In this document: one piece after another, positions 1-64,000 of the stretch
Numbering within the stretch: position 1 is the stretch's first letter
Layout: each line of letters opens with the position of its first letter
Assembly (NCBI RefSeq): GCF_017094485.1
Contig: NZ_CP064786.1
Coordinates: 2,794,788-2,858,787, forward strand
DNA length: 64,000 bases
Origin: Natranaeroarchaeum sulfidigenes
Lineage (GTDB): Archaea > Halobacteriota > Halobacteria > Halobacteriales > Natronoarchaeaceae
Direction: 5' to 3'
Notes under the pieces: model-generated
What the model saw: only the letters and a program-made list of their open reading frames with translations
Databases searched by the model: none
What the model was told of the DNA's origin: nothing
Made by a program: the position numbers and the translations under genes

Positions 1-73
1 CACGGTCCTGCACGCGCTGTGCGTCCTCACCCATTACGATCATCGGCTGTCCTTGCTGCATTCGCTGGCTCAT
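1..73 (-). CDS. Thermosome (group II chaperonin) subunit, N-terminal fragment
   Basis: Only the first 24 codons lie in the window; the gene continues past base 1. The visible N-terminus contains QPMIVMGEDAQRVQDR, which matches the start of haloarchaeal thermosome subunits (Cct/Ths), ATP-driven cytosolic chaperonins that fold proteins in a double-ring complex. The ATG at 73 sits about 30 bp downstream of a strong TATA box (101-108), so the transcript should be nearly leaderless. Which subunit paralogue it is cannot be decided from this fragment. Confidence 0.85.
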   Translation of the reverse strand, partial: MSQRMQQGQPMIVMGEDAQRVQDR

Positions 74-100
74 AGTCAAGAGTTGGGTTGATTGCGATTC

Positions 101-115
101 TATATAAACCTGTCT
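101..115 (-). promoter_or_regulatory. BRE/TATA promoter of the thermosome gene
   Basis: On the minus strand this reads AGACAGGTTTATATA: a TATA box (TTTATATA) with a purine-rich BRE-like stretch just upstream. It lies 28-35 bp from the ATG at 73, the correct spacing for a start of transcription a few bases before the codon. The 13 bases 103-115 recur exactly in the promoter at 60795-60807. Confidence 0.75.
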
Positions 116-349
116 TTTCCTAGCGTTGGCCGCCAGCATAGCAAAAGCACTGATTCGACACAAAACCAGATATATCGACATCGCAACCGGGCTACAATCT
201 CGAAATGAGTTCCGTTCGATATCCGGGACGAACTGGCATGGATGGTATTTTATATACTCAACTATCCCCAAGTAGCGCGGAGTGCGAGCAAGTGCGATGA
301 TGTCTGCCCAAAGACTGATAGGACGACCCGAGAAACCTACGCCGACGTG

Positions 350-1999
350 ATGGCCAACTCGACAGCATATGCGCTCCTGTATGCCCTCTCCGGCGGGGTC
401 TCACTCGCCGTCGCTACCTGGGTCTGGTCGCGGCGCGACCAGCGTGGCGCACGCGCATTTATTGCACTCCTGTTTGCGATCGCCACGTGGGCGTTCGTCG
501 ACGCGCTCGCGATTCTGACCGCGTCATCACCGGACTCGTGGCTCGTCTGGCAGAAGGTCCGCTGGAGCATCGCGGCGTTCGTCCCCGCGCTCTGGTTCAT
601 ATTCACGCTCCGGTACACCGATCTATACTCACGGTACGTCCGGCCGATCACCGCGGTCGTGCTCACGGAAGCGGCGATCGTCGCGGGACTGACGCTGACG
701 AACGCCAGCCATCAACTCGTCTGGGAAGCGGTCACGCTACAGGACGGCGTCGCACCGACTGTCGAAACGACGGCCGGTCCAGTGTACATCGCCCATCTCA
801 CGATCGCCGCCGCGCTGGTTCTCGGTGGGATGGTGTTACTACTGCAGGTACTTGTCAACGCCCGGAATGCCCACCAGTCCCAGCCCGCGCTCCTGCTCGC
901 TGGCGGCAGCCTCGCCGTCGTGCTGAGTGCTGGGTCGACGTTCGGCACCTTCCCGCTCGGCAGCGCCGACGTGACGGCGCTTGGATTCGGTCTCGGCAGT
1001 GGTCTCATCGGCTGGGCGCTCTACCGACACCAGCTGTTCGACATCTATCCCGTCGAAACCGACACCGTCATGACCGCGATGCGAGATGCAGTCATCGCGG
1101 TCAACGACGAGCGGCTGGTCACCGACACCAACCCGGCGGCCGACGGGCTACTCACCACCGCGGAACCACTGGGCACGCCGCTATCGGAGGTTCTGCCGAC
1201 AGAACCGGAGGATGCATGGTTCTGCGGCGAGCCGGGAACCCACGAACTAACGATCGACGAGGACGGCGAGCAGCGGTACTACGTGCTCGACGTCACGCCC
1301 CTGCACGACGATCCAGCCCAGCGCGGTCATCTCCTGATCTTCCGCGACGAGACGACGCGCCGAAAACAGCGCCGCGAACTCGAACGACAGAGCGAACACA
1401 TGGAGCAGTTCGCCAGTACGGTCTCGCACGACCTTCGCAACCCCCTCACCGTCGCCGAGAGCGGCATCGAGCTCGTCGGGCGCGAGGCCGACACCGATCG
1501 CGTCGAGATCGTCGCCGAGAGCCTCGATCGGATGCGCACGATCATCGACGAATCGCTCTCCTTTGCTCGCTCCGGCCAGCGTATGGACGAGGGGGACCTC
1601 TGGGAAGTCGAACTCGAACACGTCGCCACCGCCGCGTGGGAGCACGTCGACACCGCCGATGCGACCCTCGAAATCGAGTCCTCGTCGACAGTGCTGGCCA
1701 ACGAGGAACGGCTCACGCGGCTGTTCGAGAACCTGTTCAGGAACAGCGTCGAGCACGGTGGCGATACCGCGACGATCCGCGTCGGCACGCTCGACTCGGG
1801 CGGGTTCTACGTCGCCGACGATGGACCGGGAATCCCGGAGGCGAAGCGCGAGGAAATCTTCGAGCGAGGGTTCACGACCGAGGACGACGGCACCGGCTTC
1901 GGTCTCGCAATCGTCGACGCCATCGTCGGCGCACACGACTGGTCGATCACCGTCACCGACAGCGAGACTGGCGGTGCTCGGTTCGAGGTCGAGACCTAA
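350..1999 (+). CDS. Membrane sensor histidine kinase (7TM-type N-terminus, PAS-like, HisKA, HATPase)
   Basis: 549-residue kinase. Residues ~1-225 are very hydrophobic with about seven membrane segments, as in the HisKA_7TM sensor domain. A degenerate PAS-like segment (~235-335) follows, then a HisKA helix with phospho-acceptor His360 in STVSHDLRNPL, and an ATPase with N-box NLFRNSVEHG, G1 box DDGPGIP and GTGFGLAIV. The frame is open from 242, but a TATA-like TTTATATA lies at about 250-257 inside that stretch, so I chose the ATG at 350 (MANSTAYALLYALSGG), where the first hydrophobic helix begins. No response regulator is adjacent. The ligand is unknown; autophosphorylation at the inner membrane face is expected from the family. 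Confidence 0.88.
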   Translation: MANSTAYALLYALSGGVSLAVATWVWSRRDQRGARAFIALLFAIATWAFVDALAILTASSPDSWLVWQKVRWSIAAFVPALWFIFTLRYTDLYSRYVRPITAVVLTEAAIVAGLTLTNASHQLVWEAVTLQDGVAPTVETTAGPVYIAHLTIAAALVLGGMVLLLQVLVNARNAHQSQPALLLAGGSLAVVLSAGSTFGTFPLGSADVTALGFGLGSGLIGWALYRHQLFDIYPVETDTVMTAMRDAVIAVNDERLVTDTNPAADGLLTTAEPLGTPLSEVLPTEPEDAWFCGEPGTHELTIDEDGEQRYYVLDVTPLHDDPAQRGHLLIFRDETTRRKQRRELERQSEHMEQFASTVSHDLRNPLTVAESGIELVGREADTDRVEIVAESLDRMRTIIDESLSFARSGQRMDEGDLWEVELEHVATAAWEHVDTADATLEIESSSTVLANEERLTRLFENLFRNSVEHGGDTATIRVGTLDSGGFYVADDGPGIPEAKREEIFERGFTTEDDGTGFGLAIVDAIVGAHDWSITVTDSETGGARFEVET

Positions 2000-2274
2000 T
2001 CCTCGCGAAGTGCCTCGGCGATTGCCTCTAGCTCGGCTTTCCGGAACGCTCCTGACACTTCCTCGGGATCGTTCTCGTCGAGTTCACCGATAGAGAACAG
2101 GATCCCCGCCCGCATGTCGGGTTTCGGCGGGAGCGATCCCGGACCGATCTCGTAGCCAACCGCCTCACAGATCGCCGCCAGCGCTTCCTTGGTAAACGCC
2201 GTCGACTCGACGCGCTCGTACCGGCCCGTTTCGACGCGGATCTCGTTTCTGAGTTCGTCGACTGTCGGTGACAT
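1996..2274 (-). CDS. Small acidic protein of unknown function
   Basis: 92 residues, acidic, no membrane segment. I do not recognise a named family. The N-terminus (MSPTVDELRNEIRVETG) looks like a short helical domain, the middle carries a Gly/Pro-rich turn (GPGSLPPKPDM) and the C-terminus is an amphipathic Glu/Ala helix. It converges on the kinase gene with a 4-base overlap of stop codons. Codon use is typical of the GC-rich host, so it is likely a real conserved halophile gene, but nothing in the context points to a role. Confidence 0.6.
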   Translation of the reverse strand: MSPTVDELRNEIRVETGRYERVESTAFTKEALAAICEAVGYEIGPGSLPPKPDMRAGILFSIGELDENDPEEVSGAFRKAELEAIAEALRED

Positions 2275-2531
2275 GGTCGGTGGATGGTTGGTGGGTAAAC
2301 AAAGGTTTCGGGGCGGTCGGCTAGTGGATTGGAGGTCTGTTTCAGTGATCTGATTGGTGGATGAACACGGAGTATAATACTACGATCAGTTTGTTTCGCC
2401 ATGAGCGTTGGGGACTATCCGCTCAGTAGCTGTGCGAACCGTTCGGTGAGCTACAACAGGTAAATAAAATATCTGTACTGGTATGCAAGATGTAGGGTGC
2501 ATATCTTGCACAAGGGGTCAATGCCATTATA
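2275..2531. other. AT-rich intergenic stretch with an inverted repeat
   Basis: 257 bases without a gene. Base composition falls sharply after about 2455. An inverted repeat TGCAAGAT (2484-2491) / ATCTTGCA (2503-2510) lies about 20 bases past the stop codon of the 107-residue gene on the minus strand and may be a transcript-end hairpin. Confidence 0.4.
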
Positions 2532-2855
2532 TCAGGCTTCGTTACCCCAGTTAGGTTGATTCTTGATTCTTGTTCGGACACGTTCAATGTCGCTATCATT
2601 TTCGATATCCAATACGTCTATCATCATATCTCGTGTTCCTTCAGTAATTCTTGGCTTTGGATCGCCACGTCGCTCAAAACTAGCTATTGTCTTCCCAAAG
2701 CTCGTTTCATTCCATTGGTTTTTAACAGGTACAACCCGATGTGCTGCAAGACACTTCATGAGTTTCTTTCGGTTCTTCTGTTCAATTGCCTCCTTCACAC
2801 AAAATTCAAAGTTGTCTGGCCCCGATGGCAAATCAAAGGCGGGCATATCCGACAC
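2532..2855 (-). CDS. Orphan protein in an AT-rich patch, unknown function
   Basis: 107 residues, soluble, not recognised. Composition differs from its neighbours: rich in Asn, Lys and Ile (for example EQKNRKKLMKCLA and VRTRIKNQPNWG), whereas host proteins are Asp/Glu/Ala/Arg-rich, and codons are AT-rich at third positions. This and its place beside a tRNA gene with copied 3' ends suggest horizontally acquired DNA. The start ATG at 2855 is the first in frame; an alternative Met lies three codons in. It could be a remnant of a larger element. Confidence 0.5.
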   Translation of the reverse strand: MSDMPAFDLPSGPDNFEFCVKEAIEQKNRKKLMKCLAAHRVVPVKNQWNETSFGKTIASFERRGDPKPRITEGTRDMMIDVLDIENDSDIERVRTRIKNQPNWGNEA

Positions 2856-3064
2856 TATGTGTGGCTTTATTAATGAATTTATTTCTTCACCAAACGAAAT
2901 TGTGTGATCTAATCTGGATCATCAGTTTCTGCTGCATAGAACCTCTGCATGTTTCACCGAGGTTCTGATGGATTCCAGATAGAGTGTCACTCGTCGCGGT
3001 ATGTGTGTACCCTGTACTGACCGATCAGTGTTGATAAGAGACAGTTTTCAGTTCGTCGCAGAAG
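2856..3064. other. AT-rich intergenic stretch upstream of the orphan gene
   Basis: No gene seen. An inverted repeat AGAACCTC (2938-2945) / GAGGTTCT (2959-2966) lies about 85-110 bp upstream of the orphan gene start. An apparent reading frame across 3001-3417 is an artefact of tRNA 3'-end copies (see rejected items). Confidence 0.4.
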
Positions 3065-3133
3065 CGCCAGGACAGGGATTTGAACCCGATGCAAATCCTC
3101 GCAGACGCTCGGATTTCCGTGGTTCAAGTCCCT
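3065..3133 (-). repeat. tRNA-Ser 3'-end palindromic module S1
   Basis: Bases 3065-3087 are an exact 23-bp copy of the tRNA-Ser T-arm, acceptor strand and discriminator. The T-arm part (3074-3086) is answered by an inverted copy at 3121-3133 (12 of 13 bases pair). Between them sits an inner stem AAATCC (3093-3098) / GGATTT (3111-3116) around GCAGACGCTC. The whole can fold into one long hairpin with the acceptor 3' strand as tail. It is not a complete tRNA: there is no D-arm, anticodon arm or 5' acceptor strand. Confidence 0.8.
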
Positions 3134-3142
3134 CTCGTTCGG

Positions 3143-3202
3143 TTTTCACGGAGACGGCTCACTCGTCGCTGTCACTCCTCGTTCGTGTTGTCTCCGTGAA
3201 AA
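3143..3202. repeat. Perfect 13-bp inverted repeat between modules S1 and S2
   Basis: TTTTCACGGAGAC (3143-3155) is perfectly repaired by its reverse complement at 3190-3202, with a 34-base loop. The right arm ends exactly where the next tRNA 3'-end copy begins. The left part contains GAGACGGCTC (3151-3160), similar to the AGACGTGCTC core of module S2. A strong cruciform or RNA hairpin is possible. Confidence 0.75.
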
Positions 3203-3278
3203 CGCCAGGACAGGGATTTGAACCCGATGCCAGACGTGCTCACATCCGTTGCGCGCGTCTGCCGTGGTTCAAATCCCT
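3203..3278 (-). repeat. tRNA-Ser 3'-end palindromic module S2
   Basis: Same plan as S1. Bases 3203-3225 are the exact 23-bp tRNA 3'-end copy, followed by the same CGATGC as in S1. The outer arms AGGGATTTGAACC (3212-3224) and its perfect complement (3266-3278) pair over 13 bp. Inner arms CAGACG (3231-3236) / CGTCTG (3256-3261) flank a core holding AGACGTGCTC and TGCGCGCG, both also present in the module after tRNA-Val. Confidence 0.8.
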
Positions 3279-3289
3279 TCAATCGGGTA

Positions 3290-3318
3290 TTTGCCACTCA
3301 CGGATTGTTCGTGGCAAA
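3290..3318. repeat. Hairpin directly after the tRNA-Ser 3' end
   Basis: TTTGCCAC (3290-3297) and GTGGCAAA (3311-3318) form a perfect 8-bp stem with a 13-base loop, starting 4 bases beyond the tRNA discriminator base. It occupies the place that the 13-bp inverted repeat occupies between S2 and S1, so hairpin and module alternate. It could act as a tRNA transcript terminator. Confidence 0.65.
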
Positions 3319-3321
3319 ATA

Positions 3322-3403
3322 CGCCAGGACAGGGATTTGAACCCTGAATCCCGAAAGGGAACACGCTTTCCAGGCGTGCGCCTTACCGTTCGGCCATCCT
3401 GGC
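3322..3403 (-). tRNA. tRNA-Ser (anticodon GGA)
   Basis: On the minus strand the acceptor stem GCCAGGA pairs with TCCTGGC, followed by discriminator G at 3322. The anticodon stem CACGC/GCGTG encloses loop CTGGAAA, giving anticodon GGA for Ser codons UCC/UCU. A long class II variable arm (TTCCCTTTCGGGA) and T-arm CAGGG-TTCAAAT-CCCTG are present, as expected for tRNA-Ser. No intron is seen and CCA is not encoded. Its 3' end is copied twice downstream (3065-3087 and 3203-3225). Confidence 0.95.
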
Positions 3404-3430
3404 TCGTCTCACCCTAATCCCGTGCCGTGT

Positions 3431-3640
3431 TTAAGCATTTTCTTTCCGCCTCAACCACCAGCCCTCGCCGTAGTAGGTCGTGCCCGCGGAGACGACGCCG
3501 ACGAGCACGGTCACGAGGACGATCCCCCACAGAGGGATGAACTCACCATCGAGCACCAGCACGTAGGCGTTGTTCAGGACGAGGAAGGCAAGCGCCCCAA
3601 CCACGCCCCATAGCAGGCTCGACTTGATGCGCGGCCTCAC
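3431..3640 (-). CDS. Small two-helix membrane protein, unknown
   Basis: 69 residues with two predicted membrane helices (about residues 8-30 and 36-58) and a basic tail (WWLRRKENA). I do not recognise a named family. Its ATG overlaps the stop codon of the upstream ridA gene by 4 bases (ATGA-type coupling), so it is very likely the third gene of an ilvA-ridA operon read leftward. Nothing in the sequence shows what it does. Confidence 0.6.
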   Translation of the reverse strand: MRPRIKSSLLWGVVGALAFLVLNNAYVLVLDGEFIPLWGIVLVTVLVGVVSAGTTYYGEGWWLRRKENA

Positions 3641-4017
3641 GACTGTGTGGCGATCGCCTCGATCTCGACGCCGACACCTTTCGGGAGCTCGTCGACGCCG
3701 ACGGCGCTTCTGGCCGGGGGCTCTTCGTCGAAGTAAGACGCGTACGTCTCGTTCATCGCGTCGAAGTCGTCGATGTCATCGAGGAAGACAGTGACTTTCA
3801 GGATATCCTCGGGGCCGAGTCCCTCGGCGTCGAGCACGGCCACGAGGTTCGAAAGCGCCTGCTCGGTCTGGACGTCGATCGGTTCGTCATCGAGCAACTC
3901 ACCGTCGGGGGTCAACGGGATCTGGCCTGCGGTAAAGAGCAGGTCGCCGTTCGTGGTCGCCTGACTGTACGCGCCGACTGCGGCGGGGGCAGCGTCGGTG
4001 CTGACGATGCGTTTCAT
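3637..4017 (-). CDS. ridA: RidA family enamine/imine deaminase
   Basis: 126 residues from the ATG at 4017 (MKRIVSTDAAPAAVGAYSQA), the usual RidA length; an earlier in-frame ATG at 4044 adds nine residues not seen in the family. RidA proteins hydrolyse reactive 2-aminoacrylate or 2-aminocrotonate released by PLP enzymes. Family marks include GAYSQA, the TAGQIPL segment, VFLDDIDDFDAMNETY, and the conserved Arg in EPPARSAVGVDELPKGVGVEIEAIA. The next gene upstream is threonine ammonia-lyase, the classic source of the RidA substrate, so the two are very probably co-transcribed for a shared pathway. Confidence 0.9.
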   Translation of the reverse strand: MKRIVSTDAAPAAVGAYSQATTNGDLLFTAGQIPLTPDGELLDDEPIDVQTEQALSNLVAVLDAEGLGPEDILKVTVFLDDIDDFDAMNETYASYFDEEPPARSAVGVDELPKGVGVEIEAIATQS

Positions 4018-4068
4018 GCGAGCATCGTCGGGCGGCGTCGACAAAAAACGGGCGGTCGAGTCCTCGTC

Positions 4069-5280
4069 TCAGGAGAGTAACTCGACTTCGTAGCCACGCT
4101 CTTCCATCCCGGCGACGAGTTCGGCGACGTGTTCGGGGCCTCTGGTCTCCAGATCTAGCTCGACTTCGGCGGCGTTCATGCCGATATCCCGCGAGGTGCG
4201 GTCGTGCTGGATCGCGTAGATGTTGGCCTGCTGGGCGGCGATCACGTCGATCAGATCCTCCAGCGCGCCGGGTCGATCCTTGAGCACCGTCTTGAGCCGG
4301 ACGTACCGTCCCGTCTCGACCAGCCCGCGCATGATGACGGTCGTGAGCGTGTTCAGGTCGATGTTCCCGCCGCAGAGACACGGGACGATCGTCTCGTCCT
4401 CGTCGTACTCGAATCGTCCGTTCAGCAGCGCGGCCAGCGGTACTGCGCCCGCCCCCTCGACCAGTGTCTTCGAGCGTTCGAGCAGATAGGTCAGAGCAAT
4501 GGCGATCTCGGAGTCGTCAACGGTGACTACCTCGTCGACACGCTCGTCGATCACGTCAAACGTCAGGTCGCCAACCCGGCGGGTGGCGATCCCATCGGCG
4601 ATCGTGTCGACGCTCTCGCGTTCGTAGATCTCGCCCTTCTGCAGGGACTCGGCGACGCTCGATGCGCCTTCGGCCTGGACGCCGATCACGCGGATGTCGG
4701 AATCAAATCCTTTGAGGGCCGTCGCAATTCCCGAGATCAGGCCGCCGCCACCGATCGGGACGACGACGGTGTCAACCTCGGGCAGGTCGTCGACGATTTC
4801 GAGGCCGATCGTTCCCTGCCCGGCCATAATGGCGGGGTCGTCGAAGGCGTGGACGTAGGTCCGGCCCTCCTCGTGTTCGATCTCGTGGGCGCGTTCGGCC
4901 GCCTCGCTGTAGTCGACGCCGTAAAGCACGACCTCGCCGCCGTAGCTTCTCGTCGCTTTTACTTTCGCGATCGGTGCGTGCTCGGGCATCACGATCTTGC
5001 TATCCACGCCAGCACGCGAGGCCGCGAGCGCGACACCCTGTGCGTGGTTACCGGCGCTCGCGGTGACAACGCCAGCCGTGCGCTCCTCGTCGCTCAGCGT
5101 GGCGATCCGGTTGGTCGCACCACGGATCTTGAACGCCCCCGTCCGCTGGAACGTCTCCAGTTTCAGGTGAACGTTCGCGCCAGTCATCTCCGAGAACGTG
5201 TGTGAGTATTCGAGCGGCGTCCAGCGGGACGTCTCACGTACCCGTTCGCGGGCGGCGCGTACATCGTCGACATCGAGCAT
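4069..5280 (-). CDS. ilvA: Threonine ammonia-lyase with C-terminal ACT domain
   Basis: 403 residues. Converts L-threonine to 2-oxobutanoate and ammonia, the first step to isoleucine. The PLP lysine is Lys51 in RTGAFKIRGATNRI; SAGNHAQGVAL and the phosphate-binding GGGGLISG loop follow. Residues ~328-403 form a single ACT domain (VRLKTVLKDRPGALEDLIDVI), typical of the shorter archaeal/TdcB-like forms and a likely site of amino-acid control. It heads a leftward operon with ridA. A TATA-like TTATTA lies about 28 bp upstream on the minus strand, and a palindrome at 5339-5359 could be an operator. Confidence 0.92.
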   Translation of the reverse strand: MLDVDDVRAARERVRETSRWTPLEYSHTFSEMTGANVHLKLETFQRTGAFKIRGATNRIATLSDEERTAGVVTASAGNHAQGVALAASRAGVDSKIVMPEHAPIAKVKATRSYGGEVVLYGVDYSEAAERAHEIEHEEGRTYVHAFDDPAIMAGQGTIGLEIVDDLPEVDTVVVPIGGGGLISGIATALKGFDSDIRVIGVQAEGASSVAESLQKGEIYERESVDTIADGIATRRVGDLTFDVIDERVDEVVTVDDSEIAIALTYLLERSKTLVEGAGAVPLAALLNGRFEYDEDETIVPCLCGGNIDLNTLTTVIMRGLVETGRYVRLKTVLKDRPGALEDLIDVIAAQQANIYAIQHDRTSRDIGMNAAEVELDLETRGPEHVAELVAGMEERGYEVELLS

Positions 5281-5338
5281 ACGAGGTGGTACGAACGGTC
5301 GCGGTAATAAGCTACTGTCGGATCGACACCCCCCATGA

Positions 5339-5359
5339 GTGACAGGCGACGCCCGTCAC
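5339..5359. promoter_or_regulatory. 21-bp dyad between ilvA and the SpoIIM-like gene
   Basis: GTGACAGGC and GCCCGTCAC face each other around GAC (arms match except one position each). It lies about 60 bp upstream of ilvA and about 190 bp upstream of the rightward gene, so it could be an operator for ilvA. Only the symmetry is seen; the regulator is unknown. Confidence 0.4.
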
Positions 5360-5499
5360 ACACCCGTCTGACAGCGTTTTCATCGCGGCGCAGTACTGCG
5401 GTTACACTTTCACCCCGGCTGGCTGGGGTTTAAGTTGCAGTGGCCTCCTCTATTCCAATGCACGTCACACGCGCCGTGCAATACTCCCCTCTTCCCCTT

Positions 5500-5540
5500 C
5501 AGATACCCAGAGAGCTAACAGTGAAATGGCTAGGTATCTG
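5500..5540 (+). promoter_or_regulatory. Inverted repeat in the leader of the SpoIIM-like gene
   Basis: CAGATACC (5500-5507) and GGTATCTG (5533-5540) form a perfect 8-bp stem around 25 bases. The right arm ends 10 bases before the ATG at 5551, so in RNA it could affect translation, and in DNA it could bind a dimeric regulator. Confidence 0.4.
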
Positions 5541-5550
5541 AGATATTGGT

Positions 5551-7095
5551 ATGAGTATCGACGATGCCGCGCGCGCCGCCTACCGTGGGTACCGTGCTCG
5601 ACCCTCCGACATACTGCCGTACTACCTGATGGCACTGGCGACCCCAGCCGTCGCCCAGACGGTCATGTTCCTCGGCCTGCTGAGCGGCTATCTGGTGATG
5701 ACCACGCAGAATACCCTCGAACCAATTCTCGTCGAGCTAGAAGCGCTCGGGCCGTTCTCTCTCGATGCACCACAGATCGAGACGACCGAGGCCGACGGCG
5801 AAATCATCATCGACGGCGAGTCGACCGAGCCGCTGCTGTCCGCGCTGGAGAGCGCGGCAACCCTCGAACTGCTGGCGGTTGGCGCGCTGACGATCGTGGG
5901 AATGGCGCTCGCGCTGTTGGTCGTCAACGCCATCATCAGCACCGGACAGGTTCACGCGGTGTACGCGGTCCTTCGTAACCGCTCCGGGCTCCGCGCCGGG
6001 GTCGATGGGATCGCGCGTGACTACCGGCGGTTCGTCGGCCTCGCCGTGCTCGAAATCGCGCTGATGGCGCTCGTCACCGGGCTCCTGGTCGGCGGGGTGG
6101 TGCTGACCTGGTTCCTCGTCGGCGACGGCGCGGCGGTGCTGGTTGGCCTGCTCGCCGCCCTCGCCTGGCTGCCGCTGATCTTCCTCATCTGGCTGTCCTT
6201 TCTGTTCTCGCGACAGGCGGTCGTCGTCGAAGATGTCGGCGTCCTTGCGGCTGTCAGATCCAACCTCGGCTTCATCCGACGGAATCTGCTGACGGCCGGC
6301 CTCTACGTCGTCCTGTTGATCGCCGCTGGGGTCGCTACGTCGACGCTCACGGCCCTGTTCCAGTTCATCGGGACACCCACCGTTGCAGCGCTCGTCAGCC
6401 CCCTCCTGATCCTTCCCTTCCTCGACTTCGTGAAGACGTGGCTGTTCGCCCGCGAGCGAACCGAGTACGAACTCGTTCCCCAGCCCCGCGAGCGCTCGCT
6501 CCGGATGCGCTTCGTCGCTTCCCTCCGCCGTGGCTGGGTCGAACTCCGCTCGTTCGTCCGCGAGACGCCGACGTATCACGCCATTAGCACCGGCGTGTTC
6601 TTCCTGAGCGGCTACGCCGGCTGGGCGCTCAGCGTCCGCCTCGACGCAATCGTGGAGGCCTCCATCGCGAACCGGCTGGTCGGCTGGTTCCCGCCCGCCG
6701 AGGCGATCAACCTTACTGCGAACAACTGGCAGGTCGGTGTCGCCGAGGTGTACTCCGGACTCGCCGCGGGGATCCCAAGCATCGTCGTGTTGATTTACAA
6801 CGGCATCTTCCTCGGCGCACTCACCCGCTTCGAGACCGACCGACTCGAACTGCTGGCCTTCGTCATCCCGCACGGAGTCATCGAGATTCCGGCAATACTG
6901 ATCGCCGGTGCGATGGGGCTGTATCTCGGTCACTCGATGATCCGACTCGTTCGTGGCCGACACGGTCGCGACCGGATCACGGCCGACATCGAACGCGCCT
7001 ATCACGTCATCGTCGGCCTGTTGATCCTGTTTGCCGTCGCAGGCGTCATCGAGGCGTTCGTCAGCCCGTACTATTACGGTCTGCTGGGGATCTGA
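5551..7095 (+). CDS. Large membrane protein with C-terminal SpoIIM (DUF95) domain
   Basis: 514 residues. The N-terminal two thirds (~1-310) carry six or so hydrophobic segments separated by an acidic extracytoplasmic stretch (~62-100). The C-terminal part from about 330 (VRETPTYHAISTGVFFLSGYAGW, later PHGVIEIPAILIAGAMGLYLG) matches the stage II sporulation protein M family, including the signature PHGVIEIPA. SpoIIM homologues are common in archaea that do not sporulate; their role there is unknown, with membrane remodelling or transport suggested. Monocistronic, with a short inverted repeat before the start codon. Confidence 0.85.
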   Translation: MSIDDAARAAYRGYRARPSDILPYYLMALATPAVAQTVMFLGLLSGYLVMTTQNTLEPILVELEALGPFSLDAPQIETTEADGEIIIDGESTEPLLSALESAATLELLAVGALTIVGMALALLVVNAIISTGQVHAVYAVLRNRSGLRAGVDGIARDYRRFVGLAVLEIALMALVTGLLVGGVVLTWFLVGDGAAVLVGLLAALAWLPLIFLIWLSFLFSRQAVVVEDVGVLAAVRSNLGFIRRNLLTAGLYVVLLIAAGVATSTLTALFQFIGTPTVAALVSPLLILPFLDFVKTWLFARERTEYELVPQPRERSLRMRFVASLRRGWVELRSFVRETPTYHAISTGVFFLSGYAGWALSVRLDAIVEASIANRLVGWFPPAEAINLTANNWQVGVAEVYSGLAAGIPSIVVLIYNGIFLGALTRFETDRLELLAFVIPHGVIEIPAILIAGAMGLYLGHSMIRLVRGRHGRDRITADIERAYHVIVGLLILFAVAGVIEAFVSPYYYGLLGI

Positions 7096-7106
7096 GAGGA
7101 GACAGA

Positions 7107-7733
7107 TCAGGGATCCCCTGATAGCTCGGCCAGGAAAAACGGCTTTGTCCCCTCCTCGGTCGTCGGATCCCGAACGTCCCAGACTCCCTGTACCTCGAAG
7201 CCGAGCGCTCGCAGATCCTCACGCGTCGCCTCGGGACCGGCCATCGACCATCGCATCTCCGTGCCGCTGTCCAGCCAGTCCGGATTAGAGCCGCTCCATT
7301 CGACGCCGCCTTCGGTAACCAGTAGCCGTCCGCCCGGACGGAGAACGCGCGCGAACTCGTCGACGACGGTCCGGTGCTCGTCCAGTGGGACGTGTATCAG
7401 CGAGTAGAGGGCGGCGACGGCGTCGAACGAACTGTCAGCGAACGGCAACGCCGTCATATCGCCCTGTACGAGCGCGGCCTCAGTCGTCCGTCGTGCCAGC
7501 ACCAGTTGCTCCCGGGAGAAGTCGAGTCCGACCCCCTGTTCGTCCGCGGCACCGAGCGGCGCGTCGCCCGCTCCACAGCCAGCGGAGAGCAGTCGGTCGT
7601 CGGCATCGAGGCAAGCACAGAACCGCTCGACTGGTTCGGGTAGTGACCCCTGGCGTACCTCGCTGGTGTACTGCTCGAAGTAGTCCTCTGCCATCTCGTT
7701 GTAGGCATCCCTGACCGCACGACGGTCGTCCAT
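7107..7733 (-). CDS. Class I SAM-dependent methyltransferase
   Basis: 208 residues from the ATG at 7733 (MDDRRAVRDAYNEMAEDYFEQY); the longer open frame to 7892 has no family resemblance. The Rossmann core shows motif I SAGCGAGDAPLG (~50-61), an acidic residue after strand 2 (GLDFSREQL), motif II QGDMTALPFADSSFDAV and the post-motif PGGRLLVTEGG, as in UbiE/Ubie-like small-molecule methyltransferases (Methyltransf_11). The substrate cannot be inferred. It converges on the SpoIIM-like gene with an 11-base gap and stands alone. Confidence 0.85.
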   Translation of the reverse strand: MDDRRAVRDAYNEMAEDYFEQYTSEVRQGSLPEPVERFCACLDADDRLLSAGCGAGDAPLGAADEQGVGLDFSREQLVLARRTTEAALVQGDMTALPFADSSFDAVAALYSLIHVPLDEHRTVVDEFARVLRPGGRLLVTEGGVEWSGSNPDWLDSGTEMRWSMAGPEATREDLRALGFEVQGVWDVRDPTTEEGTKPFFLAELSGDP

Positions 7734-8003
7734 ACCGAACGGTCGTGGGACTGATAGTTCAATGTTCCCACAACCGGCTGGTGAATCGGCGCTATCGTCC
7801 GATTGAAGCGTGAGAGCACCCGCCCAACGTGAACTCAGGACGACCGTTCTGTCCGGGAGGTACCGTTCCCGTGCCGTCGTGATAAACTTCAAATACCGAA
7901 GCTATTCACTATATGTTTCGAAGTAATGGCTAATAGGACAGTACAGAGCGGTCGAAGCGGTTCAGTAGATAGAAATGAACGGTCCGGGGCGGCCGTTTGT
8001 CGC
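7734..8003. other. Intergenic stretch, no feature recognised
   Basis: 270 bases between the methyltransferase start and the citrate synthase end. It is locally AT-rich at about 7885-7935 but I see no gene, RNA or clear repeat in it. Confidence 0.4.
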
Positions 8004-9143
8004 CTACCGCTCGTCGATCGGCACGAACGTCTGGTCCTCGGGTCCGGTGTAGCGAGCGCGCGGGCGGATGAGCCGATTGTCGTCGAGATACTCGACCACG
8101 TGGCCGACCCAGCCGCCGACACGGCTCATGGCGAAGATCGGCGTATAGAGATCGATCGGGATGCCCATCTGGTAGTACGTCGTCGCGGAGTAGAAGTCGA
8201 CGTTCGGGGCGATCCCCTTGTTCTCGGCCATGTATTCCTCGATGGCGACGCTCATCTCGTACCACTTGGTGTCGCCAGCGGCCTCTCCGAGCGCCTCGGA
8301 TTCCTCGCCGAGGATCTTCGCTCGGGGGTCCTTGACGTCGTAGACGCGGTGGCCGAAGCCGGGGACACGGCGTCCCTCGTCGAGCGCCTGAATCACCCAG
8401 TCGACGGGGTCCTGCTCGGCGGCGTCGACCTCTTCGAGCATCCGCATCACGTTCTGGTTCGCGCCGCCGTGGAGCCCGCCCGAGAGCGTCCCAATGGCAC
8501 TGGTGACGGCGCTGTGGACGTCCGCGAGCGTGCTCGCGGTGACCATCGCCGAAAACGTCGAGGCGTTCAGCCCGTGGTCCGCGTGGAGTACGAGCGCCAT
8601 GTCGAACGTCTCCGCGAGGACCTCGTCGGGCTCCTCGTCGTTGAGCATGTACAGGAAGTTCTCGGCGTGGCCCAGATCGCTGCGGGGCGCGACCGGCTCA
8701 TCGCCGTTCCGGATCCGGCTGAACGCCGCGAGGACGGTCGGCATCTTGGCGGTGATCCGGCGACCCTTGCGCAGGAGTGCCGTCTCGTCCTCGGTGTCGT
8801 AGCCGCTGCCCTCGGGATCGTAGGCGGATAACGTCGACACGATGGTGCGAAGCGCCGCCATTGGATCTTCGTCTTGGTCTGCGAGCTCGCGTACGAGATC
8901 GATGACGCCGTCGTCGACCTCCCGTTCCTCGACCATCGAGGCCTCGAACTCGGCGAGTTCGTCACGGTCGGGGAGTCGACCGTGCCAGAGCAGATACAGC
9001 ACCTCTTCGTAACTCGCCTGGCGAGACAGATCTTCGATGGCGTAGCCGCGGTAGACCAGCTTCCCGACGTCACCGTCGATGCTGCTGAGTCCTGATTCCG
9101 CGACGAGGACGCCCTCCAGCCCTTTTTTGACCTCGTCTGACAT
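8004..9143 (-). CDS. citZ: Citrate synthase
   Basis: 379 residues, the length of archaeal and Gram-positive type I citrate synthases. Condenses acetyl-CoA with oxaloacetate to enter the TCA cycle. The catalytic set is visible: His225 in SGGLHGGANQNV, His265 in the PGFGHRVY signature, and Asp316 in NVDFYSATTYYQMGIP; the HADHGLNAST motif is at 187-196. Methylcitrate synthases share this fold, so some activity on propionyl-CoA cannot be excluded, but no prpB/prpD-like genes are near. Monocistronic by context. Confidence 0.93.
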   Translation of the reverse strand: MSDEVKKGLEGVLVAESGLSSIDGDVGKLVYRGYAIEDLSRQASYEEVLYLLWHGRLPDRDELAEFEASMVEEREVDDGVIDLVRELADQDEDPMAALRTIVSTLSAYDPEGSGYDTEDETALLRKGRRITAKMPTVLAAFSRIRNGDEPVAPRSDLGHAENFLYMLNDEEPDEVLAETFDMALVLHADHGLNASTFSAMVTASTLADVHSAVTSAIGTLSGGLHGGANQNVMRMLEEVDAAEQDPVDWVIQALDEGRRVPGFGHRVYDVKDPRAKILGEESEALGEAAGDTKWYEMSVAIEEYMAENKGIAPNVDFYSATTYYQMGIPIDLYTPIFAMSRVGGWVGHVVEYLDDNRLIRPRARYTGPEDQTFVPIDER

Positions 9144-9289
9144 ACCCGTACGGTTTCAGACGACGGGGCAAAAACATTGCCGTTTGTCCCTGATAGTTCC
9201 GGAATCATACTGACTGAACGTCCAGTTCTATCGCGAGAATGGAGGGTTGTTAAGCCAACAGGACCATATACCTGAGGGATGCTGTGCTG

Positions 9290-9574
9290 TTACTCCTCAC
9301 GGACGAGTTTCCACGCCGAATAGGCGGTCAGTACCAGAGTAAACGTCAGCGCCAGAGCAAACCAGATCACCGCGGTGAGCCCAGCGTACAGGACAGGATG
9401 GTGGGCCGTTTCCGCAGGCGCGATAACGAATGTTCCGTACAGCAACGCCGACAGCACGAAGCTCACGGCGATAGCGATCTTCGCGTTACGGCCAACGCCC
9501 AGCGCCGCAGCGAACCGTTTCGTCCCGTCGTGTTCGGGTCCAGCGTCCGCCCGCTCGAACTGTTCCTGTGACAC
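9290..9574 (-). CDS. Small membrane protein, two helices, unknown
   Basis: 94 residues. A cytoplasmic acidic N-terminus (about 30 residues) precedes two hydrophobic segments (~31-52 and ~60-84) and a short basic end (WKLVREE). I do not recognise a named family. It lies upstream of the citrate synthase gene on the same strand with a 146-base gap, and 65 bases downstream of the MFS gene, so it might be transcribed with the MFS gene; the sequence gives no functional hint. Confidence 0.6.
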   Translation of the reverse strand: MSQEQFERADAGPEHDGTKRFAAALGVGRNAKIAIAVSFVLSALLYGTFVIAPAETAHHPVLYAGLTAVIWFALALTFTLVLTAYSAWKLVREE

Positions 9575-9639
9575 GTCACGATGTAGGGAGGGGACCCACT
9601 AATCCGCGTCGGTTCCGGCCGGAAAGAGGGATCCGGCCC

Positions 9640-11019
9640 CTAGCTTCCCGTCGCATAGGCCTCGAACTCCTTGCCAAAGAGCAGGAAGTAGCCGGTTCCG
9701 ACGAGGCCGATCACGGTCGCGATCGAAAATGCAAGTACCGGATCACCCGTGAACAGCACTTCGCCAGTCAGTGGGTTCGAGAACCCACCCCAGAGCAGCC
9801 CGCCGAGTGCCGCACTCGGAATGACGACGACGTTCCGAAGCAGGTAGTACGATCCGGTGACGCGCCCGCCCGCCCCCTGTTCGGCCGGGCCGACGATCAG
9901 CGCCTTGTGCGCCGGTAACCCGGCGAATCGGAGTCCCGAAAACGCGAACAACAGTGCCAGCGCGAGTGCACTCTCAGGCGCCCCGATCAGCATGATCGGG
10001 AAAATCGCGTAGACGAGAAAGCCCGCGGCGACGACCGGCTTCAGTCCGACGCGCTCGGCGATCTTTGCGGCCGGGATCATCACCAGCAGCGCGACCAGCA
10101 TTTCGAGACCGAGCAGGATGCCGAAGTACGCCTGTGGTGACAGCGAAATCTCGCCGATCCCCGGGAGCGAAAGCGAAAGGCCAACCTCCAAGAACTGCGT
10201 GACGACCAGCACGAAGAAGATGTAGACCATCCCGTTGGCAAAGCGAACGAGGATATCACCCACGAGCAGCGGCCGTAGCGGCTCGGGCAGGTTCCGCAGG
10301 TCCTCGCGGATCTGGCTCACGCCTTCGAACTCCTTCCCGAAGCTATCGCCCGACGGGTCGTAGAGTCGGTGCTGGGCAAGTGTCCCGACGACGCCGAACA
10401 CGATTGCCACAACCAGGATCAACTGGAAGGCAAGCACGACGTCGTCGGCCGCGCTGGTAAAGGGCGCAAAGATGGCGGCGGCGATCAGCGGCCCGACGAG
10501 GAACGCGGTCCGGCGAAAGCTCTCGGTGCTCGCGAAGCCAGCAGCGAGGCGTGAGGGCGGAACCGACTGCTTGACGATGGCGTAGGTCGCGCCGAGCCCG
10601 AACGATTTCCAGGCCTGTGCGAGCACGAGACCGACGAAAATCGCGCCGATCGACAGCGAGACCGGACCGACCGTCACGTCGAGCAACGGCGCAGCCAGCC
10701 AGATCCCGAACCCGAGCGTCGTCACGAGACCGAACGCTGTCAGCGCGTACCGGGATCCGAGTCGGTCCGAGATTGCCCCGCCCGGATACGGATAGACCGC
10801 ACCGATAATATTCCCAAAGGTGCCGTAGAGCCCGATCACGAGCGCCGTTGCACCCAGGGCGCTCATGTACTCGGCCATGTACCGACCGGTCATCTGAAAG
10901 CCGAGGCTGAAGGCGAACATGGCCAGCGAGAGCACGAGGACGTCCCGTTCGAGCGCGAAGAACTGTCTGAACGGGTCGAAGACGTCCGGCTCGGTAGCTT
11001 CAGTGTCCTCGGTCGTCAT
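9640..11019 (-). CDS. Major facilitator superfamily transporter
   Basis: 459 residues with about twelve hydrophobic segments in two halves separated by a charged loop (YDPSGDSFGKEFEGVSQI, ~220-240). The loop after helix 2 reads GGAISDRLGSRYALT, the MFS motif A (G-x3-D-RxGRR-type), and the corresponding loop in the second half is AKIAERVGLKPVV. Such carriers move small solutes by proton or sodium coupling across the cytoplasmic membrane. The substrate cannot be told. It is divergently arranged with the VTT-domain gene, whose promoter lies in the 100-base gap. Confidence 0.88.
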   Translation of the reverse strand: MTTEDTEATEPDVFDPFRQFFALERDVLVLSLAMFAFSLGFQMTGRYMAEYMSALGATALVIGLYGTFGNIIGAVYPYPGGAISDRLGSRYALTAFGLVTTLGFGIWLAAPLLDVTVGPVSLSIGAIFVGLVLAQAWKSFGLGATYAIVKQSVPPSRLAAGFASTESFRRTAFLVGPLIAAAIFAPFTSAADDVVLAFQLILVVAIVFGVVGTLAQHRLYDPSGDSFGKEFEGVSQIREDLRNLPEPLRPLLVGDILVRFANGMVYIFFVLVVTQFLEVGLSLSLPGIGEISLSPQAYFGILLGLEMLVALLVMIPAAKIAERVGLKPVVAAGFLVYAIFPIMLIGAPESALALALLFAFSGLRFAGLPAHKALIVGPAEQGAGGRVTGSYYLLRNVVVIPSAALGGLLWGGFSNPLTGEVLFTGDPVLAFSIATVIGLVGTGYFLLFGKEFEAYATGS

Positions 11020-11119
11020 TCCTTCAACACATTCTCGAACACGGACAAAGTGGTTTCGGCCAGCGGCAAAGCCAGCGACGCGACCACAAGAGGTTCATAT
11101 CAGCACGACGCAGAACGGG

Positions 11120-11788
11120 ATGATGCGCCTCGCGGACCGTCATCTCGTCGCTCTCTCCACGCTCGCTGTCGTTGTCGTGGCCGCCCTGCTGACCTCGAAA
11201 GAGACCGTGCTCGGAGCGACGGAGACGGTCGCTGGCGATCCACTTCTCTTTGCCGGGGCCGTCATCCTGCTCTATGCCCTCCGCCCGCTAGTGCTGTGGC
11301 CGACCACGCTCGTTGCGGTCGCCGTCGGCTACGGCTTCGGCATCGCGCTGGGATTCCCCATCGCGCTGGCCGGTGCGGTCTTCACGTCGATCCCGGCCTA
11401 CTACGCCGGGCGCTGGGTCGCCGCTGGCTGGGACTGCGGTACGGCTGCACGACTCGCCAGCGCGGGGGATCGCTTTTTCGATACGACGGGTGATCTCCGC
11501 GGGGTCGTTGCGGGACGACTCGCGCCCGTCCCTGCAGACGCGGTGAGCGCCGCTGCAGGGATGGGCGGCGTCCGACTCCGCGTGCTCGCCGTCGGGATCC
11601 TCGTCGGCGAACTCCCGTGGACGATCGCCGCCGTCGTCGTCGGTAACTCCCTGCACACCATTTCGACAGCGGGACTCGGCAGTGTCGGAACACAGCTGGG
11701 CGTCGTAACGACCCTCGCTGCACTCCTCTTGCTCGCCGGGCCGGCCTACGAGCACTTCGTCGACGGCGGCAGTACGGTCGGTCAGTAG
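11120..11788 (+). CDS. TVP38/TMEM64 (VTT-domain, DedA-like) membrane protein
   Basis: 222 residues, about five membrane segments. The central region (PTTLVAVAVGYGFGIALG...IPAYYAGRW) and the later GRLAPVPADAVSAAAGMGGVR resemble the VTT/SNARE-associated family, in which a G-R-x-x-P-x-P motif precedes a re-entrant loop. Family members act as lipid scramblases or in membrane homeostasis; the substrate here is unknown. The start is ATG 11120 (a second ATG follows directly); a TATA-like GGTTCATATC about 25 bp upstream supports a leaderless transcript. The longer open frame back to 10919 overlaps the MFS gene and is rejected. Confidence 0.82.
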   Translation: MMRLADRHLVALSTLAVVVVAALLTSKETVLGATETVAGDPLLFAGAVILLYALRPLVLWPTTLVAVAVGYGFGIALGFPIALAGAVFTSIPAYYAGRWVAAGWDCGTAARLASAGDRFFDTTGDLRGVVAGRLAPVPADAVSAAAGMGGVRLRVLAVGILVGELPWTIAAVVVGNSLHTISTAGLGSVGTQLGVVTTLAALLLLAGPAYEHFVDGGSTVGQ

Positions 11789-11952
11789 AAGGTGTCCGCA
11801 CAGTCGTAGACGACGCCGTGTTGCGGGCAGACGTACTTGCAGTGCCGGTGGTACATCGGCGTCTCGCAGTGAGGGCAGGGACGCCCACCCTGTCGGTCCC
11901 CGGTACGTCCGTCGGCGTCATCCGTCATACCCGCCTGTTGTGGGTCCGGCAT
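11782..11952 (-). CDS. Small zinc-finger protein (HVO_2523-like)
   Basis: 56 residues from the ATG at 11952; a second Met is at 11928. The C-terminal half holds CPHCETPMYHRHCKYVCPQH, with CxxC followed by CxxxC-PxH spacing, a compact zinc-binding fold, and ends in GVVYDCADTFY. It resembles the tiny zinc-finger proteins of haloarchaea typified by HVO_2523 (family name from memory). Their role is unclear. It lies 41 bases downstream of the 271-residue gene on the same strand and its stop overlaps the convergent VTT gene by 7 bases. Confidence 0.72.
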   Translation of the reverse strand: MPDPQQAGMTDDADGRTGDRQGGRPCPHCETPMYHRHCKYVCPQHGVVYDCADTFY

Positions 11953-11993
11953 CAAGGCTGTTCGCCCTCTGTCTGGTCGGGAGCGGCCGACGC

Positions 11994-12809
11994 TCAGTCC
12001 CGACTCGGAAGCCGCGTCACACGTCCTGGCGTCGTGTTGAATCGCCAGACTCGCCGTCCCTCTCGTGCGGGATGAACGCGGTCGATCTGTCGAAGACCGT
12101 CTTTCACGCAGTCCCACCACGTCTCGCTCGTCTCGTACCCTGCCGGATACTCCCGGTACAGCGCGTTGACGAACTCGTTTCGCTTTGCCTCCTCGCGCTC
12201 GCGCAAGAAGACAAGTGCCGCACCGACCGCAATCTTCCGGCGCTCGATCAGCGTCTCGTCGTGGCCCGGCACCTCGATGGCGTCGAGGTCAGTGATCGCC
12301 TCGCCCGGTCGGTCGCCGTCGTCGAGGTCGGTCGGTAGCTCGTAGTCGATCCCGCTCTCGGGGCTGCCGTCGAACAACTCGCCCGTCTTCCGGACTGCCG
12401 ATCGTGCGAAGGCGTCGAGACGCTCGTTCTCCACGCCGGAGAGATCGGTCGCAAGTTCGTTTACCGTGTCGTCCTGGATCCGCGCGGTGCGCGGTTCCCT
12501 GATGGGCCCCTCGCTCTCGCCATCGTTGTCCTCTGCGGACCCCCTCGTCAGTGTCCCCTGTCGCGTCGAATCGCTTTCGTCCAGCACCGTCGCAGCGTCG
12601 ACGCCTTCGTCGAGCTTCGCCTCCAGTTCCTCGACGCGTTGGGTAAAGGCCGACAACACCTGATCGCGGTCCGAGCCGACCTCGATGTCGGTCCGGTGAT
12701 CGACGATCCAGCGCAGATACGCCTCGCGCGAGTCAAAACCAAGGAGCTCCCGCTCGGTGTCGAGACTTTCGGCGAGCGCGTCGGAGATTTCCAGACGGAT
12801 CGTCGGCAT
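11994..12809 (-). CDS. Unknown halophile protein with ribbon-helix-helix-like N-terminus
   Basis: 271 residues, acidic, soluble. The N-terminus (MPTIRLEISDALAESLDTERELLGFDSREAYLRWIVDH) has the strand-helix-helix pattern of ribbon-helix-helix DNA-binding domains. A coiled-coil-like segment (QRVEELEAKLDE, ~57-68) and a low-complexity acidic linker (~75-110) follow. The C-terminal ~110 residues (LIERRKIAVGAALVFLREREEAKRNEFVNALYREYPAGY...WWDCVKDGLRQIDRV) look like a separate helical domain. It may be a regulator, but I cannot assign a function. It is probably co-transcribed with the zinc-finger gene. Confidence 0.62.
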   Translation of the reverse strand: MPTIRLEISDALAESLDTERELLGFDSREAYLRWIVDHRTDIEVGSDRDQVLSAFTQRVEELEAKLDEGVDAATVLDESDSTRQGTLTRGSAEDNDGESEGPIREPRTARIQDDTVNELATDLSGVENERLDAFARSAVRKTGELFDGSPESGIDYELPTDLDDGDRPGEAITDLDAIEVPGHDETLIERRKIAVGAALVFLREREEAKRNEFVNALYREYPAGYETSETWWDCVKDGLRQIDRVHPAREGRRVWRFNTTPGRVTRLPSRD

Positions 12810-12858
12810 CTGTCGGTGGTATGCCGGCAGGGGATAAAAAAAGCGCGTCAGACGTTGT

Positions 12859-13242
12859 TCAGTAGCTCTCTATGTCCACGCCAAGTCGATCGAAGTCGGA
12901 TTCGTTTCGCGTCAGCACGGGTTCGTCGACGACCTGTGCTGTTGCAGCGATAATTACGTCACCTACCGGCGTTCCGTCGTTTGCCAGTTCGCCCGAGAGA
13001 CGGCCTGCCTTGCGCATCACTGCGGTATCAGCGGGGTGGATCGGCTTCGAGGCGAGGACTGATTCGACAGTCTCGCGCTCTTCCGCCGATCGGCTCGCAC
13101 GGGCGATCCCGTAGTACAACTCGAACAGCGTCATCGCAGAGAGACGCTGCTGGACGAGGTCGGCCTCTAGCTCTCTGGCCTTCTCGACGGCACCTTCCTC
13201 GCCGTTCATCAGGTCGATAAGAAACGACGTATCCAGTAGCAC
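12859..13242 (-). CDS. vapC: VapC-type PIN-domain toxin ribonuclease
   Basis: 127 residues. PIN-domain acids are visible: Asp3 in MLLDTSFLIDLM, Glu41 in TLFELYYG, and the later pair in GTPVGDVIIAATAQ (Asp95) and NESDFDRL. VapC toxins are Mg-dependent ribonucleases, commonly cutting tRNA or rRNA. The gene starts three bases after the end of the antitoxin gene upstream, the usual vapBC order. Function as a toxin is inferred from family and context. Confidence 0.9.
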   Translation of the reverse strand: MLLDTSFLIDLMNGEEGAVEKARELEADLVQQRLSAMTLFELYYGIARASRSAEERETVESVLASKPIHPADTAVMRKAGRLSGELANDGTPVGDVIIAATAQVVDEPVLTRNESDFDRLGVDIESY

Positions 13243-13244
13243 GG

Positions 13245-13481
13245 CTATGTGTTCTCCAGTTCGTCTGCGATACCTTCTAGTTCGGTGTGCCGACGTGCTC
13301 GCCGCTGTGCTACCGCATCGCGAAGTTCATCGGCTTCATCGTCACTGAGAACGCCGGAGATCTCGAGCAACGATCGCTCTCCTGCAAGGCGCATCACGAC
13401 GTCGGAGAACGTTTCGTCCTCGCGTTTGTGTGCTGCGAGACGCTCGTAAGCGTCGTCGGAGAGCCGAATGCTCTTGGACAT
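13245..13481 (-). CDS. vapB: VapB-type antitoxin
   Basis: 78 residues from the ATG at 13481 (MSKSIRLSDDAYERLAAHKREDETFSDVVMRL); two residues longer if the ATG at 13487 is used. The N-terminus is a ribbon-helix-helix DNA-binding domain of the DUF217/VapB-like archaeal family, the C-terminal helix (ADELRDAVAQRRARRHTELEGIADEL) should wrap the toxin. As in other pairs it probably represses its own promoter. It lies directly upstream of vapC. Confidence 0.87.
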   Translation of the reverse strand: MSKSIRLSDDAYERLAAHKREDETFSDVVMRLAGERSLLEISGVLSDDEADELRDAVAQRRARRHTELEGIADELENT

Positions 13482-13565
13482 GTGCATACAGTTGTATGCA
13501 GATCAAGATAGCTCTTTTGCCGGGGCTTGCGATTGTACGAAAAAAGCGCGTCAGACGTTGCTATC

Positions 13566-16500
13566 TCAGCACTCCGACCAGCCGCAGGACTCGCAGGTCT
13601 TGCAGCCTTCGGAGTAGTACAGCGAGAGCGAGCCACACTCGGGACATTCGGGGCTCTCGCCCGCGTCGATCAGATCCTGTGAGGCGTCGGACTGTTCGGT
13701 ATCGGTGTCGGCAGGCGACTCGGCCGTGCTGTCAGGCGTGCCGACGTCGATGTCGGTCTGTGAGGCGACACCGCCGTCGGTCTCGTGGCCTGCAGCCTCG
13801 TCTTCGAGTTCGGTCAGGCTCTGCTGTTGTGGATAGGCCTTCTCGATCTCGCCGTCGAGATACCGGCGCATCGCGGTACCGATGGCGTCGGGGATCGACT
13901 GAATCTGTTCGCCCTTGTCCCAGGCGACCTTCGGCGAGCGGATCCCCTGTAGCTCGTCGGCGATCTCCTCGGGATCGACGCCCGATCGAAGCGCCGTCGA
14001 GATGGTCTTTGCCAGCGCCTCGGTGAAGGACGCCGTGAAGCCACCGGAGTTGCCGATGTTGGCAAAGAGCTCGAACGGTCGCTCGGCCTCGGGATCCTCG
14101 TTGATGTTGACGTAGAGTTTCCCGTAGCCGGTGTCGATACGCTGGGTGACGCCGTGGAGCACGTCCGGCCGGGCGCGCTTGCTGGCGTACTCGGCATCGA
14201 GATCCTCGCCGTCGGCGACCGAGAGCAGCTCCTCGACCTGCTGGTCGAGCGCGGCCTGCACGTCCTCGTTTTCGAGGAACCCGGAGAGCCCGCCGAAGAC
14301 CTCCTCGATCTGTTCGACCAGCGCCGCTGCAGCCTCCTGCTCGTCGGCGAACTCGGTGTTCTGTGCGCGCGTTGTCAGTACCTGCTTCGAGCGGGTGCCG
14401 TCACGGTAGTAGGTGACGCCTTTCCCGCCGTGCTCGTAAACCCACTCGAACACCTCCTTGGCGTCGTCGACCGTCGAGTCGTTCGGCGCGTTGACCGTCT
14501 TCGAGATGGCCGAGTCGACCCCTTTCTGGCAGGCACACTGGATCGCGGCGTGCTGTTTGGCGCTGAGATCGCCCGTCGTGACGAACAGCTCGCCGATGGC
14601 GTCCGGAACGGTCGTCAGGCCGTCCACGCCGTCGAACTCGTTCGCGGCCATCTGTTCCTGTGCCTCCTCTTTCACCGCTTCGACGTCGATATCGTTGTCC
14701 TCCAGCGTGCGCAGGAAGTAGTCGTCGAACTCGACGAGCATCTCGTCGCCCTGCACGTCGCCGGAGACGTTCTTGTAGAAGGCGACGTTGTAGATCGGCT
14801 CACAGCCACCGGTCGTGTTGCCGATCATCGAGGTGGTGCCGGTCGGCGCGATAGTGGTCGTGTTGTGATTGCGCATCGGGTAGCCGTCTTCCCAGTCGTC
14901 TGCGTCCTCGCCGGTCTGGCGCTCGAACCACTCGCGGTACTCGGTCGGGTTGGCGTACTTCGAGTCCTCCCAGTCGGCAAAGGGACCGCGGTCCTCCGCG
15001 AGGTCGCGAGAGGCCGCCTTCGAGCCGTGGTTGATGTGGGTCATCAGCTGGCTGGCGACCTCGTTGGACTCCTCGCTGCCGTAGGCAATCCCGAGCTGGA
15101 TGTACAGCTGGGCCAGTCCCATGATCCCCAGGCCGATCTTGCGCATGTCACGGACCTTCTGTTCGATCTTCTCGACCGGGAAGTCGGACATCGTGACGAC
15201 GTTTTCGAGGAAGCGAGTTCCGTACTCGACACGGTGGTCGAGTTCCTCGAAGTCGATTGCCTCTTCGAGGAAGGCGTCGATGGCCGCCTCCTGACTCTCG
15301 TACTCGTCTGCGTGTTGCTCGGACCAGACGCGCCAGTCCGGGGCGTCCTCATCGGCGAGCGTCGAGAGGTTGATGTGGCCGAGGTTACAGGCCTCGTACT
15401 CTTCGAGTGGCTGCTCACCGCACGGGTTCGTCGCGAGGATCCGGTGGTCGGGGTGTTCTTCGACGTCGAAGGAGTGGCGTTTGTTCACCCGTTCGAGATA
15501 GATGACGCCCGGTTCGCCGTTTTCGTGGGCTCCCTGGATGATCCGCTCCCAGAGGGCCTCGGCCGGGATCGACAGCACTTCGCCGACCTCGACGTGCTCG
15601 CCGAGATCGAACATCTCGTACAGTTCCTTGGTCTCGGGCGTCGCGATGTGGGGCTCCTCGGTGCGGGGGTTGGTGAAGGTAAACTCCTCGCCCGACTGCA
15701 GGGCGTCCATGAAGTCGTCGGTGATACCGACGGAGATGTTGAAGTTAGAGAGATGGCCCTCGACCGCGTTGCGCAGGTGTTTGGGAACCTTCCCCTCGTC
15801 GTCGATCAGTTCCCGGGCCTCTTCGAGCGCGTCGGCAAAGGAGTTGTGCGTGAAGTCGTCCGGGTCGTTCAGGCGCAGCGTCTCGGCCAGCGAGACGTCC
15901 TTGTTCTTCGAGTGGATGAACTGGATGACGTCGGGGTGGGAGACGCGCATGACGCCCATCTGTGCGCCTCGACGCGCACCCCCCTGTGCGATCGTCTCGC
16001 ACATCTGGTCGTACGTGCGCATGAACGTGATCGGCCCCGATGCGATACCGCCGGTCGAGCCGACCGGATCACCGTACGGGCGAAGCTTCCAGAACGCATA
16101 GCCCATGCCGCCACCGCTCTGGAAGACCTGTGCGGCCTCCTTTGCGGTCTGGTGGATGTCGTCGATATCGTCCCCGGGAGAGTCGACGAAACACGCCGAG
16201 AGCTGCTGGAGCTCGTCGCCCGCGTTCATCAGCGTCGGCGAGTTCGGCATGAAATCCAGATACTCCATCATCTCGACGAACTCGTCGGCGACGCCCTCGA
16301 CGTGCTCGCGTACGTCGGCAGGGAGTTCGGGGACGATCGTCTCGTAGGCGAACTTGTTGACGTTGTACACCGAAAGCGTCGTCTCGGCGTCGTCCTCGGC
16401 GGTCGTCCCTTTTCCGAATACTTCCGCCGCCAACTCGTCGCGGCGCGGATGATCGGGCTTGAGCTGATCCGGCGTAACGGTGATCTCGGTTCCTTGTTTT

Positions 16501-16721
16501 TCGGCCTCGAACACTGCCTCGGCCAGCGCGACGTTCTGGCCGACGCGCTCGAAAAGCTCTTCGGGCGACTCGACGAGTTCGCCATCGGCGTCTTTGCGCA
16601 GGTAACGTGCAGGCAGGATATTGTTGTAGGCGTTCCCGGTGAGGCGATCTTCAAGGGAGTCGCCGACTGTCCGCTTGATCGGCAAGGAGAGGTCGTCCGC
16701 TGAGAGCTCCGCGTCGCTCAT
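13566..16721 (-). CDS. nrdJ: Adenosylcobalamin-dependent (class II) ribonucleoside-diphosphate reductase
   Basis: 1051 residues. Reduces ribonucleotides to deoxyribonucleotides using adenosylcobalamin to make the thiyl radical. Seen: the active-site NPCGEQPLEEYEACNLG segment with the radical Cys and Glu, an earlier Cys in QLSACFVDSPGDD, GGGMGYAFWKLRP, the barrel strand QLYIQLGIAYG, and the C-terminal PTGTTSMIGNTTGGCEP loop. The end carries a CxxC...CxxC zinc-ribbon-like tail (PECGSLSLYYSEGCKTCESC) that may relay electrons to the active site. No intein interrupts the gene, although RNR genes are frequent intein hosts. No NrdB partner is near, as expected for class II. Confidence 0.95.
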   Translation of the reverse strand: MSDAELSADDLSLPIKRTVGDSLEDRLTGNAYNNILPARYLRKDADGELVESPEELFERVGQNVALAEAVFEAEKQGTEITVTPDQLKPDHPRRDELAAEVFGKGTTAEDDAETTLSVYNVNKFAYETIVPELPADVREHVEGVADEFVEMMEYLDFMPNSPTLMNAGDELQQLSACFVDSPGDDIDDIHQTAKEAAQVFQSGGGMGYAFWKLRPYGDPVGSTGGIASGPITFMRTYDQMCETIAQGGARRGAQMGVMRVSHPDVIQFIHSKNKDVSLAETLRLNDPDDFTHNSFADALEEARELIDDEGKVPKHLRNAVEGHLSNFNISVGITDDFMDALQSGEEFTFTNPRTEEPHIATPETKELYEMFDLGEHVEVGEVLSIPAEALWERIIQGAHENGEPGVIYLERVNKRHSFDVEEHPDHRILATNPCGEQPLEEYEACNLGHINLSTLADEDAPDWRVWSEQHADEYESQEAAIDAFLEEAIDFEELDHRVEYGTRFLENVVTMSDFPVEKIEQKVRDMRKIGLGIMGLAQLYIQLGIAYGSEESNEVASQLMTHINHGSKAASRDLAEDRGPFADWEDSKYANPTEYREWFERQTGEDADDWEDGYPMRNHNTTTIAPTGTTSMIGNTTGGCEPIYNVAFYKNVSGDVQGDEMLVEFDDYFLRTLEDNDIDVEAVKEEAQEQMAANEFDGVDGLTTVPDAIGELFVTTGDLSAKQHAAIQCACQKGVDSAISKTVNAPNDSTVDDAKEVFEWVYEHGGKGVTYYRDGTRSKQVLTTRAQNTEFADEQEAAAALVEQIEEVFGGLSGFLENEDVQAALDQQVEELLSVADGEDLDAEYASKRARPDVLHGVTQRIDTGYGKLYVNINEDPEAERPFELFANIGNSGGFTASFTEALAKTISTALRSGVDPEEIADELQGIRSPKVAWDKGEQIQSIPDAIGTAMRRYLDGEIEKAYPQQQSLTELEDEAAGHETDGGVASQTDIDVGTPDSTAESPADTDTEQSDASQDLIDAGESPECPECGSLSLYYSEGCKTCESCGWSEC

Positions 16722-17115
16722 GCGGCGCTCACCACGGTCGAATAACGATACTGTCCGGCAATTTTGTAGTTTGTGTGCGTCATAGTTCGGGGTAATCGGT
16801 GACGGACCATTTGTACTGATTCCATCCTCATAAAACGACTGAATCGGGTTGTGTTTGCACTAAAACAACTCAGTTTTCATAGATGCATCTGTTTTGTGTC
16901 AACGTGCGAACTGTTCCCCTCATAGTCGCTGGCCCGAGTTCGTACGTACACTAACGGTCGGGCGTATTAATACTAGGTCATTCGCGGAGTGAAAGTGATT
17001 CTGTCGTCACCGATCCCGGAGTCGTCTGTTGATTTCACTTTCGACGATTGGTTGACATGGTGCGTGCCAGTTGCCTCCCACAAAGGTTATCATGCGGGCC
17101 TGATAGGTAACCTGC
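16722..17115. other. Divergent control region between nrdJ and a small membrane gene
   Basis: 394 bases with no gene seen. Inverted repeat GAAAGTGA (16991-16998) / TCACTTTC (17035-17042) is present. The 11-mer CGTACACTAAC at 16945-16955 also occurs in the trp promoter (21250-21260). I could not recognise a cobalamin riboswitch despite the B12-dependent enzyme. Confidence 0.5.
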
Positions 17116-17322
17116 ATGTTCAGTGCGATCTCCCCTGCCGCGGCACCACTAATCGTCGACGCAATGCCCTCGGACCCGCTCGCACAGGCGCTGGTGGGCA
17201 TCGTGCTCCTCGCACTCGTCACGATCGTCGGCCGGTTCCTGCTCAGCCTCGCCTGGAAACTGCTCATGTTCGCCGCAGTCGGCGTCGCCATCCTCTACGG
17301 ACTGACGCTCGTCGGCATCTAG
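17116..17322 (+). CDS. Small hydrophobic membrane protein, unknown
   Basis: 68 residues, largely hydrophobic, with probably two membrane segments (about 22-45 and 48-66). No named family recognised. The ATG at 17116 is preceded by an imperfect inverted repeat (AGGTTATC ... GATAGGTAACCT, about 17081-17111). The stop overlaps that of the convergent trpG by 4 bases. A second ATG at 17164 would leave only one helix plus, so the longer form is preferred. Nothing links it to tryptophan synthesis beyond position. Confidence 0.55.
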   Translation: MFSAISPAAAPLIVDAMPSDPLAQALVGIVLLALVTIVGRFLLSLAWKLLMFAAVGVAILYGLTLVGI

Positions 17323-17942
17323 AGGCCGTCGAGGAAGTTCTCGATCAGATCGTGGCCGACCCCGGTCAGGACGCTTTCGGGATGGAACTGGACGCATTCG
17401 ATCGGGTACTCGCGGTGTCTGATTCCCATCACTAGCTCTTCGCCAGCGTGCTCTGCGCTTGCCGTCACCTCGAAACAGTCCGGCACCGCTGTCGCAACCA
17501 GCGAGTGGTACCGACCGCCACGAAAGCCCTGATCGAGCCCGTCGAAGACGCCCGAGCCGTCGTGCTCGATCGACGATGCCTTGCCGTGGATCGGTGAGGG
17601 CGCACGGCCGACCGTCCCGCCGTACTCGTAGACCGCTGCTTCGAGGCCGAGACAGACGCCAAGCGTCGGTACCTCGGGACTGACTTCCCGGAGCACGTCC
17701 ATCGTGACGCCGACATCCCTGTCGTGTTTCGGGTGCCCCGGCCCGGGACTGATGATGATCGCATCGGGCTCTACGGCCCGAACGTCTTCGAGGGACGCCG
17801 TGTTCCGCAGGACGGCGGTCTCGGCGTACTCGCTGACGTACTCGACCAGGTTGTAGGTAAACGAGTCGAAGTTATCGATGAAGAGAACCGTCGGTCGATC
17901 CTCGTCGTCGGTCGCCGCGGCCGACTCCGCCGTTCCGCTCAT
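17319..17942 (-). CDS. trpG: Anthranilate synthase component II (glutamine amidotransferase)
   Basis: 207 residues from the ATG at 17942, which overlaps the trpE stop codon (ATGA). Supplies ammonia from glutamine to TrpE. Class I amidotransferase marks: DNFDSFTYNLVEY at the N-terminus, the oxyanion strand SPGPGHP, catalytic Cys97 in GVCLGLEAA, and the His-Glu pair in VQFHPESVLTG. The nucleophile elbow reads GVCLGLEA where bacterial enzymes usually have GVCLGHQA, so residues that help hold glutamine differ; I believe this is the usual halophile form. Last gene of trpDFEG. Confidence 0.93.
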   Translation of the reverse strand: MSGTAESAAATDDEDRPTVLFIDNFDSFTYNLVEYVSEYAETAVLRNTASLEDVRAVEPDAIIISPGPGHPKHDRDVGVTMDVLREVSPEVPTLGVCLGLEAAVYEYGGTVGRAPSPIHGKASSIEHDGSGVFDGLDQGFRGGRYHSLVATAVPDCFEVTASAEHAGEELVMGIRHREYPIECVQFHPESVLTGVGHDLIENFLDGL

Positions 17943-19549
17943 CGGCTCACCTCCGAAGCCGGGGTGGGTGCCTCGATCTTCTCGATTGCCGCCAGAACGC
18001 CCCCCATCTTCTTCTCGGTTTCCTCGTACTCCGCCTCGGGCTGACTGTCGGCGACCAGCCCCGCTCCGGCCTGCACGGTTATCCGGTCTTCCTCGCCGTG
18101 TTCGATCGTCGCTGTCCGGATGACGATCGCCATGTCGGCGTCGCCGGTCCACGAGAAGTAGCCGACACCGCCGCCGTAGATCCCCCTCGGTTCGCGTTCG
18201 AGATCGTCGATGATCTCCATCGCGCGGATCTTCGGCGCGCCCGAGAGCGTTCCGGCAGGGAACGAGGCACGAGTGGCGTCGAAGGCATCCGAGTCGTCCG
18301 CAAGCGTCCCCGTGACCGTACTCTCGATGTGCTGGACGTGTGAGTATTTGAGGACGTTCATGAACTCGTCAACCCGAACCGAGCCGGGTTCACTCACCCG
18401 CCGAACGTCGTTGCGCGCGAGGTCGACCAGCATCGTGTGTTCGGCCCGCTCTTTGTCGTCTGCGAGCATTTCGCCCGCCAGTCGGCGGTCCTCGACCGGG
18501 CTCTCGCCACGGTCGCAGGTCCCTGCGATCGGGTTCGACGTCACGGTTTCGCCCTCGACCGAAACGAGCGTCTCGGGGCTCGCACCAACGATGGTCAGAT
18601 CGTCGTAGCCGAGCAGGTACATGTACGGCGAGGGGTTGATCTCGCGCAGGGCGCGGTAGAACCCGAGCGGATCGACGTCACCGTAGAGCTCGCGTTTTCG
18701 AGAGACGACGGCCTGATAGACGTCACCATCGAGGACGTGTTCTTTCGCCGCGCGTACCGCGTCCTCGTACTCCTCTTGCGGCCCGGCGACCTCACGGTCA
18801 CGGACGAACGGTCCACAGGCCGGGGCTGTCGCGTCGGCGAGCAGTGCTTCGACGCGCTCGGCTTCCGCCACGAGGTCGTCGTAGATCGCGTCGGGATCAT
18901 CGTCCGCCCGCACGACTGGCGTGAAGACGAGCGAGAGCGTCCCCGCGACCTCGTCGAAGACGAGGGTCTTCGTGTTCAGGACGAACTGTGCGTCCGGAAA
19001 GCGCGAGTCGGGGCGCTCAACTCCCACGTCGTCGAGCCAGAGATCGTAGACCGCGTCGTACGCGAGGAAGCCGACCAGTCCACCATCGAGCTGTCGACGG
19101 TCACCGTTCTCGAATCCAGTGAGGGCGGCGTCGGGTAACGCAGAGCGGAGCGTGTCAGTCGTATCCTCGCCTACAGGATCGATCAGGTCTGCATAGCGCT
19201 CGTCGCCGAGCACCTCGACGGTGGTCTCTTTGGGGTCGACGGTGACGACAGCCGCCGGGTCGTAACCCACGAAGGAGTAACGTGCATGCCGGTCCGCGGT
19301 CGCAGACGCCGGGCGGAACGCGCCGTCAGGATCGCTGGAAGCCGTCTTCTGGGCGCTCTCCAGCAAGAACGCGTAGTCGGCGGCGGGTACATCAGTCGTC
19401 CGACCCGTCAGCGCAGCATACGCCGCCAGGGGTGAGACATCGACGTCAAGATCAATCGCCGTGCGGACGACGACCGCGTCCGTTTCATCGCCAGCGGCGT
19501 CGGCGACGTGCTGGCTGAACGCTTCTCGGGAGGGTGTAAGCTGGGTCAT
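17939..19549 (-). CDS. trpE: Anthranilate synthase component I
   Basis: 536 residues. Converts chorismate plus ammonia to anthranilate and pyruvate. The chorismate-binding domain carries NPSPYMYLLGYDDLTIVGASPE, NPIAGTCDRG, LVDLARNDVRRV, FPAGTLSGAPKIRAMEII and GIYGGGVGYFSWTGDADMAIVIRT, all typical of TrpE/PabB; the short N-terminal domain and the TrpF/TrpD neighbours favour TrpE. Tryptophan feedback control would act through the N-terminal LLES-like segment (FLLESAQ at ~82). The start overlaps the trpF stop by 4 bases and the end overlaps trpG, so translation is coupled. Confidence 0.94.
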   Translation of the reverse strand: MTQLTPSREAFSQHVADAAGDETDAVVVRTAIDLDVDVSPLAAYAALTGRTTDVPAADYAFLLESAQKTASSDPDGAFRPASATADRHARYSFVGYDPAAVVTVDPKETTVEVLGDERYADLIDPVGEDTTDTLRSALPDAALTGFENGDRRQLDGGLVGFLAYDAVYDLWLDDVGVERPDSRFPDAQFVLNTKTLVFDEVAGTLSLVFTPVVRADDDPDAIYDDLVAEAERVEALLADATAPACGPFVRDREVAGPQEEYEDAVRAAKEHVLDGDVYQAVVSRKRELYGDVDPLGFYRALREINPSPYMYLLGYDDLTIVGASPETLVSVEGETVTSNPIAGTCDRGESPVEDRRLAGEMLADDKERAEHTMLVDLARNDVRRVSEPGSVRVDEFMNVLKYSHVQHIESTVTGTLADDSDAFDATRASFPAGTLSGAPKIRAMEIIDDLEREPRGIYGGGVGYFSWTGDADMAIVIRTATIEHGEEDRITVQAGAGLVADSQPEAEYEETEKKMGGVLAAIEKIEAPTPASEVSR

Positions 19550-20211
19550 GCTATCGTTGCCTCGCTGGTCGTGTTCGCATTGGCGACAAAACGCACCACG
19601 GCATCTGTATCTTTCCGTGAACCATCCGCCTCGGCGGGTTCGCGCTCGACGCCACTCGCTACGTCAACGCCATAGGGGGCGACGGTTTTGACAGCAGCGG
19701 CGACGTTCTCGGGGGTGAGCCCACCGGCCAGAATCACCGGCGCGTCGAGGTCGGCGGTGACCGCGGCGGTACGCTCCCAGTCGTGGGTTTCACCGGTTCC
19801 GCCCCCGCCCTCACCGTCGGCGGAGTCGACGAGCAGCGCATCGACCGAATCGACGTATTCTGCACAGCGCCCGGGCTCGTCAGCGTCGACCGCCTTGATC
19901 GTGGTCGCCGGGACCTGTTCAGTTACTGCCGCGGCCTCCGCGGGCGACAGGTCGCCGTGGAGCTGGACGGTGTCCGGCTGGACGCGCTCGGCGAGTTCCA
20001 CCGCCTGCTCCGCGCTCTCGGGCATCGTCACGAGCACCGTCGAGGCAAAGGGCGGGACGGAAGCGATGAGTTCGGCGGCGCGGTCGACGGTCAGCTCCCG
20101 GGGGGTGTCGACCGGCACGTCGACGATGAAGCCGAGCGCATCAGCGCCGGCGTCGACGACCGTTTCGACGTCTCGCTCGCTCGTCAGCCCGCAGATCTTG
20201 ACCCGCGTCAT
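19546..20211 (-). CDS. trpF: Phosphoribosylanthranilate isomerase
   Basis: 221 residues. Isomerises phosphoribosylanthranilate to the deoxyribulose form (third step of the pathway). TIM-barrel marks: catalytic Cys in VKICGLTSERDV, Asp in LLVDSADGEGGGGTG, and phosphate-binding VILAGGLTPENVA and GVDVASGVERE. It overlaps trpD upstream and trpE downstream by 4 bases each. The C-terminal end (VRFVANANTTSEATIA) slightly exceeds the bacterial enzyme. Confidence 0.94.
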   Translation of the reverse strand: MTRVKICGLTSERDVETVVDAGADALGFIVDVPVDTPRELTVDRAAELIASVPPFASTVLVTMPESAEQAVELAERVQPDTVQLHGDLSPAEAAAVTEQVPATTIKAVDADEPGRCAEYVDSVDALLVDSADGEGGGGTGETHDWERTAAVTADLDAPVILAGGLTPENVAAAVKTVAPYGVDVASGVEREPAEADGSRKDTDAVVRFVANANTTSEATIA

Positions 20212-21206
20212 ACGCCCGTCCGTAGCTGTTCGAGTTTGTCGGCGGCCGCACCGGAGGTGATCGCCTCGCGAGCGGCATCGACACCGGCTTCGAGCGAATC
20301 GGCCTCGCCTGCGATGTAGATCGCTGCGCCCGCGTTCGCGAGGATGATATCGCGTTTCGCTCCATCGACATCGCCCTCGACTATCCCGCGCATGTCGGTG
20401 GCGTTCTCGCTCGGCGTGCCGCCCGAGACGGCCTCGATCGGATGGACGTCCAGTCCGAGATCGGCGGGCGTCAGCGTGTACTCCGTGATCTCGTCGCCGG
20501 AAACCTCCGCGACGGTCGTCTCGTCGTGAACCGTGATCTCGTCCATCCCCGCGCCATGGACGACGAGCGCGCGCTCGACATCCATCTGCGCGAGCGCCCG
20601 GGCGAGTACCGGTACGAGGTCGGGATCGTAGACCCCGACGATCTGTGCGTCCGCTCCGGCCGGATTCGTCAGCGGCCCGAGCACGTTGAAGACCGTTCGC
20701 ATCCCGAGTTCCTTGCGCGGACCGATCACGGCCTTCATCGCCGGGTGGAACACCGGCGCGAGCATGAAGCCGATCCCGTCGGTCTCGATGGCCCCCTCGA
20801 CCGCCGAGGGCTCGGCCTCGACGTCGACGCCGACCTCCTCTAACACGTCCGCACTGCCCGAGTTCGAGGAGACCGAGTAATTGCCGTGCTTGGCGACGGG
20901 AACGCCCGCCCCGCTGGCGACGATTGCGCTCGTCGTCGAGACGTTGATCGTGTCGTAGTCGTCGCCGCCCGTGCCGCAGGTGTCGACCAGCGGCGTCCGG
21001 TCAGGCGTGATCGTCCGCGCGGCGTCGCGCATCCCCTCAGCGAAGCCCGCGATCTCGGTCTCGGTCTCGCCTTTCGCCCGGAGCGCGGTCAGCAGCGCCC
21101 CGATCTGTGCCTCTGTGGCATCCTCGAACACGGCGCTTGCGGCCTGCCGTGCCTCTGCCTGTGTCAGGTCCTCGCCCTCGGTCACGCGTTCGATATAATC
21201 TTGCAT
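20208..21206 (-). CDS. trpD: Anthranilate phosphoribosyltransferase
   Basis: 332 residues. Transfers phosphoribose from PRPP to anthranilate. Signature segments: DTCGTGGDDYDTINVSTTSA, KHGNYSVSSNSGSADVLEEVGVD, and the Mg/PRPP-binding region around VVHGAGMDEIT. It is the first gene of a leftward trpDFEG operon in which all junctions overlap by ATGA. The remaining genes trpCBA are not in this window, in line with the split trp operons of other haloarchaea. A palindromic operator candidate lies 34-49 bp upstream of its ATG. Confidence 0.94.
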   Translation of the reverse strand: MQDYIERVTEGEDLTQAEARQAASAVFEDATEAQIGALLTALRAKGETETEIAGFAEGMRDAARTITPDRTPLVDTCGTGGDDYDTINVSTTSAIVASGAGVPVAKHGNYSVSSNSGSADVLEEVGVDVEAEPSAVEGAIETDGIGFMLAPVFHPAMKAVIGPRKELGMRTVFNVLGPLTNPAGADAQIVGVYDPDLVPVLARALAQMDVERALVVHGAGMDEITVHDETTVAEVSGDEITEYTLTPADLGLDVHPIEAVSGGTPSENATDMRGIVEGDVDGAKRDIILANAGAAIYIAGEADSLEAGVDAAREAITSGAAADKLEQLRTGV

Positions 21207-21239
21207 TAGAGACCACCAATGAACTGTTTAGTCTTACAA

Positions 21240-21255
21240 TGTACAAATTCGTACA
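21240..21255 (-). promoter_or_regulatory. Candidate operator in the trpDFEG promoter
   Basis: TGTAC and GTACA half-sites are separated by six bases, forming a 16-bp dyad. On the minus strand a TATA-like CTTAAGTTA (about 21257-21265) lies immediately upstream, so the dyad falls between TATA box and the expected transcription start, an ideal place for a repressor. Promoter and operator are inferred from position and symmetry only. Confidence 0.55.
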
Positions 21256-21372
21256 CTAACTTAAGCGTGTCGCACGGCTTGCGTGTGGGGAACCCGCAAC
21301 CGGCGGCCGAATCCGAAACCTTCAATTGTATCCCCGGGATATCTGTGAGTGCAGAGCAAAGCGCACCAGACC

Positions 21373-21447
21373 GGGTTTGTGGTCTAGTCTGGTTATGACA
21401 CCTCCTTGACATGGAGGAGGCCGGCAGTTCAAATCTGCCCAAACCCA
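21373..21447 (+). tRNA. tRNA-Val (anticodon GAC)
   Basis: Acceptor stem GGGTTTG pairs with CAAACCC, followed by discriminator A. The anticodon stem CCTCC/GGAGG encloses TTGACAT, giving anticodon GAC for Val codons GUC/GUU. The T-arm is GGCAG-TTCAAAT-CTGCC with a 5-base variable loop. 75 bases, no intron, no encoded CCA. The T-arm and acceptor 3' strand are copied, with one inserted base, at 21554-21577. Confidence 0.95.
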
Positions 21448-21459
21448 CTTCAATTCTCG

Positions 21460-21481
21460 CGCCGCTCACTTGCGAGCGGCG
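21460..21481. repeat. Hairpin directly after tRNA-Val
   Basis: CGCCGCTC (21460-21467) and GAGCGGCG (21474-21481) form a perfect 8-bp GC stem with a 6-base loop, 13 bases past the tRNA end. Its place matches that of the hairpin at 3290-3318 after tRNA-Ser. It may terminate the tRNA transcript. Confidence 0.65.
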
Positions 21482-21499
21482 TGTGTTTGAGTAACGTGC

Positions 21500-21577
21500 G
21501 GGCAGTTTGAACGAGACGAGTCGCGCGCAGCGTAGCGAGCACGTCTCGCCGTAGTTCACAATCTGCCCAAACCCACT
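21500..21577 (+). repeat. tRNA-Val 3'-end palindromic module V1
   Basis: GGGCAGTTTGAAC (21500-21512) is an inverted, slightly decayed copy of the tRNA-Val T-arm. The direct copy at 21554-21577 runs through the acceptor strand, discriminator and three further bases, with one inserted C. Inner arms GAGACG (21513-21518) / CGTCTC (21542-21547) enclose a core containing, on the minus strand, AGACGTGCTC and TGCGCGCG at nearly the same spacing as module S2 at tRNA-Ser, and in the same orientation relative to the tRNA. Confidence 0.78.
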
Positions 21578-21713
21578 GTTCCGAACGCTACACGACGAGC
21601 GAAGCGAGTCAAAACACCACGGCCACAGCCCCGTGGAGCAGATGGAGCGCTCGTGGGACTTGACGTCACATCTCAACAGTTCCAGCGACCGGCATCCTGC
21701 TCGATTGGTATGT

Positions 21714-21731
21714 AATATTGTGAACAATATT
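21714..21731. repeat. 18-bp AT-rich palindrome
   Basis: AATATTGT and ACAATATT face each other around GA. It lies in an AT-rich patch about 95 bases beyond the end of the AI-2E-type gene. It has the form of a regulator-binding site, but no promoter or gene is next to it. Confidence 0.45.
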
Positions 21732-21823
21732 GCAATATAACATAGTATACACTCACTCATCGTCACCTGCTGCAACGAGAGCAGTTGAAACGGCCCCCTT
21801 CGACACTACCCGATACGACTGCG

Positions 21824-22939
21824 CTACTGGTACTCCTGTAGCGTCGCCTGCCGCATTCCCTCTGTCTCCCCGCTTAGCACGAACGGAACGAGCACCGAGA
21901 TCCCATTGATCACGAGAATCAGCAAGATCGGCGCGAGAAAGAGCCCATAGAAGCCGAAGACGACCGGCCCGACGACGTAGGCGACGAGCAACATCCCGGT
22001 GTGGGTCGCGTCGCCGCTGATGTGTGCACGAATAAAGAAATCGGGTATGAAGTCGACGACGACGGCACTGGCGACCAGCAGGCCTGCGACCGGGACGAGC
22101 AAGGAGAGATCGCCGGTCGACCACGCGGTCGCAGCGAGCAGACCGACCACGGGGATGTAGACGAGTTTGATCCCGACAACAGGGATCAGGCTCCCGATCC
22201 CGGCCAGTGCAGCGATGAGGCCCGGATAGGGGACAGCCACCGCCGCGGGCGCGAGCAGGTTGTACGTGTAGAACGTGATGACACCGGCGATCGCGGTGAC
22301 GAACACGTTCACGATGTTGCCAAAGAGGGTCATCGAGAGCTCGGGGTCGACGGCGCGGACGTACCGCCGGGCAACACCGGACTCGTCGTAGGTCGCCAGC
22401 AGCCACTCGACGAGCCGCGGGCCGTCAACGAGCATGTAGTACGTCAGTACGACGAGCACGAGGAACTGGACGAGCGCGCCGCTGACGAGCCCGACGACCT
22501 CTAGCAGGTTCGCCAGAAGAACGCCTGCCGAGTCGGGGGTAACGGCGTCAGTCACCAGCGACTGGAGTTCGGCGAGATCCAGCTCTGCGAGATCAGTGCC
22601 TTCGAGCAACTGGTCGACGTAGGTTGCCTCGACATCATATACGTCGAGTAGCTCCTGAATCTCGATCGCCACCACGGCGAGCGTGTAGCCGAGGAGGAGC
22701 ACGAACGGGATCCCAAAGAGAACGATCGAGAGACCCGCCCGGATCCGTCTCGGGAGGCCAAAGCGCACGAGCGAGCGGTGGATCGGCCGCACGGCGTAAT
22801 AGAGGAAGACGGCGAAGACGAGCACCGCGAGAAACGAGTAGGCGATATAGGCGACCAGAGCGAACAGGACGGCGAGGAACGCGCCGACGAGCAATCGCCG
22901 ACCGACCGCGTGATCGTATTCCATCCGTTCGATCTTCAC
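21824..22939 (-). CDS. AI-2E family (PerM-type) transporter
   Basis: 371 residues. Membrane helices at ~13-75, a soluble central stretch (~85-150) and a C-terminal bundle from ~150 match the AI-2E/PerM family, with VLTYYMLVDGP, the conserved FGN-IVNVFVTAIAGV segment, and the PYPGLIAALAGIGSLIPVVG region. Members were named for autoinducer-2 export but others act as Na+/H+ antiporters; the substrate here is unknown. A second in-frame Met at residue 6 is possible. It is the last of three leftward genes after the penicillin-acylase-like gene, 47 bases from the middle gene. Confidence 0.85.
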   Translation of the reverse strand: MKIERMEYDHAVGRRLLVGAFLAVLFALVAYIAYSFLAVLVFAVFLYYAVRPIHRSLVRFGLPRRIRAGLSIVLFGIPFVLLLGYTLAVVAIEIQELLDVYDVEATYVDQLLEGTDLAELDLAELQSLVTDAVTPDSAGVLLANLLEVVGLVSGALVQFLVLVVLTYYMLVDGPRLVEWLLATYDESGVARRYVRAVDPELSMTLFGNIVNVFVTAIAGVITFYTYNLLAPAAVAVPYPGLIAALAGIGSLIPVVGIKLVYIPVVGLLAATAWSTGDLSLLVPVAGLLVASAVVVDFIPDFFIRAHISGDATHTGMLLVAYVVGPVVFGFYGLFLAPILLILVINGISVLVPFVLSGETEGMRQATLQEYQ

Positions 22940-22986
22940 TGGGGGTACACTTCAGTCCCTCGCCGGAGCCGACCGCGCGTCCGCTC

Positions 22987-23325
22987 TCAGACGACACCCC
23001 GTGTTAGCGAGCCGAGCACCGGCAGGCCGAGCGCGCTACCGATGGTCACGTAGACGACCGGCGTCATCGCAGGTACCCGAGCAGCGGCGTCGCCGAGCGA
23101 GAGCGCGAAGACGACCAGCACCAGCAGGCCGAAGCCGACGCCGTAGACGACTCCGCGGCGGAACGACGGCGCGACCAGCGCAACCAGGGCACCGGCGGCG
23201 ACCAGACCGAGCCAGTGGACCCACGCGAGCGCAAAACCGACGAGCGCTGCAATGAGGATCGCGAGGACGTGGAATCGAGGCTCCGTCCGGACCCGGTAGA
23301 GGCCGTCTGCTGGTTCCAGGCTCAC
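22987..23325 (-). CDS. Small integral membrane protein, unknown
   Basis: 112 residues with about four short hydrophobic segments after a hydrophilic 18-residue N-terminus. Not a family I can name. Its ATG overlaps the stop codon of the penicillin-acylase-like gene by 4 bases, so translation is probably coupled. The pairing with a secreted Ntn hydrolase and an AI-2E-type transporter suggests an envelope role, which is only an inference from position. Confidence 0.62.
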   Translation of the reverse strand: MSLEPADGLYRVRTEPRFHVLAILIAALVGFALAWVHWLGLVAAGALVALVAPSFRRGVVYGVGFGLLVLVVFALSLGDAAARVPAMTPVVYVTIGSALGLPVLGSLTRGVV

Positions 23326-25718
23326 GAGGACTCACCCCGAAACTGGGTTCGTCGCTCTCCGGCGACTGTCAGCTCCATGGACTTTTGATCGTTGGCGAGC
23401 CAGCGCTCGAACTGGTCGTCGTAGTGGGGCGAAAAGTAATCGCCCGAGTTCCCGCCCGGCAGGATGGCCGTCGCCGTCTCGCCGGGACGGACGACCATCC
23501 GCCAGCTGGAGCCGACCGCCGACTCGACGCGGAAGTTCTTCACCGTCGCGCGCGAGCCGTCAGCCAGGCGGGTCCCGTAGTCCAGAAAGCCCGCCTCGAC
23601 GCCGAGCGGGTGGGTAATCGAGCGCGTCGAGTTCCAGTCGCCGTAGACCGACCAGCCCTCCTCGTCGATCTCGTCGAGGGCGTCCGCGAGTGCGTCGACC
23701 ATCATCGACTCGCGTGATCGCTCCTCGAACAGCGAATGATCGGACGAAAGGGTGGCGATCACCCAGTCGTTCGGGGAGTACGACTCGTCCAGATCAGCCT
23801 CATCGAACGTTGGTTCGACGATCCGGAGGCGAAACGCCTCGAACCACCGGGCGAACACGAGCGCGGCCCGGGAGTCGGGCTCCATTCGGTAGTCCCATTC
23901 CGCAAGCGTGTCGACGGTGTCAACGAGCGGGTCGGCCGCCTCGTCGTCCTCCTGGACCGCCGCAATCAGGTCCGGGACCAGTTGGGCGGCGCGCCCGTCC
24001 CGGACGTCGTTCTGTAGCTCGCGGTGGAACCCGGGATCTGTGTCGCCGACAGCATCGGCGAGCCGATTCTCGATTCGCATCCCGCGATAGGGCGTCGCGT
24101 AGCTCACACCGATGTAGTGGTCGGGCTCGTCGACGACGCGCTGATTCGCCGTCGCGAGGACGTCCGGGTCGATCGCGTGAGGTTTCTCCCCGAACGGGAC
24201 AAACCCGTCCCACGAGGACTGGCCGAACGGCTCGAATCCCTGCCATTCGCCCTCGCCCGCCGAGCCGTCGAAGATCCGATCACCGGGGACGACATCGCCG
24301 TCTATCTGCCGGATCGGAAGCTTCCCGGTGAGGTAGTACATCGTCCGGCCGTCCGCGTCGGCGTAGACGAGGTTCTGTGTGGGAAGATCGAACTCCCGGG
24401 TCGCCTCGCGAACGTCGTCAAGGCCGTCGCTCCGGCCGAACGCCTCAATGGCGACTGTGGTCCGGGTCGCCGTGTGGCCGGTCCAGGCGACACCGACGCG
24501 CTGGTCCTCCCGCTGGATGAGCGGGCCGTGGACGGTCTTGCGGCGCGTCAGCGTTCTGTCCTCCCCGCCGGAGACGCCAATCGTGTGTTCCTCGCGCTCG
24601 AACTCGCGCCACTCGTCGCGGTAGCGATACCGGTCGCCATCCTCGGCGATCTCGTATCGGTAGCAATCGAGGACGTCCGCGCCGACGTTCGTAAAGGACC
24701 ACGCGCCGCGGTCGTTGGCTCCGGCGATGACGAACGGGACGCCCGGAAACGTCGCGCCCCGTACCGACCGGTCGGGCGTCTCGACGTGCTGTTCGTACCA
24801 CAGGGGCGGCGTCATCAGCGAAAGGTGTGGGTCGTACGCGAGGATCGGATCGCCGCTCTCGGTGTACTCTCCCGAGACGACCCAGCTATTCGAGCCGACG
24901 CCGCGTGGCGACTCGAACGCGGAGAGATAGCGAGTGAGCTCGGCATCGAGCGGTTCGGATCTCGACGGGGCGTCGGGTGATTCGTGTGCTCCCAGTTGGG
25001 CTGTGGTATCCCCCGCTACCGCACCACCGCCGAGAATCGGATAGTTGTGGTCGAGCCGTCGCGGAAACAGCGTCTCGACCAGTTCGTCGTCGAGTCGGTC
25101 GGCAAGCAGCGCGCGGCGTAGCTCACTGAAATCGCCAGTGAGATCCCACGAGATCTGCTTTTCCATCAGCATCGAGTCGACGGGCGTCCACGGCCGCGGC
25201 TCGTAGCCGAGCAACTCGAACTCCAGCGGGAGCCGACCCTCCTCGATCACCGTGTTGACGCCGTCGGCGTAGGCCTCGACGAGCGGCCCCGCCCGGGTAT
25301 CACTGACGAGCTCCCACGTCGCCTCGGCTGCGCCCGCAAAGTCCATCCGAACGTGGAACTCGTCGTCCTCGACCGTCGCCTCGCCGATCACCTCCGAGAG
25401 TTGACCGCGCATCACCCGGCGCTGGAGGTCCAGCTGGAACAGCCGGTCGAACGCCTGTACGTACCCCACCGCGAAGTACGCCGCCGTCTCGTCCTCGGCT
25501 TCGGCGTGTGGCACCCCGAACTCGTCGACGTGGAGGCTCGCATCGCCGTAGGGACTCTCGACGCTCTCGGGGAGCGAGCGGTCGGCCGCATCCCACGCCT
25601 CGCCCGACAGGGGGGCAAACGAGTCGAGGAGATCGCTTGCCGAGGTAAGCGCGAGCCCACCGGTTCCGGCGGCGACGAGCCCTGCGAGGACCCCACGACG
25701 TGTCGTATCGTCTGTCAC
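23322..25718 (-). CDS. Penicillin acylase family Ntn hydrolase, Tat-exported
   Basis: 798 residues. The N-terminus TTRRGVLAGLVAAGTGGLAL is a twin-arginine signal, so the folded protein should be exported. The family is made as a precursor cut before a nucleophilic Ser; here Ser276 in PRGVGSNSWVVSG fits, dividing an alpha chain (~40-275) and a beta chain (276-798). Other family marks are VPHAEAEDETAAYFAVGYVQAFDRLFQ at the alpha start and later HKGPL-like HGPLIQ and a late PGNSGDYFSPHYDDQ. Likely hydrolyses an amide bond; N-acyl homoserine lactones or other acyl amides are possible substrates. Heads a three-gene leftward operon. Confidence 0.88.
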   Translation of the reverse strand: MTDDTTRRGVLAGLVAAGTGGLALTSASDLLDSFAPLSGEAWDAADRSLPESVESPYGDASLHVDEFGVPHAEAEDETAAYFAVGYVQAFDRLFQLDLQRRVMRGQLSEVIGEATVEDDEFHVRMDFAGAAEATWELVSDTRAGPLVEAYADGVNTVIEEGRLPLEFELLGYEPRPWTPVDSMLMEKQISWDLTGDFSELRRALLADRLDDELVETLFPRRLDHNYPILGGGAVAGDTTAQLGAHESPDAPSRSEPLDAELTRYLSAFESPRGVGSNSWVVSGEYTESGDPILAYDPHLSLMTPPLWYEQHVETPDRSVRGATFPGVPFVIAGANDRGAWSFTNVGADVLDCYRYEIAEDGDRYRYRDEWREFEREEHTIGVSGGEDRTLTRRKTVHGPLIQREDQRVGVAWTGHTATRTTVAIEAFGRSDGLDDVREATREFDLPTQNLVYADADGRTMYYLTGKLPIRQIDGDVVPGDRIFDGSAGEGEWQGFEPFGQSSWDGFVPFGEKPHAIDPDVLATANQRVVDEPDHYIGVSYATPYRGMRIENRLADAVGDTDPGFHRELQNDVRDGRAAQLVPDLIAAVQEDDEAADPLVDTVDTLAEWDYRMEPDSRAALVFARWFEAFRLRIVEPTFDEADLDESYSPNDWVIATLSSDHSLFEERSRESMMVDALADALDEIDEEGWSVYGDWNSTRSITHPLGVEAGFLDYGTRLADGSRATVKNFRVESAVGSSWRMVVRPGETATAILPGGNSGDYFSPHYDDQFERWLANDQKSMELTVAGERRTQFRGESS

Positions 25719-25857
25719 TATCGGAGTGAAGCGACCGGAGTATAATGATAATTCCGGGTATTTCGTAACTCCTGGCTCTCACTCTCGCACCACGATACTG
25801 TCGGGCAACTAACCCGTCACCAAGCCGTACAGGTGGCGAACAGATTAATATACTATG

Positions 25858-25877
25858 CGTATCCACCACTGGATACG
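25858..25877 (+). promoter_or_regulatory. Hairpin abutting the start codon of a small membrane gene
   Basis: CGTATCC (25858-25864) and GGATACG (25871-25877) form a perfect 7-bp stem that ends exactly before the ATG at 25878. A TATA-like TTAATATAC lies at about 25845-25853. If transcription starts near the ATG the stem acts at DNA level only; if it starts a little earlier, the 5' end is a hairpin. Confidence 0.45.
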
Positions 25878-26033
25878 ATGAGTCTCGACAGCGAAACGAC
25901 GGCGTGGATCTCCGGCTTCGCCTCGGGCGTCGCCACCTGCTCGGTCGGTCTATACCTGCTTCACCGGCGCGCACAGCGACGCTCAGAGCCTGCTCTGGTA
26001 GACGACGACGGGACCGTCATCCCGATCGAGTAG
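25878..26033 (+). CDS. Small single-helix membrane protein, unknown
   Basis: 51 residues from the ATG at 25878 (MSLDSETTAWISGFASGVATC); an upstream in-frame ATG at 25833 overlaps the TATA box and is unlikely. One membrane helix (~10-28) is followed by a basic stretch (HRRAQRRS) and an acidic end (VDDDGTVIPIE). Not a family I recognise, though short proteins of this shape are common in haloarchaea. Stands alone. Confidence 0.55.
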   Translation: MSLDSETTAWISGFASGVATCSVGLYLLHRRAQRRSEPALVDDDGTVIPIE

Positions 26034-26170
26034 CCAGACCGACCCAGTTCGTGGGCCGGAAAGTGGCCGGCACCGTGAGGAGCAGCGATGGCCGATGAGT
26101 GGTGTCGAGTCTCGACCGCATTTGTTGCCAAACCGAGCGACGATACGCGTCATGCGACCGTCTGACGAAC

Positions 26171-26178
26171 ACTTTTAT
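26171..26178 (+). promoter_or_regulatory. TATA box of the HalOD1 gene
   Basis: CTTTTATA sits 24-31 bp upstream of the ATG at 26202, giving an expected transcription start within a few bases of the codon (leaderless). Confidence 0.6.
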
Positions 26179-26201
26179 ACAACCACCCTGACGGTCTCAC
26201 T

Positions 26202-26468
26202 ATGGCAGTGACAGTGGGGGATGCCAAACAGGATCGTGTCGTCGAACAACGCGCCGAAACCGTCCCAGCCAGTACAGCTGTGATCGAAGCGATAGCGGAG
26301 CTAGAATCAACCCAGCCGATGACGCTCGATGTCACACTGTACGATTCGGTGGATCTGGACGCACTGGACGCGCTCTGTGAGGGGTCCAGTAATATCGGCG
26401 TGAGCTTTACCGCCGACGGCTACGCTGTCGAAATCAGCGGTGACACCGTCGTCGTCGAGCGGTATTGA
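26202..26468 (+). CDS. Stand-alone HalOD1 domain protein
   Basis: 88 residues. The body SVA-like STAVIEAIAELESTQPMTLDVTLYDSVDLDALDALCEGSSNIGVSFTADGYAVEISGDTVVV fits the halobacterial output domain 1 (HalOD1), found at the end of response regulators and as isolated proteins in haloarchaea. The domain is thought to give output in signal transduction; its partner is unknown. The N-terminal ~15 residues are variable. The gene converges on the lycopene-cyclase-domain gene, with abutting stop codons. Confidence 0.83.
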   Translation: MAVTVGDAKQDRVVEQRAETVPASTAVIEAIAELESTQPMTLDVTLYDSVDLDALDALCEGSSNIGVSFTADGYAVEISGDTVVVERY

Positions 26469-26774
26469 TCAATCGACGACCTCGTGGAGCGTCTCGTGGA
26501 AGGCGATGACCAGCGATGGGACGACGACCATGAAGATGTGCTCCTCGATCGGGACGCCGAGAAAGTCCCTGCCGGTCCGTAGCTCGATGTCGAAGATGCC
26601 GATTTCGAGGGTGTACCAGTCCCAGACGTACGCGATCGGATACAGCGCGATAACTGTTTTCGCCGCACGTCCGAGCGCGCCAGCTCGCCTGAGCAAGAGG
26701 AACGCGATTGCGCCCCAGAAGACCTCCGTGGCGAGATACGTGTACCGGCCGAAGACGCTGATGTCGGGTCGCAT
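26469..26774 (-). CDS. Lycopene-cyclase-domain membrane protein (short form)
   Basis: 101 residues, three hydrophobic segments. The sequence FWGAIAFLLLRR, YPIAYVWDWYTLEIGIFDIE and especially GVPIEEHIFMVVVPSLVI match the CrtY/CarR-type lycopene cyclase domain, whose P-x-E-E motif is part of the active site. A full heterodimeric-type beta-cyclase in haloarchaea has two such domains, so this single-domain protein may be a diverged relative or a half enzyme. No carotenoid gene is next to it, although idi lies at 48 kb. Confidence 0.75.
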   Translation of the reverse strand: MRPDISVFGRYTYLATEVFWGAIAFLLLRRAGALGRAAKTVIALYPIAYVWDWYTLEIGIFDIELRTGRDFLGVPIEEHIFMVVVPSLVIAFHETLHEVVD

Positions 26775-26804
26775 GGCCGTGCTAGGGAGCGATAGCCTAT
26801 CAAA

Positions 26805-27152
26805 CTACGCCCGAGCCGAGCGGTGCCGATAACCACTGATCAGCACGAGCACACAGAGATACGCGGTCAGCCCGCCGATCAAAAGGCTCACGACGATTCC
26901 CGAGCGGTAGACTGCAGCGAGCGCGGTAACGGCCAGCACACCGGCGAGCGATCCCATCTGAACCGCAGGTCGTTCCCAGAGCGACCGCACAGGCCCCCCG
27001 TATCGCGTCGCGGCGGCCTCGAAACCGACCGTACCGAGCGCCCCACAGAACAGCCACACCGGCGAGAGCGCCACGTCGGCGAGTATCACTGCGCCGAATG
27101 CTCCGATCAGAGCGACAGTCGCCAGTGCGCCGTCCCGGCGTACAGTGCTCAC
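26805..27152 (-). CDS. Membrane protein coupled to thrB, unknown
   Basis: 115 residues, about four hydrophobic segments and a basic end (YRHRSARA). Family not recognised. Its ATG overlaps the thrB stop codon by 4 bases (27149-27152), indicating co-translation with homoserine kinase. The sequence gives no functional clue; a link to threonine metabolism would rest on position only. Confidence 0.6.
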   Translation of the reverse strand: MSTVRRDGALATVALIGAFGAVILADVALSPVWLFCGALGTVGFEAAATRYGGPVRSLWERPAVQMGSLAGVLAVTALAAVYRSGIVVSLLIGGLTAYLCVLVLISGYRHRSARA

Positions 27153-28027
27153 CGGTAGACGGTGGGACCGTCGCCGATCCGTGTCTGGTAGGCACGGCTG
27201 TCGACGTCCACGTCGTCGAACGCGTCGAGCATCGCACCGGCGATCTCGCTCCGGTCGGATTCATAACAGGCCGCGATGACGCCCGGCCCCGCCCCGCTGA
27301 CGGTGACGCCCGTCGCACCGGCGTCGAGTGCGGCCTCCCGGACCGCGTCGTAGCCGTCGATCAGTTTCGCCCGGGCGGGCGTCACGACGTTGTCTTCCAT
27401 CCCACGGCCGACCATCGCCGGGTCCTCGCGGTGCATCCCGACAGTGAGCGTTGCAGCGCGACCGACCGTATCGACCATGTTCTCGACGGATGTGGATTCG
27501 GGGACGACCCGGCGTGCGTCCCGCGTCGAGACGACGATATCGGGGAGACAGACGACGAGGGGAACCGAGCTATCGACCTGCGTGACGCCGTCCTCTGCTA
27601 CGATAGTAAATCCGCCAAGCAGTGCCGGCGCTACGTTGTCTTGATGAGCCTCGCCGGAGACGAGCGCCTCGCCCTCGGCGGCGATCGGGACCAGTTCGGA
27701 TCGTGAGAGCCCACGGTCGTACAGTTCGTTGAGCGCAAGCGCGGCTCCGGCGGCGCTGGCCGCAGAGGAGCCGAGTCCCGAGGCCGGACGGACACCCTTG
27801 TCGATCTTGATCCGTGCGGGCGCGTCGAGCGCCTCCGCGACGGCTCCAGCGGTGTTTTTCGCCGGGTCTTCGGGGATGAACTCGCTTCCGGCACCGCTCA
27901 TCTCGATCGTCGTCTCCTCGGCGCGCTCGACGCGGACGATATCGGCCGGGCGTTCGAGTGCGGCACCGAAGACGTCGAAGCCGCTCCCGAGGTTCGCGCT
28001 CGTCGCGGGAGCCCGCACTGTAAGCAT
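27149..28027 (-). CDS. thrB: Homoserine kinase
   Basis: 292 residues. GHMP-family kinase that phosphorylates homoserine for threonine synthesis. The start VRAPATSANLGSGFDVFG is the substrate motif of ThrB; the ATP loop is RPASGLGSSAASAAGAALALN; the C-terminal motif is TGVTVSGAGPGVIAACY. Length matches archaeal ThrB. The ATG at 28027 is preceded by about 50 bases before the divergent oxidoreductase. Co-transcribed with the small membrane gene downstream. Confidence 0.93.
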   Translation of the reverse strand: MLTVRAPATSANLGSGFDVFGAALERPADIVRVERAEETTIEMSGAGSEFIPEDPAKNTAGAVAEALDAPARIKIDKGVRPASGLGSSAASAAGAALALNELYDRGLSRSELVPIAAEGEALVSGEAHQDNVAPALLGGFTIVAEDGVTQVDSSVPLVVCLPDIVVSTRDARRVVPESTSVENMVDTVGRAATLTVGMHREDPAMVGRGMEDNVVTPARAKLIDGYDAVREAALDAGATGVTVSGAGPGVIAACYESDRSEIAGAMLDAFDDVDVDSRAYQTRIGDGPTVYR

Positions 28028-28123
28028 ACCCGAGGGGTAACCGGACCGCGGCTAAAAAGCCAGCGGAAAGCAGGCTCCCGGGTGATCATAACACACAATT
28101 CGGCTGCCCGCCAACCATTGCCC

Positions 28124-29365
28124 ATGATCGGCGTCATCGGCGGCGGGATCGCGGGGCTGACGGCGGCTCACGAGCTACTGTCTCGCGACCACGAAGTACG
28201 AGTGTTCGAGTCCGGCGCTCGCGTGGGCAGCGAGTTCGCCCCAGTTCATCCCGCATCGGACGCCGTTTTGCCGCGCCATCCGCCCCGTATCTCGCCGACA
28301 GGAGCGGCCAGTCGGGCACTCGCCCGCGCACTCGACGTCGAACTCGACGGTCGGGCTGCCCGAACGGGCTACTATCTGGATGGCGTCGTACATCCCATCG
28401 ACCGCCGCCACGAACTACTCGCCTTTCCCCCACTGAGCCTGCGTGACACGTCGTACTTCCGATCGCTCGTCGATGATGGCGGTGTGCCCCCGTTTACCGT
28501 CCCTGACCACACGCTGGATGAGCCGGAGTCGCTGGCGGACGTCACGGCCCGGTCCTTTGTTACCGAACACGCGACCGAGTCGCTGTACGAGCAGGCGATC
28601 GAGCCATTGCTGTATGCCCACTTTGGCGACGAGCCAGATCGCATAAGCGCGTCGTGGCTGATCAACAGGGTGACGCGCCACCGCGCTGACAGTACCGAGA
28701 TCGTCGAGCCGAGATCGCTCGTCGACGCCCTCGCTGGATCGATCGGCCGCGACCGACTCCACACCGACTGCCGCGTTACCGCAGTCGGGACACGCCGCGG
28801 AGCGGTCGATCACCTCGTCACGATCGAAGACGGAGCGCGCCACGAGTACAACGTTGACGCAGTTATCTTCGATACGCCGCCACGACGACTGGTACGACTG
28901 ACAGGCGGCGACTGGGCGGGACAAACTTCCGGGACAACGACCGTCTGTTTCGGGCTCGACGAGCCCCTCCTGTCGATCGATCGGGTGACTGTCGTCGACG
29001 AGACACCGGTCGGACGGCTCGTTGCACTACCCGGACCGACGGAAGGGGTAGAACAGGCCCTCTACGCGATCGTGGCCGACGAGTCAGCCAAGCGGGAACC
29101 CGAGTCACAGGTCCGTCACGGAATCGAATCGCTGTTTCCCGCCTTCGATCCGTCGACGATCCAGTGGTCGGCGGTCCACACGGAGACTATTCCCGTTCCG
29201 AACGTCGGCTACTCGGATCACATCATTCCGTACGACGGACCGGCCCTATCAGGAGGGTTCTACGCCGGTGCTGCGAGTCGGGAGCGGTACGCGAATCGAT
29301 CGCTTGACGCCGCGGTACGGACCGCTAAGGGAGTTGGGGAGGCCGTCGCTGAACATATCGGATAA
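28124..29365 (+). CDS. FAD-dependent amine-oxidase/protoporphyrinogen-oxidase-like flavoprotein
   Basis: 413 residues from the ATG at 28124. The N-terminal MIGVIGGGIAGLTAAHELL is the GxGxxG Rossmann motif for FAD, followed by VRVFESGARVG, the acidic strand-2 end. The layout, with a second FAD contact near the end (GGFYAGAASRERYANRSLDAAVRTAKGVGEAV), fits the HemG/UDP-galactopyranose-mutase-like NAD(P)-binding flavoprotein group. The substrate is uncertain; it could act on a porphyrin, an isoprenoid or an amine. A TATA-like ATCATAAC about 35 bp upstream supports the start. Stands alone. Confidence 0.78.
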   Translation: MIGVIGGGIAGLTAAHELLSRDHEVRVFESGARVGSEFAPVHPASDAVLPRHPPRISPTGAASRALARALDVELDGRAARTGYYLDGVVHPIDRRHELLAFPPLSLRDTSYFRSLVDDGGVPPFTVPDHTLDEPESLADVTARSFVTEHATESLYEQAIEPLLYAHFGDEPDRISASWLINRVTRHRADSTEIVEPRSLVDALAGSIGRDRLHTDCRVTAVGTRRGAVDHLVTIEDGARHEYNVDAVIFDTPPRRLVRLTGGDWAGQTSGTTTVCFGLDEPLLSIDRVTVVDETPVGRLVALPGPTEGVEQALYAIVADESAKREPESQVRHGIESLFPAFDPSTIQWSAVHTETIPVPNVGYSDHIIPYDGPALSGGFYAGAASRERYANRSLDAAVRTAKGVGEAVAEHIG

Positions 29366-29441
29366 CCACGGGATAGCGACGTGATTTGTCCCCCGTGATA
29401 AAGTGCTCATTGCTCGTAGGTGTAACACGAGGTACAAGACC

Positions 29442-29936
29442 ATGACCCATACACGAAGAACGTTCGTAAGTGCCGTCACAGTCGGGGCAGTAGGGCTGAG
29501 CGGCTGTCTCGGTGATGGCGATGACCCGCCGGAGGACGAACCCGACGATGATGAACCGGACGAGTACGACTTCGAGGACCAGCCCGAGGATGCATCGCCC
29601 ACCTTCGAGTCACCGGAGGATGGTGCTACCGTTCAGTCGCCGGTCGAATTCGTCGTATCAGTCGAGGGAGCCGATCTCATCCCCGCCGGCGAAAACGAAG
29701 TCGGAGCCGGGCATCTACACATTCTCGTCGATCACGACGTGTTCGACCGAGGAGAAACGATCCCCGGGCCGAGCGACTCCGCTGAGGAAGACGGAATCTA
29801 CCACTGGAGTGACGCCCAGACGGAAGATAGTCTGGAGCTTGAGCCCGGCGAGTACACGATCGCCGTACAGCTCGGTGACGGAGCACACATTGCGTTCGGT
29901 GAAACCGACGAGATAACCATCACCGTCGAGGAGTGA
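29442..29936 (+). CDS. DUF4399-type Tat lipoprotein
   Basis: 164 residues. TRRTFVSAVTVGAVGLSGC is a twin-arginine signal ending in a lipobox Cys at about residue 21, so the protein should be lipid-anchored outside. A 25-residue Asp/Glu-rich spacer follows. The C-terminal ~110 residues (FESPEDGATVQSPVEFVVSVEG ... VGAGHLHILVDHD ... GEYTIAVQLGDGAHIAF) match DUF4399, a small beta-sandwich of unknown role, with conserved HLHILVD and DGAH. The ATG at 29442 was chosen because the signal begins there. Confidence 0.82.
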   Translation: MTHTRRTFVSAVTVGAVGLSGCLGDGDDPPEDEPDDDEPDEYDFEDQPEDASPTFESPEDGATVQSPVEFVVSVEGADLIPAGENEVGAGHLHILVDHDVFDRGETIPGPSDSAEEDGIYHWSDAQTEDSLELEPGEYTIAVQLGDGAHIAFGETDEITITVEE

Positions 29937-29965
29937 ACGCCACACCTTTTTTGCGTCCGGAAACT

Positions 29966-30577
29966 TCAGGCGTCCGCTCCGGAGTCGGCGTCTTCGACGT
30001 CCTCCTCGGTGAGCCCCGGCGCTTCCGCGGGGTCGACCTCCTCGGGTTCGTCCTGTCCTCCGACCCGCAACTCGCCATCCGGCCCCTCGACGTAGACGTC
30101 GTCGGCGAAACCACCCTCGGCGTGTGGGTGCTCGGGGTCATCGAGCTTTTCGGGCGTCGAGGGCGCATCGGGAACGTCCCGGTTCCGGAACTCGCCGAGC
30201 GGATCGTCGATGGTGATGCCGTGCGCCTCGAAGAACTTCCCGTAGCGCTCGTAATGGGCTTCGAGTTCGTCGGCGGGAAACTCCATCATCTCGGTCCAGC
30301 CGTGGTTGTAGAAATCGAAGTTCGCCTGAATGTGGGTGATCTCGCGGGCCTCGGCCTCGGGGTATCCTTCCTCGAGCGCAGCGACGTAGGTGTCCATCGT
30401 GCAGTCGAAGAAGGCGTCGAGATGCTCGCGGCGTTCATCCCGGTACTGCTCGTCTGCTTTGTCGACGAAGATTCCGGTGTGCAAGTCGACGAGTTTGTCG
30501 TTTGCGATGTCACCGATGACCGGGGCTGTCAGTGCCTGTTTGGCGGCGAAGTGGCGGATGTTCTGCCGAAGTTTCAT
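29966..30577 (-). CDS. Conserved halophile protein (DUF6149-like)
   Basis: 203 residues, acidic and soluble. The first ~150 residues are helical with conserved-looking HIQANFDFYNHGWTEMMEFP and YGKFFEAHGITIDDPLG; the last ~50 are Asp/Glu/Pro-rich and probably disordered. I recall this family under DUF6149, function unknown, but cannot verify it. It is divergent from the flavoprotein at 30689. Confidence 0.65.
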   Translation of the reverse strand: MKLRQNIRHFAAKQALTAPVIGDIANDKLVDLHTGIFVDKADEQYRDERREHLDAFFDCTMDTYVAALEEGYPEAEAREITHIQANFDFYNHGWTEMMEFPADELEAHYERYGKFFEAHGITIDDPLGEFRNRDVPDAPSTPEKLDDPEHPHAEGGFADDVYVEGPDGELRVGGQDEPEEVDPAEAPGLTEEDVEDADSGADA

Positions 30578-30688
30578 GTCCCGTCATATGGCCGTGAGAT
30601 CCTTGAACCTTCCCGAAGCGGTCAGTTCGGTGGCGAAACGACAGTGTCGCCGAGATAGCAATCCACTTTAACCCGGGCAGCAAAACCC

Positions 30689-31939
30689 ATGAACATGACT
30701 GAGTCGTACGTCATCATCGGTGACGGAATCGCGGGCAGTTCCGCGGCCGAGACCCTCCGCGAGGAAGCCCCGGACTCGGATATCACCGTCGTCACCGATG
30801 AAGGTGAGGCGTTGTACAATCGGATCCTCATCAAGGAGTTCGCCAAGGGGAAACTCCCCGAAGCGCCGGTCTCGATCCACGAGGAGGACTGGTACGCCGA
30901 ACGCGACATCGACCTGTCGCTGAACACCCACGTCACTGACGTCGACCCCGATGCCCACGAGGTCCACACCCACGACAGCGGGACGATCGAGTACGACAAA
31001 CTGCTGATCGCCTCCGGCGGAACGCCCACCAAACTCCCTGTCAAAAACGCCGACGGCGAGGGAATTCATCACTTCTGGACGTTTCAGGACGCGCGTGCGA
31101 TCAACGAACACGCCAGCGAGGCCGACACCGGGGTCGTCATCGGCGCGGGGCTACTCGGGATCGACCTCGCCGCGATCTGTGGCGCGCAGGACGTCGACGC
31201 CCACTACCTGATGCGCGGCGAGTGCTGGTGGCGCTACGCGCTCAGCCCGGAGGGAGCCGAGATTATCCACGACGGGATGCGCGATGTCGGCGTCACGCCG
31301 GTCTTCGGCAGCGGCGCGGACGAGTTCGTTCTCGACGAGGACGGACACGTCGAGGCGACGATCGACACGAACGGCGAGCGCTACGAGAGCGACTTCGTCG
31401 GGATCGCGATCGGCCTCGATTTCAACATCGAGTATATGCAGGACACTGACCTCGAACTCGACGACGGCGTCGTTGTCGACGAGTATATGCAGACCAACCT
31501 CGACGATATCTACGCCGCGGGCGACCTCACCCGGTTTTACGACACCATTCTCGGCGAGCACGCACAGAACGGCTCGTGGGGGTCCGCCAAAGAGCAGGGC
31601 CAGATCGCCGCAACGAACATGGCAGCCGACGACGAGGCAGAGGCGTTCCGCTGGGTCTCCTCGTACTCGATTACCCACTTTGACTTCCCGTTCCTTTCCT
31701 TTGGTCACCCGACACTCGGCGACGACGCGGTCGAGAAAAAGTACAGCGATACCGAGTGGCGACGGATTACGTTCAAAGACGGCAAGGTTATCGGTGGCGT
31801 TCTCATCGGCGACCTCGCGCCACAGACGACGTTCAAGACGCTAATGCGCGAGGAGCGTGAAGTCTCCGGGCAGAAAGAACTGTTACTGGAAGAGACAGTC
31901 GATATCGACAAGCTCGACGCGCCGCCGCAGGGACAGTAA
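30689..31939 (+). CDS. NAD(P)/FAD-dependent pyridine-nucleotide-disulphide oxidoreductase family protein
   Basis: 416 residues. FAD-binding YVIIGDGIAGSSAAETLREE at the start, a second Rossmann motif VIGAGLLGIDLAA (~150) for NAD(P)H, and the FAD ATG-D motif YAAGDLTRFYD (~275). The order fits rubredoxin/nitrite-reductase-type NADH oxidoreductases (Pyr_redox_2) without a redox disulphide. A short C-terminal domain (~320-416) follows. The electron acceptor is unknown. The ATG at 30689 and one at 30695 both fit the TATA-like CTTTAA about 20 bp upstream. Confidence 0.85.
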   Translation: MNMTESYVIIGDGIAGSSAAETLREEAPDSDITVVTDEGEALYNRILIKEFAKGKLPEAPVSIHEEDWYAERDIDLSLNTHVTDVDPDAHEVHTHDSGTIEYDKLLIASGGTPTKLPVKNADGEGIHHFWTFQDARAINEHASEADTGVVIGAGLLGIDLAAICGAQDVDAHYLMRGECWWRYALSPEGAEIIHDGMRDVGVTPVFGSGADEFVLDEDGHVEATIDTNGERYESDFVGIAIGLDFNIEYMQDTDLELDDGVVVDEYMQTNLDDIYAAGDLTRFYDTILGEHAQNGSWGSAKEQGQIAATNMAADDEAEAFRWVSSYSITHFDFPFLSFGHPTLGDDAVEKKYSDTEWRRITFKDGKVIGGVLIGDLAPQTTFKTLMREEREVSGQKELLLEETVDIDKLDAPPQGQ

Positions 31940-31984
31940 ACGCACGCGAATCTTTTTGATCTCGGCGGACCGATATAAAAACGG

Positions 31985-32896
31985 ATGTCCTCGACAGTCG
32001 CGGGCGAACAGCTCTCGCCGACCGGGGAGTACACCGTCCTCGTCGCGGTCAACAACCCCAGAAACGCTGAGCAACTGGTGCGAACGGCGGTCGATCTCGC
32101 GGTTGCAAACGATGGCCGGGTCCACGTCGTCAGCGTGATTCACAAACATCACACCTCACCGTTCTTGCTGTTCGAAGACGAGTACATCAAATCCGAGTTC
32201 TCGGGTGATAGACAACGGCTGGTCGATCGGGCAACGAGCGTCGCCGAAGAGGCCGGGGTACCGGTCGCCGACAGCCTGCTGGTCGGCAGTAGCGTCTCGG
32301 GAGTACTCCTCGATGCGATCGATACTGTCGACGCCGACGCCATCCTGCTGGGCTGGCGCGGTGGGTCGACCACCTCGGATCGGGTACTGGGAACGACGAT
32401 CGATCCGGTGGTTCGGCGTGCGCGCTGTGACGTGCTGGTCGAGCGCGTCGGGCTGACGACGAGTACGGTCGACACGATCCTGTTGCCGACCGTCGGGGGA
32501 CCACACGCCGAACTCGCAACAGAAGCCACCGGAGCGATCGCGGGGCGGAACGACGCCACCGTCGACGTGCTCTCGGTGATCAAGCCGGGCGCAGACGACA
32601 GGGCACGGGACGTCGCTGCGGGACACATCGAGCGCAGTCTCGAACTACTACCCACGGAGGTCGAAACCAGCCGACTGATGATCGAGTCCGACGACATCGC
32701 CGGGACCATCCTCGACGTCGGCGAAGACCACGACGTGATCGTGCTCGGGGCGACCAGACAGGGCGTGTTGACCCGGCGAGTCGCCGGAAGTATTCCGCGG
32801 ACGGTCGGTGCCGAGACCGATCGACCGTTCGTGATGACCAAGCGGCGTCCGGACCGCTCGCGACTGGGCGAGCTGATCGCGAGCTGGTGGCCCTGA
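31985..32896 (+). CDS. Tandem universal stress protein (UspA-fold)
   Basis: 303 residues made of two Usp domains. The first (~16-145) has YTVLVAVNNPRNAEQLVRTAVDLA and the ATP-type loop LLGWRGGSTTSDRVLGTTIDPVVRRARCDVLV; the second (~155-290) has ILLPTVGGPHAELA and VIVLGATRQGVLTRRVAGSIPRTV. The glycine-rich G-x(2)-G-x(9)-G-S/T pattern suggests nucleotide binding in the second domain. A regulatory role is presumed for the family; some haloarchaeal tandem Usp proteins go with amino-acid transporters, none of which is adjacent. Confidence 0.85.
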   Translation: MSSTVAGEQLSPTGEYTVLVAVNNPRNAEQLVRTAVDLAVANDGRVHVVSVIHKHHTSPFLLFEDEYIKSEFSGDRQRLVDRATSVAEEAGVPVADSLLVGSSVSGVLLDAIDTVDADAILLGWRGGSTTSDRVLGTTIDPVVRRARCDVLVERVGLTTSTVDTILLPTVGGPHAELATEATGAIAGRNDATVDVLSVIKPGADDRARDVAAGHIERSLELLPTEVETSRLMIESDDIAGTILDVGEDHDVIVLGATRQGVLTRRVAGSIPRTVGAETDRPFVMTKRRPDRSRLGELIASWWP

Positions 32897-32986
32897 GCCG
32901 GTCGGCCCGGACGTACCATGTTCGGTCACGTTCACGCCGCGAAAAAGACCGAAGCCGTTTTGCCCGCGCCCGGCCGAGTGTCGGGT

Positions 32987-33403
32987 ATGAACGGCGGCGG
33001 TGACGAGGATATGACTTTGGCGTTCGAGTTGACCGCACTCCAGGAGCTCGCAGACCCCGGTCGGGTGTTCGAGGACGCGAGGCGCTGGAGCGAGTACGTC
33101 GGCGTCGTCTCGGAAAAGCCGACCTACGTCGTGACGAACTTCACCCGAAAAAACCGGATCCGGCAGGATTTCTTCTCCGGTCCGCGTGGACGCAAGGAGA
33201 GTCTAGAGAGCGTGAAAGAGCAGTTCGACACCGGCCGGCACGTCTTCATCGGCACCAGCGAGGGGGACGGCCAGCTTGCCGAGGAGGTCGGCTGGGAGTA
33301 CCTCCCGGTCGAGGACGCCGCCGAGGCCGCCGAGTGGACGCTCGCCGAGGACGAGGACGGCGGGGGAATCGAGGCCGAGACGGGACGGGACGACTGGCCC
33401 TGA
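32987..33403 (+). CDS. Conserved halophile protein (DUF7124-like)
   Basis: 138 residues from the ATG at 32987. A TATA-like CGTTTTGC about 30 bp upstream supports this start over the open frame back to 32918. The core FEDARRWSEYVGVVSEKPTYVVTNFTRKNRIRQDFFSGPRGRKESLESV is well ordered and basic-acidic mixed; the last 35 residues are Glu-rich. I recall it as DUF7124, function unknown. It follows the Usp gene by 90 bases but seems to have its own promoter. Confidence 0.65.
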   Translation: MNGGGDEDMTLAFELTALQELADPGRVFEDARRWSEYVGVVSEKPTYVVTNFTRKNRIRQDFFSGPRGRKESLESVKEQFDTGRHVFIGTSEGDGQLAEEVGWEYLPVEDAAEAAEWTLAEDEDGGGIEAETGRDDWP

Positions 33404-33444
33404 GGCGGAGCTGGCGAACGATTATCGACGGTGTGTGTTCGCGC

Positions 33445-33648
33445 TCAGTAGCCGGCGTCAAGCTCGTCCAGGGTGTTCGCAATGGTCGTGAGTAGGTAGA
33501 TCCCGGCGAGTCCGATTCCCGCCCAGAACCACGTCGTCAGCATCCCCACGTTGTCCGTCTGCATAAAAAGCCAGAACCCGATGGCTGTACAGAGTACGAC
33601 GAACATCGCCGCTATCTGTCCGTGATCGATCGACGAATCGGAGGGCAT
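33445..33648 (-). CDS. Small two-helix membrane protein, unknown
   Basis: 67 residues, two membrane helices (~11-29 and ~37-56) with a short loop (MQTDNVGMLTTW). No named family recognised. It converges on the DUF7124-like gene with a 41-base gap and is divergent from the gene at 33816. Confidence 0.55.
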   Translation of the reverse strand: MPSDSSIDHGQIAAMFVVLCTAIGFWLFMQTDNVGMLTTWFWAGIGLAGIYLLTTIANTLDELDAGY

Positions 33649-33815
33649 ACATCGATCCTGAACCAGACCAGTATTAATTTTTTCTCACCTCGGACCGAGA
33701 CGATCGCCCAGACGTGTCCCGGCGGCGTGATCCGTGATAGAGTGGCCCCGCGTCGCCTGCCCACGACAGCATGGAAGCCGAGGAGTTTATTCGTCGGAAC
33801 CCCCGAGATGGGTGT

Positions 33816-34349
33816 ATGCCTGAACCGCGGGTCCCCGGAAGTGGCGGCGAGGAGCTCGCCCTGTCGTGTGGGGAGTCGGTCGATCCGCAGCGGCTGGACC
33901 TGGGGATGCGATCGTTCGAGTGTTCGTGTGGCGAGACCCACGCCGTCGTGATGGACGTCCACCCCCCATCACGTTTCGTCCCCGAGTTCCTCGTCGAGGT
34001 ACTCAGAGAGACCATCGAGACCGACGACGAGTTCGAGGAGTTCGGTACCCCGCACGTGATGGGTGTCATGATGGAGGAGTTCCCCGAGGACGTCGTCACG
34101 CTCGATAAAAGCGACGACGGCACCGTGGGCTATGGCCTGCTGTGGGTCACCGACTTCGACGACCGCGCACTCCACGAGATCGTCGTCGAGTTGCTCGTCG
34201 AGCTGATGGAACACGCGATCAGCCACGCCGACAGCGCCGACGCGATGACCGCCTTCGAAGAGCAGATGCTCGAATTCGACGTCGCGGAGTTCGTCGAGCA
34301 GTACCGCGACGAGCGGGACCTCGAAACGGAGCACGATCGGGCAATATAG
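33816..34349 (+). CDS. Conserved halophile protein (DUF5815-like)
   Basis: 177 residues from the ATG at 33816, placed about 25 bp after a TTTATTC TATA box; the frame is open to 33771 but would include the promoter. Two Cys pairs near the N-terminus (SCGESVDPQRLDLGMRSFECSCGETHAVVMDVH) could bind a metal. The rest is acidic and helical (IVVELLVELMEHAISHADSADAMTAFEEQMLEFDV). I recall the name DUF5815 for this family; function unknown. Confidence 0.65.
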   Translation: MPEPRVPGSGGEELALSCGESVDPQRLDLGMRSFECSCGETHAVVMDVHPPSRFVPEFLVEVLRETIETDDEFEEFGTPHVMGVMMEEFPEDVVTLDKSDDGTVGYGLLWVTDFDDRALHEIVVELLVELMEHAISHADSADAMTAFEEQMLEFDVAEFVEQYRDERDLETEHDRAI

Positions 34350-34452
34350 TCGCACGGTGTGGCAACCGGAGGCGCTGCCCCCGGAGATGACGCACGTCCG
34401 ACGCCTGTGCGACAGGGGTTTATTATCCATCGTGCTGATCCTTCACACAGCC

Positions 34453-34659
34453 ATGTACGCGCTGGGCGAGTACGAGCAGATCCGACAGACCGTGAAAGCG
34501 GCGGATGTCGAGGAGCCCCTGACGGCCAGCGAGATCCTCGAACTGCTCGACGATGGGGAGTTCGAGAGCCCACACCGGATCGCAACCGTGCTGGGCCGCC
34601 GCGCCGAGTACGGCGACGTGACGGTGATCCGGGATCGGCCGTACCGTTACGAGCTGTAG
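34453..34659 (+). CDS. Small winged-helix-like protein, unknown
   Basis: 68 residues from the ATG at 34453 (MYALGEYEQIRQTVKAADVEEPLTASEILELLDDGEF); GGTTTATTAT lies about 30 bp upstream as a TATA box. The helix-turn-helix-like middle (LTASEILELLDDGEFESPHRIATVLGRRAEYGDV) ends in a strand pair (VTVIRDRPYRYEL), resembling a small winged-helix domain. No family recognised; it could be a regulator or part of a complex. Confidence 0.6.
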   Translation: MYALGEYEQIRQTVKAADVEEPLTASEILELLDDGEFESPHRIATVLGRRAEYGDVTVIRDRPYRYEL

Positions 34660-34725
34660 TCGCCGGTTCTTACGACGCGCGAATCGGGAGAGGGGTTTTT
34701 GTTTTCCAGGACCTGTTCCTGAGGT

Positions 34726-35178
34726 ATGTCACCGAATCCCGGTGTTTTACAGGGGCATACGATGGACGATGCAGCGATCGATCGAGTGCTGGAAGCAAAC
34801 GGTGTCGGCGTCCTCTCGATGGCGCTCGGCGGCACGCCATACAGCATCCCGATGTCGTTCGGCTACGCGGGCGACGACACGCTCTATTTCCTGCTTGCGG
34901 GTCACTCCGAGGACGGCAAAAAGATGGAGTTCGCCGAGGAAAGCGAGGAAGCGAGCTTTCTCGTCTACGACGTGGCCTCGGACAGCGAATGGGAGAGCGT
35001 GATCGTCACCGGCGCGCTCGACCGGATCACGCCGGGAGAGTGGGACACGGCCAGGGAGGCGATGATCGACAACGCCTATCGGCCGGACCTGCTGACCAGC
35101 ATCGACGTCCAGTCGGACCCGAGGGTCTGGTCACTCGATATTGAAACGAAGTCGGGGCGGGCCATGGGCACCGAGTGA
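34726..35178 (+). CDS. Pyridoxamine-5'-phosphate-oxidase-like flavin-binding protein
   Basis: 150 residues (138 if the ATG at 34762 is used). The split-barrel fold is indicated by VLEANGVGVLSMALGGTPYSIPMSFGYAGDDTLYFLLAGHSEDGKKMEFAE and SFLVYDVASDSEWESVIVTGALDRITP, as in the FMN-binding PNPOx/NimA-like group. Such proteins bind FMN, F420 or haem and may reduce small molecules; the substrate here is unknown. A TTTTTG TATA-like box about 28 bp before 34726 favours the upstream start. Confidence 0.78.
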   Translation: MSPNPGVLQGHTMDDAAIDRVLEANGVGVLSMALGGTPYSIPMSFGYAGDDTLYFLLAGHSEDGKKMEFAEESEEASFLVYDVASDSEWESVIVTGALDRITPGEWDTAREAMIDNAYRPDLLTSIDVQSDPRVWSLDIETKSGRAMGTE

Positions 35179-35237
35179 GCACTGGGGTGTGGATACCACT
35201 GAGACACGTTTTTCTCGCTGGGTCTACACCTACGCGT

Positions 35238-35483
35238 ATGGACCGACAGGACGTCGCCGACCTGATCGAGACGGAGCTTCCCGAAGCGGAAGCAACAGTG
35301 AAACGCCCGCGTGGCGTGGAGGACGACGACCATCTCGCTGCCGAAGTCGTCTCCCCGGCCTTCGAGGGGAAGTCACTCGTCGAACAGCACGAACTCGTCT
35401 ACGACGCGCTGGGCGAGCACATGACGACCGACATTCACGCCATCGAGCTGAGCACGTACACGCCCGAACAGTACGAGGGGTAG
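35238..35483 (+). CDS. BolA family protein
   Basis: 81 residues from the ATG at 35238, with a GTTTTTC promoter box about 28 bp upstream. The class II KH-like fold of BolA is visible: VADLIETELPEAEATVKRPRGVEDDDHLAAEVVSPAFEGKSLVEQHELVYDALGEHMTTDIHAIELSTYTPEQY, with the conserved FxGKSLVEQHRLVY-type motif and invariant His. BolA proteins bind [2Fe-2S] clusters together with monothiol glutaredoxins; exactly such a gene follows 55 bases downstream. Confidence 0.88.
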   Translation: MDRQDVADLIETELPEAEATVKRPRGVEDDDHLAAEVVSPAFEGKSLVEQHELVYDALGEHMTTDIHAIELSTYTPEQYEG

Positions 35484-35538
35484 CGCATTCTCTGCGGGGC
35501 GGCAAGCCTTTGAGTGCGCGCCCACGAATACCCATCAT

Positions 35539-35880
35539 ATGACGTTCGAACCCGGAGCCGAACTGTCCGCCGAAGAGGTACAGGAGCGCGTTGACGAGAC
35601 GATCGAGAGCAACGAGGTCGTCCTCTTCATGAAGGGGACGGAGCTGATGCCACAGTGTGGCTACTCCCGGAAGGCACTCGGCCTGCTCACGCAGTACCGT
35701 GACGACGTGGAGACGGTCGACGTGCTCGAAGCGCTCGACCAGTACCGGGTGGCTCTAGAGTCACACAGCGGGTGGGAAACCATCCCACAGGTGTTCGTCG
35801 ACGGCGAGTTCGTCGGCGGGAGCGACATCGTCGAGGAACTCGACGAGCGTGGCGAGCTGGAACCGAAACTCGAGGCCTGA
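35539..35880 (+). CDS. Monothiol (Grx4-type) glutaredoxin
   Basis: 113 residues. The active site is CGYS in ELMPQCGYSRKALGLL (CGFS in most relatives), preceded by VVLFMKGT (thiol-side Lys) and followed by the WETIPQVFVDGEFVGGSDIVEEL signature of the Grx4/GrxD family. These bind a bridging [2Fe-2S] cluster with glutathione or another thiol; haloarchaea use gamma-glutamylcysteine instead, so the thiol ligand may differ. It is next to BolA, its known partner, and is likely part of Fe-S cluster delivery. Confidence 0.9.
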   Translation: MTFEPGAELSAEEVQERVDETIESNEVVLFMKGTELMPQCGYSRKALGLLTQYRDDVETVDVLEALDQYRVALESHSGWETIPQVFVDGEFVGGSDIVEELDERGELEPKLEA

Positions 35881-35924
35881 GCCCCACTCGACCGAGCGGA
35901 GCCACCCTCCCATCCGGACCGACC

Positions 35925-35983
35925 GAAATTCGAAATTCGAAACTGGCTTTCGCTGTTCGTAATATTTCGTCGGGCTTATTACG
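35925..35983 (+). promoter_or_regulatory. Repeats and dyad upstream of carB
   Basis: Two tandem GAAATTC heptamers plus a third variant GAAACTG occupy 35925-35945. Next, CGTAATA (35958-35964) and TATTACG (35977-35983) form a perfect 7-bp dyad ending 25 bp before the carB ATG. Their place suggests regulator binding or the TATA region; no regulator is known. Confidence 0.45.
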
Positions 35984-36008
35984 ATGTACGGGCTTCCCGT
36001 AGATAGCA

Positions 36009-39000
36009 ATGACTACCGACGGGACAAGCGGCGAGGAGGATCGTACGATCCTGCTGATCGGGAGCGGCCCGATCCAGATCGGACAGGCCGCCGAATTCGA
36101 CTATTCTGGCGCGCAGGCCTGTCGCGCACTTCAGGAGGAAGGCGCGAAGGTCGTCCTGGTCAACTCCAACCCCGCGACGATCATGACCGATCCGGAGATG
36201 GCCGACGAAGTGTACATCGAGCCGATCACGACCGAAGCGATCGCGGAGATCATCGCCAGAGAACGGCCCGACGGTGTTATCGCCGGGCTGGGCGGCCAGA
36301 CCGGCCTGAACGTCACCGCCGAGCTCGCCGAGGAGGGTGTCCTCGAGGAGTACGACGTCGAGATTATGGGGACGCCCCTGGATACGATCTACGCGACGGA
36401 GGATCGTGACCTGTTCCGCAAGCGTATGGAGAAGATCGGTCAGCCGGTTCCTGCGTCGACGACGATCTCGCTGGGCGAGGGGGAATCCGTCGCTGAACTG
36501 ACCGAAGAAGATCTCGTCGATCGGGTTCATGACGCCGTTGACGAGGTCGGCGGTCTGCCGGTTATCGCCCGGACGACGTACACCCTCGGCGGATCGGGCT
36601 CCGGCGTGGTCCACGAGATGGAGGAACTGATCGAGCGCGTCCGCAAGGGGCTGCGTCTCTCGCGGAACAGTGAAGTGCTGATCACGGAATCGATCTCCGG
36701 GTGGGTCGAGTACGAGTACGAGGTCATGCGTGATGCCGACGACTCGTGTATCATCATCTGTAACATGGAGAACATCGACCCGATGGGGATACACACGGGC
36801 GAGTCGACCGTCGTCACCCCATCTCAGATCGTTCCAGACAAGGGGCACCAGGAGATGCGAACCGCCGCGCTCGACGTGATCCGCGAGCTCGGTATCCAGG
36901 GCGGCTGTAATATCCAGTTCGCCTGGCACGACGACGGCACACCCGGCGGCGAGTACCGCGTCGTCGAGGTCAACCCCCGGGTCTCCCGCTCTTCTGCCCT
37001 CGCCTCGAAGGCGACCGGCTACCCGATCGCCCGCGTCACCGCCAAGGTCGCGCTCGGCAAGCGTCTCCACGAGATCGAAAACGAGATCACCGGCGAGACG
37101 ACCGCGGCGTTCGAGCCCGCGATCGACTACGTCGTCACCAAGGTGCCGCGCTGGCCCAAAGACAAGTTCGACGACGTCGACTTCGAGCTGACGACCGCGA
37201 TGAAATCGACCGGCGAAGCGATGTCGATCGGCCGGACGTTCGAGGAATCGCTGCTCAAGGCGCTTCGCTCCTCCGAGTACGAACCGGAGGCAGACTGGAA
37301 CGAGGTCGACGACGACGAGCTCGAATCACACTATCTCGAACGACCCTCGCCGGACCGTCCCTACGCGATGTTCGAGGCGTTCGAGCGCGGGTACAGCGTC
37401 GACGAGGTCGTCGAGCTAACCGGCATCTTCGAGTGGTACACCGAACGCTACAAACGCATCGCCGACTCGACGCGCGCGGCCCAGGAGGGCGACTTCACCG
37501 AGGCCGCGATCGCGGGCCACACCAACGCGACGATTGCCGCGACGGCTGGTGCGGACGTCGGTACAGTCGAACAGGAGGTCCCCGGCCGCAGTTACAAACA
37601 GGTCGACACCTGTGCGGGCGAGTTCAAGGCCGAGACGCCGTACTACTACTCCTCGCGCAAGTCCGAGTTCGAGTCCGGACCGCTCGAAGGCGACGCCGCG
37701 GCGGGCGAACTCGAAGTCGACCGCGACGCAGAAAGCGTGATCGTCGTCGGCGGCGGCCCGATCCGGATCGGCCAGGGCGTCGAGTTCGACTACTGTTCCG
37801 TCCACGCGGTCCGTGCGCTCCGCGAGAACGGCATCGACGCCTACGTGGTCAACAACAACCCCGAGACGGTCTCGACGGACTACGACACCTCCGACGGGCT
37901 CTTCTTCGAGCCGATCACGGCCGAGGAGGTCGCCGACGTGGCCGAAGCGACCGGCGCGGACGGCGTGATGGTCCAGTTCGGTGGCCAGACCTCCGTGAAC
38001 ATCGGTGAGCCCCTGCAGGACGAACTCGACCGCCGTGGGCTGGACTGTGAGATCATGGGCACCTCGGTCGAGGCGATGGACCTCGCGGAGGACCGCGACC
38101 GATTTAACGCCCTGATGGACGATCTCGGTATCGCCCAGCCGGAGGGTGGCACCGCGACGAGCAAGGAAGAAGCGCTCGAACTCGCCCACGAGATCGGCTA
38201 TCCCGTGCTCGTTCGTCCCTCCTACGTGCTCGGCGGGCGTGCGATGCAGGTCGTCTACGACGACGCCGAACTCGAAGAGTACATCGAGGAGGCGGTCCGC
38301 GTGGCGAAGGACAAGCCGATCCTCATCGACGACTTCCTCGAGGACGCGATCGAGCTGGACGTCGACGCAGTGGCTGACGGCGAGGACGTCCTCATCGGTG
38401 GGATCATGGAACACGTCGAGAGCGCCGGCGTCCACTCCGGCGACTCGGCGTGTATGATCCCGCCACGCTCGCTCGGCCGTGACGTCAACCGTCGCGTCCG
38501 TGAGGTAACCGAGGAGATCGCCCGTGCGCTGGACACAGTGGGCCTACTGAACGTCCAGCTGGCGGTCCGTGACGAAGAGGTCTACGTGCTGGAAGCGAAC
38601 CCCCGCTCCTCGCGTACCGTCCCGTTCATTTCGAAGGCGACCGGCGTTCCGATCGCGAAACTCGCCGCCAAGGTGATGAACGGCGAGTCACTGTCCGACC
38701 TCGACGTCGACGAGCAAGTCCCCGCCCAGACCTCGATCAAGGAGGTCGTTCTGCCGTTCGATCGTCTGCCCGGCTCCGATCCACGTCTCGGGCCGGAGAT
38801 GAAATCGACCGGCGAAGTCATGGGGACAGCAGACACCTTCGGCAAAGCCTACGACAAGGCACAGGACTCCGTCGGTAAGCCGATCCCACGCGATGGGACG
38901 GCCGTGGTCGATCTATCGGCCGACGAGTTCCCCGATCCAGACACCGAAGAGGGCGAGGAACTGGTCGAGCGGTTCACCCAGTACTACGAGCTCTGTGAGG

Positions 39001-39227
39001 CAGTCGATCTGATCGACGCGGTCAAACGCGGCGAGGTCGACCTGATCATCTCGCGAGACCGTGAGCTACTGGAGACCGCGGTTGAGGAGGATGTTACGTA
39101 CTTCTCGACGACAGCCTCGGCGAAGGCCGCACTGGAAGCGCGCAAACAGAAAGACGATTCGATCGACGTCAGACCGGTCTCCGACCGCCCACAGCGCCAG
39201 GAGTACTGGGGTCAACCCAAGCAATAG
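36009..39227 (+). CDS. carB: Carbamoyl-phosphate synthase large subunit
   Basis: 1072 residues. Makes carbamoyl phosphate from bicarbonate, ammonia and two ATP for pyrimidine and arginine synthesis. Two ATP-grasp halves are seen: the first starts LLIGSGPIQIGQAAEFDYSG with NSNPATIMTD and VIARTTYTLGGSGSG, the second VIVVGGGPIRIGQGVEFDYCSVH with NNNPETVSTDYD and VLVRPSYVLGGRAMQVV. The C-terminal MGS-like domain (~935-1072) is the usual allosteric part. The small subunit carA lies about 7 kb away on the other strand rather than adjacent. Confidence 0.96.
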   Translation: MTTDGTSGEEDRTILLIGSGPIQIGQAAEFDYSGAQACRALQEEGAKVVLVNSNPATIMTDPEMADEVYIEPITTEAIAEIIARERPDGVIAGLGGQTGLNVTAELAEEGVLEEYDVEIMGTPLDTIYATEDRDLFRKRMEKIGQPVPASTTISLGEGESVAELTEEDLVDRVHDAVDEVGGLPVIARTTYTLGGSGSGVVHEMEELIERVRKGLRLSRNSEVLITESISGWVEYEYEVMRDADDSCIIICNMENIDPMGIHTGESTVVTPSQIVPDKGHQEMRTAALDVIRELGIQGGCNIQFAWHDDGTPGGEYRVVEVNPRVSRSSALASKATGYPIARVTAKVALGKRLHEIENEITGETTAAFEPAIDYVVTKVPRWPKDKFDDVDFELTTAMKSTGEAMSIGRTFEESLLKALRSSEYEPEADWNEVDDDELESHYLERPSPDRPYAMFEAFERGYSVDEVVELTGIFEWYTERYKRIADSTRAAQEGDFTEAAIAGHTNATIAATAGADVGTVEQEVPGRSYKQVDTCAGEFKAETPYYYSSRKSEFESGPLEGDAAAGELEVDRDAESVIVVGGGPIRIGQGVEFDYCSVHAVRALRENGIDAYVVNNNPETVSTDYDTSDGLFFEPITAEEVADVAEATGADGVMVQFGGQTSVNIGEPLQDELDRRGLDCEIMGTSVEAMDLAEDRDRFNALMDDLGIAQPEGGTATSKEEALELAHEIGYPVLVRPSYVLGGRAMQVVYDDAELEEYIEEAVRVAKDKPILIDDFLEDAIELDVDAVADGEDVLIGGIMEHVESAGVHSGDSACMIPPRSLGRDVNRRVREVTEEIARALDTVGLLNVQLAVRDEEVYVLEANPRSSRTVPFISKATGVPIAKLAAKVMNGESLSDLDVDEQVPAQTSIKEVVLPFDRLPGSDPRLGPEMKSTGEVMGTADTFGKAYDKAQDSVGKPIPRDGTAVVDLSADEFPDPDTEEGEELVERFTQYYELCEAVDLIDAVKRGEVDLIISRDRELLETAVEEDVTYFSTTASAKAALEARKQKDDSIDVRPVSDRPQRQEYWGQPKQ

Positions 39228-39264
39228 CGGACGGTTCTACTGACTGCCGGGTAAATTATTTACA

Positions 39265-39285
39265 ACACCCTGTAATACGGGGTGT
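39265..39285 (+). promoter_or_regulatory. Hairpin abutting a start codon
   Basis: ACACCC (39265-39270) and GGGTGT (39280-39285) pair perfectly and end directly before the ATG at 39286. An AT-rich promoter (AAATTATTTACA, 39253-39264) is immediately upstream. Confidence 0.4.
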
Positions 39286-39813
39286 ATGAAGCGTCAACGG
39301 GGGCCGCCCGGTCGAGAAACTACCGCCGCCGAATCGACCGAGCGCCGAATCTGGTACGGCTACGGGACGCTCGGGCGCGCGGAGAAGGACCCCCTCGGAA
39401 TGTTTCTGCAGGACGTTATCCGGATCTACGGCGAGGTGACGGTGATCTCGCTTCCGATCCTGTTGCTTGTCCACATACTCCCTGCGGGCGTCTGGTACGA
39501 CGCGACGGGGGCGGCGCTCGTCGCATGGATCCTGATGACGCTCGTCGGAACACTAATCCGCGGCGGATGGGTCCAGCCGCTCGCCACTGACACGCCGGGC
39601 TGGGTGACGCTGTCGCCGTGGCTCCTCGTGCTTCGTGTGTTGTATTTCAACGTGACGTTCGTGGTGGCGGCGTTCGGGGGGGTCTTCCTCGGAGCGGCTC
39701 TCGGCTGGACTCCAGTGAGCGTGCTCTGGGCAGGTGCTGTCGCTATTCTCTCGATGCTTTTCTTCCCGCGAACCGGCGAGGAGACGGCGAGCCGGTTCGG
39801 TCGGTATTACTAG
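39286..39813 (+). CDS. Membrane protein, unknown
   Basis: 175 residues. A hydrophilic N-terminus (~40 residues with many Arg/Glu) precedes about four membrane segments (~52-68, 72-92, 108-132, 136-157), then FFPRTGEETASRFGRYY. No named family recognised. It follows carB by 58 bases but has its own promoter-like AT-rich box, and its stop overlaps the convergent next gene by 4 bases. Confidence 0.62.
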   Translation: MKRQRGPPGRETTAAESTERRIWYGYGTLGRAEKDPLGMFLQDVIRIYGEVTVISLPILLLVHILPAGVWYDATGAALVAWILMTLVGTLIRGGWVQPLATDTPGWVTLSPWLLVLRVLYFNVTFVVAAFGGVFLGAALGWTPVSVLWAGAVAILSMLFFPRTGEETASRFGRYY

Positions 39814-40643
39814 ACCGCGACGTCACTAAACTCGAAGAGAACGGTATCACAGTCCTCACAGGCGAGCACGAGTTGACCCGGTCGGCGCTGGGTGCTCCCG
39901 GGCCCGCCACAGCAGTTCCGGAGCGTCGTTTCGCGGACCTCGCCGCCACAGGCCGGACACAGCTCGATGAACGTCCTGAGCGGTTCGGCTGCGGCCGCAC
40001 GCATACCCGCGTCGACGTCCCAGTTCGAGAGCGTCTCGACCGCAGCGGTCTCGGCCATCGCGATCGGGTGGCTCAGCCAGATGTCACGGCCCGCGCCCTT
40101 GATGAGAATTCGGTCGCCGTAGACCTCGCCCTCGACATCGTGTGGAGAGGCCGCAGCGGTCCGGTCCGCGAGCGCTTCGGGTTCCAGTTCGCGTAGTTCC
40201 TCGATGCGTGCTTCCCAGCTCTCGCGGAACGAGTTGTTCAGGAACAGCTCTTCTTCGCCCGCCTCGATGACCCCTGAAGCGGCGAGTGCCTCGATGAGCT
40301 CCTCGCCGTCGAACTCGCTCGGGTTGTCGTCGTCCTCGCCGGTGAGCGAGCCCGAACCCACACCCTCCGGATCGTCGTGCTCGAAGTCAATGGGGAGGGG
40401 CCGTACCAGATCCGGAGCGAACGATGGGGTACCGGGTACGACGTACCCGCGCAGATAGATCAGTGCAGTTCCGACGGCGACCGCGAGGTATCCCAGTGGC
40501 TTGCGTACTCGATACAGCAAAAGCCCGACAACGGCGACGATGACGGCATTGACCACTGTACACGAGTCACAGCGGTTTTTCCCCGTGTACTCCGGCCGAC
40601 GGATCTCTTCGATCGCCTCCCCGAGGCTGTCGATAAATGACAT
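39810..40643 (-). CDS. Membrane-anchored protein with C-terminal zinc ribbon, unknown
   Basis: 277 residues. Two hydrophobic segments lie near the N-terminus (~30-50 and ~52-68); an acidic linker follows. The C-terminal ~70 residues have CPACGGEVRETTLRNCC and LACEDCDTVLF, a probable four-Cys zinc ribbon. A CDSC pair at ~25 might also bind metal. I do not recognise the family. It could be a membrane-tethered regulator or envelope factor; nothing in the neighbourhood decides. Confidence 0.62.
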   Translation of the reverse strand: MSFIDSLGEAIEEIRRPEYTGKNRCDSCTVVNAVIVAVVGLLLYRVRKPLGYLAVAVGTALIYLRGYVVPGTPSFAPDLVRPLPIDFEHDDPEGVGSGSLTGEDDDNPSEFDGEELIEALAASGVIEAGEEELFLNNSFRESWEARIEELRELEPEALADRTAAASPHDVEGEVYGDRILIKGAGRDIWLSHPIAMAETAAVETLSNWDVDAGMRAAAAEPLRTFIELCPACGGEVRETTLRNCCGGPGSTQRRPGQLVLACEDCDTVLFEFSDVAV

Positions 40644-40691
40644 ACAGGATCGTTTGCTTCAGGTGTTGTAAAAATATCGGCTACAAGACCC

Positions 40692-41159
40692 TCAGACCAT
40701 CTCGGCGGGTTTAGTCGTCGGATCGCCGTGTACGAGGCGATACACTGTCGGGAACGCCGCGAGACCGAGCGCGATGACGACGCCACCAAAGAGCGTGTAC
40801 CAGTACGAGCCAAGCGTCATGGCTGCCGCTCCGACGCCGTACGCGGCGAGGAAAAACAGGACGCTGAAGTACGTAAACCGGAGCGGCGCACTGGTCAACT
40901 CGCCACGGCGAGGCCACTTTCCGGTATCGATCGTTCGCTGGCGGAACACGGCAAGCGCTAGATAGCCGACCGCGAGCGCTGTGAGCCCGGCAAGCGGAAC
41001 GGCATCCGGATACCGGTGCTGGGTTAGAAAGACTGCCAGAAAGCCCGGTGTGCCGAGTACTGACAGCTCCACACCGGCGTAGAATATTTCTTCGAGCCAC
41101 CCAAAGAGGCCGAGTGACTCCTCGACCGCGTCCCCGCCAGGCTGTTCCGAGGTCGTCAC
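40692..41159 (-). CDS. Membrane protein, unknown
   Basis: 155 residues. Starts with a hydrophilic ~28-residue segment, then four hydrophobic helices (~30-48, 54-72, 93-115, 118-138). Not a family I can name. It is divergent from the carbohydrate-binding lipoprotein gene; the 190-base gap between them should hold both promoters. Confidence 0.6.
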   Translation of the reverse strand: MTTSEQPGGDAVEESLGLFGWLEEIFYAGVELSVLGTPGFLAVFLTQHRYPDAVPLAGLTALAVGYLALAVFRQRTIDTGKWPRRGELTSAPLRFTYFSVLFFLAAYGVGAAAMTLGSYWYTLFGGVVIALGLAAFPTVYRLVHGDPTTKPAEMV

Positions 41160-41315
41160 GAGTAGGCGTCGTTTTCATGGCCATGGTCTTAACCCTTGCA
41201 GATTCCGTGGCTCGTGAGCACATCGATGGCCCCTCGATACTGTCCAGGGCCAGGCCAACGTATATAATCACCGCGACTATTATTACACAGTTGTTCATTG
41301 AGATCTTGCGGTATC

Positions 41316-41323
41316 TATAAATA
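41316..41323 (+). promoter_or_regulatory. TATA box of the carbohydrate ABC importer operon
   Basis: TATAAATA, 27-34 bp upstream of the ATG at 41350, which predicts transcription from within a few bases of the start codon. A second AT-rich element (TATATAATC, about 41260-41268) lies further upstream. Confidence 0.6.
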
Positions 41324-41349
41324 GGATAGCTTCATTAACAACAGGTGTA

Positions 41350-42792
41350 ATGGTTGAAAACGATCCGACCACCGAACGTAAGTTGAGCGGCGTTTCCCGC
41401 CGGCGGTTCCTGCAAGCCACAGGGGCTGCGGGCGCAGCAATGGGCGTTGCTGGCTGTCTCGGGGACGACGACGACACAATCGAAATCGATGCGGACGAAG
41501 AGTTCGCGGGCATCGAGGACGAACTACAGGAGGCCCTCTGGGACGCGGGTCTGGACGAGGAGATCGAGATCACGATCCTGCCGGGCGACTTCGAGACCGA
41601 CTCACGGCGGGCCGACTATACGAGCGCACTCGACGCGGGTCGTGGCAGCCCGGACATCTTCATGATGGACTCGGGGTGGACGATGCCGTTCATCCTCCGG
41701 GAACAGGTCCTCAACCTCGAGGAGGAACTGTCTGATGAGACCCTTGAATACGTTGAAAACGACTACCTGGATGCCGCGGTGGACACCGCAACCCATCCCG
41801 AGACGGGGGAGCTATTTGCCCTCCCGTTCTTCCCGGACTACCCGATGATGAACTACCGGAAGGATCTGGTCGAGGAGGCGGGCTACGATCCTGAAGGCGA
41901 GGACTGGTCGACGACTCCGATGAGCTGGCAGGAGTTCGCCGAGGTCGTCGAGGACGTCTGGGACTACCACGGCGGCGAGGACGGCGACTATGATTACGGC
42001 TTCACCACGCAGGCTCAGGCCTACGAGGGCCTTTCCTGCTGTACGTTTAACGAGACGATGACGTCGTGGGGTGGCGCGTACTTCGGCGACCACGAGAACC
42101 TGTTCGGACCGGTCGGCGACCGACCGGTCACCGTCAACGAGGAGCCGGTGCACGATACGATCCGCATGATGCGGTCGTTCATGTACGGCCCCGACGAGGA
42201 CGATACGCTCGACGACTTCCCACAGATTTCGAACAGCGACCTCGTCGAGTTCGGTGAAGAGGAGGCACGCTCTCCCTTTACCGGTGGCAACGCCATCTTC
42301 ATGCGAAACTGGCCGTACGTCATCCCGATCCACGCAGACGAGGGCGAAGGCGAGATCGGGACGATGCCGCTCCCGTACGGTGTCGAGGAAGGTGAAGGCG
42401 AGTACGAGGGGACGGGCGGTAGCTCCCACGCCCTCGGTGGCTGGCACTTCACTATCAATCCGAACTCAGATAACGTCGACGAGTCCTTGCAGGTACTCGA
42501 AGCCGTCGCGAGCGAGACTGTGATGAACACCGTCTTCGAAGAGAACGGAAACCCACCGCCAGTACCGGAGGTCCTGGAGAACGCGGATCCGGACGCTGTC
42601 GGACCGATGGGCGACCATCTCGATACTCTTGCGTTCGTCGCCGAACGGACCGTCCCGCGACCGGTGACCGACGTCTGGCCTGATCAGGCCGCGTCCATCT
42701 ACCAGGAGGTCCACGACGCCTATACCGGCGAGAAGACGGCCGAAGAAGCGATGTCCGACCTCGAAGGACAGCTCGAAGGCTCCGAAGAATAA
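41350..42792 (+). CDS. Carbohydrate ABC importer, substrate-binding lipoprotein
   Basis: 480 residues. SRRRFLQATGAAGAAMGVAGC is a Tat signal with a lipobox Cys near residue 36. The mature part resembles family 1 sugar-binding proteins (MalE/UgpB type): the DILMM-like DIFMMDSGWTMPFI, the FPDYPMMNYRKDLVEEAGY segment, and the C-terminal PVTDVWPDQAASIYQEVHDAYTGEKTAEEAMSDLEGQLE that is nearly universal for the family. It should capture a sugar outside the cell and deliver it to the two permeases downstream. The sugar cannot be told; maltose, trehalose or glucose are possible. Confidence 0.9.
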   Translation: MVENDPTTERKLSGVSRRRFLQATGAAGAAMGVAGCLGDDDDTIEIDADEEFAGIEDELQEALWDAGLDEEIEITILPGDFETDSRRADYTSALDAGRGSPDIFMMDSGWTMPFILREQVLNLEEELSDETLEYVENDYLDAAVDTATHPETGELFALPFFPDYPMMNYRKDLVEEAGYDPEGEDWSTTPMSWQEFAEVVEDVWDYHGGEDGDYDYGFTTQAQAYEGLSCCTFNETMTSWGGAYFGDHENLFGPVGDRPVTVNEEPVHDTIRMMRSFMYGPDEDDTLDDFPQISNSDLVEFGEEEARSPFTGGNAIFMRNWPYVIPIHADEGEGEIGTMPLPYGVEEGEGEYEGTGGSSHALGGWHFTINPNSDNVDESLQVLEAVASETVMNTVFEENGNPPPVPEVLENADPDAVGPMGDHLDTLAFVAERTVPRPVTDVWPDQAASIYQEVHDAYTGEKTAEEAMSDLEGQLEGSEE

Positions 42793-42813
42793 CCCCCCAT
42801 CGTCGAGGGGGGT
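42792..42813 (+). terminator. Intercistronic GC stem-loop after the binding-protein gene
   Basis: ACCCCCC (42792-42798) and GGGGGGT (42807-42813) form a perfect 7-bp stem with an 8-base loop that starts at the last base of the stop codon. Position suggests partial termination or mRNA-end protection, allowing more binding protein than permease. Confidence 0.6.
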
Positions 42814-42913
42814 CGCCGATAGGTTTAACAACCGACTCCAGTATTACTACTTAATCGAGATAGATGGATGATAACACCACGCATACACCGAGGTCAGGGG
42901 GATAGCTGGTAGT

Positions 42914-43921
42914 ATGGCAACAGAACAACCACCCGGGGAAGATACACGGCTCCTGATGCGGCCGCTCAACTGGCTGGAAACCAAAAGTGAGGCAGTGTAC
43001 GCGTACTTCCTGCTCGCACCAGCGTTCGCTCTGCTGGCACTGGTAGCGTTCTATCCGCTGTTTCAGACGCTACGGTATTCACTGTTTGCGGACGAGACCG
43101 CGGGAGCGGACCCATTCGGTGAGTTCGTCGGGCTCAGCAACTACGTCGATGTGCTGACCGGGAACGCGGATGTACCCAGACAGTTTATCGATATTACGAC
43201 AACGAGTGGCTTCCCGTTCATCGAGCTGGGATCGCCGTTCCTCAGGCAGGCACTGTTCGTCACGCTGGCATTCGTGATCATTAGCGTCTTCTTCGAGACC
43301 CTGATCGGCTTCGGACAGGCGCTGGTCCTCGATCAGGACTTCAAGGGCAATCGGTGGGTCCGCGTCGCGGTCATCATCCCGTGGGCCGTCCCGATCGTCA
43401 TTCAGGGGATGATCTTCTTCCTGATCTTCAACCCGAACATCGGCTTTGGCTCCGATCTGATGCAGGGGCTCGGTATCTTCGGCTCGAACCCCCTCGCTAG
43501 CACACGTGACGGGTTCATTATCGTCACTGTCGCCGACATCTGGAAGACTGCGGCGTTCATGGCGCTTTTGATCCTTGCCGGGCTCCAGAGTATCGATCGG
43601 TCGCTGTATGACGTCGCAAAAGTGTCGGGTGCAACGCCGTGGCAGCGATTCAAGTACATTACGCTGCCGCTCGTTGCGCCCGCGCTGATCGTCGCAATGC
43701 TGTTCCGGACGATGGACGCGATGCGGATCTACGGACTGATCGACGCCAGCGTCGGCTGTTCGACGGTCCCCTCGATGACCTGCCTTGTGATTATCTCGCT
43801 TGAACAGACCAGACGCTGGGCGACGGCCTCCGCAGTGGCGTTCCTGACCGCCGTGGTGATCTCCGTGTTCGTCCTCGTGTATCTGGTCTTCCTGCGTGAC
43901 TCCGGAGGTGACCTACAATGA
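42914..43921 (+). CDS. Carbohydrate ABC importer permease (MalF type)
   Basis: 335 residues, six membrane helices. The EAA loop that contacts the ATPase is SLYDVAKVSGATPWQRFKYITLPL (~232-255), of the D-A-A-x-V-x-G-A type. First helix at ~24-45 (YFLLAPAFALLALVAFYPL). The stop overlaps the next permease start by 4 bases (ATGA). It should pair with the second permease to form the channel. Confidence 0.9.
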   Translation: MATEQPPGEDTRLLMRPLNWLETKSEAVYAYFLLAPAFALLALVAFYPLFQTLRYSLFADETAGADPFGEFVGLSNYVDVLTGNADVPRQFIDITTTSGFPFIELGSPFLRQALFVTLAFVIISVFFETLIGFGQALVLDQDFKGNRWVRVAVIIPWAVPIVIQGMIFFLIFNPNIGFGSDLMQGLGIFGSNPLASTRDGFIIVTVADIWKTAAFMALLILAGLQSIDRSLYDVAKVSGATPWQRFKYITLPLVAPALIVAMLFRTMDAMRIYGLIDASVGCSTVPSMTCLVIISLEQTRRWATASAVAFLTAVVISVFVLVYLVFLRDSGGDLQ

Positions 43922-44937
43922 GCACTGAAGAAGAACAACATCCGGACATCGCCGCACAGCAACAGGCCGCTGGAGAGCCCGAAATCGACCGTGGGCTCAT
44001 CGAAGGATGGGCGGCAAAGATGATCAGTAACCCGGAACGGGCCTACAAGGCGGCGTTTTACACGTTTACTATCGCCTTCCTTGTGACGACGCTGTTCCCG
44101 TTCTACTGGCTGTTCATGCTCGCGTTGACCCCGTCCGGGCAGTTCGGCCGTGACAGCATCGTCCTCACTCCCGGCGGCTTCGATCCATCGTTGCTCGCCG
44201 AGGGCGATATCACGATGGGGACGAACCCAGGTGCGTTCATCGAAGTGTTCACGACCCTTCCGTTCCACCGGTTCGTATTCAACAGCTTCCTGATCGCAAC
44301 GATCGGGACGGTGCTCGTCCTCTTTGTCGCGTCGCTGGCCGGCTACGTCTTCGGTCGACTCCAGTTCCGCGGGAAGACGCCGCTACTGCTGCTCGTACTG
44401 ATCGTTTCGTTCTTCCCACCGGCAGCCTTTTTCGTCCCGCTGAACCGGCTGTTCAACCGGAACTTCGACGTCCTGGCACCGATCATCGCGGATGGGTCGC
44501 TGTACAACCACCCGTCGGCAATTATCATCCCCGTTTCGGCGCTGTATCTGCCACTCGCCATCTTCATCCTGATGGTGTTTTACGCGCAGATTCCGGACGG
44601 GCTGGAAGACGCCGCGCGTGTCGAGGGAACGACCCGGCTCGGTGCACTGTTCCGCGTGATCGTGCCGCTGTCCGCACCCGGCGTCGCGACGGCAGGCGTG
44701 CTGTCGTTTATTACCATCTACAACGAGTACTTCTTCTCCTCGTTGATGACCGATGGGCGCGCCGAAAACTGGGCACCGATGCTCGAAGGCGTGTTAGGGT
44801 TCCAGGGGCAGTACGAGACCCTGTTCAACCTGATGGCCGCATCGAGTATCATCGCAGTGTTGCCGATCGCTATCCTGGTGATCGTCGCACAGGAAAAGAT
44901 CGTGAGTGGACTCACACAGGGAGCAGTCAAGGAGTAA
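43918..44937 (+). CDS. Carbohydrate ABC importer permease (MalG type)
   Basis: 339 residues, six membrane helices after an N-terminal soluble part of about 45 residues. The EAA loop GLEDAARVEGTTRLGALFRVIVPLS (~225-249) matches MalG-like permeases. The N-terminus overlaps the MalF-type gene by 4 bases. The ATPase gene follows 4 bases after its stop codon. Confidence 0.9.
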   Translation: MSTEEEQHPDIAAQQQAAGEPEIDRGLIEGWAAKMISNPERAYKAAFYTFTIAFLVTTLFPFYWLFMLALTPSGQFGRDSIVLTPGGFDPSLLAEGDITMGTNPGAFIEVFTTLPFHRFVFNSFLIATIGTVLVLFVASLAGYVFGRLQFRGKTPLLLLVLIVSFFPPAAFFVPLNRLFNRNFDVLAPIIADGSLYNHPSAIIIPVSALYLPLAIFILMVFYAQIPDGLEDAARVEGTTRLGALFRVIVPLSAPGVATAGVLSFITIYNEYFFSSLMTDGRAENWAPMLEGVLGFQGQYETLFNLMAASSIIAVLPIAILVIVAQEKIVSGLTQGAVKE

Positions 44938-44941
44938 ACCC

Positions 44942-46090
44942 ATGGCAAACGTCAAACTCGAAAACATTACGAAACGGTACGAAGACGTAACGGCGGTCGA
45001 TCAGATGAATCTCGATGTAGAACACGGCGAGTTCCTCACGCTTGTTGGCCCCTCCGGTTGTGGGAAGTCCACAACCATGGAGACGATCGCGGGGCTGACC
45101 CTCCCGACCGAGGGAACCGTCGAGATCGGCGGACGCGACGTCACAGACCTGCCGCCGAAGGACCGTGGCATCTCGATGGTGTTCCAGAACATCGCGCTGT
45201 TCCCACACATGGATGTCTACGACAACATCTCCTTCGGGCTCCGCCTTCGCAAATACGATCAGGAGGAGGTCGACCGGCGCGTCGAGGATGCCGCCGACAT
45301 CGTTCAGCTCGAAGGGATGATGGACCGGATGCCCTCGGAGATGTCCGGCGGCCAGCGCCAGCGTGTCGCCATCGCACGGGCGATCGTTCGCGACCCCGAC
45401 GTGTTCCTGATGGACGAGCCGCTGGCGAACCTGGACGCGGAGCTCAAAGTCCACATGCGGACCCAGCTCCAGCGTCTGCACAAACAGCTCGACACGACGA
45501 TCATCTACGTCACCCACGACCAGGCCCAGGCGATGACGATGTCCGACCGGATCGCCGTCATCAACTCGGGCGTGCTCCAGCAGGTCGCGTCCCCGCTGGA
45601 GTGTTACAACAAGCCGAAGAACCTCTTTGTCGCCGGGTTCATCGGCTCGCCGTCGATGAACTTTATGGACGGCGAGATCACGGAGGACGGCTTTAGCTCG
45701 GAGTATGCGACCGTCAACTTCGATCCGGACGCACACGGCGTCGACGTCGGTCAGCAGGTCACGATGGGCATCCGACCGGAGGACGTCCATCTCGAGCGTG
45801 ACCAGTCGAACGCCGCCGAGGCGACCCGGACGTTCAACGTCGTCACCGACGTGCTCGAACCGATGGGCGACGAACAGTTCGTCTACCTACTGATGGAGCG
45901 TGACGTCGAGGCCGACGCCGAGGGACGTGGTGAAGGCCAGCTCCTGATGAGCCTCGGGCCGGACGAGGATATCGCGGAGGGAGAAGAGATCTCGGTCGTC
46001 TTCGACCGCGAGAAGATCCACCTGTTCGATACGAACTCCGGGGACGCGATCGTTCACGGGCTCCAGCCGAAGTCGGTGCCGGAGCCATAG
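44942..46090 (+). CDS. Carbohydrate ABC importer ATPase (UgpC/MsmK type)
   Basis: 382 residues from the ATG at 44942 (MANVKLENITKRYEDVTAVDQ). Walker A GPSGCGKST (~40-48), Q-loop FQNIALFPHM, ABC signature MSGGQRQRVAIARA, Walker B VFLMDEPLANLD and the switch His in YVTHDQAQAM. The C-terminal ~130 residues form an OB/TOBE regulatory domain with GIRPEDVHLE, which in relatives binds EIIA-type or other controls. As the MsmK/UgpC group shares one ATPase between several importers, this may also energise others. Confidence 0.92.
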   Translation: MANVKLENITKRYEDVTAVDQMNLDVEHGEFLTLVGPSGCGKSTTMETIAGLTLPTEGTVEIGGRDVTDLPPKDRGISMVFQNIALFPHMDVYDNISFGLRLRKYDQEEVDRRVEDAADIVQLEGMMDRMPSEMSGGQRQRVAIARAIVRDPDVFLMDEPLANLDAELKVHMRTQLQRLHKQLDTTIIYVTHDQAQAMTMSDRIAVINSGVLQQVASPLECYNKPKNLFVAGFIGSPSMNFMDGEITEDGFSSEYATVNFDPDAHGVDVGQQVTMGIRPEDVHLERDQSNAAEATRTFNVVTDVLEPMGDEQFVYLLMERDVEADAEGRGEGQLLMSLGPDEDIAEGEEISVVFDREKIHLFDTNSGDAIVHGLQPKSVPEP

Positions 46091-46187
46091 TAGTTCCACT
46101 GCTGTATCTACTGCGTTTTTCGTTCGGCGCGAGTACCGCTCTCCTGTTCGATAGCAGGTCAGAGAAATTAACCGAAACACTCGGCTT

Positions 46188-47264
46188 CTAGTCGTCAGCG
46201 ATAACCGGATCGGCCGTCGGGTCGGCCATGGCGAGCACGTCGTCGAAGAAGTCGAGCGAGTCGTTCGGTCCGGGGTTTGCCTCGGGGTGGTACTGTCGCG
46301 TGATGATCTCCAGTTCCTCGTTGTCGAGTCCTTCCGGGGTGTCGTCGTTGACGTTAAACTGAGTGACTTCGAGGTTCTCGCCGGGGTCGGCGACGGTGTA
46401 GCCGTGGTTCTGGGTCGTCATGACGACGCGGTTCGTGCGGACATCCATGACGGGCTGGTTGACCCCACGGTGGCCGAAGTCCATCTTTGCAGTCGAACCA
46501 CCGAGCGCGCGGGCGACGATCTGCTGGCCGAGACAGATCCCGGCGAGGGGGAGTTCGCCGGCGTAGTGGTCGACGAGTTCGACAGTCTGTTCGAAGTTCG
46601 CAGGGTCACCGGGGCCGTTCGAGATGAACAGTACGTCCGGTTCGGTCTCGGCGACGTCCTCGATCGTTGCGTCGTAGGGCAGGATCTGTACGTCGGCTCC
46701 GCGAGCGTTCAGCGAGTCGACGATCGATCCCTTCGCTCCACAGTCGATCAGGGTCACGTCGGCGTCGACACCATCAGCCGCGCCCTCGCTGAAGGCGGGC
46801 TCGTCGACGCTGACCTGTGCGCCGATGTCGGTGTGCTCGCTCATCCCCTTGCAGGCGTCGAGTTCGTCGAGCGCGTCCTGCTCGGTGACGCCCTCGCCGA
46901 CGGCGATCCCACACTTCATCGCACCCTCCTCGCGGATATCGGTGACGAGGTCGCGGGTGTCCAGATGATCGACCGCGGGGACGCCCTCCTCATCGAGCCA
47001 CTCGACGATTTCGTCGGTCAATTCGCGGGCGACGACGGCGTTCGGGTGGACGCGATCGGACTCGAAGCGCTCCTCCCGGACGCCGTAGTTACCGATCAGC
47101 GGGTACGAGAAGGTGAGTACCTGCTCCTCATAGGAGGGGTCGGTCAGGCTCTCCTCGTAGCCCGTGTATGCTGTCGTGAAAACGAGTTCGCCGGGTGTGC
47201 TCCCAGGAACACGACCACGGGCTTCGACCACATGGCCGCCTTCCAGTGCTACGTAGGCATCCAT
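46188..47264 (-). CDS. carA: Carbamoyl-phosphate synthase small subunit (glutaminase)
   Basis: 358 residues. Hydrolyses glutamine and channels ammonia to CarB. N-terminal CPSase domain (AYVALEGGHVVEARG ... TGYEESLTDPSYEEQVLTFSYPLIGNYG) and a class I amidotransferase domain with FISNGPGDP, catalytic Cys in GICLGQQIVARALGG, and the His/Glu in RQYHPEANPGPNDSL. It is divergent from an Lrp/AsnC-type gene across a 103-base gap and distant from carB. Confidence 0.95.
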   Translation of the reverse strand: MDAYVALEGGHVVEARGRVPGSTPGELVFTTAYTGYEESLTDPSYEEQVLTFSYPLIGNYGVREERFESDRVHPNAVVARELTDEIVEWLDEEGVPAVDHLDTRDLVTDIREEGAMKCGIAVGEGVTEQDALDELDACKGMSEHTDIGAQVSVDEPAFSEGAADGVDADVTLIDCGAKGSIVDSLNARGADVQILPYDATIEDVAETEPDVLFISNGPGDPANFEQTVELVDHYAGELPLAGICLGQQIVARALGGSTAKMDFGHRGVNQPVMDVRTNRVVMTTQNHGYTVADPGENLEVTQFNVNDDTPEGLDNEELEIITRQYHPEANPGPNDSLDFFDDVLAMADPTADPVIADD

Positions 47265-47272
47265 CGTTACGA

Positions 47273-47282
47273 TATACGTATA
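47273..47282. promoter_or_regulatory. Palindrome next to the carA start
   Basis: TATACGTATA, a perfect 10-bp palindrome 9 bp upstream of the carA ATG. It lies in the carA-Lrp intergenic gap, so it may be a regulator half-site or simply part of the leader. Confidence 0.35.
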
Positions 47283-47356
47283 CTTCTACCGGCAATAAAG
47301 CTTCCTTTCGAAGTCAGGCTACGAATTTCGTAATCGGTAAGTGGGGGTGGCAGAAA

Positions 47357-47363
47357 GGAGGTG
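47357..47363 (+). promoter_or_regulatory. Shine-Dalgarno site of the Lrp-type gene
   Basis: GGAGGTG, five bases before the ATG at 47368. A perfect SD is uncommon in this window, and it fixes the start at 47368 rather than the in-frame codon at 47341. Confidence 0.65.
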
Positions 47364-47367
47364 TATC

Positions 47368-47781
47368 ATGGACGACCTCGACCGAGCGATACTGGACGTC
47401 CTGCGGCGGGACGCACGAACGCCGTACACCGAGATCGCCGAACAGGTCGACACCTCGGAGGGAACCGTCAGGAACCGCGTCGAACGGATGACCGAGGACG
47501 GCGTCATCGAGCGCTTTACCGTCACTACACGCACGGGGAACGTCAAAGCGATGATCGAGGTCAGCGTTGCGGTCGACGTCGATACCACCGCCGTCTCCGA
47601 GCGCATGACCGACTGGAACGAGGTCGACTTCGTCTGGCAGGTCAGCGGCGAGGAGGATATCGTCCTGGTCGTCGACGCCGCCGACACACAGGACCTCAAC
47701 GAACTGATCACGAAAGCCCGCGAGCTCGACGATGTAGTGAGCACCGAGACGCGGCTGATTCTGGACGAACAGCTCGGGTAG
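47368..47781 (+). CDS. Lrp/AsnC family transcription regulator
   Basis: 137 residues. N-terminal winged HTH (MDDLDRAILDVLRRDARTPYTEIAEQVDTSEGTVRNRVERMTEDGVIERFT) and C-terminal RAM domain (VSVAVDVDTTAVSERMTDWNEVDFVWQVSGEEDIVLVVDAADTQDLNELI), which binds amino acids in the family. Divergent from carA, so control of carA (carbamoyl phosphate for arginine and pyrimidines) is a reasonable inference. Haloarchaeal Lrp proteins often regulate neighbouring genes and themselves. Confidence 0.9.
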   Translation: MDDLDRAILDVLRRDARTPYTEIAEQVDTSEGTVRNRVERMTEDGVIERFTVTTRTGNVKAMIEVSVAVDVDTTAVSERMTDWNEVDFVWQVSGEEDIVLVVDAADTQDLNELITKARELDDVVSTETRLILDEQLG

Positions 47782-47885
47782 TCGATCGGGTTGGTACATC
47801 TCCGACAGGATCTCTCCCCGCGACACGAGAGCCACACATTGTAGAAATTGTTCCCAGAATATCGTGGAAAATCCGATAACATGAG

Positions 47886-47905
47886 TAGAATGTGTACACA
47901 TTCTA
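47886..47905. promoter_or_regulatory. Perfect 20-bp palindrome between the Lrp gene and idi
   Basis: Half-site TAGAATGTGT is followed at once by its reverse complement. A symmetric 20-bp site without spacer is typical of operators. It lies 105 bases after the Lrp stop and 149 before idi. A TATA-like CTATAG overlaps its right edge (47903-47908). Confidence 0.55.
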
Positions 47906-48053
47906 TAGACTCCGCGTGGGAGATTTCCCCGGTGGACGAAAATCGACTGGCGGAGAGCGTCGCGGCCAGCGAGAGAACGTGTAGACCCTGTACCGTCGCC
48001 AATCGCACCCAAAACCGAAGCCGGTTTTACGGTGGTATTCGACAGTACGCCTG

Positions 48054-48620
48054 ATGAGCACCGAGGACGCCGACACGCTCGAACACGAGAACGCCTCGCA
48101 GGACGTCATCGCGGTCGACGAGAACGACGAGCCACAGGGACTGGTGAATCGACTGGACGCGCACACCGGCGACGGGATCCGCCACCGCGCGTTTACCGCA
48201 CTGATCTTCGACGGCGAGGGGAACATCCTGCTCGCACAGCGCGCCCCGAACAAACGCCTCTGGGACACCCACTGGGACGGCACAGTCGCCTCCCACCCCG
48301 TCGAGGGCCAGACCCAGAAGGAGGCGACCCGCGAACGGCTCGAAGAGGAACTCGGCATCACACCCGACCAGTATTCGGACCTGAGACTCACCGACCGGTT
48401 CGAGTACAAACGCTACTACGAGAACGCGGGCCTCGAACACGAGGTCTGTGCCGTGCTCCAGCTCACGCTGGACGACACCTCGCTCGACCCCGACGAGGAG
48501 GAGGTCGCCGGACTCATGTGGGTCCCCTACGAGCGCCTGCACGAACACCCCGAGTGGTACCGACAGCTCAGACTCTGCCCGTGGTTCGAGATCGCGATGC
48601 GCCGGGACGTGAACAGGTAG
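48054..48620 (+). CDS. idi: Isopentenyl-diphosphate delta-isomerase, type 1
   Basis: 188 residues. Interconverts IPP and DMAPP for isoprenoid (archaeal lipid, carotenoid) synthesis. NUDIX-fold isomerase marks: HRAFTALIFDGEGNILLAQRAPNKRLWDTHWDGTVASHPVEGQT with the Trp and metal His residues, ATRERLEEELGI, and the FEYKRYYENAGLEHEVCAVL strand carrying the catalytic Glu region. The Cys of TCCSHP-type enzymes is here in GTVASHP (Ala-Ser), an interesting difference from the E. coli-type active site. A GGTTTTAC promoter box ~27 bp upstream implies a leaderless transcript. Confidence 0.85.
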   Translation: MSTEDADTLEHENASQDVIAVDENDEPQGLVNRLDAHTGDGIRHRAFTALIFDGEGNILLAQRAPNKRLWDTHWDGTVASHPVEGQTQKEATRERLEEELGITPDQYSDLRLTDRFEYKRYYENAGLEHEVCAVLQLTLDDTSLDPDEEEVAGLMWVPYERLHEHPEWYRQLRLCPWFEIAMRRDVNR

Positions 48621-48764
48621 GGCGTCTTCTCCAGCCTGTCCGTTGGATCGTCGCGGAGCTACTGTCTCCGAGTGTGTAATATGTTACCATTTGACAAGAA
48701 TTTATAACGAGACGGTGCCTACTCACAGATAGGGCAGGCAAAGACCCGCCCCGAGGTGATCACA

Positions 48765-49115
48765 ATGACGCAAACCGTCCCGCGGCGTGACCGGACCCGC
48801 ATCGACATGAGTCGGGCCGAACAGTGGGTCGTCCACCACGTGGTACTCGAAGAGATCGAAGCCAGCCACGAGGCCAGAGAGTCCCCGCCGTGGTGGGCGC
48901 TCTCGGTACTCGAAAAGCTCGAAGACCGGCCGGTGCGCGAGCGCGATATCGATGGCGGGCCGACGTTCACGTGCTACGAAGCCTGGCGGGTCCGTCGCGC
49001 ACTCACGGCGTACGCTGAATCGCCGGAGACGCCCACGGCCGACGTCACGGCCGCAGTCGGCGTTGCCCGACGTCTCGATGCGGCCTTCGTCGAACCACCA
49101 GCAGCGATCACCTAG
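48765..49115 (+). CDS. Conserved halophile protein, unknown (DUF7853-like)
   Basis: 116 residues from ATG 48765; a GTG at 48756 would add three residues. Central segment VVHHVVLEEIEASHEARESPPWWALSVLEKLEDRPVRERDIDGGPTFTCYEAWRVRRALTAYA is likely helical and well conserved in haloarchaea as far as I recall (possibly DUF7853). No metal or catalytic motif is evident. Its stop overlaps that of the convergent gene by 4 bases. Confidence 0.62.
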   Translation: MTQTVPRRDRTRIDMSRAEQWVVHHVVLEEIEASHEARESPPWWALSVLEKLEDRPVRERDIDGGPTFTCYEAWRVRRALTAYAESPETPTADVTAAVGVARRLDAAFVEPPAAIT

Positions 49116-49465
49116 GGGCGAGTGGTCGCCCAGACGGCGACCACGCCGAGCAAGAGCGCGGGGATCAGCGGCATCACGACGAGCGAGACCCAGAACGGCA
49201 GGACGGGCGGGCGCAGGTAGACAACCAGCGGCGCGACGACGAGCGCGAGCGCCATAACGCCGATCAGCACCCACCCCCGCCAGTCGAACTCGCGGTCGAC
49301 CGCGGCAGGATGGGTCGGTTCGTCGCCGCCGTCGCCCTCGGCGTCGACGCGGTCGCCATCCTCGTCGAACGTCGCCGGATCGTGGGTGTAGCTGGTGGTT
49401 TCCAGACTGTGGTCGCCATCGCCCTCTCCTCCATCGTCGCGCTCCGCGTCAGGCGTCGAGCTCAC
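49112..49465 (-). CDS. Small membrane protein with acidic N-terminus, unknown
   Basis: 117 residues. The first ~65 are hydrophilic and acidic; two helices follow (~67-86 and ~90-112). No named family recognised. The start overlaps the end of the upstream oxidoreductase gene (49449-49465), suggesting co-transcription. Confidence 0.58.
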   Translation of the reverse strand: MSSTPDAERDDGGEGDGDHSLETTSYTHDPATFDEDGDRVDAEGDGGDEPTHPAAVDREFDWRGWVLIGVMALALVVAPLVVYLRPPVLPFWVSLVVMPLIPALLLGVVAVWATTRP

Positions 49466-50495
49466 TGTCAGGAGTTACCACTACTTTCCCAAAGCCCTCA
49501 CGGTTTTCGAGCATGCGGTGAGCACGAGCCGTCTCGCTCATCGGTAGTTGCTCTCGGATCCGTACCTCGAACTCGCCGTCCCAGACCAGGTCGAGTGCGT
49601 CGTCGATTTCGCCCGCCGTCGCCATCGTCGATCCGAGGACGGAAAGCTGGTTCCAGAAGATCCGGTTAATATTCGTCTCGGGCGCGTGGCCGGTCGTCGC
49701 ACCGCAGGTGACCAGCCGACCGCCCTTCGCCAGACTCGCCAGCGAGTCTGTCCACGTTTCCGCACCGACGTGATCGACCACGACGTCGACCCCCCGCCTC
49801 CCAGTCACCGAGCGGATCTCCTCGGCGAAATCCTCGCGCTCGTAGTTGATGGCGTGCTCCGCACCGATCTCCTCGGCGTAGGCACACTTCTCGTCGCTTC
49901 CCCCGGTCGCGTACACCGTTGCCCCCGCGTAATCGGCGATCTGGACCGCGGCGTGCCCGACGCCGCCGCTCGCTCCGAGCACAAGGACGTCCTCGCCCGG
50001 CGAGACGTCCGCCCGAGTGGTGAGCATCCGCCACGCCGTCTGGAACACGAGCGGTGCGGCCGCAGCCGTCTCCCAGTCGACGCCCTCGGGGACCGGCACG
50101 AGGTTCGCCGCGGGGATGGCGGCACGCTCGCCGTGGACGCCGGGCAGGTGCTCGCCGATGATCCGGTAGTTCACGCACATCGAGTGCTCGCCGTGGCGGC
50201 AGTACTCACACTCGCCACAGTAGACGCCCGCCGCGAGCGCAACCCGGTCACCGGGCGCAAAGCGGGTGATGTCCTCGCCGACCCGCTCGACGACGCCTGC
50301 ACCGTCGCTTCCCGGAACGTGTGGCATGTCGAGGTCGACGCCCGGCAGGCCCCGGCGCGTCCAGACGTCGAGATGGTTCAGCGCCCCCGCCTTGACGTCG
50401 ATCAGTACCTCCTCGTCCCCCGGTTCGGGCTCGGGGTATTCGCCGTACTCGATGACCTCGGTACCGCCGTGGTCGGTGAACTGGACTGCCTGCAT
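49449..50495 (-). CDS. Zinc-type medium-chain dehydrogenase / quinone-oxidoreductase-like protein
   Basis: 348 residues. N-terminal GroES-like domain with the structural zinc Cys set YCGECEYCRHGEHSMC (~92-107) and PHVPGSDGAGVVERVG; Rossmann domain with VLGASGGVGHAAVQIA (~170) and VDVVVDHVGAETW. NADP(H) preference is likely but not shown. It may reduce alkenals/quinones or oxidise an alcohol. The catalytic-zinc Cys of classic alcohol dehydrogenases is not in its usual place (DVWTRRGLPG instead of C-x-T-D), so oxidoreduction without catalytic zinc is possible. Confidence 0.87.
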   Translation of the reverse strand: MQAVQFTDHGGTEVIEYGEYPEPEPGDEEVLIDVKAGALNHLDVWTRRGLPGVDLDMPHVPGSDGAGVVERVGEDITRFAPGDRVALAAGVYCGECEYCRHGEHSMCVNYRIIGEHLPGVHGERAAIPAANLVPVPEGVDWETAAAAPLVFQTAWRMLTTRADVSPGEDVLVLGASGGVGHAAVQIADYAGATVYATGGSDEKCAYAEEIGAEHAINYEREDFAEEIRSVTGRRGVDVVVDHVGAETWTDSLASLAKGGRLVTCGATTGHAPETNINRIFWNQLSVLGSTMATAGEIDDALDLVWDGEFEVRIREQLPMSETARAHRMLENREGFGKVVVTPDSELDA

Positions 50496-50527
50496 GGCTA
50501 GGACGTCCGCGCGAACTGTGAAAAGCT

Positions 50528-50917
50528 CTACCGCGGATCGTCCTTCTCGCCCGCGTACCTGGTGTGTTCAAGTAGCAGATGGGGCACGATCACGCCGACG
50601 AAGCCGACGACTGCGAAGACGACCTCCGAGGACAGCGCGGTAAGCTCGTAGAGGGCGAACAGCAGGACCATCGCGAGCAGAACACATCCGCCGATGATCC
50701 TGTTTTCCCGTGTGACGATCCCCTCGCGCCGGATCGTGATGTAGATTCCAGCGACGGTGAGGACGATGATACCGATCATGGTGGCTCCCAGCACGTCCAT
50801 CGACCCGCTCGTCAGCCCGACCAGTAACCCGACACCGACCAGTACGAACGCGACGGCCAGTGCGGTCGTCGCGATCGGTCCATTGAGATACTCCATCGAC
50901 GCGTCGTCGGAGGGCAT
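50528..50917 (-). CDS. Integral membrane protein, four helices, unknown
   Basis: 129 residues from ATG 50917 (MPSDDASMEYLNGPIATTALAVAFVLVGVGLL); the longer frame to 50977 includes TATA-like AT-rich sequence and is rejected. About four hydrophobic segments (~14-34, 38-56, 68-88, 93-112). I cannot name a family. It lies 33 bases upstream of the dehydrogenase gene on the same strand. Confidence 0.58.
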   Translation of the reverse strand: MPSDDASMEYLNGPIATTALAVAFVLVGVGLLVGLTSGSMDVLGATMIGIIVLTVAGIYITIRREGIVTRENRIIGGCVLLAMVLLFALYELTALSSEVVFAVVGFVGVIVPHLLLEHTRYAGEKDDPR

Positions 50918-51025
50918 GGCTCGACACAGACACCGATAGTATATAAATACTGACACGATCCGGCCATAAGCACGCACTGGACAGCCGTCCCAGGGGTTTT
51001 GCTCGGGCCGCCCAACCGTTCGGGT

Positions 51026-51214
51026 ATGGAGCTCCGGTATCCGGGGACGAAACGGGAGGTCACGGTGGCTGCGTTCGTCGTCGCGATGGCCGTCGGCGTG
51101 ACCCTCGGTCTGCTCGTCGGCGACGGCCTCGTCGATGCGTTCACCTACGGTATCGCCGTCGCCATGGGCTTTGCAATCGGCGTCTTGCTCTTTTTCGACG
51201 ACCCGGAGGAGTGA
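51026..51214 (+). CDS. Small two-helix membrane protein, unknown
   Basis: 62 residues, from ATG 51026 (MELRYPGTKREVTVAAFVVAMAVGV). A GGTTTTGC promoter box about 28 bp upstream supports the start. Two Gly-rich helices (~14-32, ~36-56) and an acidic end (FFDDPEE). Family not recognised. The next gene follows 42 bases downstream but with its own TATA box. Confidence 0.58.
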   Translation: MELRYPGTKREVTVAAFVVAMAVGVTLGLLVGDGLVDAFTYGIAVAMGFAIGVLLFFDDPEE

Positions 51215-51256
51215 GTTCGGGAAGCCGTTTTATTATGGGCGGCCGAACGCCCCCAT

Positions 51257-51904
51257 ATGGTCGATTTCCAGCAGCGCGACACGTCTCGTGGCCTGAGCGA
51301 CGACCCCGAGGACGACTCGAACGACAAACAGGATCCGGACGAGCACGCCCCCGACGACGGGGATGCGCATCACGACGACAGCCATGCCCACGAACACGCC
51401 GATGACGACCACAACCACCATCACCACGACGTCGAATCGCTCGGCGCGGCGGTCGTCACCGTCTCCAGCTCGCGGACGCTCGACGACGATCCGGCCGGGG
51501 ACGCCATCGCTGCAGCGTTCGAGAGCGAGGGCCACGAGGTCGTCGCACGCGAACTGATCGGGGACGCCCACGGCGCGGTCCGGGACACCGTCGACGTGCT
51601 GGCGTCGCGTGAGGACGTCGACACGGTCGTCACCACGGGCGGCACCGGCGTCACGCCCGACGACGTGACGATCGAAGCCGTCTCCGCGCTGTTCGGAAAG
51701 GAGTTGCCCGGCTTTGGCGAACTGTTCCGGATGCTGTCCTACGACGAGATCGGCACCAAGATCGTCGGGACGCGGGCAACCGCAGGCATCGTCGAGGAGA
51801 CGCCCGTGTTCTGTCTGCCGGGCAGCGAGAACGCCGCACGGCTGGGTGCCGAGGCGATCATCGTCGAGGAGGCAGGCCATCTAACCGGGCTGGCGGGACG
51901 GTAG
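51257..51904 (+). CDS. MoaB/Mog-type molybdopterin adenylyltransferase-like protein with His-rich N-terminus
   Basis: 215 residues. The core (~60-215) is the MoaB/Mog fold, with VVTTGGTGVTPDDVTIEAVSALF (the GGTG substrate loop and the catalytic-type Asp) and TRATAGIVEETPVFCLPGSENAARLGAEAIIVEEAGHL; the family adenylates molybdopterin on the way to molybdenum cofactor. The unusual part is residues ~8-58, an Asp/His-rich tail (DAHHDDSHAHEHADDDHNHHHH) with around a dozen His, a likely metal-binding appendix. The TTTTATTA box about 24 bp upstream suggests a leaderless transcript. Confidence 0.85.
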   Translation: MVDFQQRDTSRGLSDDPEDDSNDKQDPDEHAPDDGDAHHDDSHAHEHADDDHNHHHHDVESLGAAVVTVSSSRTLDDDPAGDAIAAAFESEGHEVVARELIGDAHGAVRDTVDVLASREDVDTVVTTGGTGVTPDDVTIEAVSALFGKELPGFGELFRMLSYDEIGTKIVGTRATAGIVEETPVFCLPGSENAARLGAEAIIVEEAGHLTGLAGR

Positions 51905-51924
51905 GCGACGCGGCTGGCTGGTAG

Positions 51925-52242
51925 CTACGAGGGTAGCGGACAGAGGCTCGCGGTCAGCACTGCGATCTCACCCGTATCGTTTCGCGCGCCGTGGGCTACC
52001 CCGCGCTCGTGGAGCACGACGCCGGGCGCGGAAATCGTCTCCTCGGTGTCGTCCTGGATCACCGCCACTTCGCCCTCGACGACGTGAAAGACGTTCGTCG
52101 CGTCGGCGTGTTCGTGGGGCGAGAGCGTCGCGCCCGGACCGAGCGCGAACGCCTTGACGAGCACGTCGTCGGTCACGACGACTTCCGCGTCGAGGAGTTC
52201 TCCATCCGCCGGGTCGAGATCGGGTAGCTGGTCGAGTGTCAT
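51925..52242 (-). CDS. Cupin-domain protein
   Basis: 105 residues. Cupin motif 1 is GPGATLSPHEHADATNVFHVVEGE (metal-type His-x-His and Glu-like spacing), and motif 2 is GVVLHERGVAHGARND. A small single-domain cupin that could bind a metal and a small ligand; substrate unknown. It converges on the MoaB/Mog gene with a 20-base gap and stands alone. Confidence 0.82.
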   Translation of the reverse strand: MTLDQLPDLDPADGELLDAEVVVTDDVLVKAFALGPGATLSPHEHADATNVFHVVEGEVAVIQDDTEETISAPGVVLHERGVAHGARNDTGEIAVLTASLCPLPS

Positions 52243-52557
52243 CGGTCAGTGCTAGCGGTTGCCGGAGTCATAACTGTTCCCTGACCGGGGGTGCTACCAC
52301 AACCGTTCACACTGTCTCAATCTCGTTCAAAATTGGCGTGAACAGAACGGTTCTGAGCGTGGAGAATTTACCATCCCTGCCGGGGTCAGCGCCGGTACTT
52401 AATTCGGATAAAATGAGCGAACATGCGTGAATGCACCGCAACTGTCGCCGGGCCTTACGTACCAGCCGGGACACGTCACGAGTGCGCCATGTCAGAGCGC
52501 CCCGGGACAGCCCGTCGAGGGCTGCCCGGGTTTGCGGGAGGGCGGAACGCCCCGTCG
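52243..52557. other. Gene-free stretch between the cupin gene and the pyrG operon end
   Basis: 315 bases. Apart from the strong hairpin at 52501-52530 I see no gene or RNA. Promoter for the cupin gene should lie just right of 52242. Confidence 0.45.
52501..52530 (-). terminator. GC-rich hairpin after the pyrG-guaA operon
   Basis: CCCGGGACAGCCC and GGGCTGCCCGGG pair with a single bulged base around GTCGA, a very stable stem about 28 bases past the last stop codon of the leftward operon. No U-tract follows, so it may slow polymerase or protect the mRNA end rather than act as a classic terminator. Confidence 0.55.
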
Positions 52558-52881
52558 CTATTCCGCTGCCAGTTCTTCAGCAACCGTTTCAGCCCCCAGC
52601 AGTTCGGGATCGACCGCCAGATCCGTCTGTGCGCTGACGAACTCGGGCAGGGACTGACGGTCGTAGACGACCGCCCGTACCTCGTCATTGAGGTCCTTTG
52701 CGATGGGGATCGCCGTGGCCTGCTCGACGTCAGTGAGGACGAACAGGTCTGCCCGATGAGCGCCCGCTTCTTCCAGTTTCGGGCGGGTCGCGATTCCCTC
52801 GATCCGACCCAGTTCGACGCCCTGCTCGCGGAGCTGTTCGCCCAGTCCGTCCGGGTCGGGGCCTGCGAGAATCGCGTACAT
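52558..52881 (-). CDS. Unknown protein coupled to guaA (DUF7126-like)
   Basis: 107 residues. The pattern [29 protein letters not shown] ... ADLFVLTDVEQATAIPIAKDLNDEVRAVVYDRQSLPEF resembles a Rossmann/TrkA-N-like nucleotide-binding fold without the full G-x-G-x-x-G. I recall the name DUF7126. Its ATG overlaps the guaA stop codon (TAATG), so it is co-translated with GMP synthase and CTP synthase; a role in nucleotide or nitrogen sensing is a guess from this. Confidence 0.68.
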   Translation of the reverse strand: MYAILAGPDPDGLGEQLREQGVELGRIEGIATRPKLEEAGAHRADLFVLTDVEQATAIPIAKDLNDEVRAVVYDRQSLPEFVSAQTDLAVDPELLGAETVAEELAAE

Positions 52882-53798
52882 TACTCGTACTCGATGGTCG
52901 CGGGCGGTTTGTGGGTCACGTCGTAGACGACCCGGGCGACGTTCTCGTGGGAGCCGGTGATCCGGCTCTGGATGCGCTGGAGCGTCTCCCAGTCGATCTC
53001 CTGGGCGCGCGCGGTCATCCCGTCTCTCGATTCGACGGATCGAACCGAGACAACCCAGCCGTGGACGCGGTTGTCACCCTTGACGCCCGTGGCCTTGCCG
53101 ATCACCGCGGCGAGTGCCTGCCACGGCTCGTACTCCTCTAATTCCTCCTCGACGACGTGGTTGGCCTCGCGGGCGACTTCGAGCTTCTCGGCGGTGATCT
53201 CGCCGATGATCCGCACGGCGAGGCCGGGGCCGGGGAACGGCATCCGCTCGGCGACGAGTTCGTCGAGATCGAGGTCGCGGGCGACCTCCCGTACTTCGTC
53301 CTTGTAGAGATCACGCATCGGCTCGACGATCCCCTCGAAGTCGACGACCTCGGGCAGGCCACCGACGTTGTGGTGGGATTTGATCGTCCCTTCTGACTCG
53401 ATCCGGTCGGGGTAGATCGTCCCCTGGACGAGATAGTCGGCGTCGACGTCTTTCGCGACCGTCTCGAACTCCCGGATGAACTGCTCGCCGATGATATGAC
53501 GTTTCTCCTCGGGATCGGTCGTCTCACCGAGCGCGTCGAGAAATCGCTCCTGTGCGTCGACGATCCGCAGCGAGTCCATATACGAGAACGTCTCGCGGAT
53601 CTGCTCGGTTTCGCCCTTGCGCATCAGGCCGGTGTCGACGTACACCGCCGTGAGCTGGTCGCCGATCGCCTCGTAGGCCAGCGCCGCGGCAGTCGAGGAG
53701 TCGACCCCGCCCGACAGCGCGATGACGGCGTTTGCGTCCCCGACCTCCTCGTCGATCTCTGCCACTTTCTCCGTGATGAATGAATCTACGTCTACCAT
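52881..53798 (-). CDS. guaAB: GMP synthase, ATP-pyrophosphatase subunit
   Basis: 305 residues, the PPase and dimerisation part only. It activates XMP with ATP and aminates it to GMP. The PP-loop is [22 protein letters not shown], followed by [12 protein letters not shown] and the XMP-binding [31 protein letters not shown]; the C-terminal tail KPPATIEYE is standard. In archaea the glutamine amidotransferase half is a separate gene; it is not in this window. The start overlaps the pyrG stop (TAATG). Confidence 0.93.
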
Positions 53799-55456
53799 TA
53801 TAGTTCAACCTCCGTTCCTGTGTCAGCGTCCGCATCGTCCGCCTCGACGATCGCGTCGAGTAGCCCGACGAATGGTGGGCTCGCGCGCGTTGGTCGCGAG
53901 CGGAACTCGGGATGGAACTGCGTCCCGAAGAAGTAGGGATGATCCTCGAGTTCGACGATCTCCATGCGGTTGTTGGACTTGCCCGAGAAGACGAGACCGG
54001 CCTCTTCGAGATCGTCGATGTACTCGGGATTCACCTCGTAGCGGTGACGATGCCGTTCGGTACAGGACGTGTCGCCGTAGATCTCGTGTGCCACCGTCCC
54101 GGGTTCGATGTCGGTCTCGTGTGCGCCCAGTCGCATCGTTCCGCCCATATCCTCGACCTCGTACTGCTCGGGCAGGATGTCGATGATCGGGTGGGGTGTA
54201 TCCTCCTCGATCTCCGCGGAGTGTGCGCCGTCGAGTCCGAGGATGTTCCGGGCGTACTCGACGACTGCCATCTGGAAGCCAAGGCAGAGACCGAGATAGG
54301 GCACGTCGTTCTCGCGGGCGTATCGGACTGCCTCGATCTTCCCTTCCGTGCCCCGGGAGCCGAAGCCACCGGGAACGACGATGCCGTCCAGCTCGTCGAG
54401 CTGGCCGTCGTGACCGTCCGCGAGCTCCTCGGAGTGGACCCATGTGACCTCCACGTCGACGCTCGCTTCGAGCCCGGCGTGTTTCAGCGCCTCGTGGATC
54501 GACATGTAGGCGTCTTCGAGACCGTACTTGCCGACGAGGCCGACCTCGACCTCGCCCGTGGTGGGCTGGGTGACGACCTCGCGCCACTCGTTATCGCGCT
54601 CCGCCGGCGGGAGTGCGGCGTCGGCGAGTCCGAGCCGCTCCATGACGTACTCGTCGAGACCTTCCTCCTCGACCATCAGCGGGACGTGGTAGATATCCTC
54701 GACGTCGGGATTCGAGAAGACGGCTTCCATCGGGACGTCACAGAACAGCGCGATCTTCTCTTTTGTGTCGGGATCCAGCCGGTCGTCACACCGCCCGACG
54801 AGGATGTCGGGCTGGAGGCCGATCGACCGCAACTCCTTTACGCTGTGCTGGGTGGGTTTGGTCTTCTGTTCGCCGTTTTTCGAGTAGGGGACGAGCGTGA
54901 CGTGAGTAAAGAGAATGTCGTCGTCGTCCTCCTCGTGGGCGAACTGCCGCAGCGCTTCGAGGTAGGGCATCCCCTCGATGTCGCCGACGGTCCCCCCCAC
55001 TTCGATGAGACAGACGTCTGTCCCCTCGGCGGCCTCCCGAATTCGCCGCTTGATGTCGTCGGTGATGTGGGGGATGATCTGGACGGTCTTGCCCAGATAA
55101 TCGCCTGCGCGTTCTTTCTGGATGACGTGCTGGTACGTCTTCCCCGTGGTGACGTTGTGGTCGAAGGTCATGTCGATGTCGAGGAACCGCTCGTAGTTCC
55201 CGAGATCGAGGTCGACCTCGCCGCCGTCTTTCAGCACGTACACCTCGCCGTGCTGGTAGGGGTTCATCGTGCCCGCATCCACATTGAGATACGGGTCGAT
55301 CTTTACTGCCGTGACGTCGAACCCGGCGTTTTTCAGGAGTCGGCCCGTGCTGGCAGCCGTAATTCCCTTGCCGAGGCCCGACATCACGCCCCCGGTAACG
55401 AAAATAAACTTGTTCCCGAGGGTCGGGTCGTAATCAGTGTCCGATTCGGTCGGCAT
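53798..55456 (-). CDS. pyrG: CTP synthase
   Basis: 552 residues from the ATG at 55456 ([31 protein letters not shown]); the open frame to 55639 has no family resemblance. Aminates UTP to CTP with glutamine and ATP. Synthetase P-loop [34 protein letters not shown] and the amidotransferase Cys in [15 protein letters not shown], with His/Glu in [14 protein letters not shown]. It heads a three-gene leftward operon with two TAATG overlaps. Confidence 0.95.
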
Positions 55457-55617
55457 ACCGACCTTCCGCGAGCGTGGGTCAAAATGATTTCGGACGGCGG
55501 CCAGCGCGTCAGTCAGTGACAACCCTTTGAGCGCAACGCTTACGCGTCTGTATACGGTTCTATGATGATAGTTGTGAGTTACGTGACCGATCAGTCGTCC
55601 ACTGACGACCATCGAGT

Positions 55618-57132
55618 ATGACCGGGGGTGCCCCGTCACCGGATGCGCTCGTCCGGGCGCTCACCGACGCCGACGGCGTCCCGTATCGTCGCCGAGTGGA
55701 CGGTGGGCAGCGCCTCGAATCGAGTGGGAGGCAGATCGGCGCGCTGCTTGATCTGGCGGAACCACCGGAGCGCTGGCTGGACTACGTCCATTCGGCCGAC
55801 CGAGAGGACGTCCGGGCGGCGGTCGAGCGAGCAGGCAGTGAGACGACTACCGAAACCTACCGTATCCGAACCGACGGCGGCCGGACGCGCTGGGTTCGCG
55901 ACCGCTTCGCGCGACATGACGACGACCGAATCGAGGGGATTCTATTCGAGGTGACTCAGGAGATCGCCCACCGTGAGTCCCTCGAACGGGACGCCGAGTT
56001 GCTCGACGACATCTTCCAGCACGTCCCGATCCACGTCTACATCAAAGACGAGGAGGCCCGTCACCAGTACGTAAGCGATCACATCGACTTTCCCGAGGAT
56101 CTAATCGGCAAACGTGACATCGACGTCGGCTTTACTGAACCCGAGTCGGGGCGGCGCGCCTACGAGGACGACATGCGAGTGATCGAGACCGACGAGACGA
56201 TACTCGATCAGGAGGAAGAGTACCCGGCGGTGGGCGAATGCGATCTCACCTCCAAGGTCCCGATCTACGACGAGGACGGCGAGACGATGGGACTGCTTGG
56301 GGCAACCCGCCGGATCACCGAGCGAAAACGGGCGAAGGCGGAGCTCGAACGCAAAACCGAGCGTCTCGAACGGTTCGTCGACATCGTCAGCCACGATATC
56401 CGGAACCCGCTATCGGTCGCACGGGGCTACACGGAGCTGATCGAGGAGCCAGACGCGGAGCCCGAGTACGTCGAACAGGTCGAGCAGTCGATCCACCGGG
56501 CGAACGCAATCTTAGACGACGTGCTCGCACTCTCCCGACAGGGATCAGCCGAGATCGATCCCGAACGCCTCGGGCTGTCGACCGCTGCAGAGACCGCCTG
56601 GTCACACGTCGAGACGGCCGAAGCCACGCTCTCGTTGCCCGACGAGGACCTGACGTTTCGGGCCGACCGGTCTCAGCTCGCGCGGGCGCTGGAGAACCTG
56701 TTCAAAAACGCTGTGGAACACGGTCCCACAAGCCCTGACTCGCAGGCTCAGCAGGACGCTGTGGAACACGGTCCCACAAGCCCTGACTCGCAGGCTCAGC
56801 AGGACGCTGTGGAACACGGTCCCACAAGCCCTGACTCGCAGGCTCAGCAGGACGCTGTGGAACACGGCGACGAGACGGTTACAATCACCGTCGAACGGCT
56901 CGATGACGGCTTCGCAGTCGAAGATGACGGACCCGGCATCCCGCCCGAAGAGCGCGAGCGTGTCTTCGAACAGCAGTACACGACAGCCGAGACTGGAACC
57001 GGGTTTGGCCTCGCAATCGTGGAACAGGTTATCGACGCTCACGGCTGGGAGATCGATCTGTCTGCGAGCTCGTCCGGCGGTGCACGCTTCGAGATCACCG
57101 GCGTCGACGTCGTGGGGAGCGGGGACGACTAG
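55618..57132 (+). CDS. PAS sensor histidine kinase 1, with 3 x 16-residue repeat in the ATPase
   Basis: 504 residues, soluble. Two PAS-like regions (~15-120 and ~125-240, the second with [20 protein letters not shown] and [15 protein letters not shown]), HisKA with phospho-acceptor His259 in [16 protein letters not shown], and an ATPase with N-box [11 protein letters not shown]1 box [10 protein letters not shown] and GTGFGLAIV. Directly after the N-box the 16-residue unit [16 protein letters not shown] occurs three times in perfect tandem. The two paralogues downstream lack it. No response regulator is nearby. The ligand is unknown. Confidence 0.88.
56710..56853 (+). repeat. Perfect 48-bp x 3 in-frame tandem repeat
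   Basis: Three identical 48-base units (56710-56757, 56758-56805, 56806-56853) followed by 14 bases of a fourth. Each encodes the same 16 residues, so copy number changes keep the frame. Total identity at synonymous sites implies recent expansion or continuous homogenisation. Confidence 0.95.
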
Positions 57133-57195
57133 CCGACAGCGCCCGAACGCTTAGTACCATCGCGGCGAGAACGATCACCGATACACCCGAGACTG

Positions 57196-58551
57196 ATGAC
57201 GGATCACACCATCAAGGACCTGTCCGCGGCGCTTGCCAGCGGTCGGCAGTACCGTCGCCGTCTGGACGACGGCCAGCGTCTACTGTCGCTGGGGAAGGGT
57301 CCTGCTCCAGCCTTAGACATCCTCGACCAGTCCTCGACCGAAGCCGACTGGCTCGACATCGTCCATCCAGACGATCGGGAGGCGGTGGAGGCGGTCGAAT
57401 GCCTGAATGCGGGCGAGAGCGTCGACCTGGGCTATCGGATCGGGACCGACGATCCGGTGTGGGTACGTGATGTCGCGTCGGTCCCGGAAGATCGGCCCGA
57501 CGTACTGGACGGCATCCTCTTCGACGTCACCGGGAAGGAACACCGCTACCGGGAACTCGAAACGGAATCACATCTGCTCGATCAGCTGTTCGAGAGTATT
57601 CCAGTCCATCTCTTTGTGAAAGACGAGGCTGGCGTCCACCTCCACGTGAGCGACCACCTCGAAAAACGAGTGAGATACGTCGGCAAAACCGACGCGGAGA
57701 TTGCGGGCGAGGATGACCCACGCGGCGAACGCGGACTCGGCGACGATACCCAGGTGACCGAGTCCGGCGAACCAATATTCGACAAGGAGGAGTACCTCCC
57801 CGGGCTCGACCAGTGGAGCCTCACCTCGAAAGTGCCCTGGACCGACGAACACGGCGAGGTACAGGGTCTCATCGGCGTCTCGCGTGACATCAGTGAGCGG
57901 AAACGCGCCGAATACCAACTCCGCGAAGAGACCGAACGGCTAGAAGAGTTCGCCGACATCGTCGCTCACGACATCCGAAACCCACTCACGGCGGCGCTGG
58001 GGCGGCTCGAACTCGCAGAATCGACCGGCGATCCGGCTCATCTCGACGAGACTGTCGACGCGCTCGATCAGGCCGACGCCATCATCGACGACGTGTTGAC
58101 ACTCGCTCGGCACGATCCCGACATCACTCCGGAATGGGTCTCCCTCCAGCGGCTCTGTCACGGCGCGGCCCACTCGATTACCGCGCCGCGTGCGGAGATC
58201 GATTTCCCAGCAGACCAGGAAGTGTTGGCCGACCGCTCACAGCTCCGGCGACTGCTCGAAAACCTGTTTACCAACGCCGTCCAGCATGGCGGCACGGAGG
58301 TTCGGATCGACGTCAAGCTGCTGAATGAGGGCTTTGCCGTCGCCGACGACGGCCCCGGTATTCCACCGGACGATCGCGAGCGAGTGTTCGAGGAATCGTA
58401 CACGACACACCCAGACGGGACGGGCTTTGGCCTGCCGATCGTCGCCGAAATCGTCGAGGCCCACGGCTGGCAGATCCACCTCACGAGCGCCGAGAGCGGC
58501 GGCGCGCGGGTCGAGGTTACCGGCGTCAAGCGACGAGCAGCCGATCGGTAG
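57196..58551 (+). CDS. PAS sensor histidine kinase 2
   Basis: 451 residues. Same plan as its upstream neighbour: YRRRLDDGQRLL start, PAS with VHLFVKDEAGVHLHVSDHLEKRVRYVGKTDAEIAG, linker ISERKRAEYQL, phospho-acceptor His258 in IVAHDIRNPLTAALGRL, N-box NLFTNAVQHGG, G1 [10 protein letters not shown] and GTGFGLPIV. Soluble. It lies 63 bases after kinase 1 on the same strand and is clearly a paralogue. No adjacent receiver-domain gene. Confidence 0.88.
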   Translation: MTDHTIKDLSAALASGRQYRRRLDDGQRLLSLGKGPAPALDILDQSSTEADWLDIVHPDDREAVEAVECLNAGESVDLGYRIGTDDPVWVRDVASVPEDRPDVLDGILFDVTGKEHRYRELETESHLLDQLFESIPVHLFVKDEAGVHLHVSDHLEKRVRYVGKTDAEIAGEDDPRGERGLGDDTQVTESGEPIFDKEEYLPGLDQWSLTSKVPWTDEHGEVQGLIGVSRDISERKRAEYQLREETERLEEFADIVAHDIRNPLTAALGRLELAESTGDPAHLDETVDALDQADAIIDDVLTLARHDPDITPEWVSLQRLCHGAAHSITAPRAEIDFPADQEVLADRSQLRRLLENLFTNAVQHGGTEVRIDVKLLNEGFAVADDGPGIPPDDRERVFEESYTTHPDGTGFGLPIVAEIVEAHGWQIHLTSAESGGARVEVTGVKRRAADR

Positions 58552-58645
58552 CTCGTGTTGGATCCGGAACATTTAGTAGACACCATCCGGTCCGTACAGT
58601 AAACGCATCGGGCCACGGTACGGTCGAGGTACGTCAGATTCGAGC

Positions 58646-60007
58646 ATGTTCGATTCACCGCTCAAAGCCGTCGTTGATGGGATACCAGGAACCGTGTACC
58701 GACGGTCCAGTTCCCGGCCACAACCGATCGAGCGAGCGACGCCCGGTCTGCAAGAGCTTGCGGGCCTCGAAGCGTCCGCGCTCGATGGTGACGAGCGGGG
58801 CTGGCTCGATATCGTCGTCGAAGACGATCGACCGGATCTCCTCGAAGCCATGAGCGATCCCCCACAGGACGGCGTCGAAACGAGTACCTACCGGATCGAG
58901 ACCGACTGTGGGGACGAACGGTGGGTCCGTGACCGATTTCGAGCAGTCTCGGACGAGCGGATCGAGGGATTCGTCGTCGATGTTACGTCGTCGATGCAGG
59001 AGCGACGTGAACTCGAAGCGGAGATCGATCGGCTCGAGGCGATCTTCGAGTCAATCCCGGCCCACGTGTACGTCAAGGATCGTGATGGCCGTCACGTGCG
59101 GGTGAGCAAGCATCTCGAGTTCGCAGAGAACGTCGTGGGAAAGACGGATCTAGACGTCGAGGGGATCGCGGACGAACACGTCGAGGGGAGCTACGCCGAT
59201 GACATGCGGGTGATCGAGGAAGGCGTCTCGATCATCGACAAGGAAGAGTATCTGCGGGGGATCGAACAGTGGAACCGGACGTCGAAACAGCCGCTCCGTG
59301 TCGACGGTGAGGTGGTCGGACTGGTCGGGATCACACAGCGGATTACAGACCGGAAACTGACAGAGCAGGAGCTCCAGCGCCGGACTGAGCGGTTAGAGGA
59401 GTTCACGGAGACGCTTACACACGACATCAGGAACCCGCTGAATATCGCCAGAGGACACGCCGAACTCGCCATGGAGACCGACGATCAATCACACCTCGAA
59501 GAACTCGTCACGTCGCTCGATCGTGCGAACGAGATCATCGACGATGTCATTGCACTCTCACAGGCTGAGGAAATCAATCTTGACGCCACGACAGTGACAG
59601 TATCGGATGTCTGTCAGGATGCCTGGCGGAGTGTCAGCACGATCGATGCCTCACTGTCGCTGCCGGAGCGCGACATCCTCGTGGAGGCGGATCGGTCACA
59701 GCTATCCAGAGTCCTCGAAAACCTGTTCAGAAACGCCGTCAAGCACGCCGCGTCCGACGTTTCGATCGAGGTCGAAGCGATCGAATCGGACGGCACGGTA
59801 ACTGGATTCGCGGTCGAGGACGATGGACCCGGAATCCCGCCTGATGAGCGCGATCGGGTGTTCGAGACGAACTACACCATCGCGGACAACGGCTCCGGGG
59901 TTGGTCTCTCCATCGTCGCGGATATCGTCGAGGCACATGGCTGGACGATCTCGGTTACTGACGGAACGGAGGGCGGCGCACGCTTCGAGATCACCGGCGT
60001 CGAATGA
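58646..60007 (+). CDS. PAS sensor histidine kinase 3
   Basis: 453 residues. PAS region with AHVYVKDRDGRHVRVSKHLEFAENVVGKTDLDVEG, linker ITDRKLTEQEL, phospho-acceptor His259 in TLTHDIRNPLNIARGHAEL, N-box NLFRNAVKHA, G1 [19 protein letters not shown]. Third member of the tandem set, 94 bases after kinase 2. It ends one base before the stop of the convergent DUF7260-like gene. It is the closest of the three to the pst operon, but no sequence evidence ties it to phosphate. Confidence 0.88.
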   Translation: MFDSPLKAVVDGIPGTVYRRSSSRPQPIERATPGLQELAGLEASALDGDERGWLDIVVEDDRPDLLEAMSDPPQDGVETSTYRIETDCGDERWVRDRFRAVSDERIEGFVVDVTSSMQERRELEAEIDRLEAIFESIPAHVYVKDRDGRHVRVSKHLEFAENVVGKTDLDVEGIADEHVEGSYADDMRVIEEGVSIIDKEEYLRGIEQWNRTSKQPLRVDGEVVGLVGITQRITDRKLTEQELQRRTERLEEFTETLTHDIRNPLNIARGHAELAMETDDQSHLEELVTSLDRANEIIDDVIALSQAEEINLDATTVTVSDVCQDAWRSVSTIDASLSLPERDILVEADRSQLSRVLENLFRNAVKHAASDVSIEVEAIESDGTVTGFAVEDDGPGIPPDERDRVFETNYTIADNGSGVGLSIVADIVEAHGWTISVTDGTEGGARFEITGVE

Positions 60008-60008
60008 G

Positions 60009-60767
60009 CTACGACGCTTCACTGAGGCGGCGCTCGGTGCGCTCGATCGAGCGGTCGATAACGTCAGCCAGCCGCGCATACACGGCGAGCAGCGGGAACG
60101 TCGTCTCGCAGTACTGATAGAGATACTCCGCGAGGCCGGTCATCGGATCGGGAAGTTCGCGGCGCTGCTGTTCGAGAAAGTCCTGTCGTTCGTCGACCAG
60201 GTCGTCACACTCCGCACGCAGATCGAGGAGTCGTTCGCGGGTGAGCCGGAGGCTATTGAACTCCATCCGGTCGATCGGCTGGTCGAGAATCGAGTCGATC
60301 CGCTCGATGGTGTCGACCACCGTCCGTTCGGCCTCATCGAGGCGTTCTTCCTCGCCGTCGATCAGGGCAAGCACCCGCTTTCTGGTCCTGATCGCCTCGT
60401 TAATCGTCGTGATGAGACTTCGTTTCAGAGGTGGATGGAGCGACTGGCTGCTGGTCACTGCCGCGGCGACTTCCTCGCCCAGTTCGCCGGCCATATGGTC
60501 GCCAAGCGACTCGTCGTAGGCGAGTTCGTAGTGAGAGACATCCATCACCGTCTCGGCGTAGGCGTCGCGGACCGACTCCAGAGCTGTAGAACTCGACGCA
60601 GCGATTCGTGTCTGTCTCCGTCCCGCCCTCGGCTGTGTAGCTTCGAGTTCGACCACCCGCTCGCCGAAGGCCGTGAACGCATCGACCTCCTCGCGCAACT
60701 GACGACGCTCACGCTCCAGCGCGCGTCTCGCGGCATCGATCGGTCCTGTTGGCGTGCTGGTCCCCAC
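60009..60767 (-). CDS. Coiled-coil halophile protein, unknown (DUF7260-like)
   Basis: 252 residues, soluble, almost wholly helical with Arg/Glu-rich heptad stretches (RRALERERRQLREEVDAF at ~14-31, LRLTRERLLDLRAECDDLVDERQDFLEQQRREL at ~171-203). I recall similar proteins as DUF7260, often near signalling or transducer genes in haloarchaea; function unknown. The promoter at 60795-60807 is a strong BRE/TATA match. Divergent from pstS. Confidence 0.7.
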   Translation of the reverse strand: MGTSTPTGPIDAARRALERERRQLREEVDAFTAFGERVVELEATQPRAGRRQTRIAASSSTALESVRDAYAETVMDVSHYELAYDESLGDHMAGELGEEVAAAVTSSQSLHPPLKRSLITTINEAIRTRKRVLALIDGEEERLDEAERTVVDTIERIDSILDQPIDRMEFNSLRLTRERLLDLRAECDDLVDERQDFLEQQRRELPDPMTGLAEYLYQYCETTFPLLAVYARLADVIDRSIERTERRLSEAS

Positions 60768-60794
60768 GTCGCTCGTAGGTCGTGGTGTAGGAAG

Positions 60795-60807
60795 TATAAA
60801 CCTGTCT
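60795..60807 (-). promoter_or_regulatory. BRE/TATA promoter of the DUF7260-like gene
   Basis: Minus strand AGACAGGTTTATA, identical over 13 bases to the thermosome promoter at 103-115, 28-40 bp from the ATG at 60767. Confidence 0.65.
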
Positions 60808-60861
60808 CACAGTCCCGGTCCGGGGACGATCTACGTACTAGAACATAGTGATACAGCGAGC

Positions 60862-60891
60862 GATATATAGATACTGTACAAACTATATATC
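60862..60891. promoter_or_regulatory. Inverted repeat in the pstS promoter
   Basis: GATATATAG (60862-60870) and CTATATATC (60883-60891) form a perfect 9-bp dyad with a 12-base spacer, 43 bp upstream of the pstS ATG. Each arm is also a TATA-like box, so promoter and operator probably overlap. Confidence 0.55.
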
Positions 60892-60933
60892 TCATAGCAG
60901 CCTACTTATTGGAACTTCCCATATCCGTACTCG

Positions 60934-61974
60934 ATGGCACAGAACCCATCGGACACGGGCGACAGCACCGGACGAACTGACAGCACGCGACGAACCTTCC
61001 TCGCCTCCGCGGGTGTGGTCGGCGGGCTGGCACTCGCGGGCTGTCTCGGCGGCGCTGACGGCGATATTTCGGGGACGATCGACGCGTCGGGATCGAACAC
61101 CGTCGCACCGATCACGGACTGGGCGGGCGAGCAGTTCGCCAACGAGTATCCTGACGTGCTCGTCGATGTCGCGCCGGAGGGGACCGGTGCGGGGTTCCAG
61201 GAGTTCTGTCAGGGGAACTCAGCGGTCCAGAGTGCGAGCCGCCAGATTTCTGAGGACGAAATCGACCTCTGTAACGAAAACGACGTCGAGTACCGCTTCC
61301 TCGAGGTCGGTCTCGACGGGCTGTCGGTCGTGAAGAACTCCGAGAACGACTGGGTCGACAACATTACACTTGAGGAACTCCAGTTGATCTGGGAGTTCGA
61401 GGCGACCGACGAGATCACGCAGTGGAGCGATGTCCGAGACGAGTGGCCCGACGAAGAGATGCAGCTCCACGCTCGCGACACCGCGTCCGGGACGTTCGAT
61501 TACTTCACCGAAAATATCAACAGCGAGGTCGGTGACATTCGAGACGACTACTCCGCGACCAGTGCGACCAACGAGATCATGAACGCCGTCGCCGGTAACG
61601 TACACGGCTTTGGCTGGGGCGGACTCGGCTATCTGGTCGACATTCGTGATGATGAGCCGATCGAGGCGGTCCCCGTCGAGAGTGACGCCGATGGCGATTT
61701 CTATCTGCCCACCGAGGAAAACATCGAGGAGGGGCTGTATTCCCCGCTTGCCCGACCGCTGTTTGCGTTTGTCAATCTTGCGAGTCTCGAAGAAGAACCG
61801 GACCTCATCGGCTCGTTCGCTCGTTTCTACACGAACAACGCCCAGGAGTTCGCCCGCGACGAGGGGTTCTTCGCGGCACCCGACGAGGTCACCGAGGAGA
61901 ACCACGACAAGATCGACAGCTGGCTCGATGAGGTCGGCATGGACCCGGACGAGCTCACCGTCCAGCGTGAGTAA
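60934..61974 (+). CDS. pstS: Phosphate-binding lipoprotein PstS
   Basis: 346 residues. TRRTFLASAGVVGGLALAGC is a Tat signal with lipobox Cys at about residue 34. The mature protein starts with SGTIDASGSNTVAPITDWAGEQF, the Thr/Ser phosphate loop of PstS, and contains ARDTASGTFDYFTENI and NEIMNAVAGNVHGFGWGGLGYL. It captures inorganic phosphate outside the cell for PstCAB. First gene of the pst operon, with a 14-base gap to pstC. Confidence 0.93.
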   Translation: MAQNPSDTGDSTGRTDSTRRTFLASAGVVGGLALAGCLGGADGDISGTIDASGSNTVAPITDWAGEQFANEYPDVLVDVAPEGTGAGFQEFCQGNSAVQSASRQISEDEIDLCNENDVEYRFLEVGLDGLSVVKNSENDWVDNITLEELQLIWEFEATDEITQWSDVRDEWPDEEMQLHARDTASGTFDYFTENINSEVGDIRDDYSATSATNEIMNAVAGNVHGFGWGGLGYLVDIRDDEPIEAVPVESDADGDFYLPTEENIEEGLYSPLARPLFAFVNLASLEEEPDLIGSFARFYTNNAQEFARDEGFFAAPDEVTEENHDKIDSWLDEVGMDPDELTVQRE

Positions 61975-61988
61975 TCACGAGGGACACG

Positions 61989-62981
61989 ATGAGCACTGAC
62001 ACTGACCACGGGCCGGGGATCACCGGTGGCACCGCCCAGAGCGATCTGGCAGCCAATCGACGCGCACGACGTGTACTCTTTGGCTGTGCCGCCATCACGG
62101 TCCTCACGACGCTCGCGATCTTTTTCGTGTTGCTGGATAATGCTGCGAGTTACTTCTTCGGATCGCGACTCACCCAGATGCTGCTCGGCGCGAGTACCGA
62201 GCAAGTAATCACGTTCACCGAGTTCTTCACTGGTACGCGGTGGGCACCGACCCACGCGACGCCCGCTCACGGTGTCCTGCCGATCGTCTTCGGAACGATC
62301 GTGATCACCGTCGGCGCGGCGTTCGTCTCGATCCCGATCGGGACGGCGACCGCGATCTACCTCTCGGAGTACGCCTCGCCCGGCGTCCGAGCGAAGCTCA
62401 AACCGACGCTGGAAGTGCTGGCCGGGATCCCGACGATCGTCTACGGCTACTTCGCGATCGCCTTCATCAACCCGGTGTTGCTCGGTCCGATCGCCGACTC
62501 GCTGTTCGGCATCAACATCGGCCGGTACAGCATGCTCTCGGGGATGCTCGTGGTCGGTATCATGACGATCCCGATGGTCTCCTCGATCAGCGAGGACGCC
62601 ATGTCCGCGGTGCCCGACGACCTGCGAAACGGCGCGTACGCCCTCGGCGCGACGAAGTTCGACGTGTCGACGAAAATCGTCCTTCCGGCGTCGATCTCGG
62701 GCGTGTTCGCATCCTACATTCTCGCGGTCTCGCGCGCGATCGGCGAGACGATGGCAGTGACACTGGCGGCCGGGTTCAACGCCAACATCACCGCGAATCC
62801 GTTCGACGAGATCATGACGATGACCGCCTACATGGTCTCGATGGCCCGCGGAACGTCCGCGGTCGGGACTATCGAGTACCAGAGCCTGTTCGCGGTCGGA
62901 CTGTTCCTGTTCGTAATGACGCTGACGATGAATCTGCTCAACGACCGGTTCAAACGCCGCTTCCAGGAGGAGTACCGATGA
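61989..62981 (+). CDS. pstC: Phosphate ABC importer permease PstC
   Basis: 330 residues, six membrane segments after a short hydrophilic N-terminus. The EAA loop is AVPDDLRNGAYALGATKFDVSTKIVLPASISG (~210-242), with the PstC-typical GVLPIVFGTIVITVGAAFVSIPIGTATAIYLSEYA upstream. Its stop overlaps the pstA start by 4 bases (ATGA at 62978). Confidence 0.93.
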   Translation: MSTDTDHGPGITGGTAQSDLAANRRARRVLFGCAAITVLTTLAIFFVLLDNAASYFFGSRLTQMLLGASTEQVITFTEFFTGTRWAPTHATPAHGVLPIVFGTIVITVGAAFVSIPIGTATAIYLSEYASPGVRAKLKPTLEVLAGIPTIVYGYFAIAFINPVLLGPIADSLFGINIGRYSMLSGMLVVGIMTIPMVSSISEDAMSAVPDDLRNGAYALGATKFDVSTKIVLPASISGVFASYILAVSRAIGETMAVTLAAGFNANITANPFDEIMTMTAYMVSMARGTSAVGTIEYQSLFAVGLFLFVMTLTMNLLNDRFKRRFQEEYR

Positions 62982-63898
62982 GCCTCGACACGGAGACTAG
63001 TGGGGAGGCCGACGACGAAGCGCTGTTCACTGAGATCGATCTCGGTTGGGAGCACCTGAAAAACCGGATCTTCCTCGGGATCATCTTCGCGGCGTCGATG
63101 TTCGGCGTCGTCATGCTTGCGCTCCTGTTGTTTGACATCATTACCGACTTCTACGTCGGGATGACGGAGTTCAACATCAGTATGGGTGACTTCCTTACGC
63201 GGGACGGCTCCCGCCGCGAGGAGCTCTCCGGGTTCCGCGGTGCGATCGTTGCCTCGATCATGCTGATGGTCCTGACGGCGATCCTTTCGTTTTTCGTCGG
63301 CGTCGGGTCGGCGATCTACCTCGAAGAGTACGCGCCGGACAACCGGGTCACGCGGCTTATCGAGGCGAACCTCGCGAACCTCGCTGGCGTCCCCTCGATC
63401 GTCTACGGACTGCTCGCGCTCGCCGCGTTCGTCAACGGGATCGGTATGGGGCCGATCCTGCTCGCCGGGGCGATCGCGCTCGCCCTGCTCGTGATGCCGA
63501 TCATCATCGTCTCGACCCAGGAGGCGCTCCGGGCCGTTCCGGACGGCGTCAGGAACGGTTCCTACGCGACCGGTGCGACGAAGTGGCAGACGATTCGGAA
63601 GGTCGTGTTGCCCGCTGCGATGCCCGGTATCATGACCGGGACCATCCTCGCGCTGGCCCGGGCGATCGGCGAGACGGCCCCGCTGATCATGGTCGGCGCG
63701 CTGTTTACCAACCGGATGCCGTTTGGCCCGCTCGATCGGTTCAGCGCGATGCCGACCCAGATCTACAACTGGGCGAACGAACCGAGCCAGCATTTCATCC
63801 ATCTGGCGGCAACCGGTATCGTCGTCCTGCTTGCGTTTATGTTCGCGATGAACGGAATCGCGATCTACCTGCGAAACAGGTACGAGACGGAGGTCTAA
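62978..63898 (+). CDS. pstA: Phosphate ABC importer permease PstA
   Basis: 306 residues from the ATG at 62978; the frame is open further upstream through pstC but that part is not coding. EAA loop AVPDGVRNGSYATGATKWQTIRKVVLPAAMPG and the FFVGVGSAIYLEEYAPDNRVTRLIEANLANLAGVPSIVYG segment are typical of PstA. Six membrane segments. It ends two bases before the next ATG. Confidence 0.93.
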   Translation: MSLDTETSGEADDEALFTEIDLGWEHLKNRIFLGIIFAASMFGVVMLALLLFDIITDFYVGMTEFNISMGDFLTRDGSRREELSGFRGAIVASIMLMVLTAILSFFVGVGSAIYLEEYAPDNRVTRLIEANLANLAGVPSIVYGLLALAAFVNGIGMGPILLAGAIALALLVMPIIIVSTQEALRAVPDGVRNGSYATGATKWQTIRKVVLPAAMPGIMTGTILALARAIGETAPLIMVGALFTNRMPFGPLDRFSAMPTQIYNWANEPSQHFIHLAATGIVVLLAFMFAMNGIAIYLRNRYETEV

Positions 63899-63899
63899 C

Positions 63900-64000
63900 A
63901 TGGCAACAGAAGGAGATAAACTCATCACGACCGACGTGCAGACGAGTAGCACAGGACGGGTCGAGCGGCCGGACGAGACAGTTGTCGCTTCACGACACCT
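63900..64000 (+). CDS. pstB: Start of the phosphate importer ATPase gene (pstB), partial
   Basis: Begins with the ATG at 63900, directly after pstA, and runs off the window. The visible 33 codons encode a hydrophilic N-terminal extension (MATEGDKLITTDVQTSS) ahead of the ABC core, so no Walker motif is yet visible. Identification rests on the operon order pstS-C-A-B, not on domain sequence. Confidence 0.7.
   Translation, partial: MATEGDKLITTDVQTSSTGRVERPDETVVASRH

Follow-up and report, generated by a model that had tools for sequence, protein, structure and literature searches.

The array of hairpins and tRNA-end copies behind tRNA-Ser(GGA) in Natranaeroarchaeum sulfidigenes is one case of a genome-wide and order-wide haloarchaeal phenomenon, and we read it, with a probability of about 0.55, as a set of palindromic cassettes for which tRNA 3' ends serve as docking sites and T-loop recombination as the means of spread, the moving form probably being a folded single strand. 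The cassette as proposed has the order A-I-B-D, comprising a hairpin (A), an inverted copy of the T-arm (I), a second hairpin (B) and, as D, a repeat of the 3' part of the tRNA that begins in the T-loop and closes with the discriminator base. In archaea and bacteria alike, mobile DNA docks mainly at the 3' ends of tRNA genes. Tiny non-coding, strand-specific palindromic cassettes that track tRNA identity throughout a genome would form a new class among mobile or recombining DNAs. They would suggest that genetically tractable organisms, Haloferax among them, possess a recombination activity yet to be described, and would account for a large share of the unannotated DNA that follows tRNA genes in haloarchaea. 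Further, their isotype-matched inverted copies would constitute a natural experiment on the way in which a mobile element takes up sequence from each new host gene. No description of tRNA-docked hairpin cassettes was found in the open-access literature searched, and an earlier account elsewhere is possible.

In the window, by which is meant the whole stretch of 64,000 nucleotides that was analysed, the tRNA-Ser(GGA) gene predicted by ARAGORN lies on the minus strand at 3322-3403, and its 3' end is followed on the same strand by two tandem units, each in the order A-I-B-D. The last 23 nt of the gene (3322-3344; repeat D0) begin with the T-loop GG, end with the discriminator base (GGGTTCAAATCCCTGTCCTGGCG) and are copied exactly in D1 (3203-3225) and again in D2 (3065-3087). 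In unit 1, hairpin A1 (3288-3321; arms TATTTTGCCAC and GTGGCAAATA) starts T-rich and contains CGAAC-AATCC-GTGAG, a 7-bp stem enclosing tandem G.A; it is followed by an inverted T-arm copy complementary at 13 of 13 positions (I; 3266-3278; AGGGATTTGAACC) and by the inner hairpin B1 (3231-3261), whose CAGACG/CGTCTG stem is related to the order-wide type-1 core described below. In unit 2, hairpin A2 (3143-3202) is formed by a 13-bp inverted repeat (TTTTCACGGAGAC/GTCTCCGTGAAAA) with arms at 3143-3155 and 3190-3202, the inverted T-arm (I; 3121-3133; AGGGACTTGAACC) is complementary at 12 of 13 positions, and the inner hairpin B2 (3093-3116; AAATCCGAGCGTCTGCGAGGATTT) has the stem AAATCC/GGATTT, so that the inner stems of B1 and B2 are unlike each other in sequence. 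Within the array, each D is followed by a T-rich start. A sequence-only reading of this locus had described T-arm copies, hairpins and 23-bp copies, and all of these are present. The 286-nt stretch holding the array folds with z-scores of -5.7 (as DNA) and -6.6 (as RNA) relative to shuffled sequences. An Rfam search of the region matched the tRNA and no other RNA family, and plasmid and phage collections held no DNA match to the array. Directly beyond the array, in AT-rich DNA, lies a 107-aa ORF (2532-2855, minus strand) for which Pfam returned no match and which is possibly the remnant of an island.

The same window holds a second tRNA with such an array, which the sequence-only reading had overlooked. 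The tRNA-Val(GAC) gene (21373-21448, plus strand; ARAGORN) is followed on the plus strand by a single A-I-B-D unit of its own (21454-21575), consisting of hairpin A (21454-21483), I (21500-21512), a type-1 B core (21520-21545; GTCGCGCGCAGCGTAGCGAGCACGTC) and D (21554-21575), in which the loop reads TTCACAAT in place of TTCAAAT. Across the genome, an isotype-matched D copy lies within 400 nt behind 24 of 42 tRNAs, compared to 1.0% for mismatched tRNAs, and together with the fold scores these frequencies make a chance origin of the tRNA-Ser(GGA) arrangement very unlikely. The sibling congener yields closely similar figures (25/42; mismatched 0.7%). In a set of 203 D copies from 33 isoacceptors, I differs from the local T-arm by 2.25 mismatches of 13, as against 3.81 from other T-arms.

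Beyond the two congeners, the module pattern GATTTGAACC-N15..45-GGTTCRARTC has matches in 177 of 394 Halobacteriales genomes (none with the reversed control) and in 0 of 132 genomes of the same phylum outside Halobacteriales. Within the phylum the pattern is thus confined to Halobacteriales, and two matches fall in DPANN assemblies. In named haloarchaeal genomes (Haloferax, Halorubrum, Haloarcula, Halobacterium, Natrinema and others), nearly all matches are linked to tRNAs, beginning 30-80 nt behind the gene with second units at about 200 nt. Many loci were retrieved by means of a T-arm pattern, which biases the proximity counts that come from them. Less biased are the tRNA survey of this genome and the search with the type-1 core only. 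The core (GTCGCGCGCAGCGAAGCGAGCACGTC) has 13 copies in the genome, 13/13 in the orientation of the tRNA, of which 12 lie directly behind a tRNA and the 13th in a displaced tRNA-Tyr array. A covariance model of the core (R1), built with the T-arms left out and trained on tRNA-linked copies, has matches in 93 of 118 haloarchaeal genomes and in 40 of 48 genera, and in each of the 30 loci examined a tRNA on the same strand precedes the core by 58-479 nt, many isoacceptors being represented. Placement of the cassettes only behind tRNA genes, and with it specificity for this target, is established. The sequence-only reading had made itself dependent on a similar arrangement beside tRNA genes in related genomes and on a conserved core; the arrangement recurs across the order, and the type-1 core is such a core.

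The D copies begin at two places, either in the T-loop (about 23 nt) or in the 3' strand of the T-stem (16-17 nt), and the short type is accompanied by a different hairpin, GTTCGCAAACAAACCGCGTTTGCTCACTCC, and by an inverted acceptor strand. A second cassette type, which combines a GTTCGCAAACAAACCGCGTTTGCTCACTCC-like hairpin with the inverted acceptor strand, was seen at four loci (L202, L195, L222 and L286), and in some acceptor-based modules the G.A strand is opposite to the tRNA. The DPANN matches, from Nanoarchaeia and Woesearchaeota assemblies, are modules behind tRNA-Asn and tRNA-Ser (L138, 6008-6061; L087, 6377-6439), and the module in L138 has a B of haloarchaeal type.

The B hairpins sort into a few families, among which type 1 is the commonest. 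In an alignment of 24 type-1 modules from many isoacceptors, compensatory change is seen in the inner stem as well as in the I-D helix, with 11 pairs altered on both sides and 48 compensatory cells as against 18.4 upon shuffling (0/500), and slid controls gave far lower values. The strand is fixed relative to the tRNA, the ratio of same to opposite being 27:0 for type 1 and 37:1 for type 5. Another feature of general occurrence is a hairpin of the form C-GA-RC-loop-GY-GA-G, whose tandem G.A pairs lie on the tRNA-sense strand and which within 400 nt behind tRNAs (129 kb, all loci) occurs 80 times on the same strand and 11 times on the opposite one, and elsewhere 8 times in 1.2 Mb. The loops of these tandem-G.A hairpins are GNA triloops in 30 of 40 cases, and GNA triloops are very stable in DNA. 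In addition, in 121 of 172 cases I-B-D folds more stably as a DNA hairpin from the tRNA-sense strand than from its complement, which together with the strand counts for types 1 and 5 and for the G.A hairpin argues that one strand is the relevant one. Strand specificity and covarying structure are established properties of the modules. A kink-turn reading of the hairpins was dropped, as the tandem G.A is symmetric, as was a bulge-helix-bulge reading, there being no 3-nt bulges, and a shufflon-like inversion model, since B never flips (the type-1 ratio above). At Halorubrum-like tRNA-Ser loci (L322, L324, L348 and L356), the loops of B hairpins contain nested hairpins.

The strand bias would suit a functional RNA equally well. 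Such an RNA could be a structured tRNA trailer with a role in processing, termination or protein binding, its hairpins and I-D pairing maintained by selection on the transcript, with D produced by local duplication, and it would find its support in the fixed strand, the T-rich starts after each D, the strong fold with its covariation and the conservation of a 26-nt core across the order. However, about 40% of the tRNAs in this same genome have no array, the acceptor part of D is left without a pairing partner inside the module, the presence, number and order of arrays shift between sibling species, and one hairpin jumps between isoacceptors, such that a functional RNA appears unlikely. The sequence-only reading had raised a decoy for tRNA 3'-end enzymes or integrases and a transcript-end structure as candidate roles. 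A purely transcript-end role, in particular, fits poorly with the gain, loss and dispersal between isoacceptors set out below, and the literature on tRNA trailers and terminators in Haloferax yielded nothing relevant.

A comparison among relatives for gain or loss of a module, which the sequence-only reading had proposed, revealed that the presence, number and order of units all vary. Between the two congeners, unit number is unlike in 12 of 18 occupied tRNA pairs, with gain and loss unpolarised. The tRNA-Cys site is empty in this genome and filled in the sibling with about 100 bp made up of A-I-B and a D copy, and the 23-bp D copy is what is duplicated between the empty and the filled site. 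At tRNA-Ser(GGA), the sibling has the same B1 and the order of A1 and A2 is swapped, and at tRNA-Arg(CCT) and tRNA-Ser(TGA) there is an exact duplication of D-A-I with a different B. At the tRNA-Ser site of 40 Halorubrum-like species, anchored on a common downstream gene, 0, 1 or 2 units are present in 18, 19 and 3 species. When a unit is inserted or lost, the tRNA stays intact and the D copies form the boundaries. However, as a counter to insertion, ordinary recombination between D repeats yields the same empty site as non-insertion. Dispersal is evident in that the A and B hairpins are common to isoacceptors, with D and I matched to the local tRNA; the common pieces of A and B measure 20-34 nt within one genome, the median longest common string being 9. 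In one genome (G039), tRNA-Pro(TGG) and tRNA-Ser(TGA) are followed by an identical 58-nt block (GGATTTGAACC-B-GGTTCAAATCC) that stops exactly at the T-loop repeats and has flanks specific to each tRNA; in the sibling genome (G012) this block recurs unchanged at tRNA-Pro and in variant form at tRNA-Ser. It is thus established that the tRNA end is duplicated and that units turn over and disperse.

It may be asked whether these events call for a dedicated enzyme at all. In an archaeon that is polyploid and recombines at a high rate, arrays of this kind could be generated and spread through tandem duplication, through deletions between D repeats, and through gene conversion and palindrome-associated template switching, and gene conversion could shift hairpins between tRNA loci with no dedicated recombinase, which weighs against the cassette reading. 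Exact tandem duplications of two-unit blocks, as at tRNA-Ser(TGA) of G039, the exact D-A-I duplications, the lengthening by I of the palindrome around B, and loops with nested hairpins all accord with such an origin. However, the restriction to tRNA 3' ends, the fixed strand, an order-wide core that is missing elsewhere in the phylum, and a transferred block that ends exactly at the T-loop repeats would all be left unexplained, and we regard an origin by these general processes as improbable.

A third explanation would have the modules be what ordinary integrative elements leave as scars or use as att sites at tRNA 3' ends, the elements being SNJ2-like or having tyrosine integrases of other kinds. 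It is largely refuted and deserves very little credence. In its favour, D is what tRNA integration leaves behind, displaced arrays have an integrase gene beside them in three genomes, and a 4.7-kb insert at tRNA-Tyr may hold a B-containing att copy; against it, the islands examined (at tRNA-Ile, in L179 and in L120) have att copies of 13-19 nt with no A, I or B, and scars would not be expected to have a common hairpin core or an isotype-matched inverted T-arm. Ordinary scars would comprise integrase or cargo remnants with no palindromic core, whereas hairpin units of about 100-140 bp are found here, with the core in the 93 genomes noted above. The claim of the sequence-only reading that simple attachment scars do not explain the modules therefore holds, because the islands examined have only the short att sites and no such hairpins. 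The three islands are inserted between the tRNA and the array. One integrase family, with the start EPLDPxTAxEMY, borders the displaced arrays of the three genomes (L120, 1239-2255; L179, to 2511; L292, 4161-5183, minus strand), and none of the 13 tyrosine-integrase matches in the genome is consistently linked to arrays. The 4.7-kb insert (L292; G000:C1:2229287-2234113) encodes a tyrosine integrase and a zinc-ribbon protein and separates tRNA-Tyr from its array; at its right end there may be a tRNA copy that contains B, in which case the attP of this element could itself be such a module.

The palindromic cassette thus remains the preferred reading, and the proposal that a palindromic element uses tRNA 3' ends is well supported by tRNA-linked recurrence, turnover and a conserved core. 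Cassettes would enter, exit and be exchanged via recombination in the T-loop sequence GGTTCRAATCC and its inverted copy, and since this sequence is almost universal among tRNAs, a hairpin could move between isoacceptors. The substrate is probably the tRNA-sense strand folded as single-stranded DNA, as the strand constancy and the GNA triloops suggest, which would place the process at the level of DNA rather than RNA. Recombination would be mediated by a putative site-specific recombinase, for which a tyrosine recombinase of the host or of an element is a first guess. However, whole-cassette exchange alone would leave the match of I to the isotype beyond the T-loop unexplained, and either palindrome-extending template switching or selection for the stem would be needed and may account for it. 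The net effect of the cassettes is most likely selfish or neutral and dispensable for tRNA production.

Integrons offer an analogy for this model. In integrons, cassettes are docked at an attI site, and attC, with the core GTTRRRY / RYYYAAC, is folded as a single strand; by analogy, attC-like sites would dock here at an attI-like tRNA end. As in integron cassette arrays, tandem units are present at one docking site, where they are gained, lost and shuffled, and as in attC, the end of the unit is a palindromic arrangement of inverted and direct core (I..D) around a variable inner stem, in a folded site of which one strand is conserved. The core sequence, however, differs from that of integrons, with GTTCAAA in D and TTTGAAC in I deriving from the tRNA T-loop, and the units, unlike integron cassettes, are about 100-140 bp long and non-coding, with dozens of tRNA genes serving as docking sites in each genome. 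The broader idea of a haloarchaea-wide integron-like system, in which a conserved recombinase would move non-coding hairpin cassettes as folded single strands with tRNA genes as docking sites, is put forward as a tentative possibility.

Other known systems share some of these features. Archaeal elements with SSV- and SNJ2-type integrases target tRNA 3' ends, which they rebuild while a copy of the 3' end remains downstream (PMC8371274), a direct repeat that is present here too; however, such elements span kilobases and have an integrase of their own and short att cores, whereas the present units are about 100 bp, palindromic and equipped with an inverted T-arm. REP/BIME sequences (associated with RAYT or IS200/IS605 Y1 transposases) and haloarchaeal PATEs, which are IS200/IS605-related palindromes (PMC3119063), are likewise short, non-autonomous, palindromic and strand-specific hairpins, whereas the units described here are tied to tRNA 3' ends, of which they carry a 23-bp duplication matched to the isotype. 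IS200/IS605-derived elements, moreover, make no target duplication, in contrast to the D copy of the empty/filled comparison. A Y1 (HUH) transposase was considered as mobiliser and rejected for want of any link, as PF01797 gave no match either in this genome or in several genomes rich in modules. The haloarchaeal small mobile repeats SMR-A/B have terminal repeats and no target duplication and prefer IS605/PATE targets (PMC3119063). SMRs and MITEs resemble the units in size (80-140 bp), in being non-coding and in insertion into palindromes, whereas the unit here extends from a T-rich start to D with no terminal repeat, and has a 23-bp target copy and tRNA targets. Casposons and CRISPR adaptation share duplication of the tRNA 3' end at insertion and a repeat-unit-repeat layout, but no terminal inverted repeats were seen by eye in the present arrays, and their "spacers" are homologous palindromes.

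Other palindromes were also encountered. Viral contigs that matched the module pattern proved to contain other palindromes and not tRNA arrays. An Armatimonadetes MAG (L075, L081, L114, L123, L136 and L145) has a single 37-nt palindrome, GATTTGAACCTGCGCATGGGCACTAGAGGTTCAAATC, on many contigs and away from tRNAs. In Bifidobacterium genomes and in viral contigs (L078, L079, L187-L189 and L191-L194), near-perfect hairpins (GATTTGAACCGTGGACCTCTGG..CCAGAGGTCCACGGTTCAAATC) are built from pieces of tRNA anticodon and T-arm.
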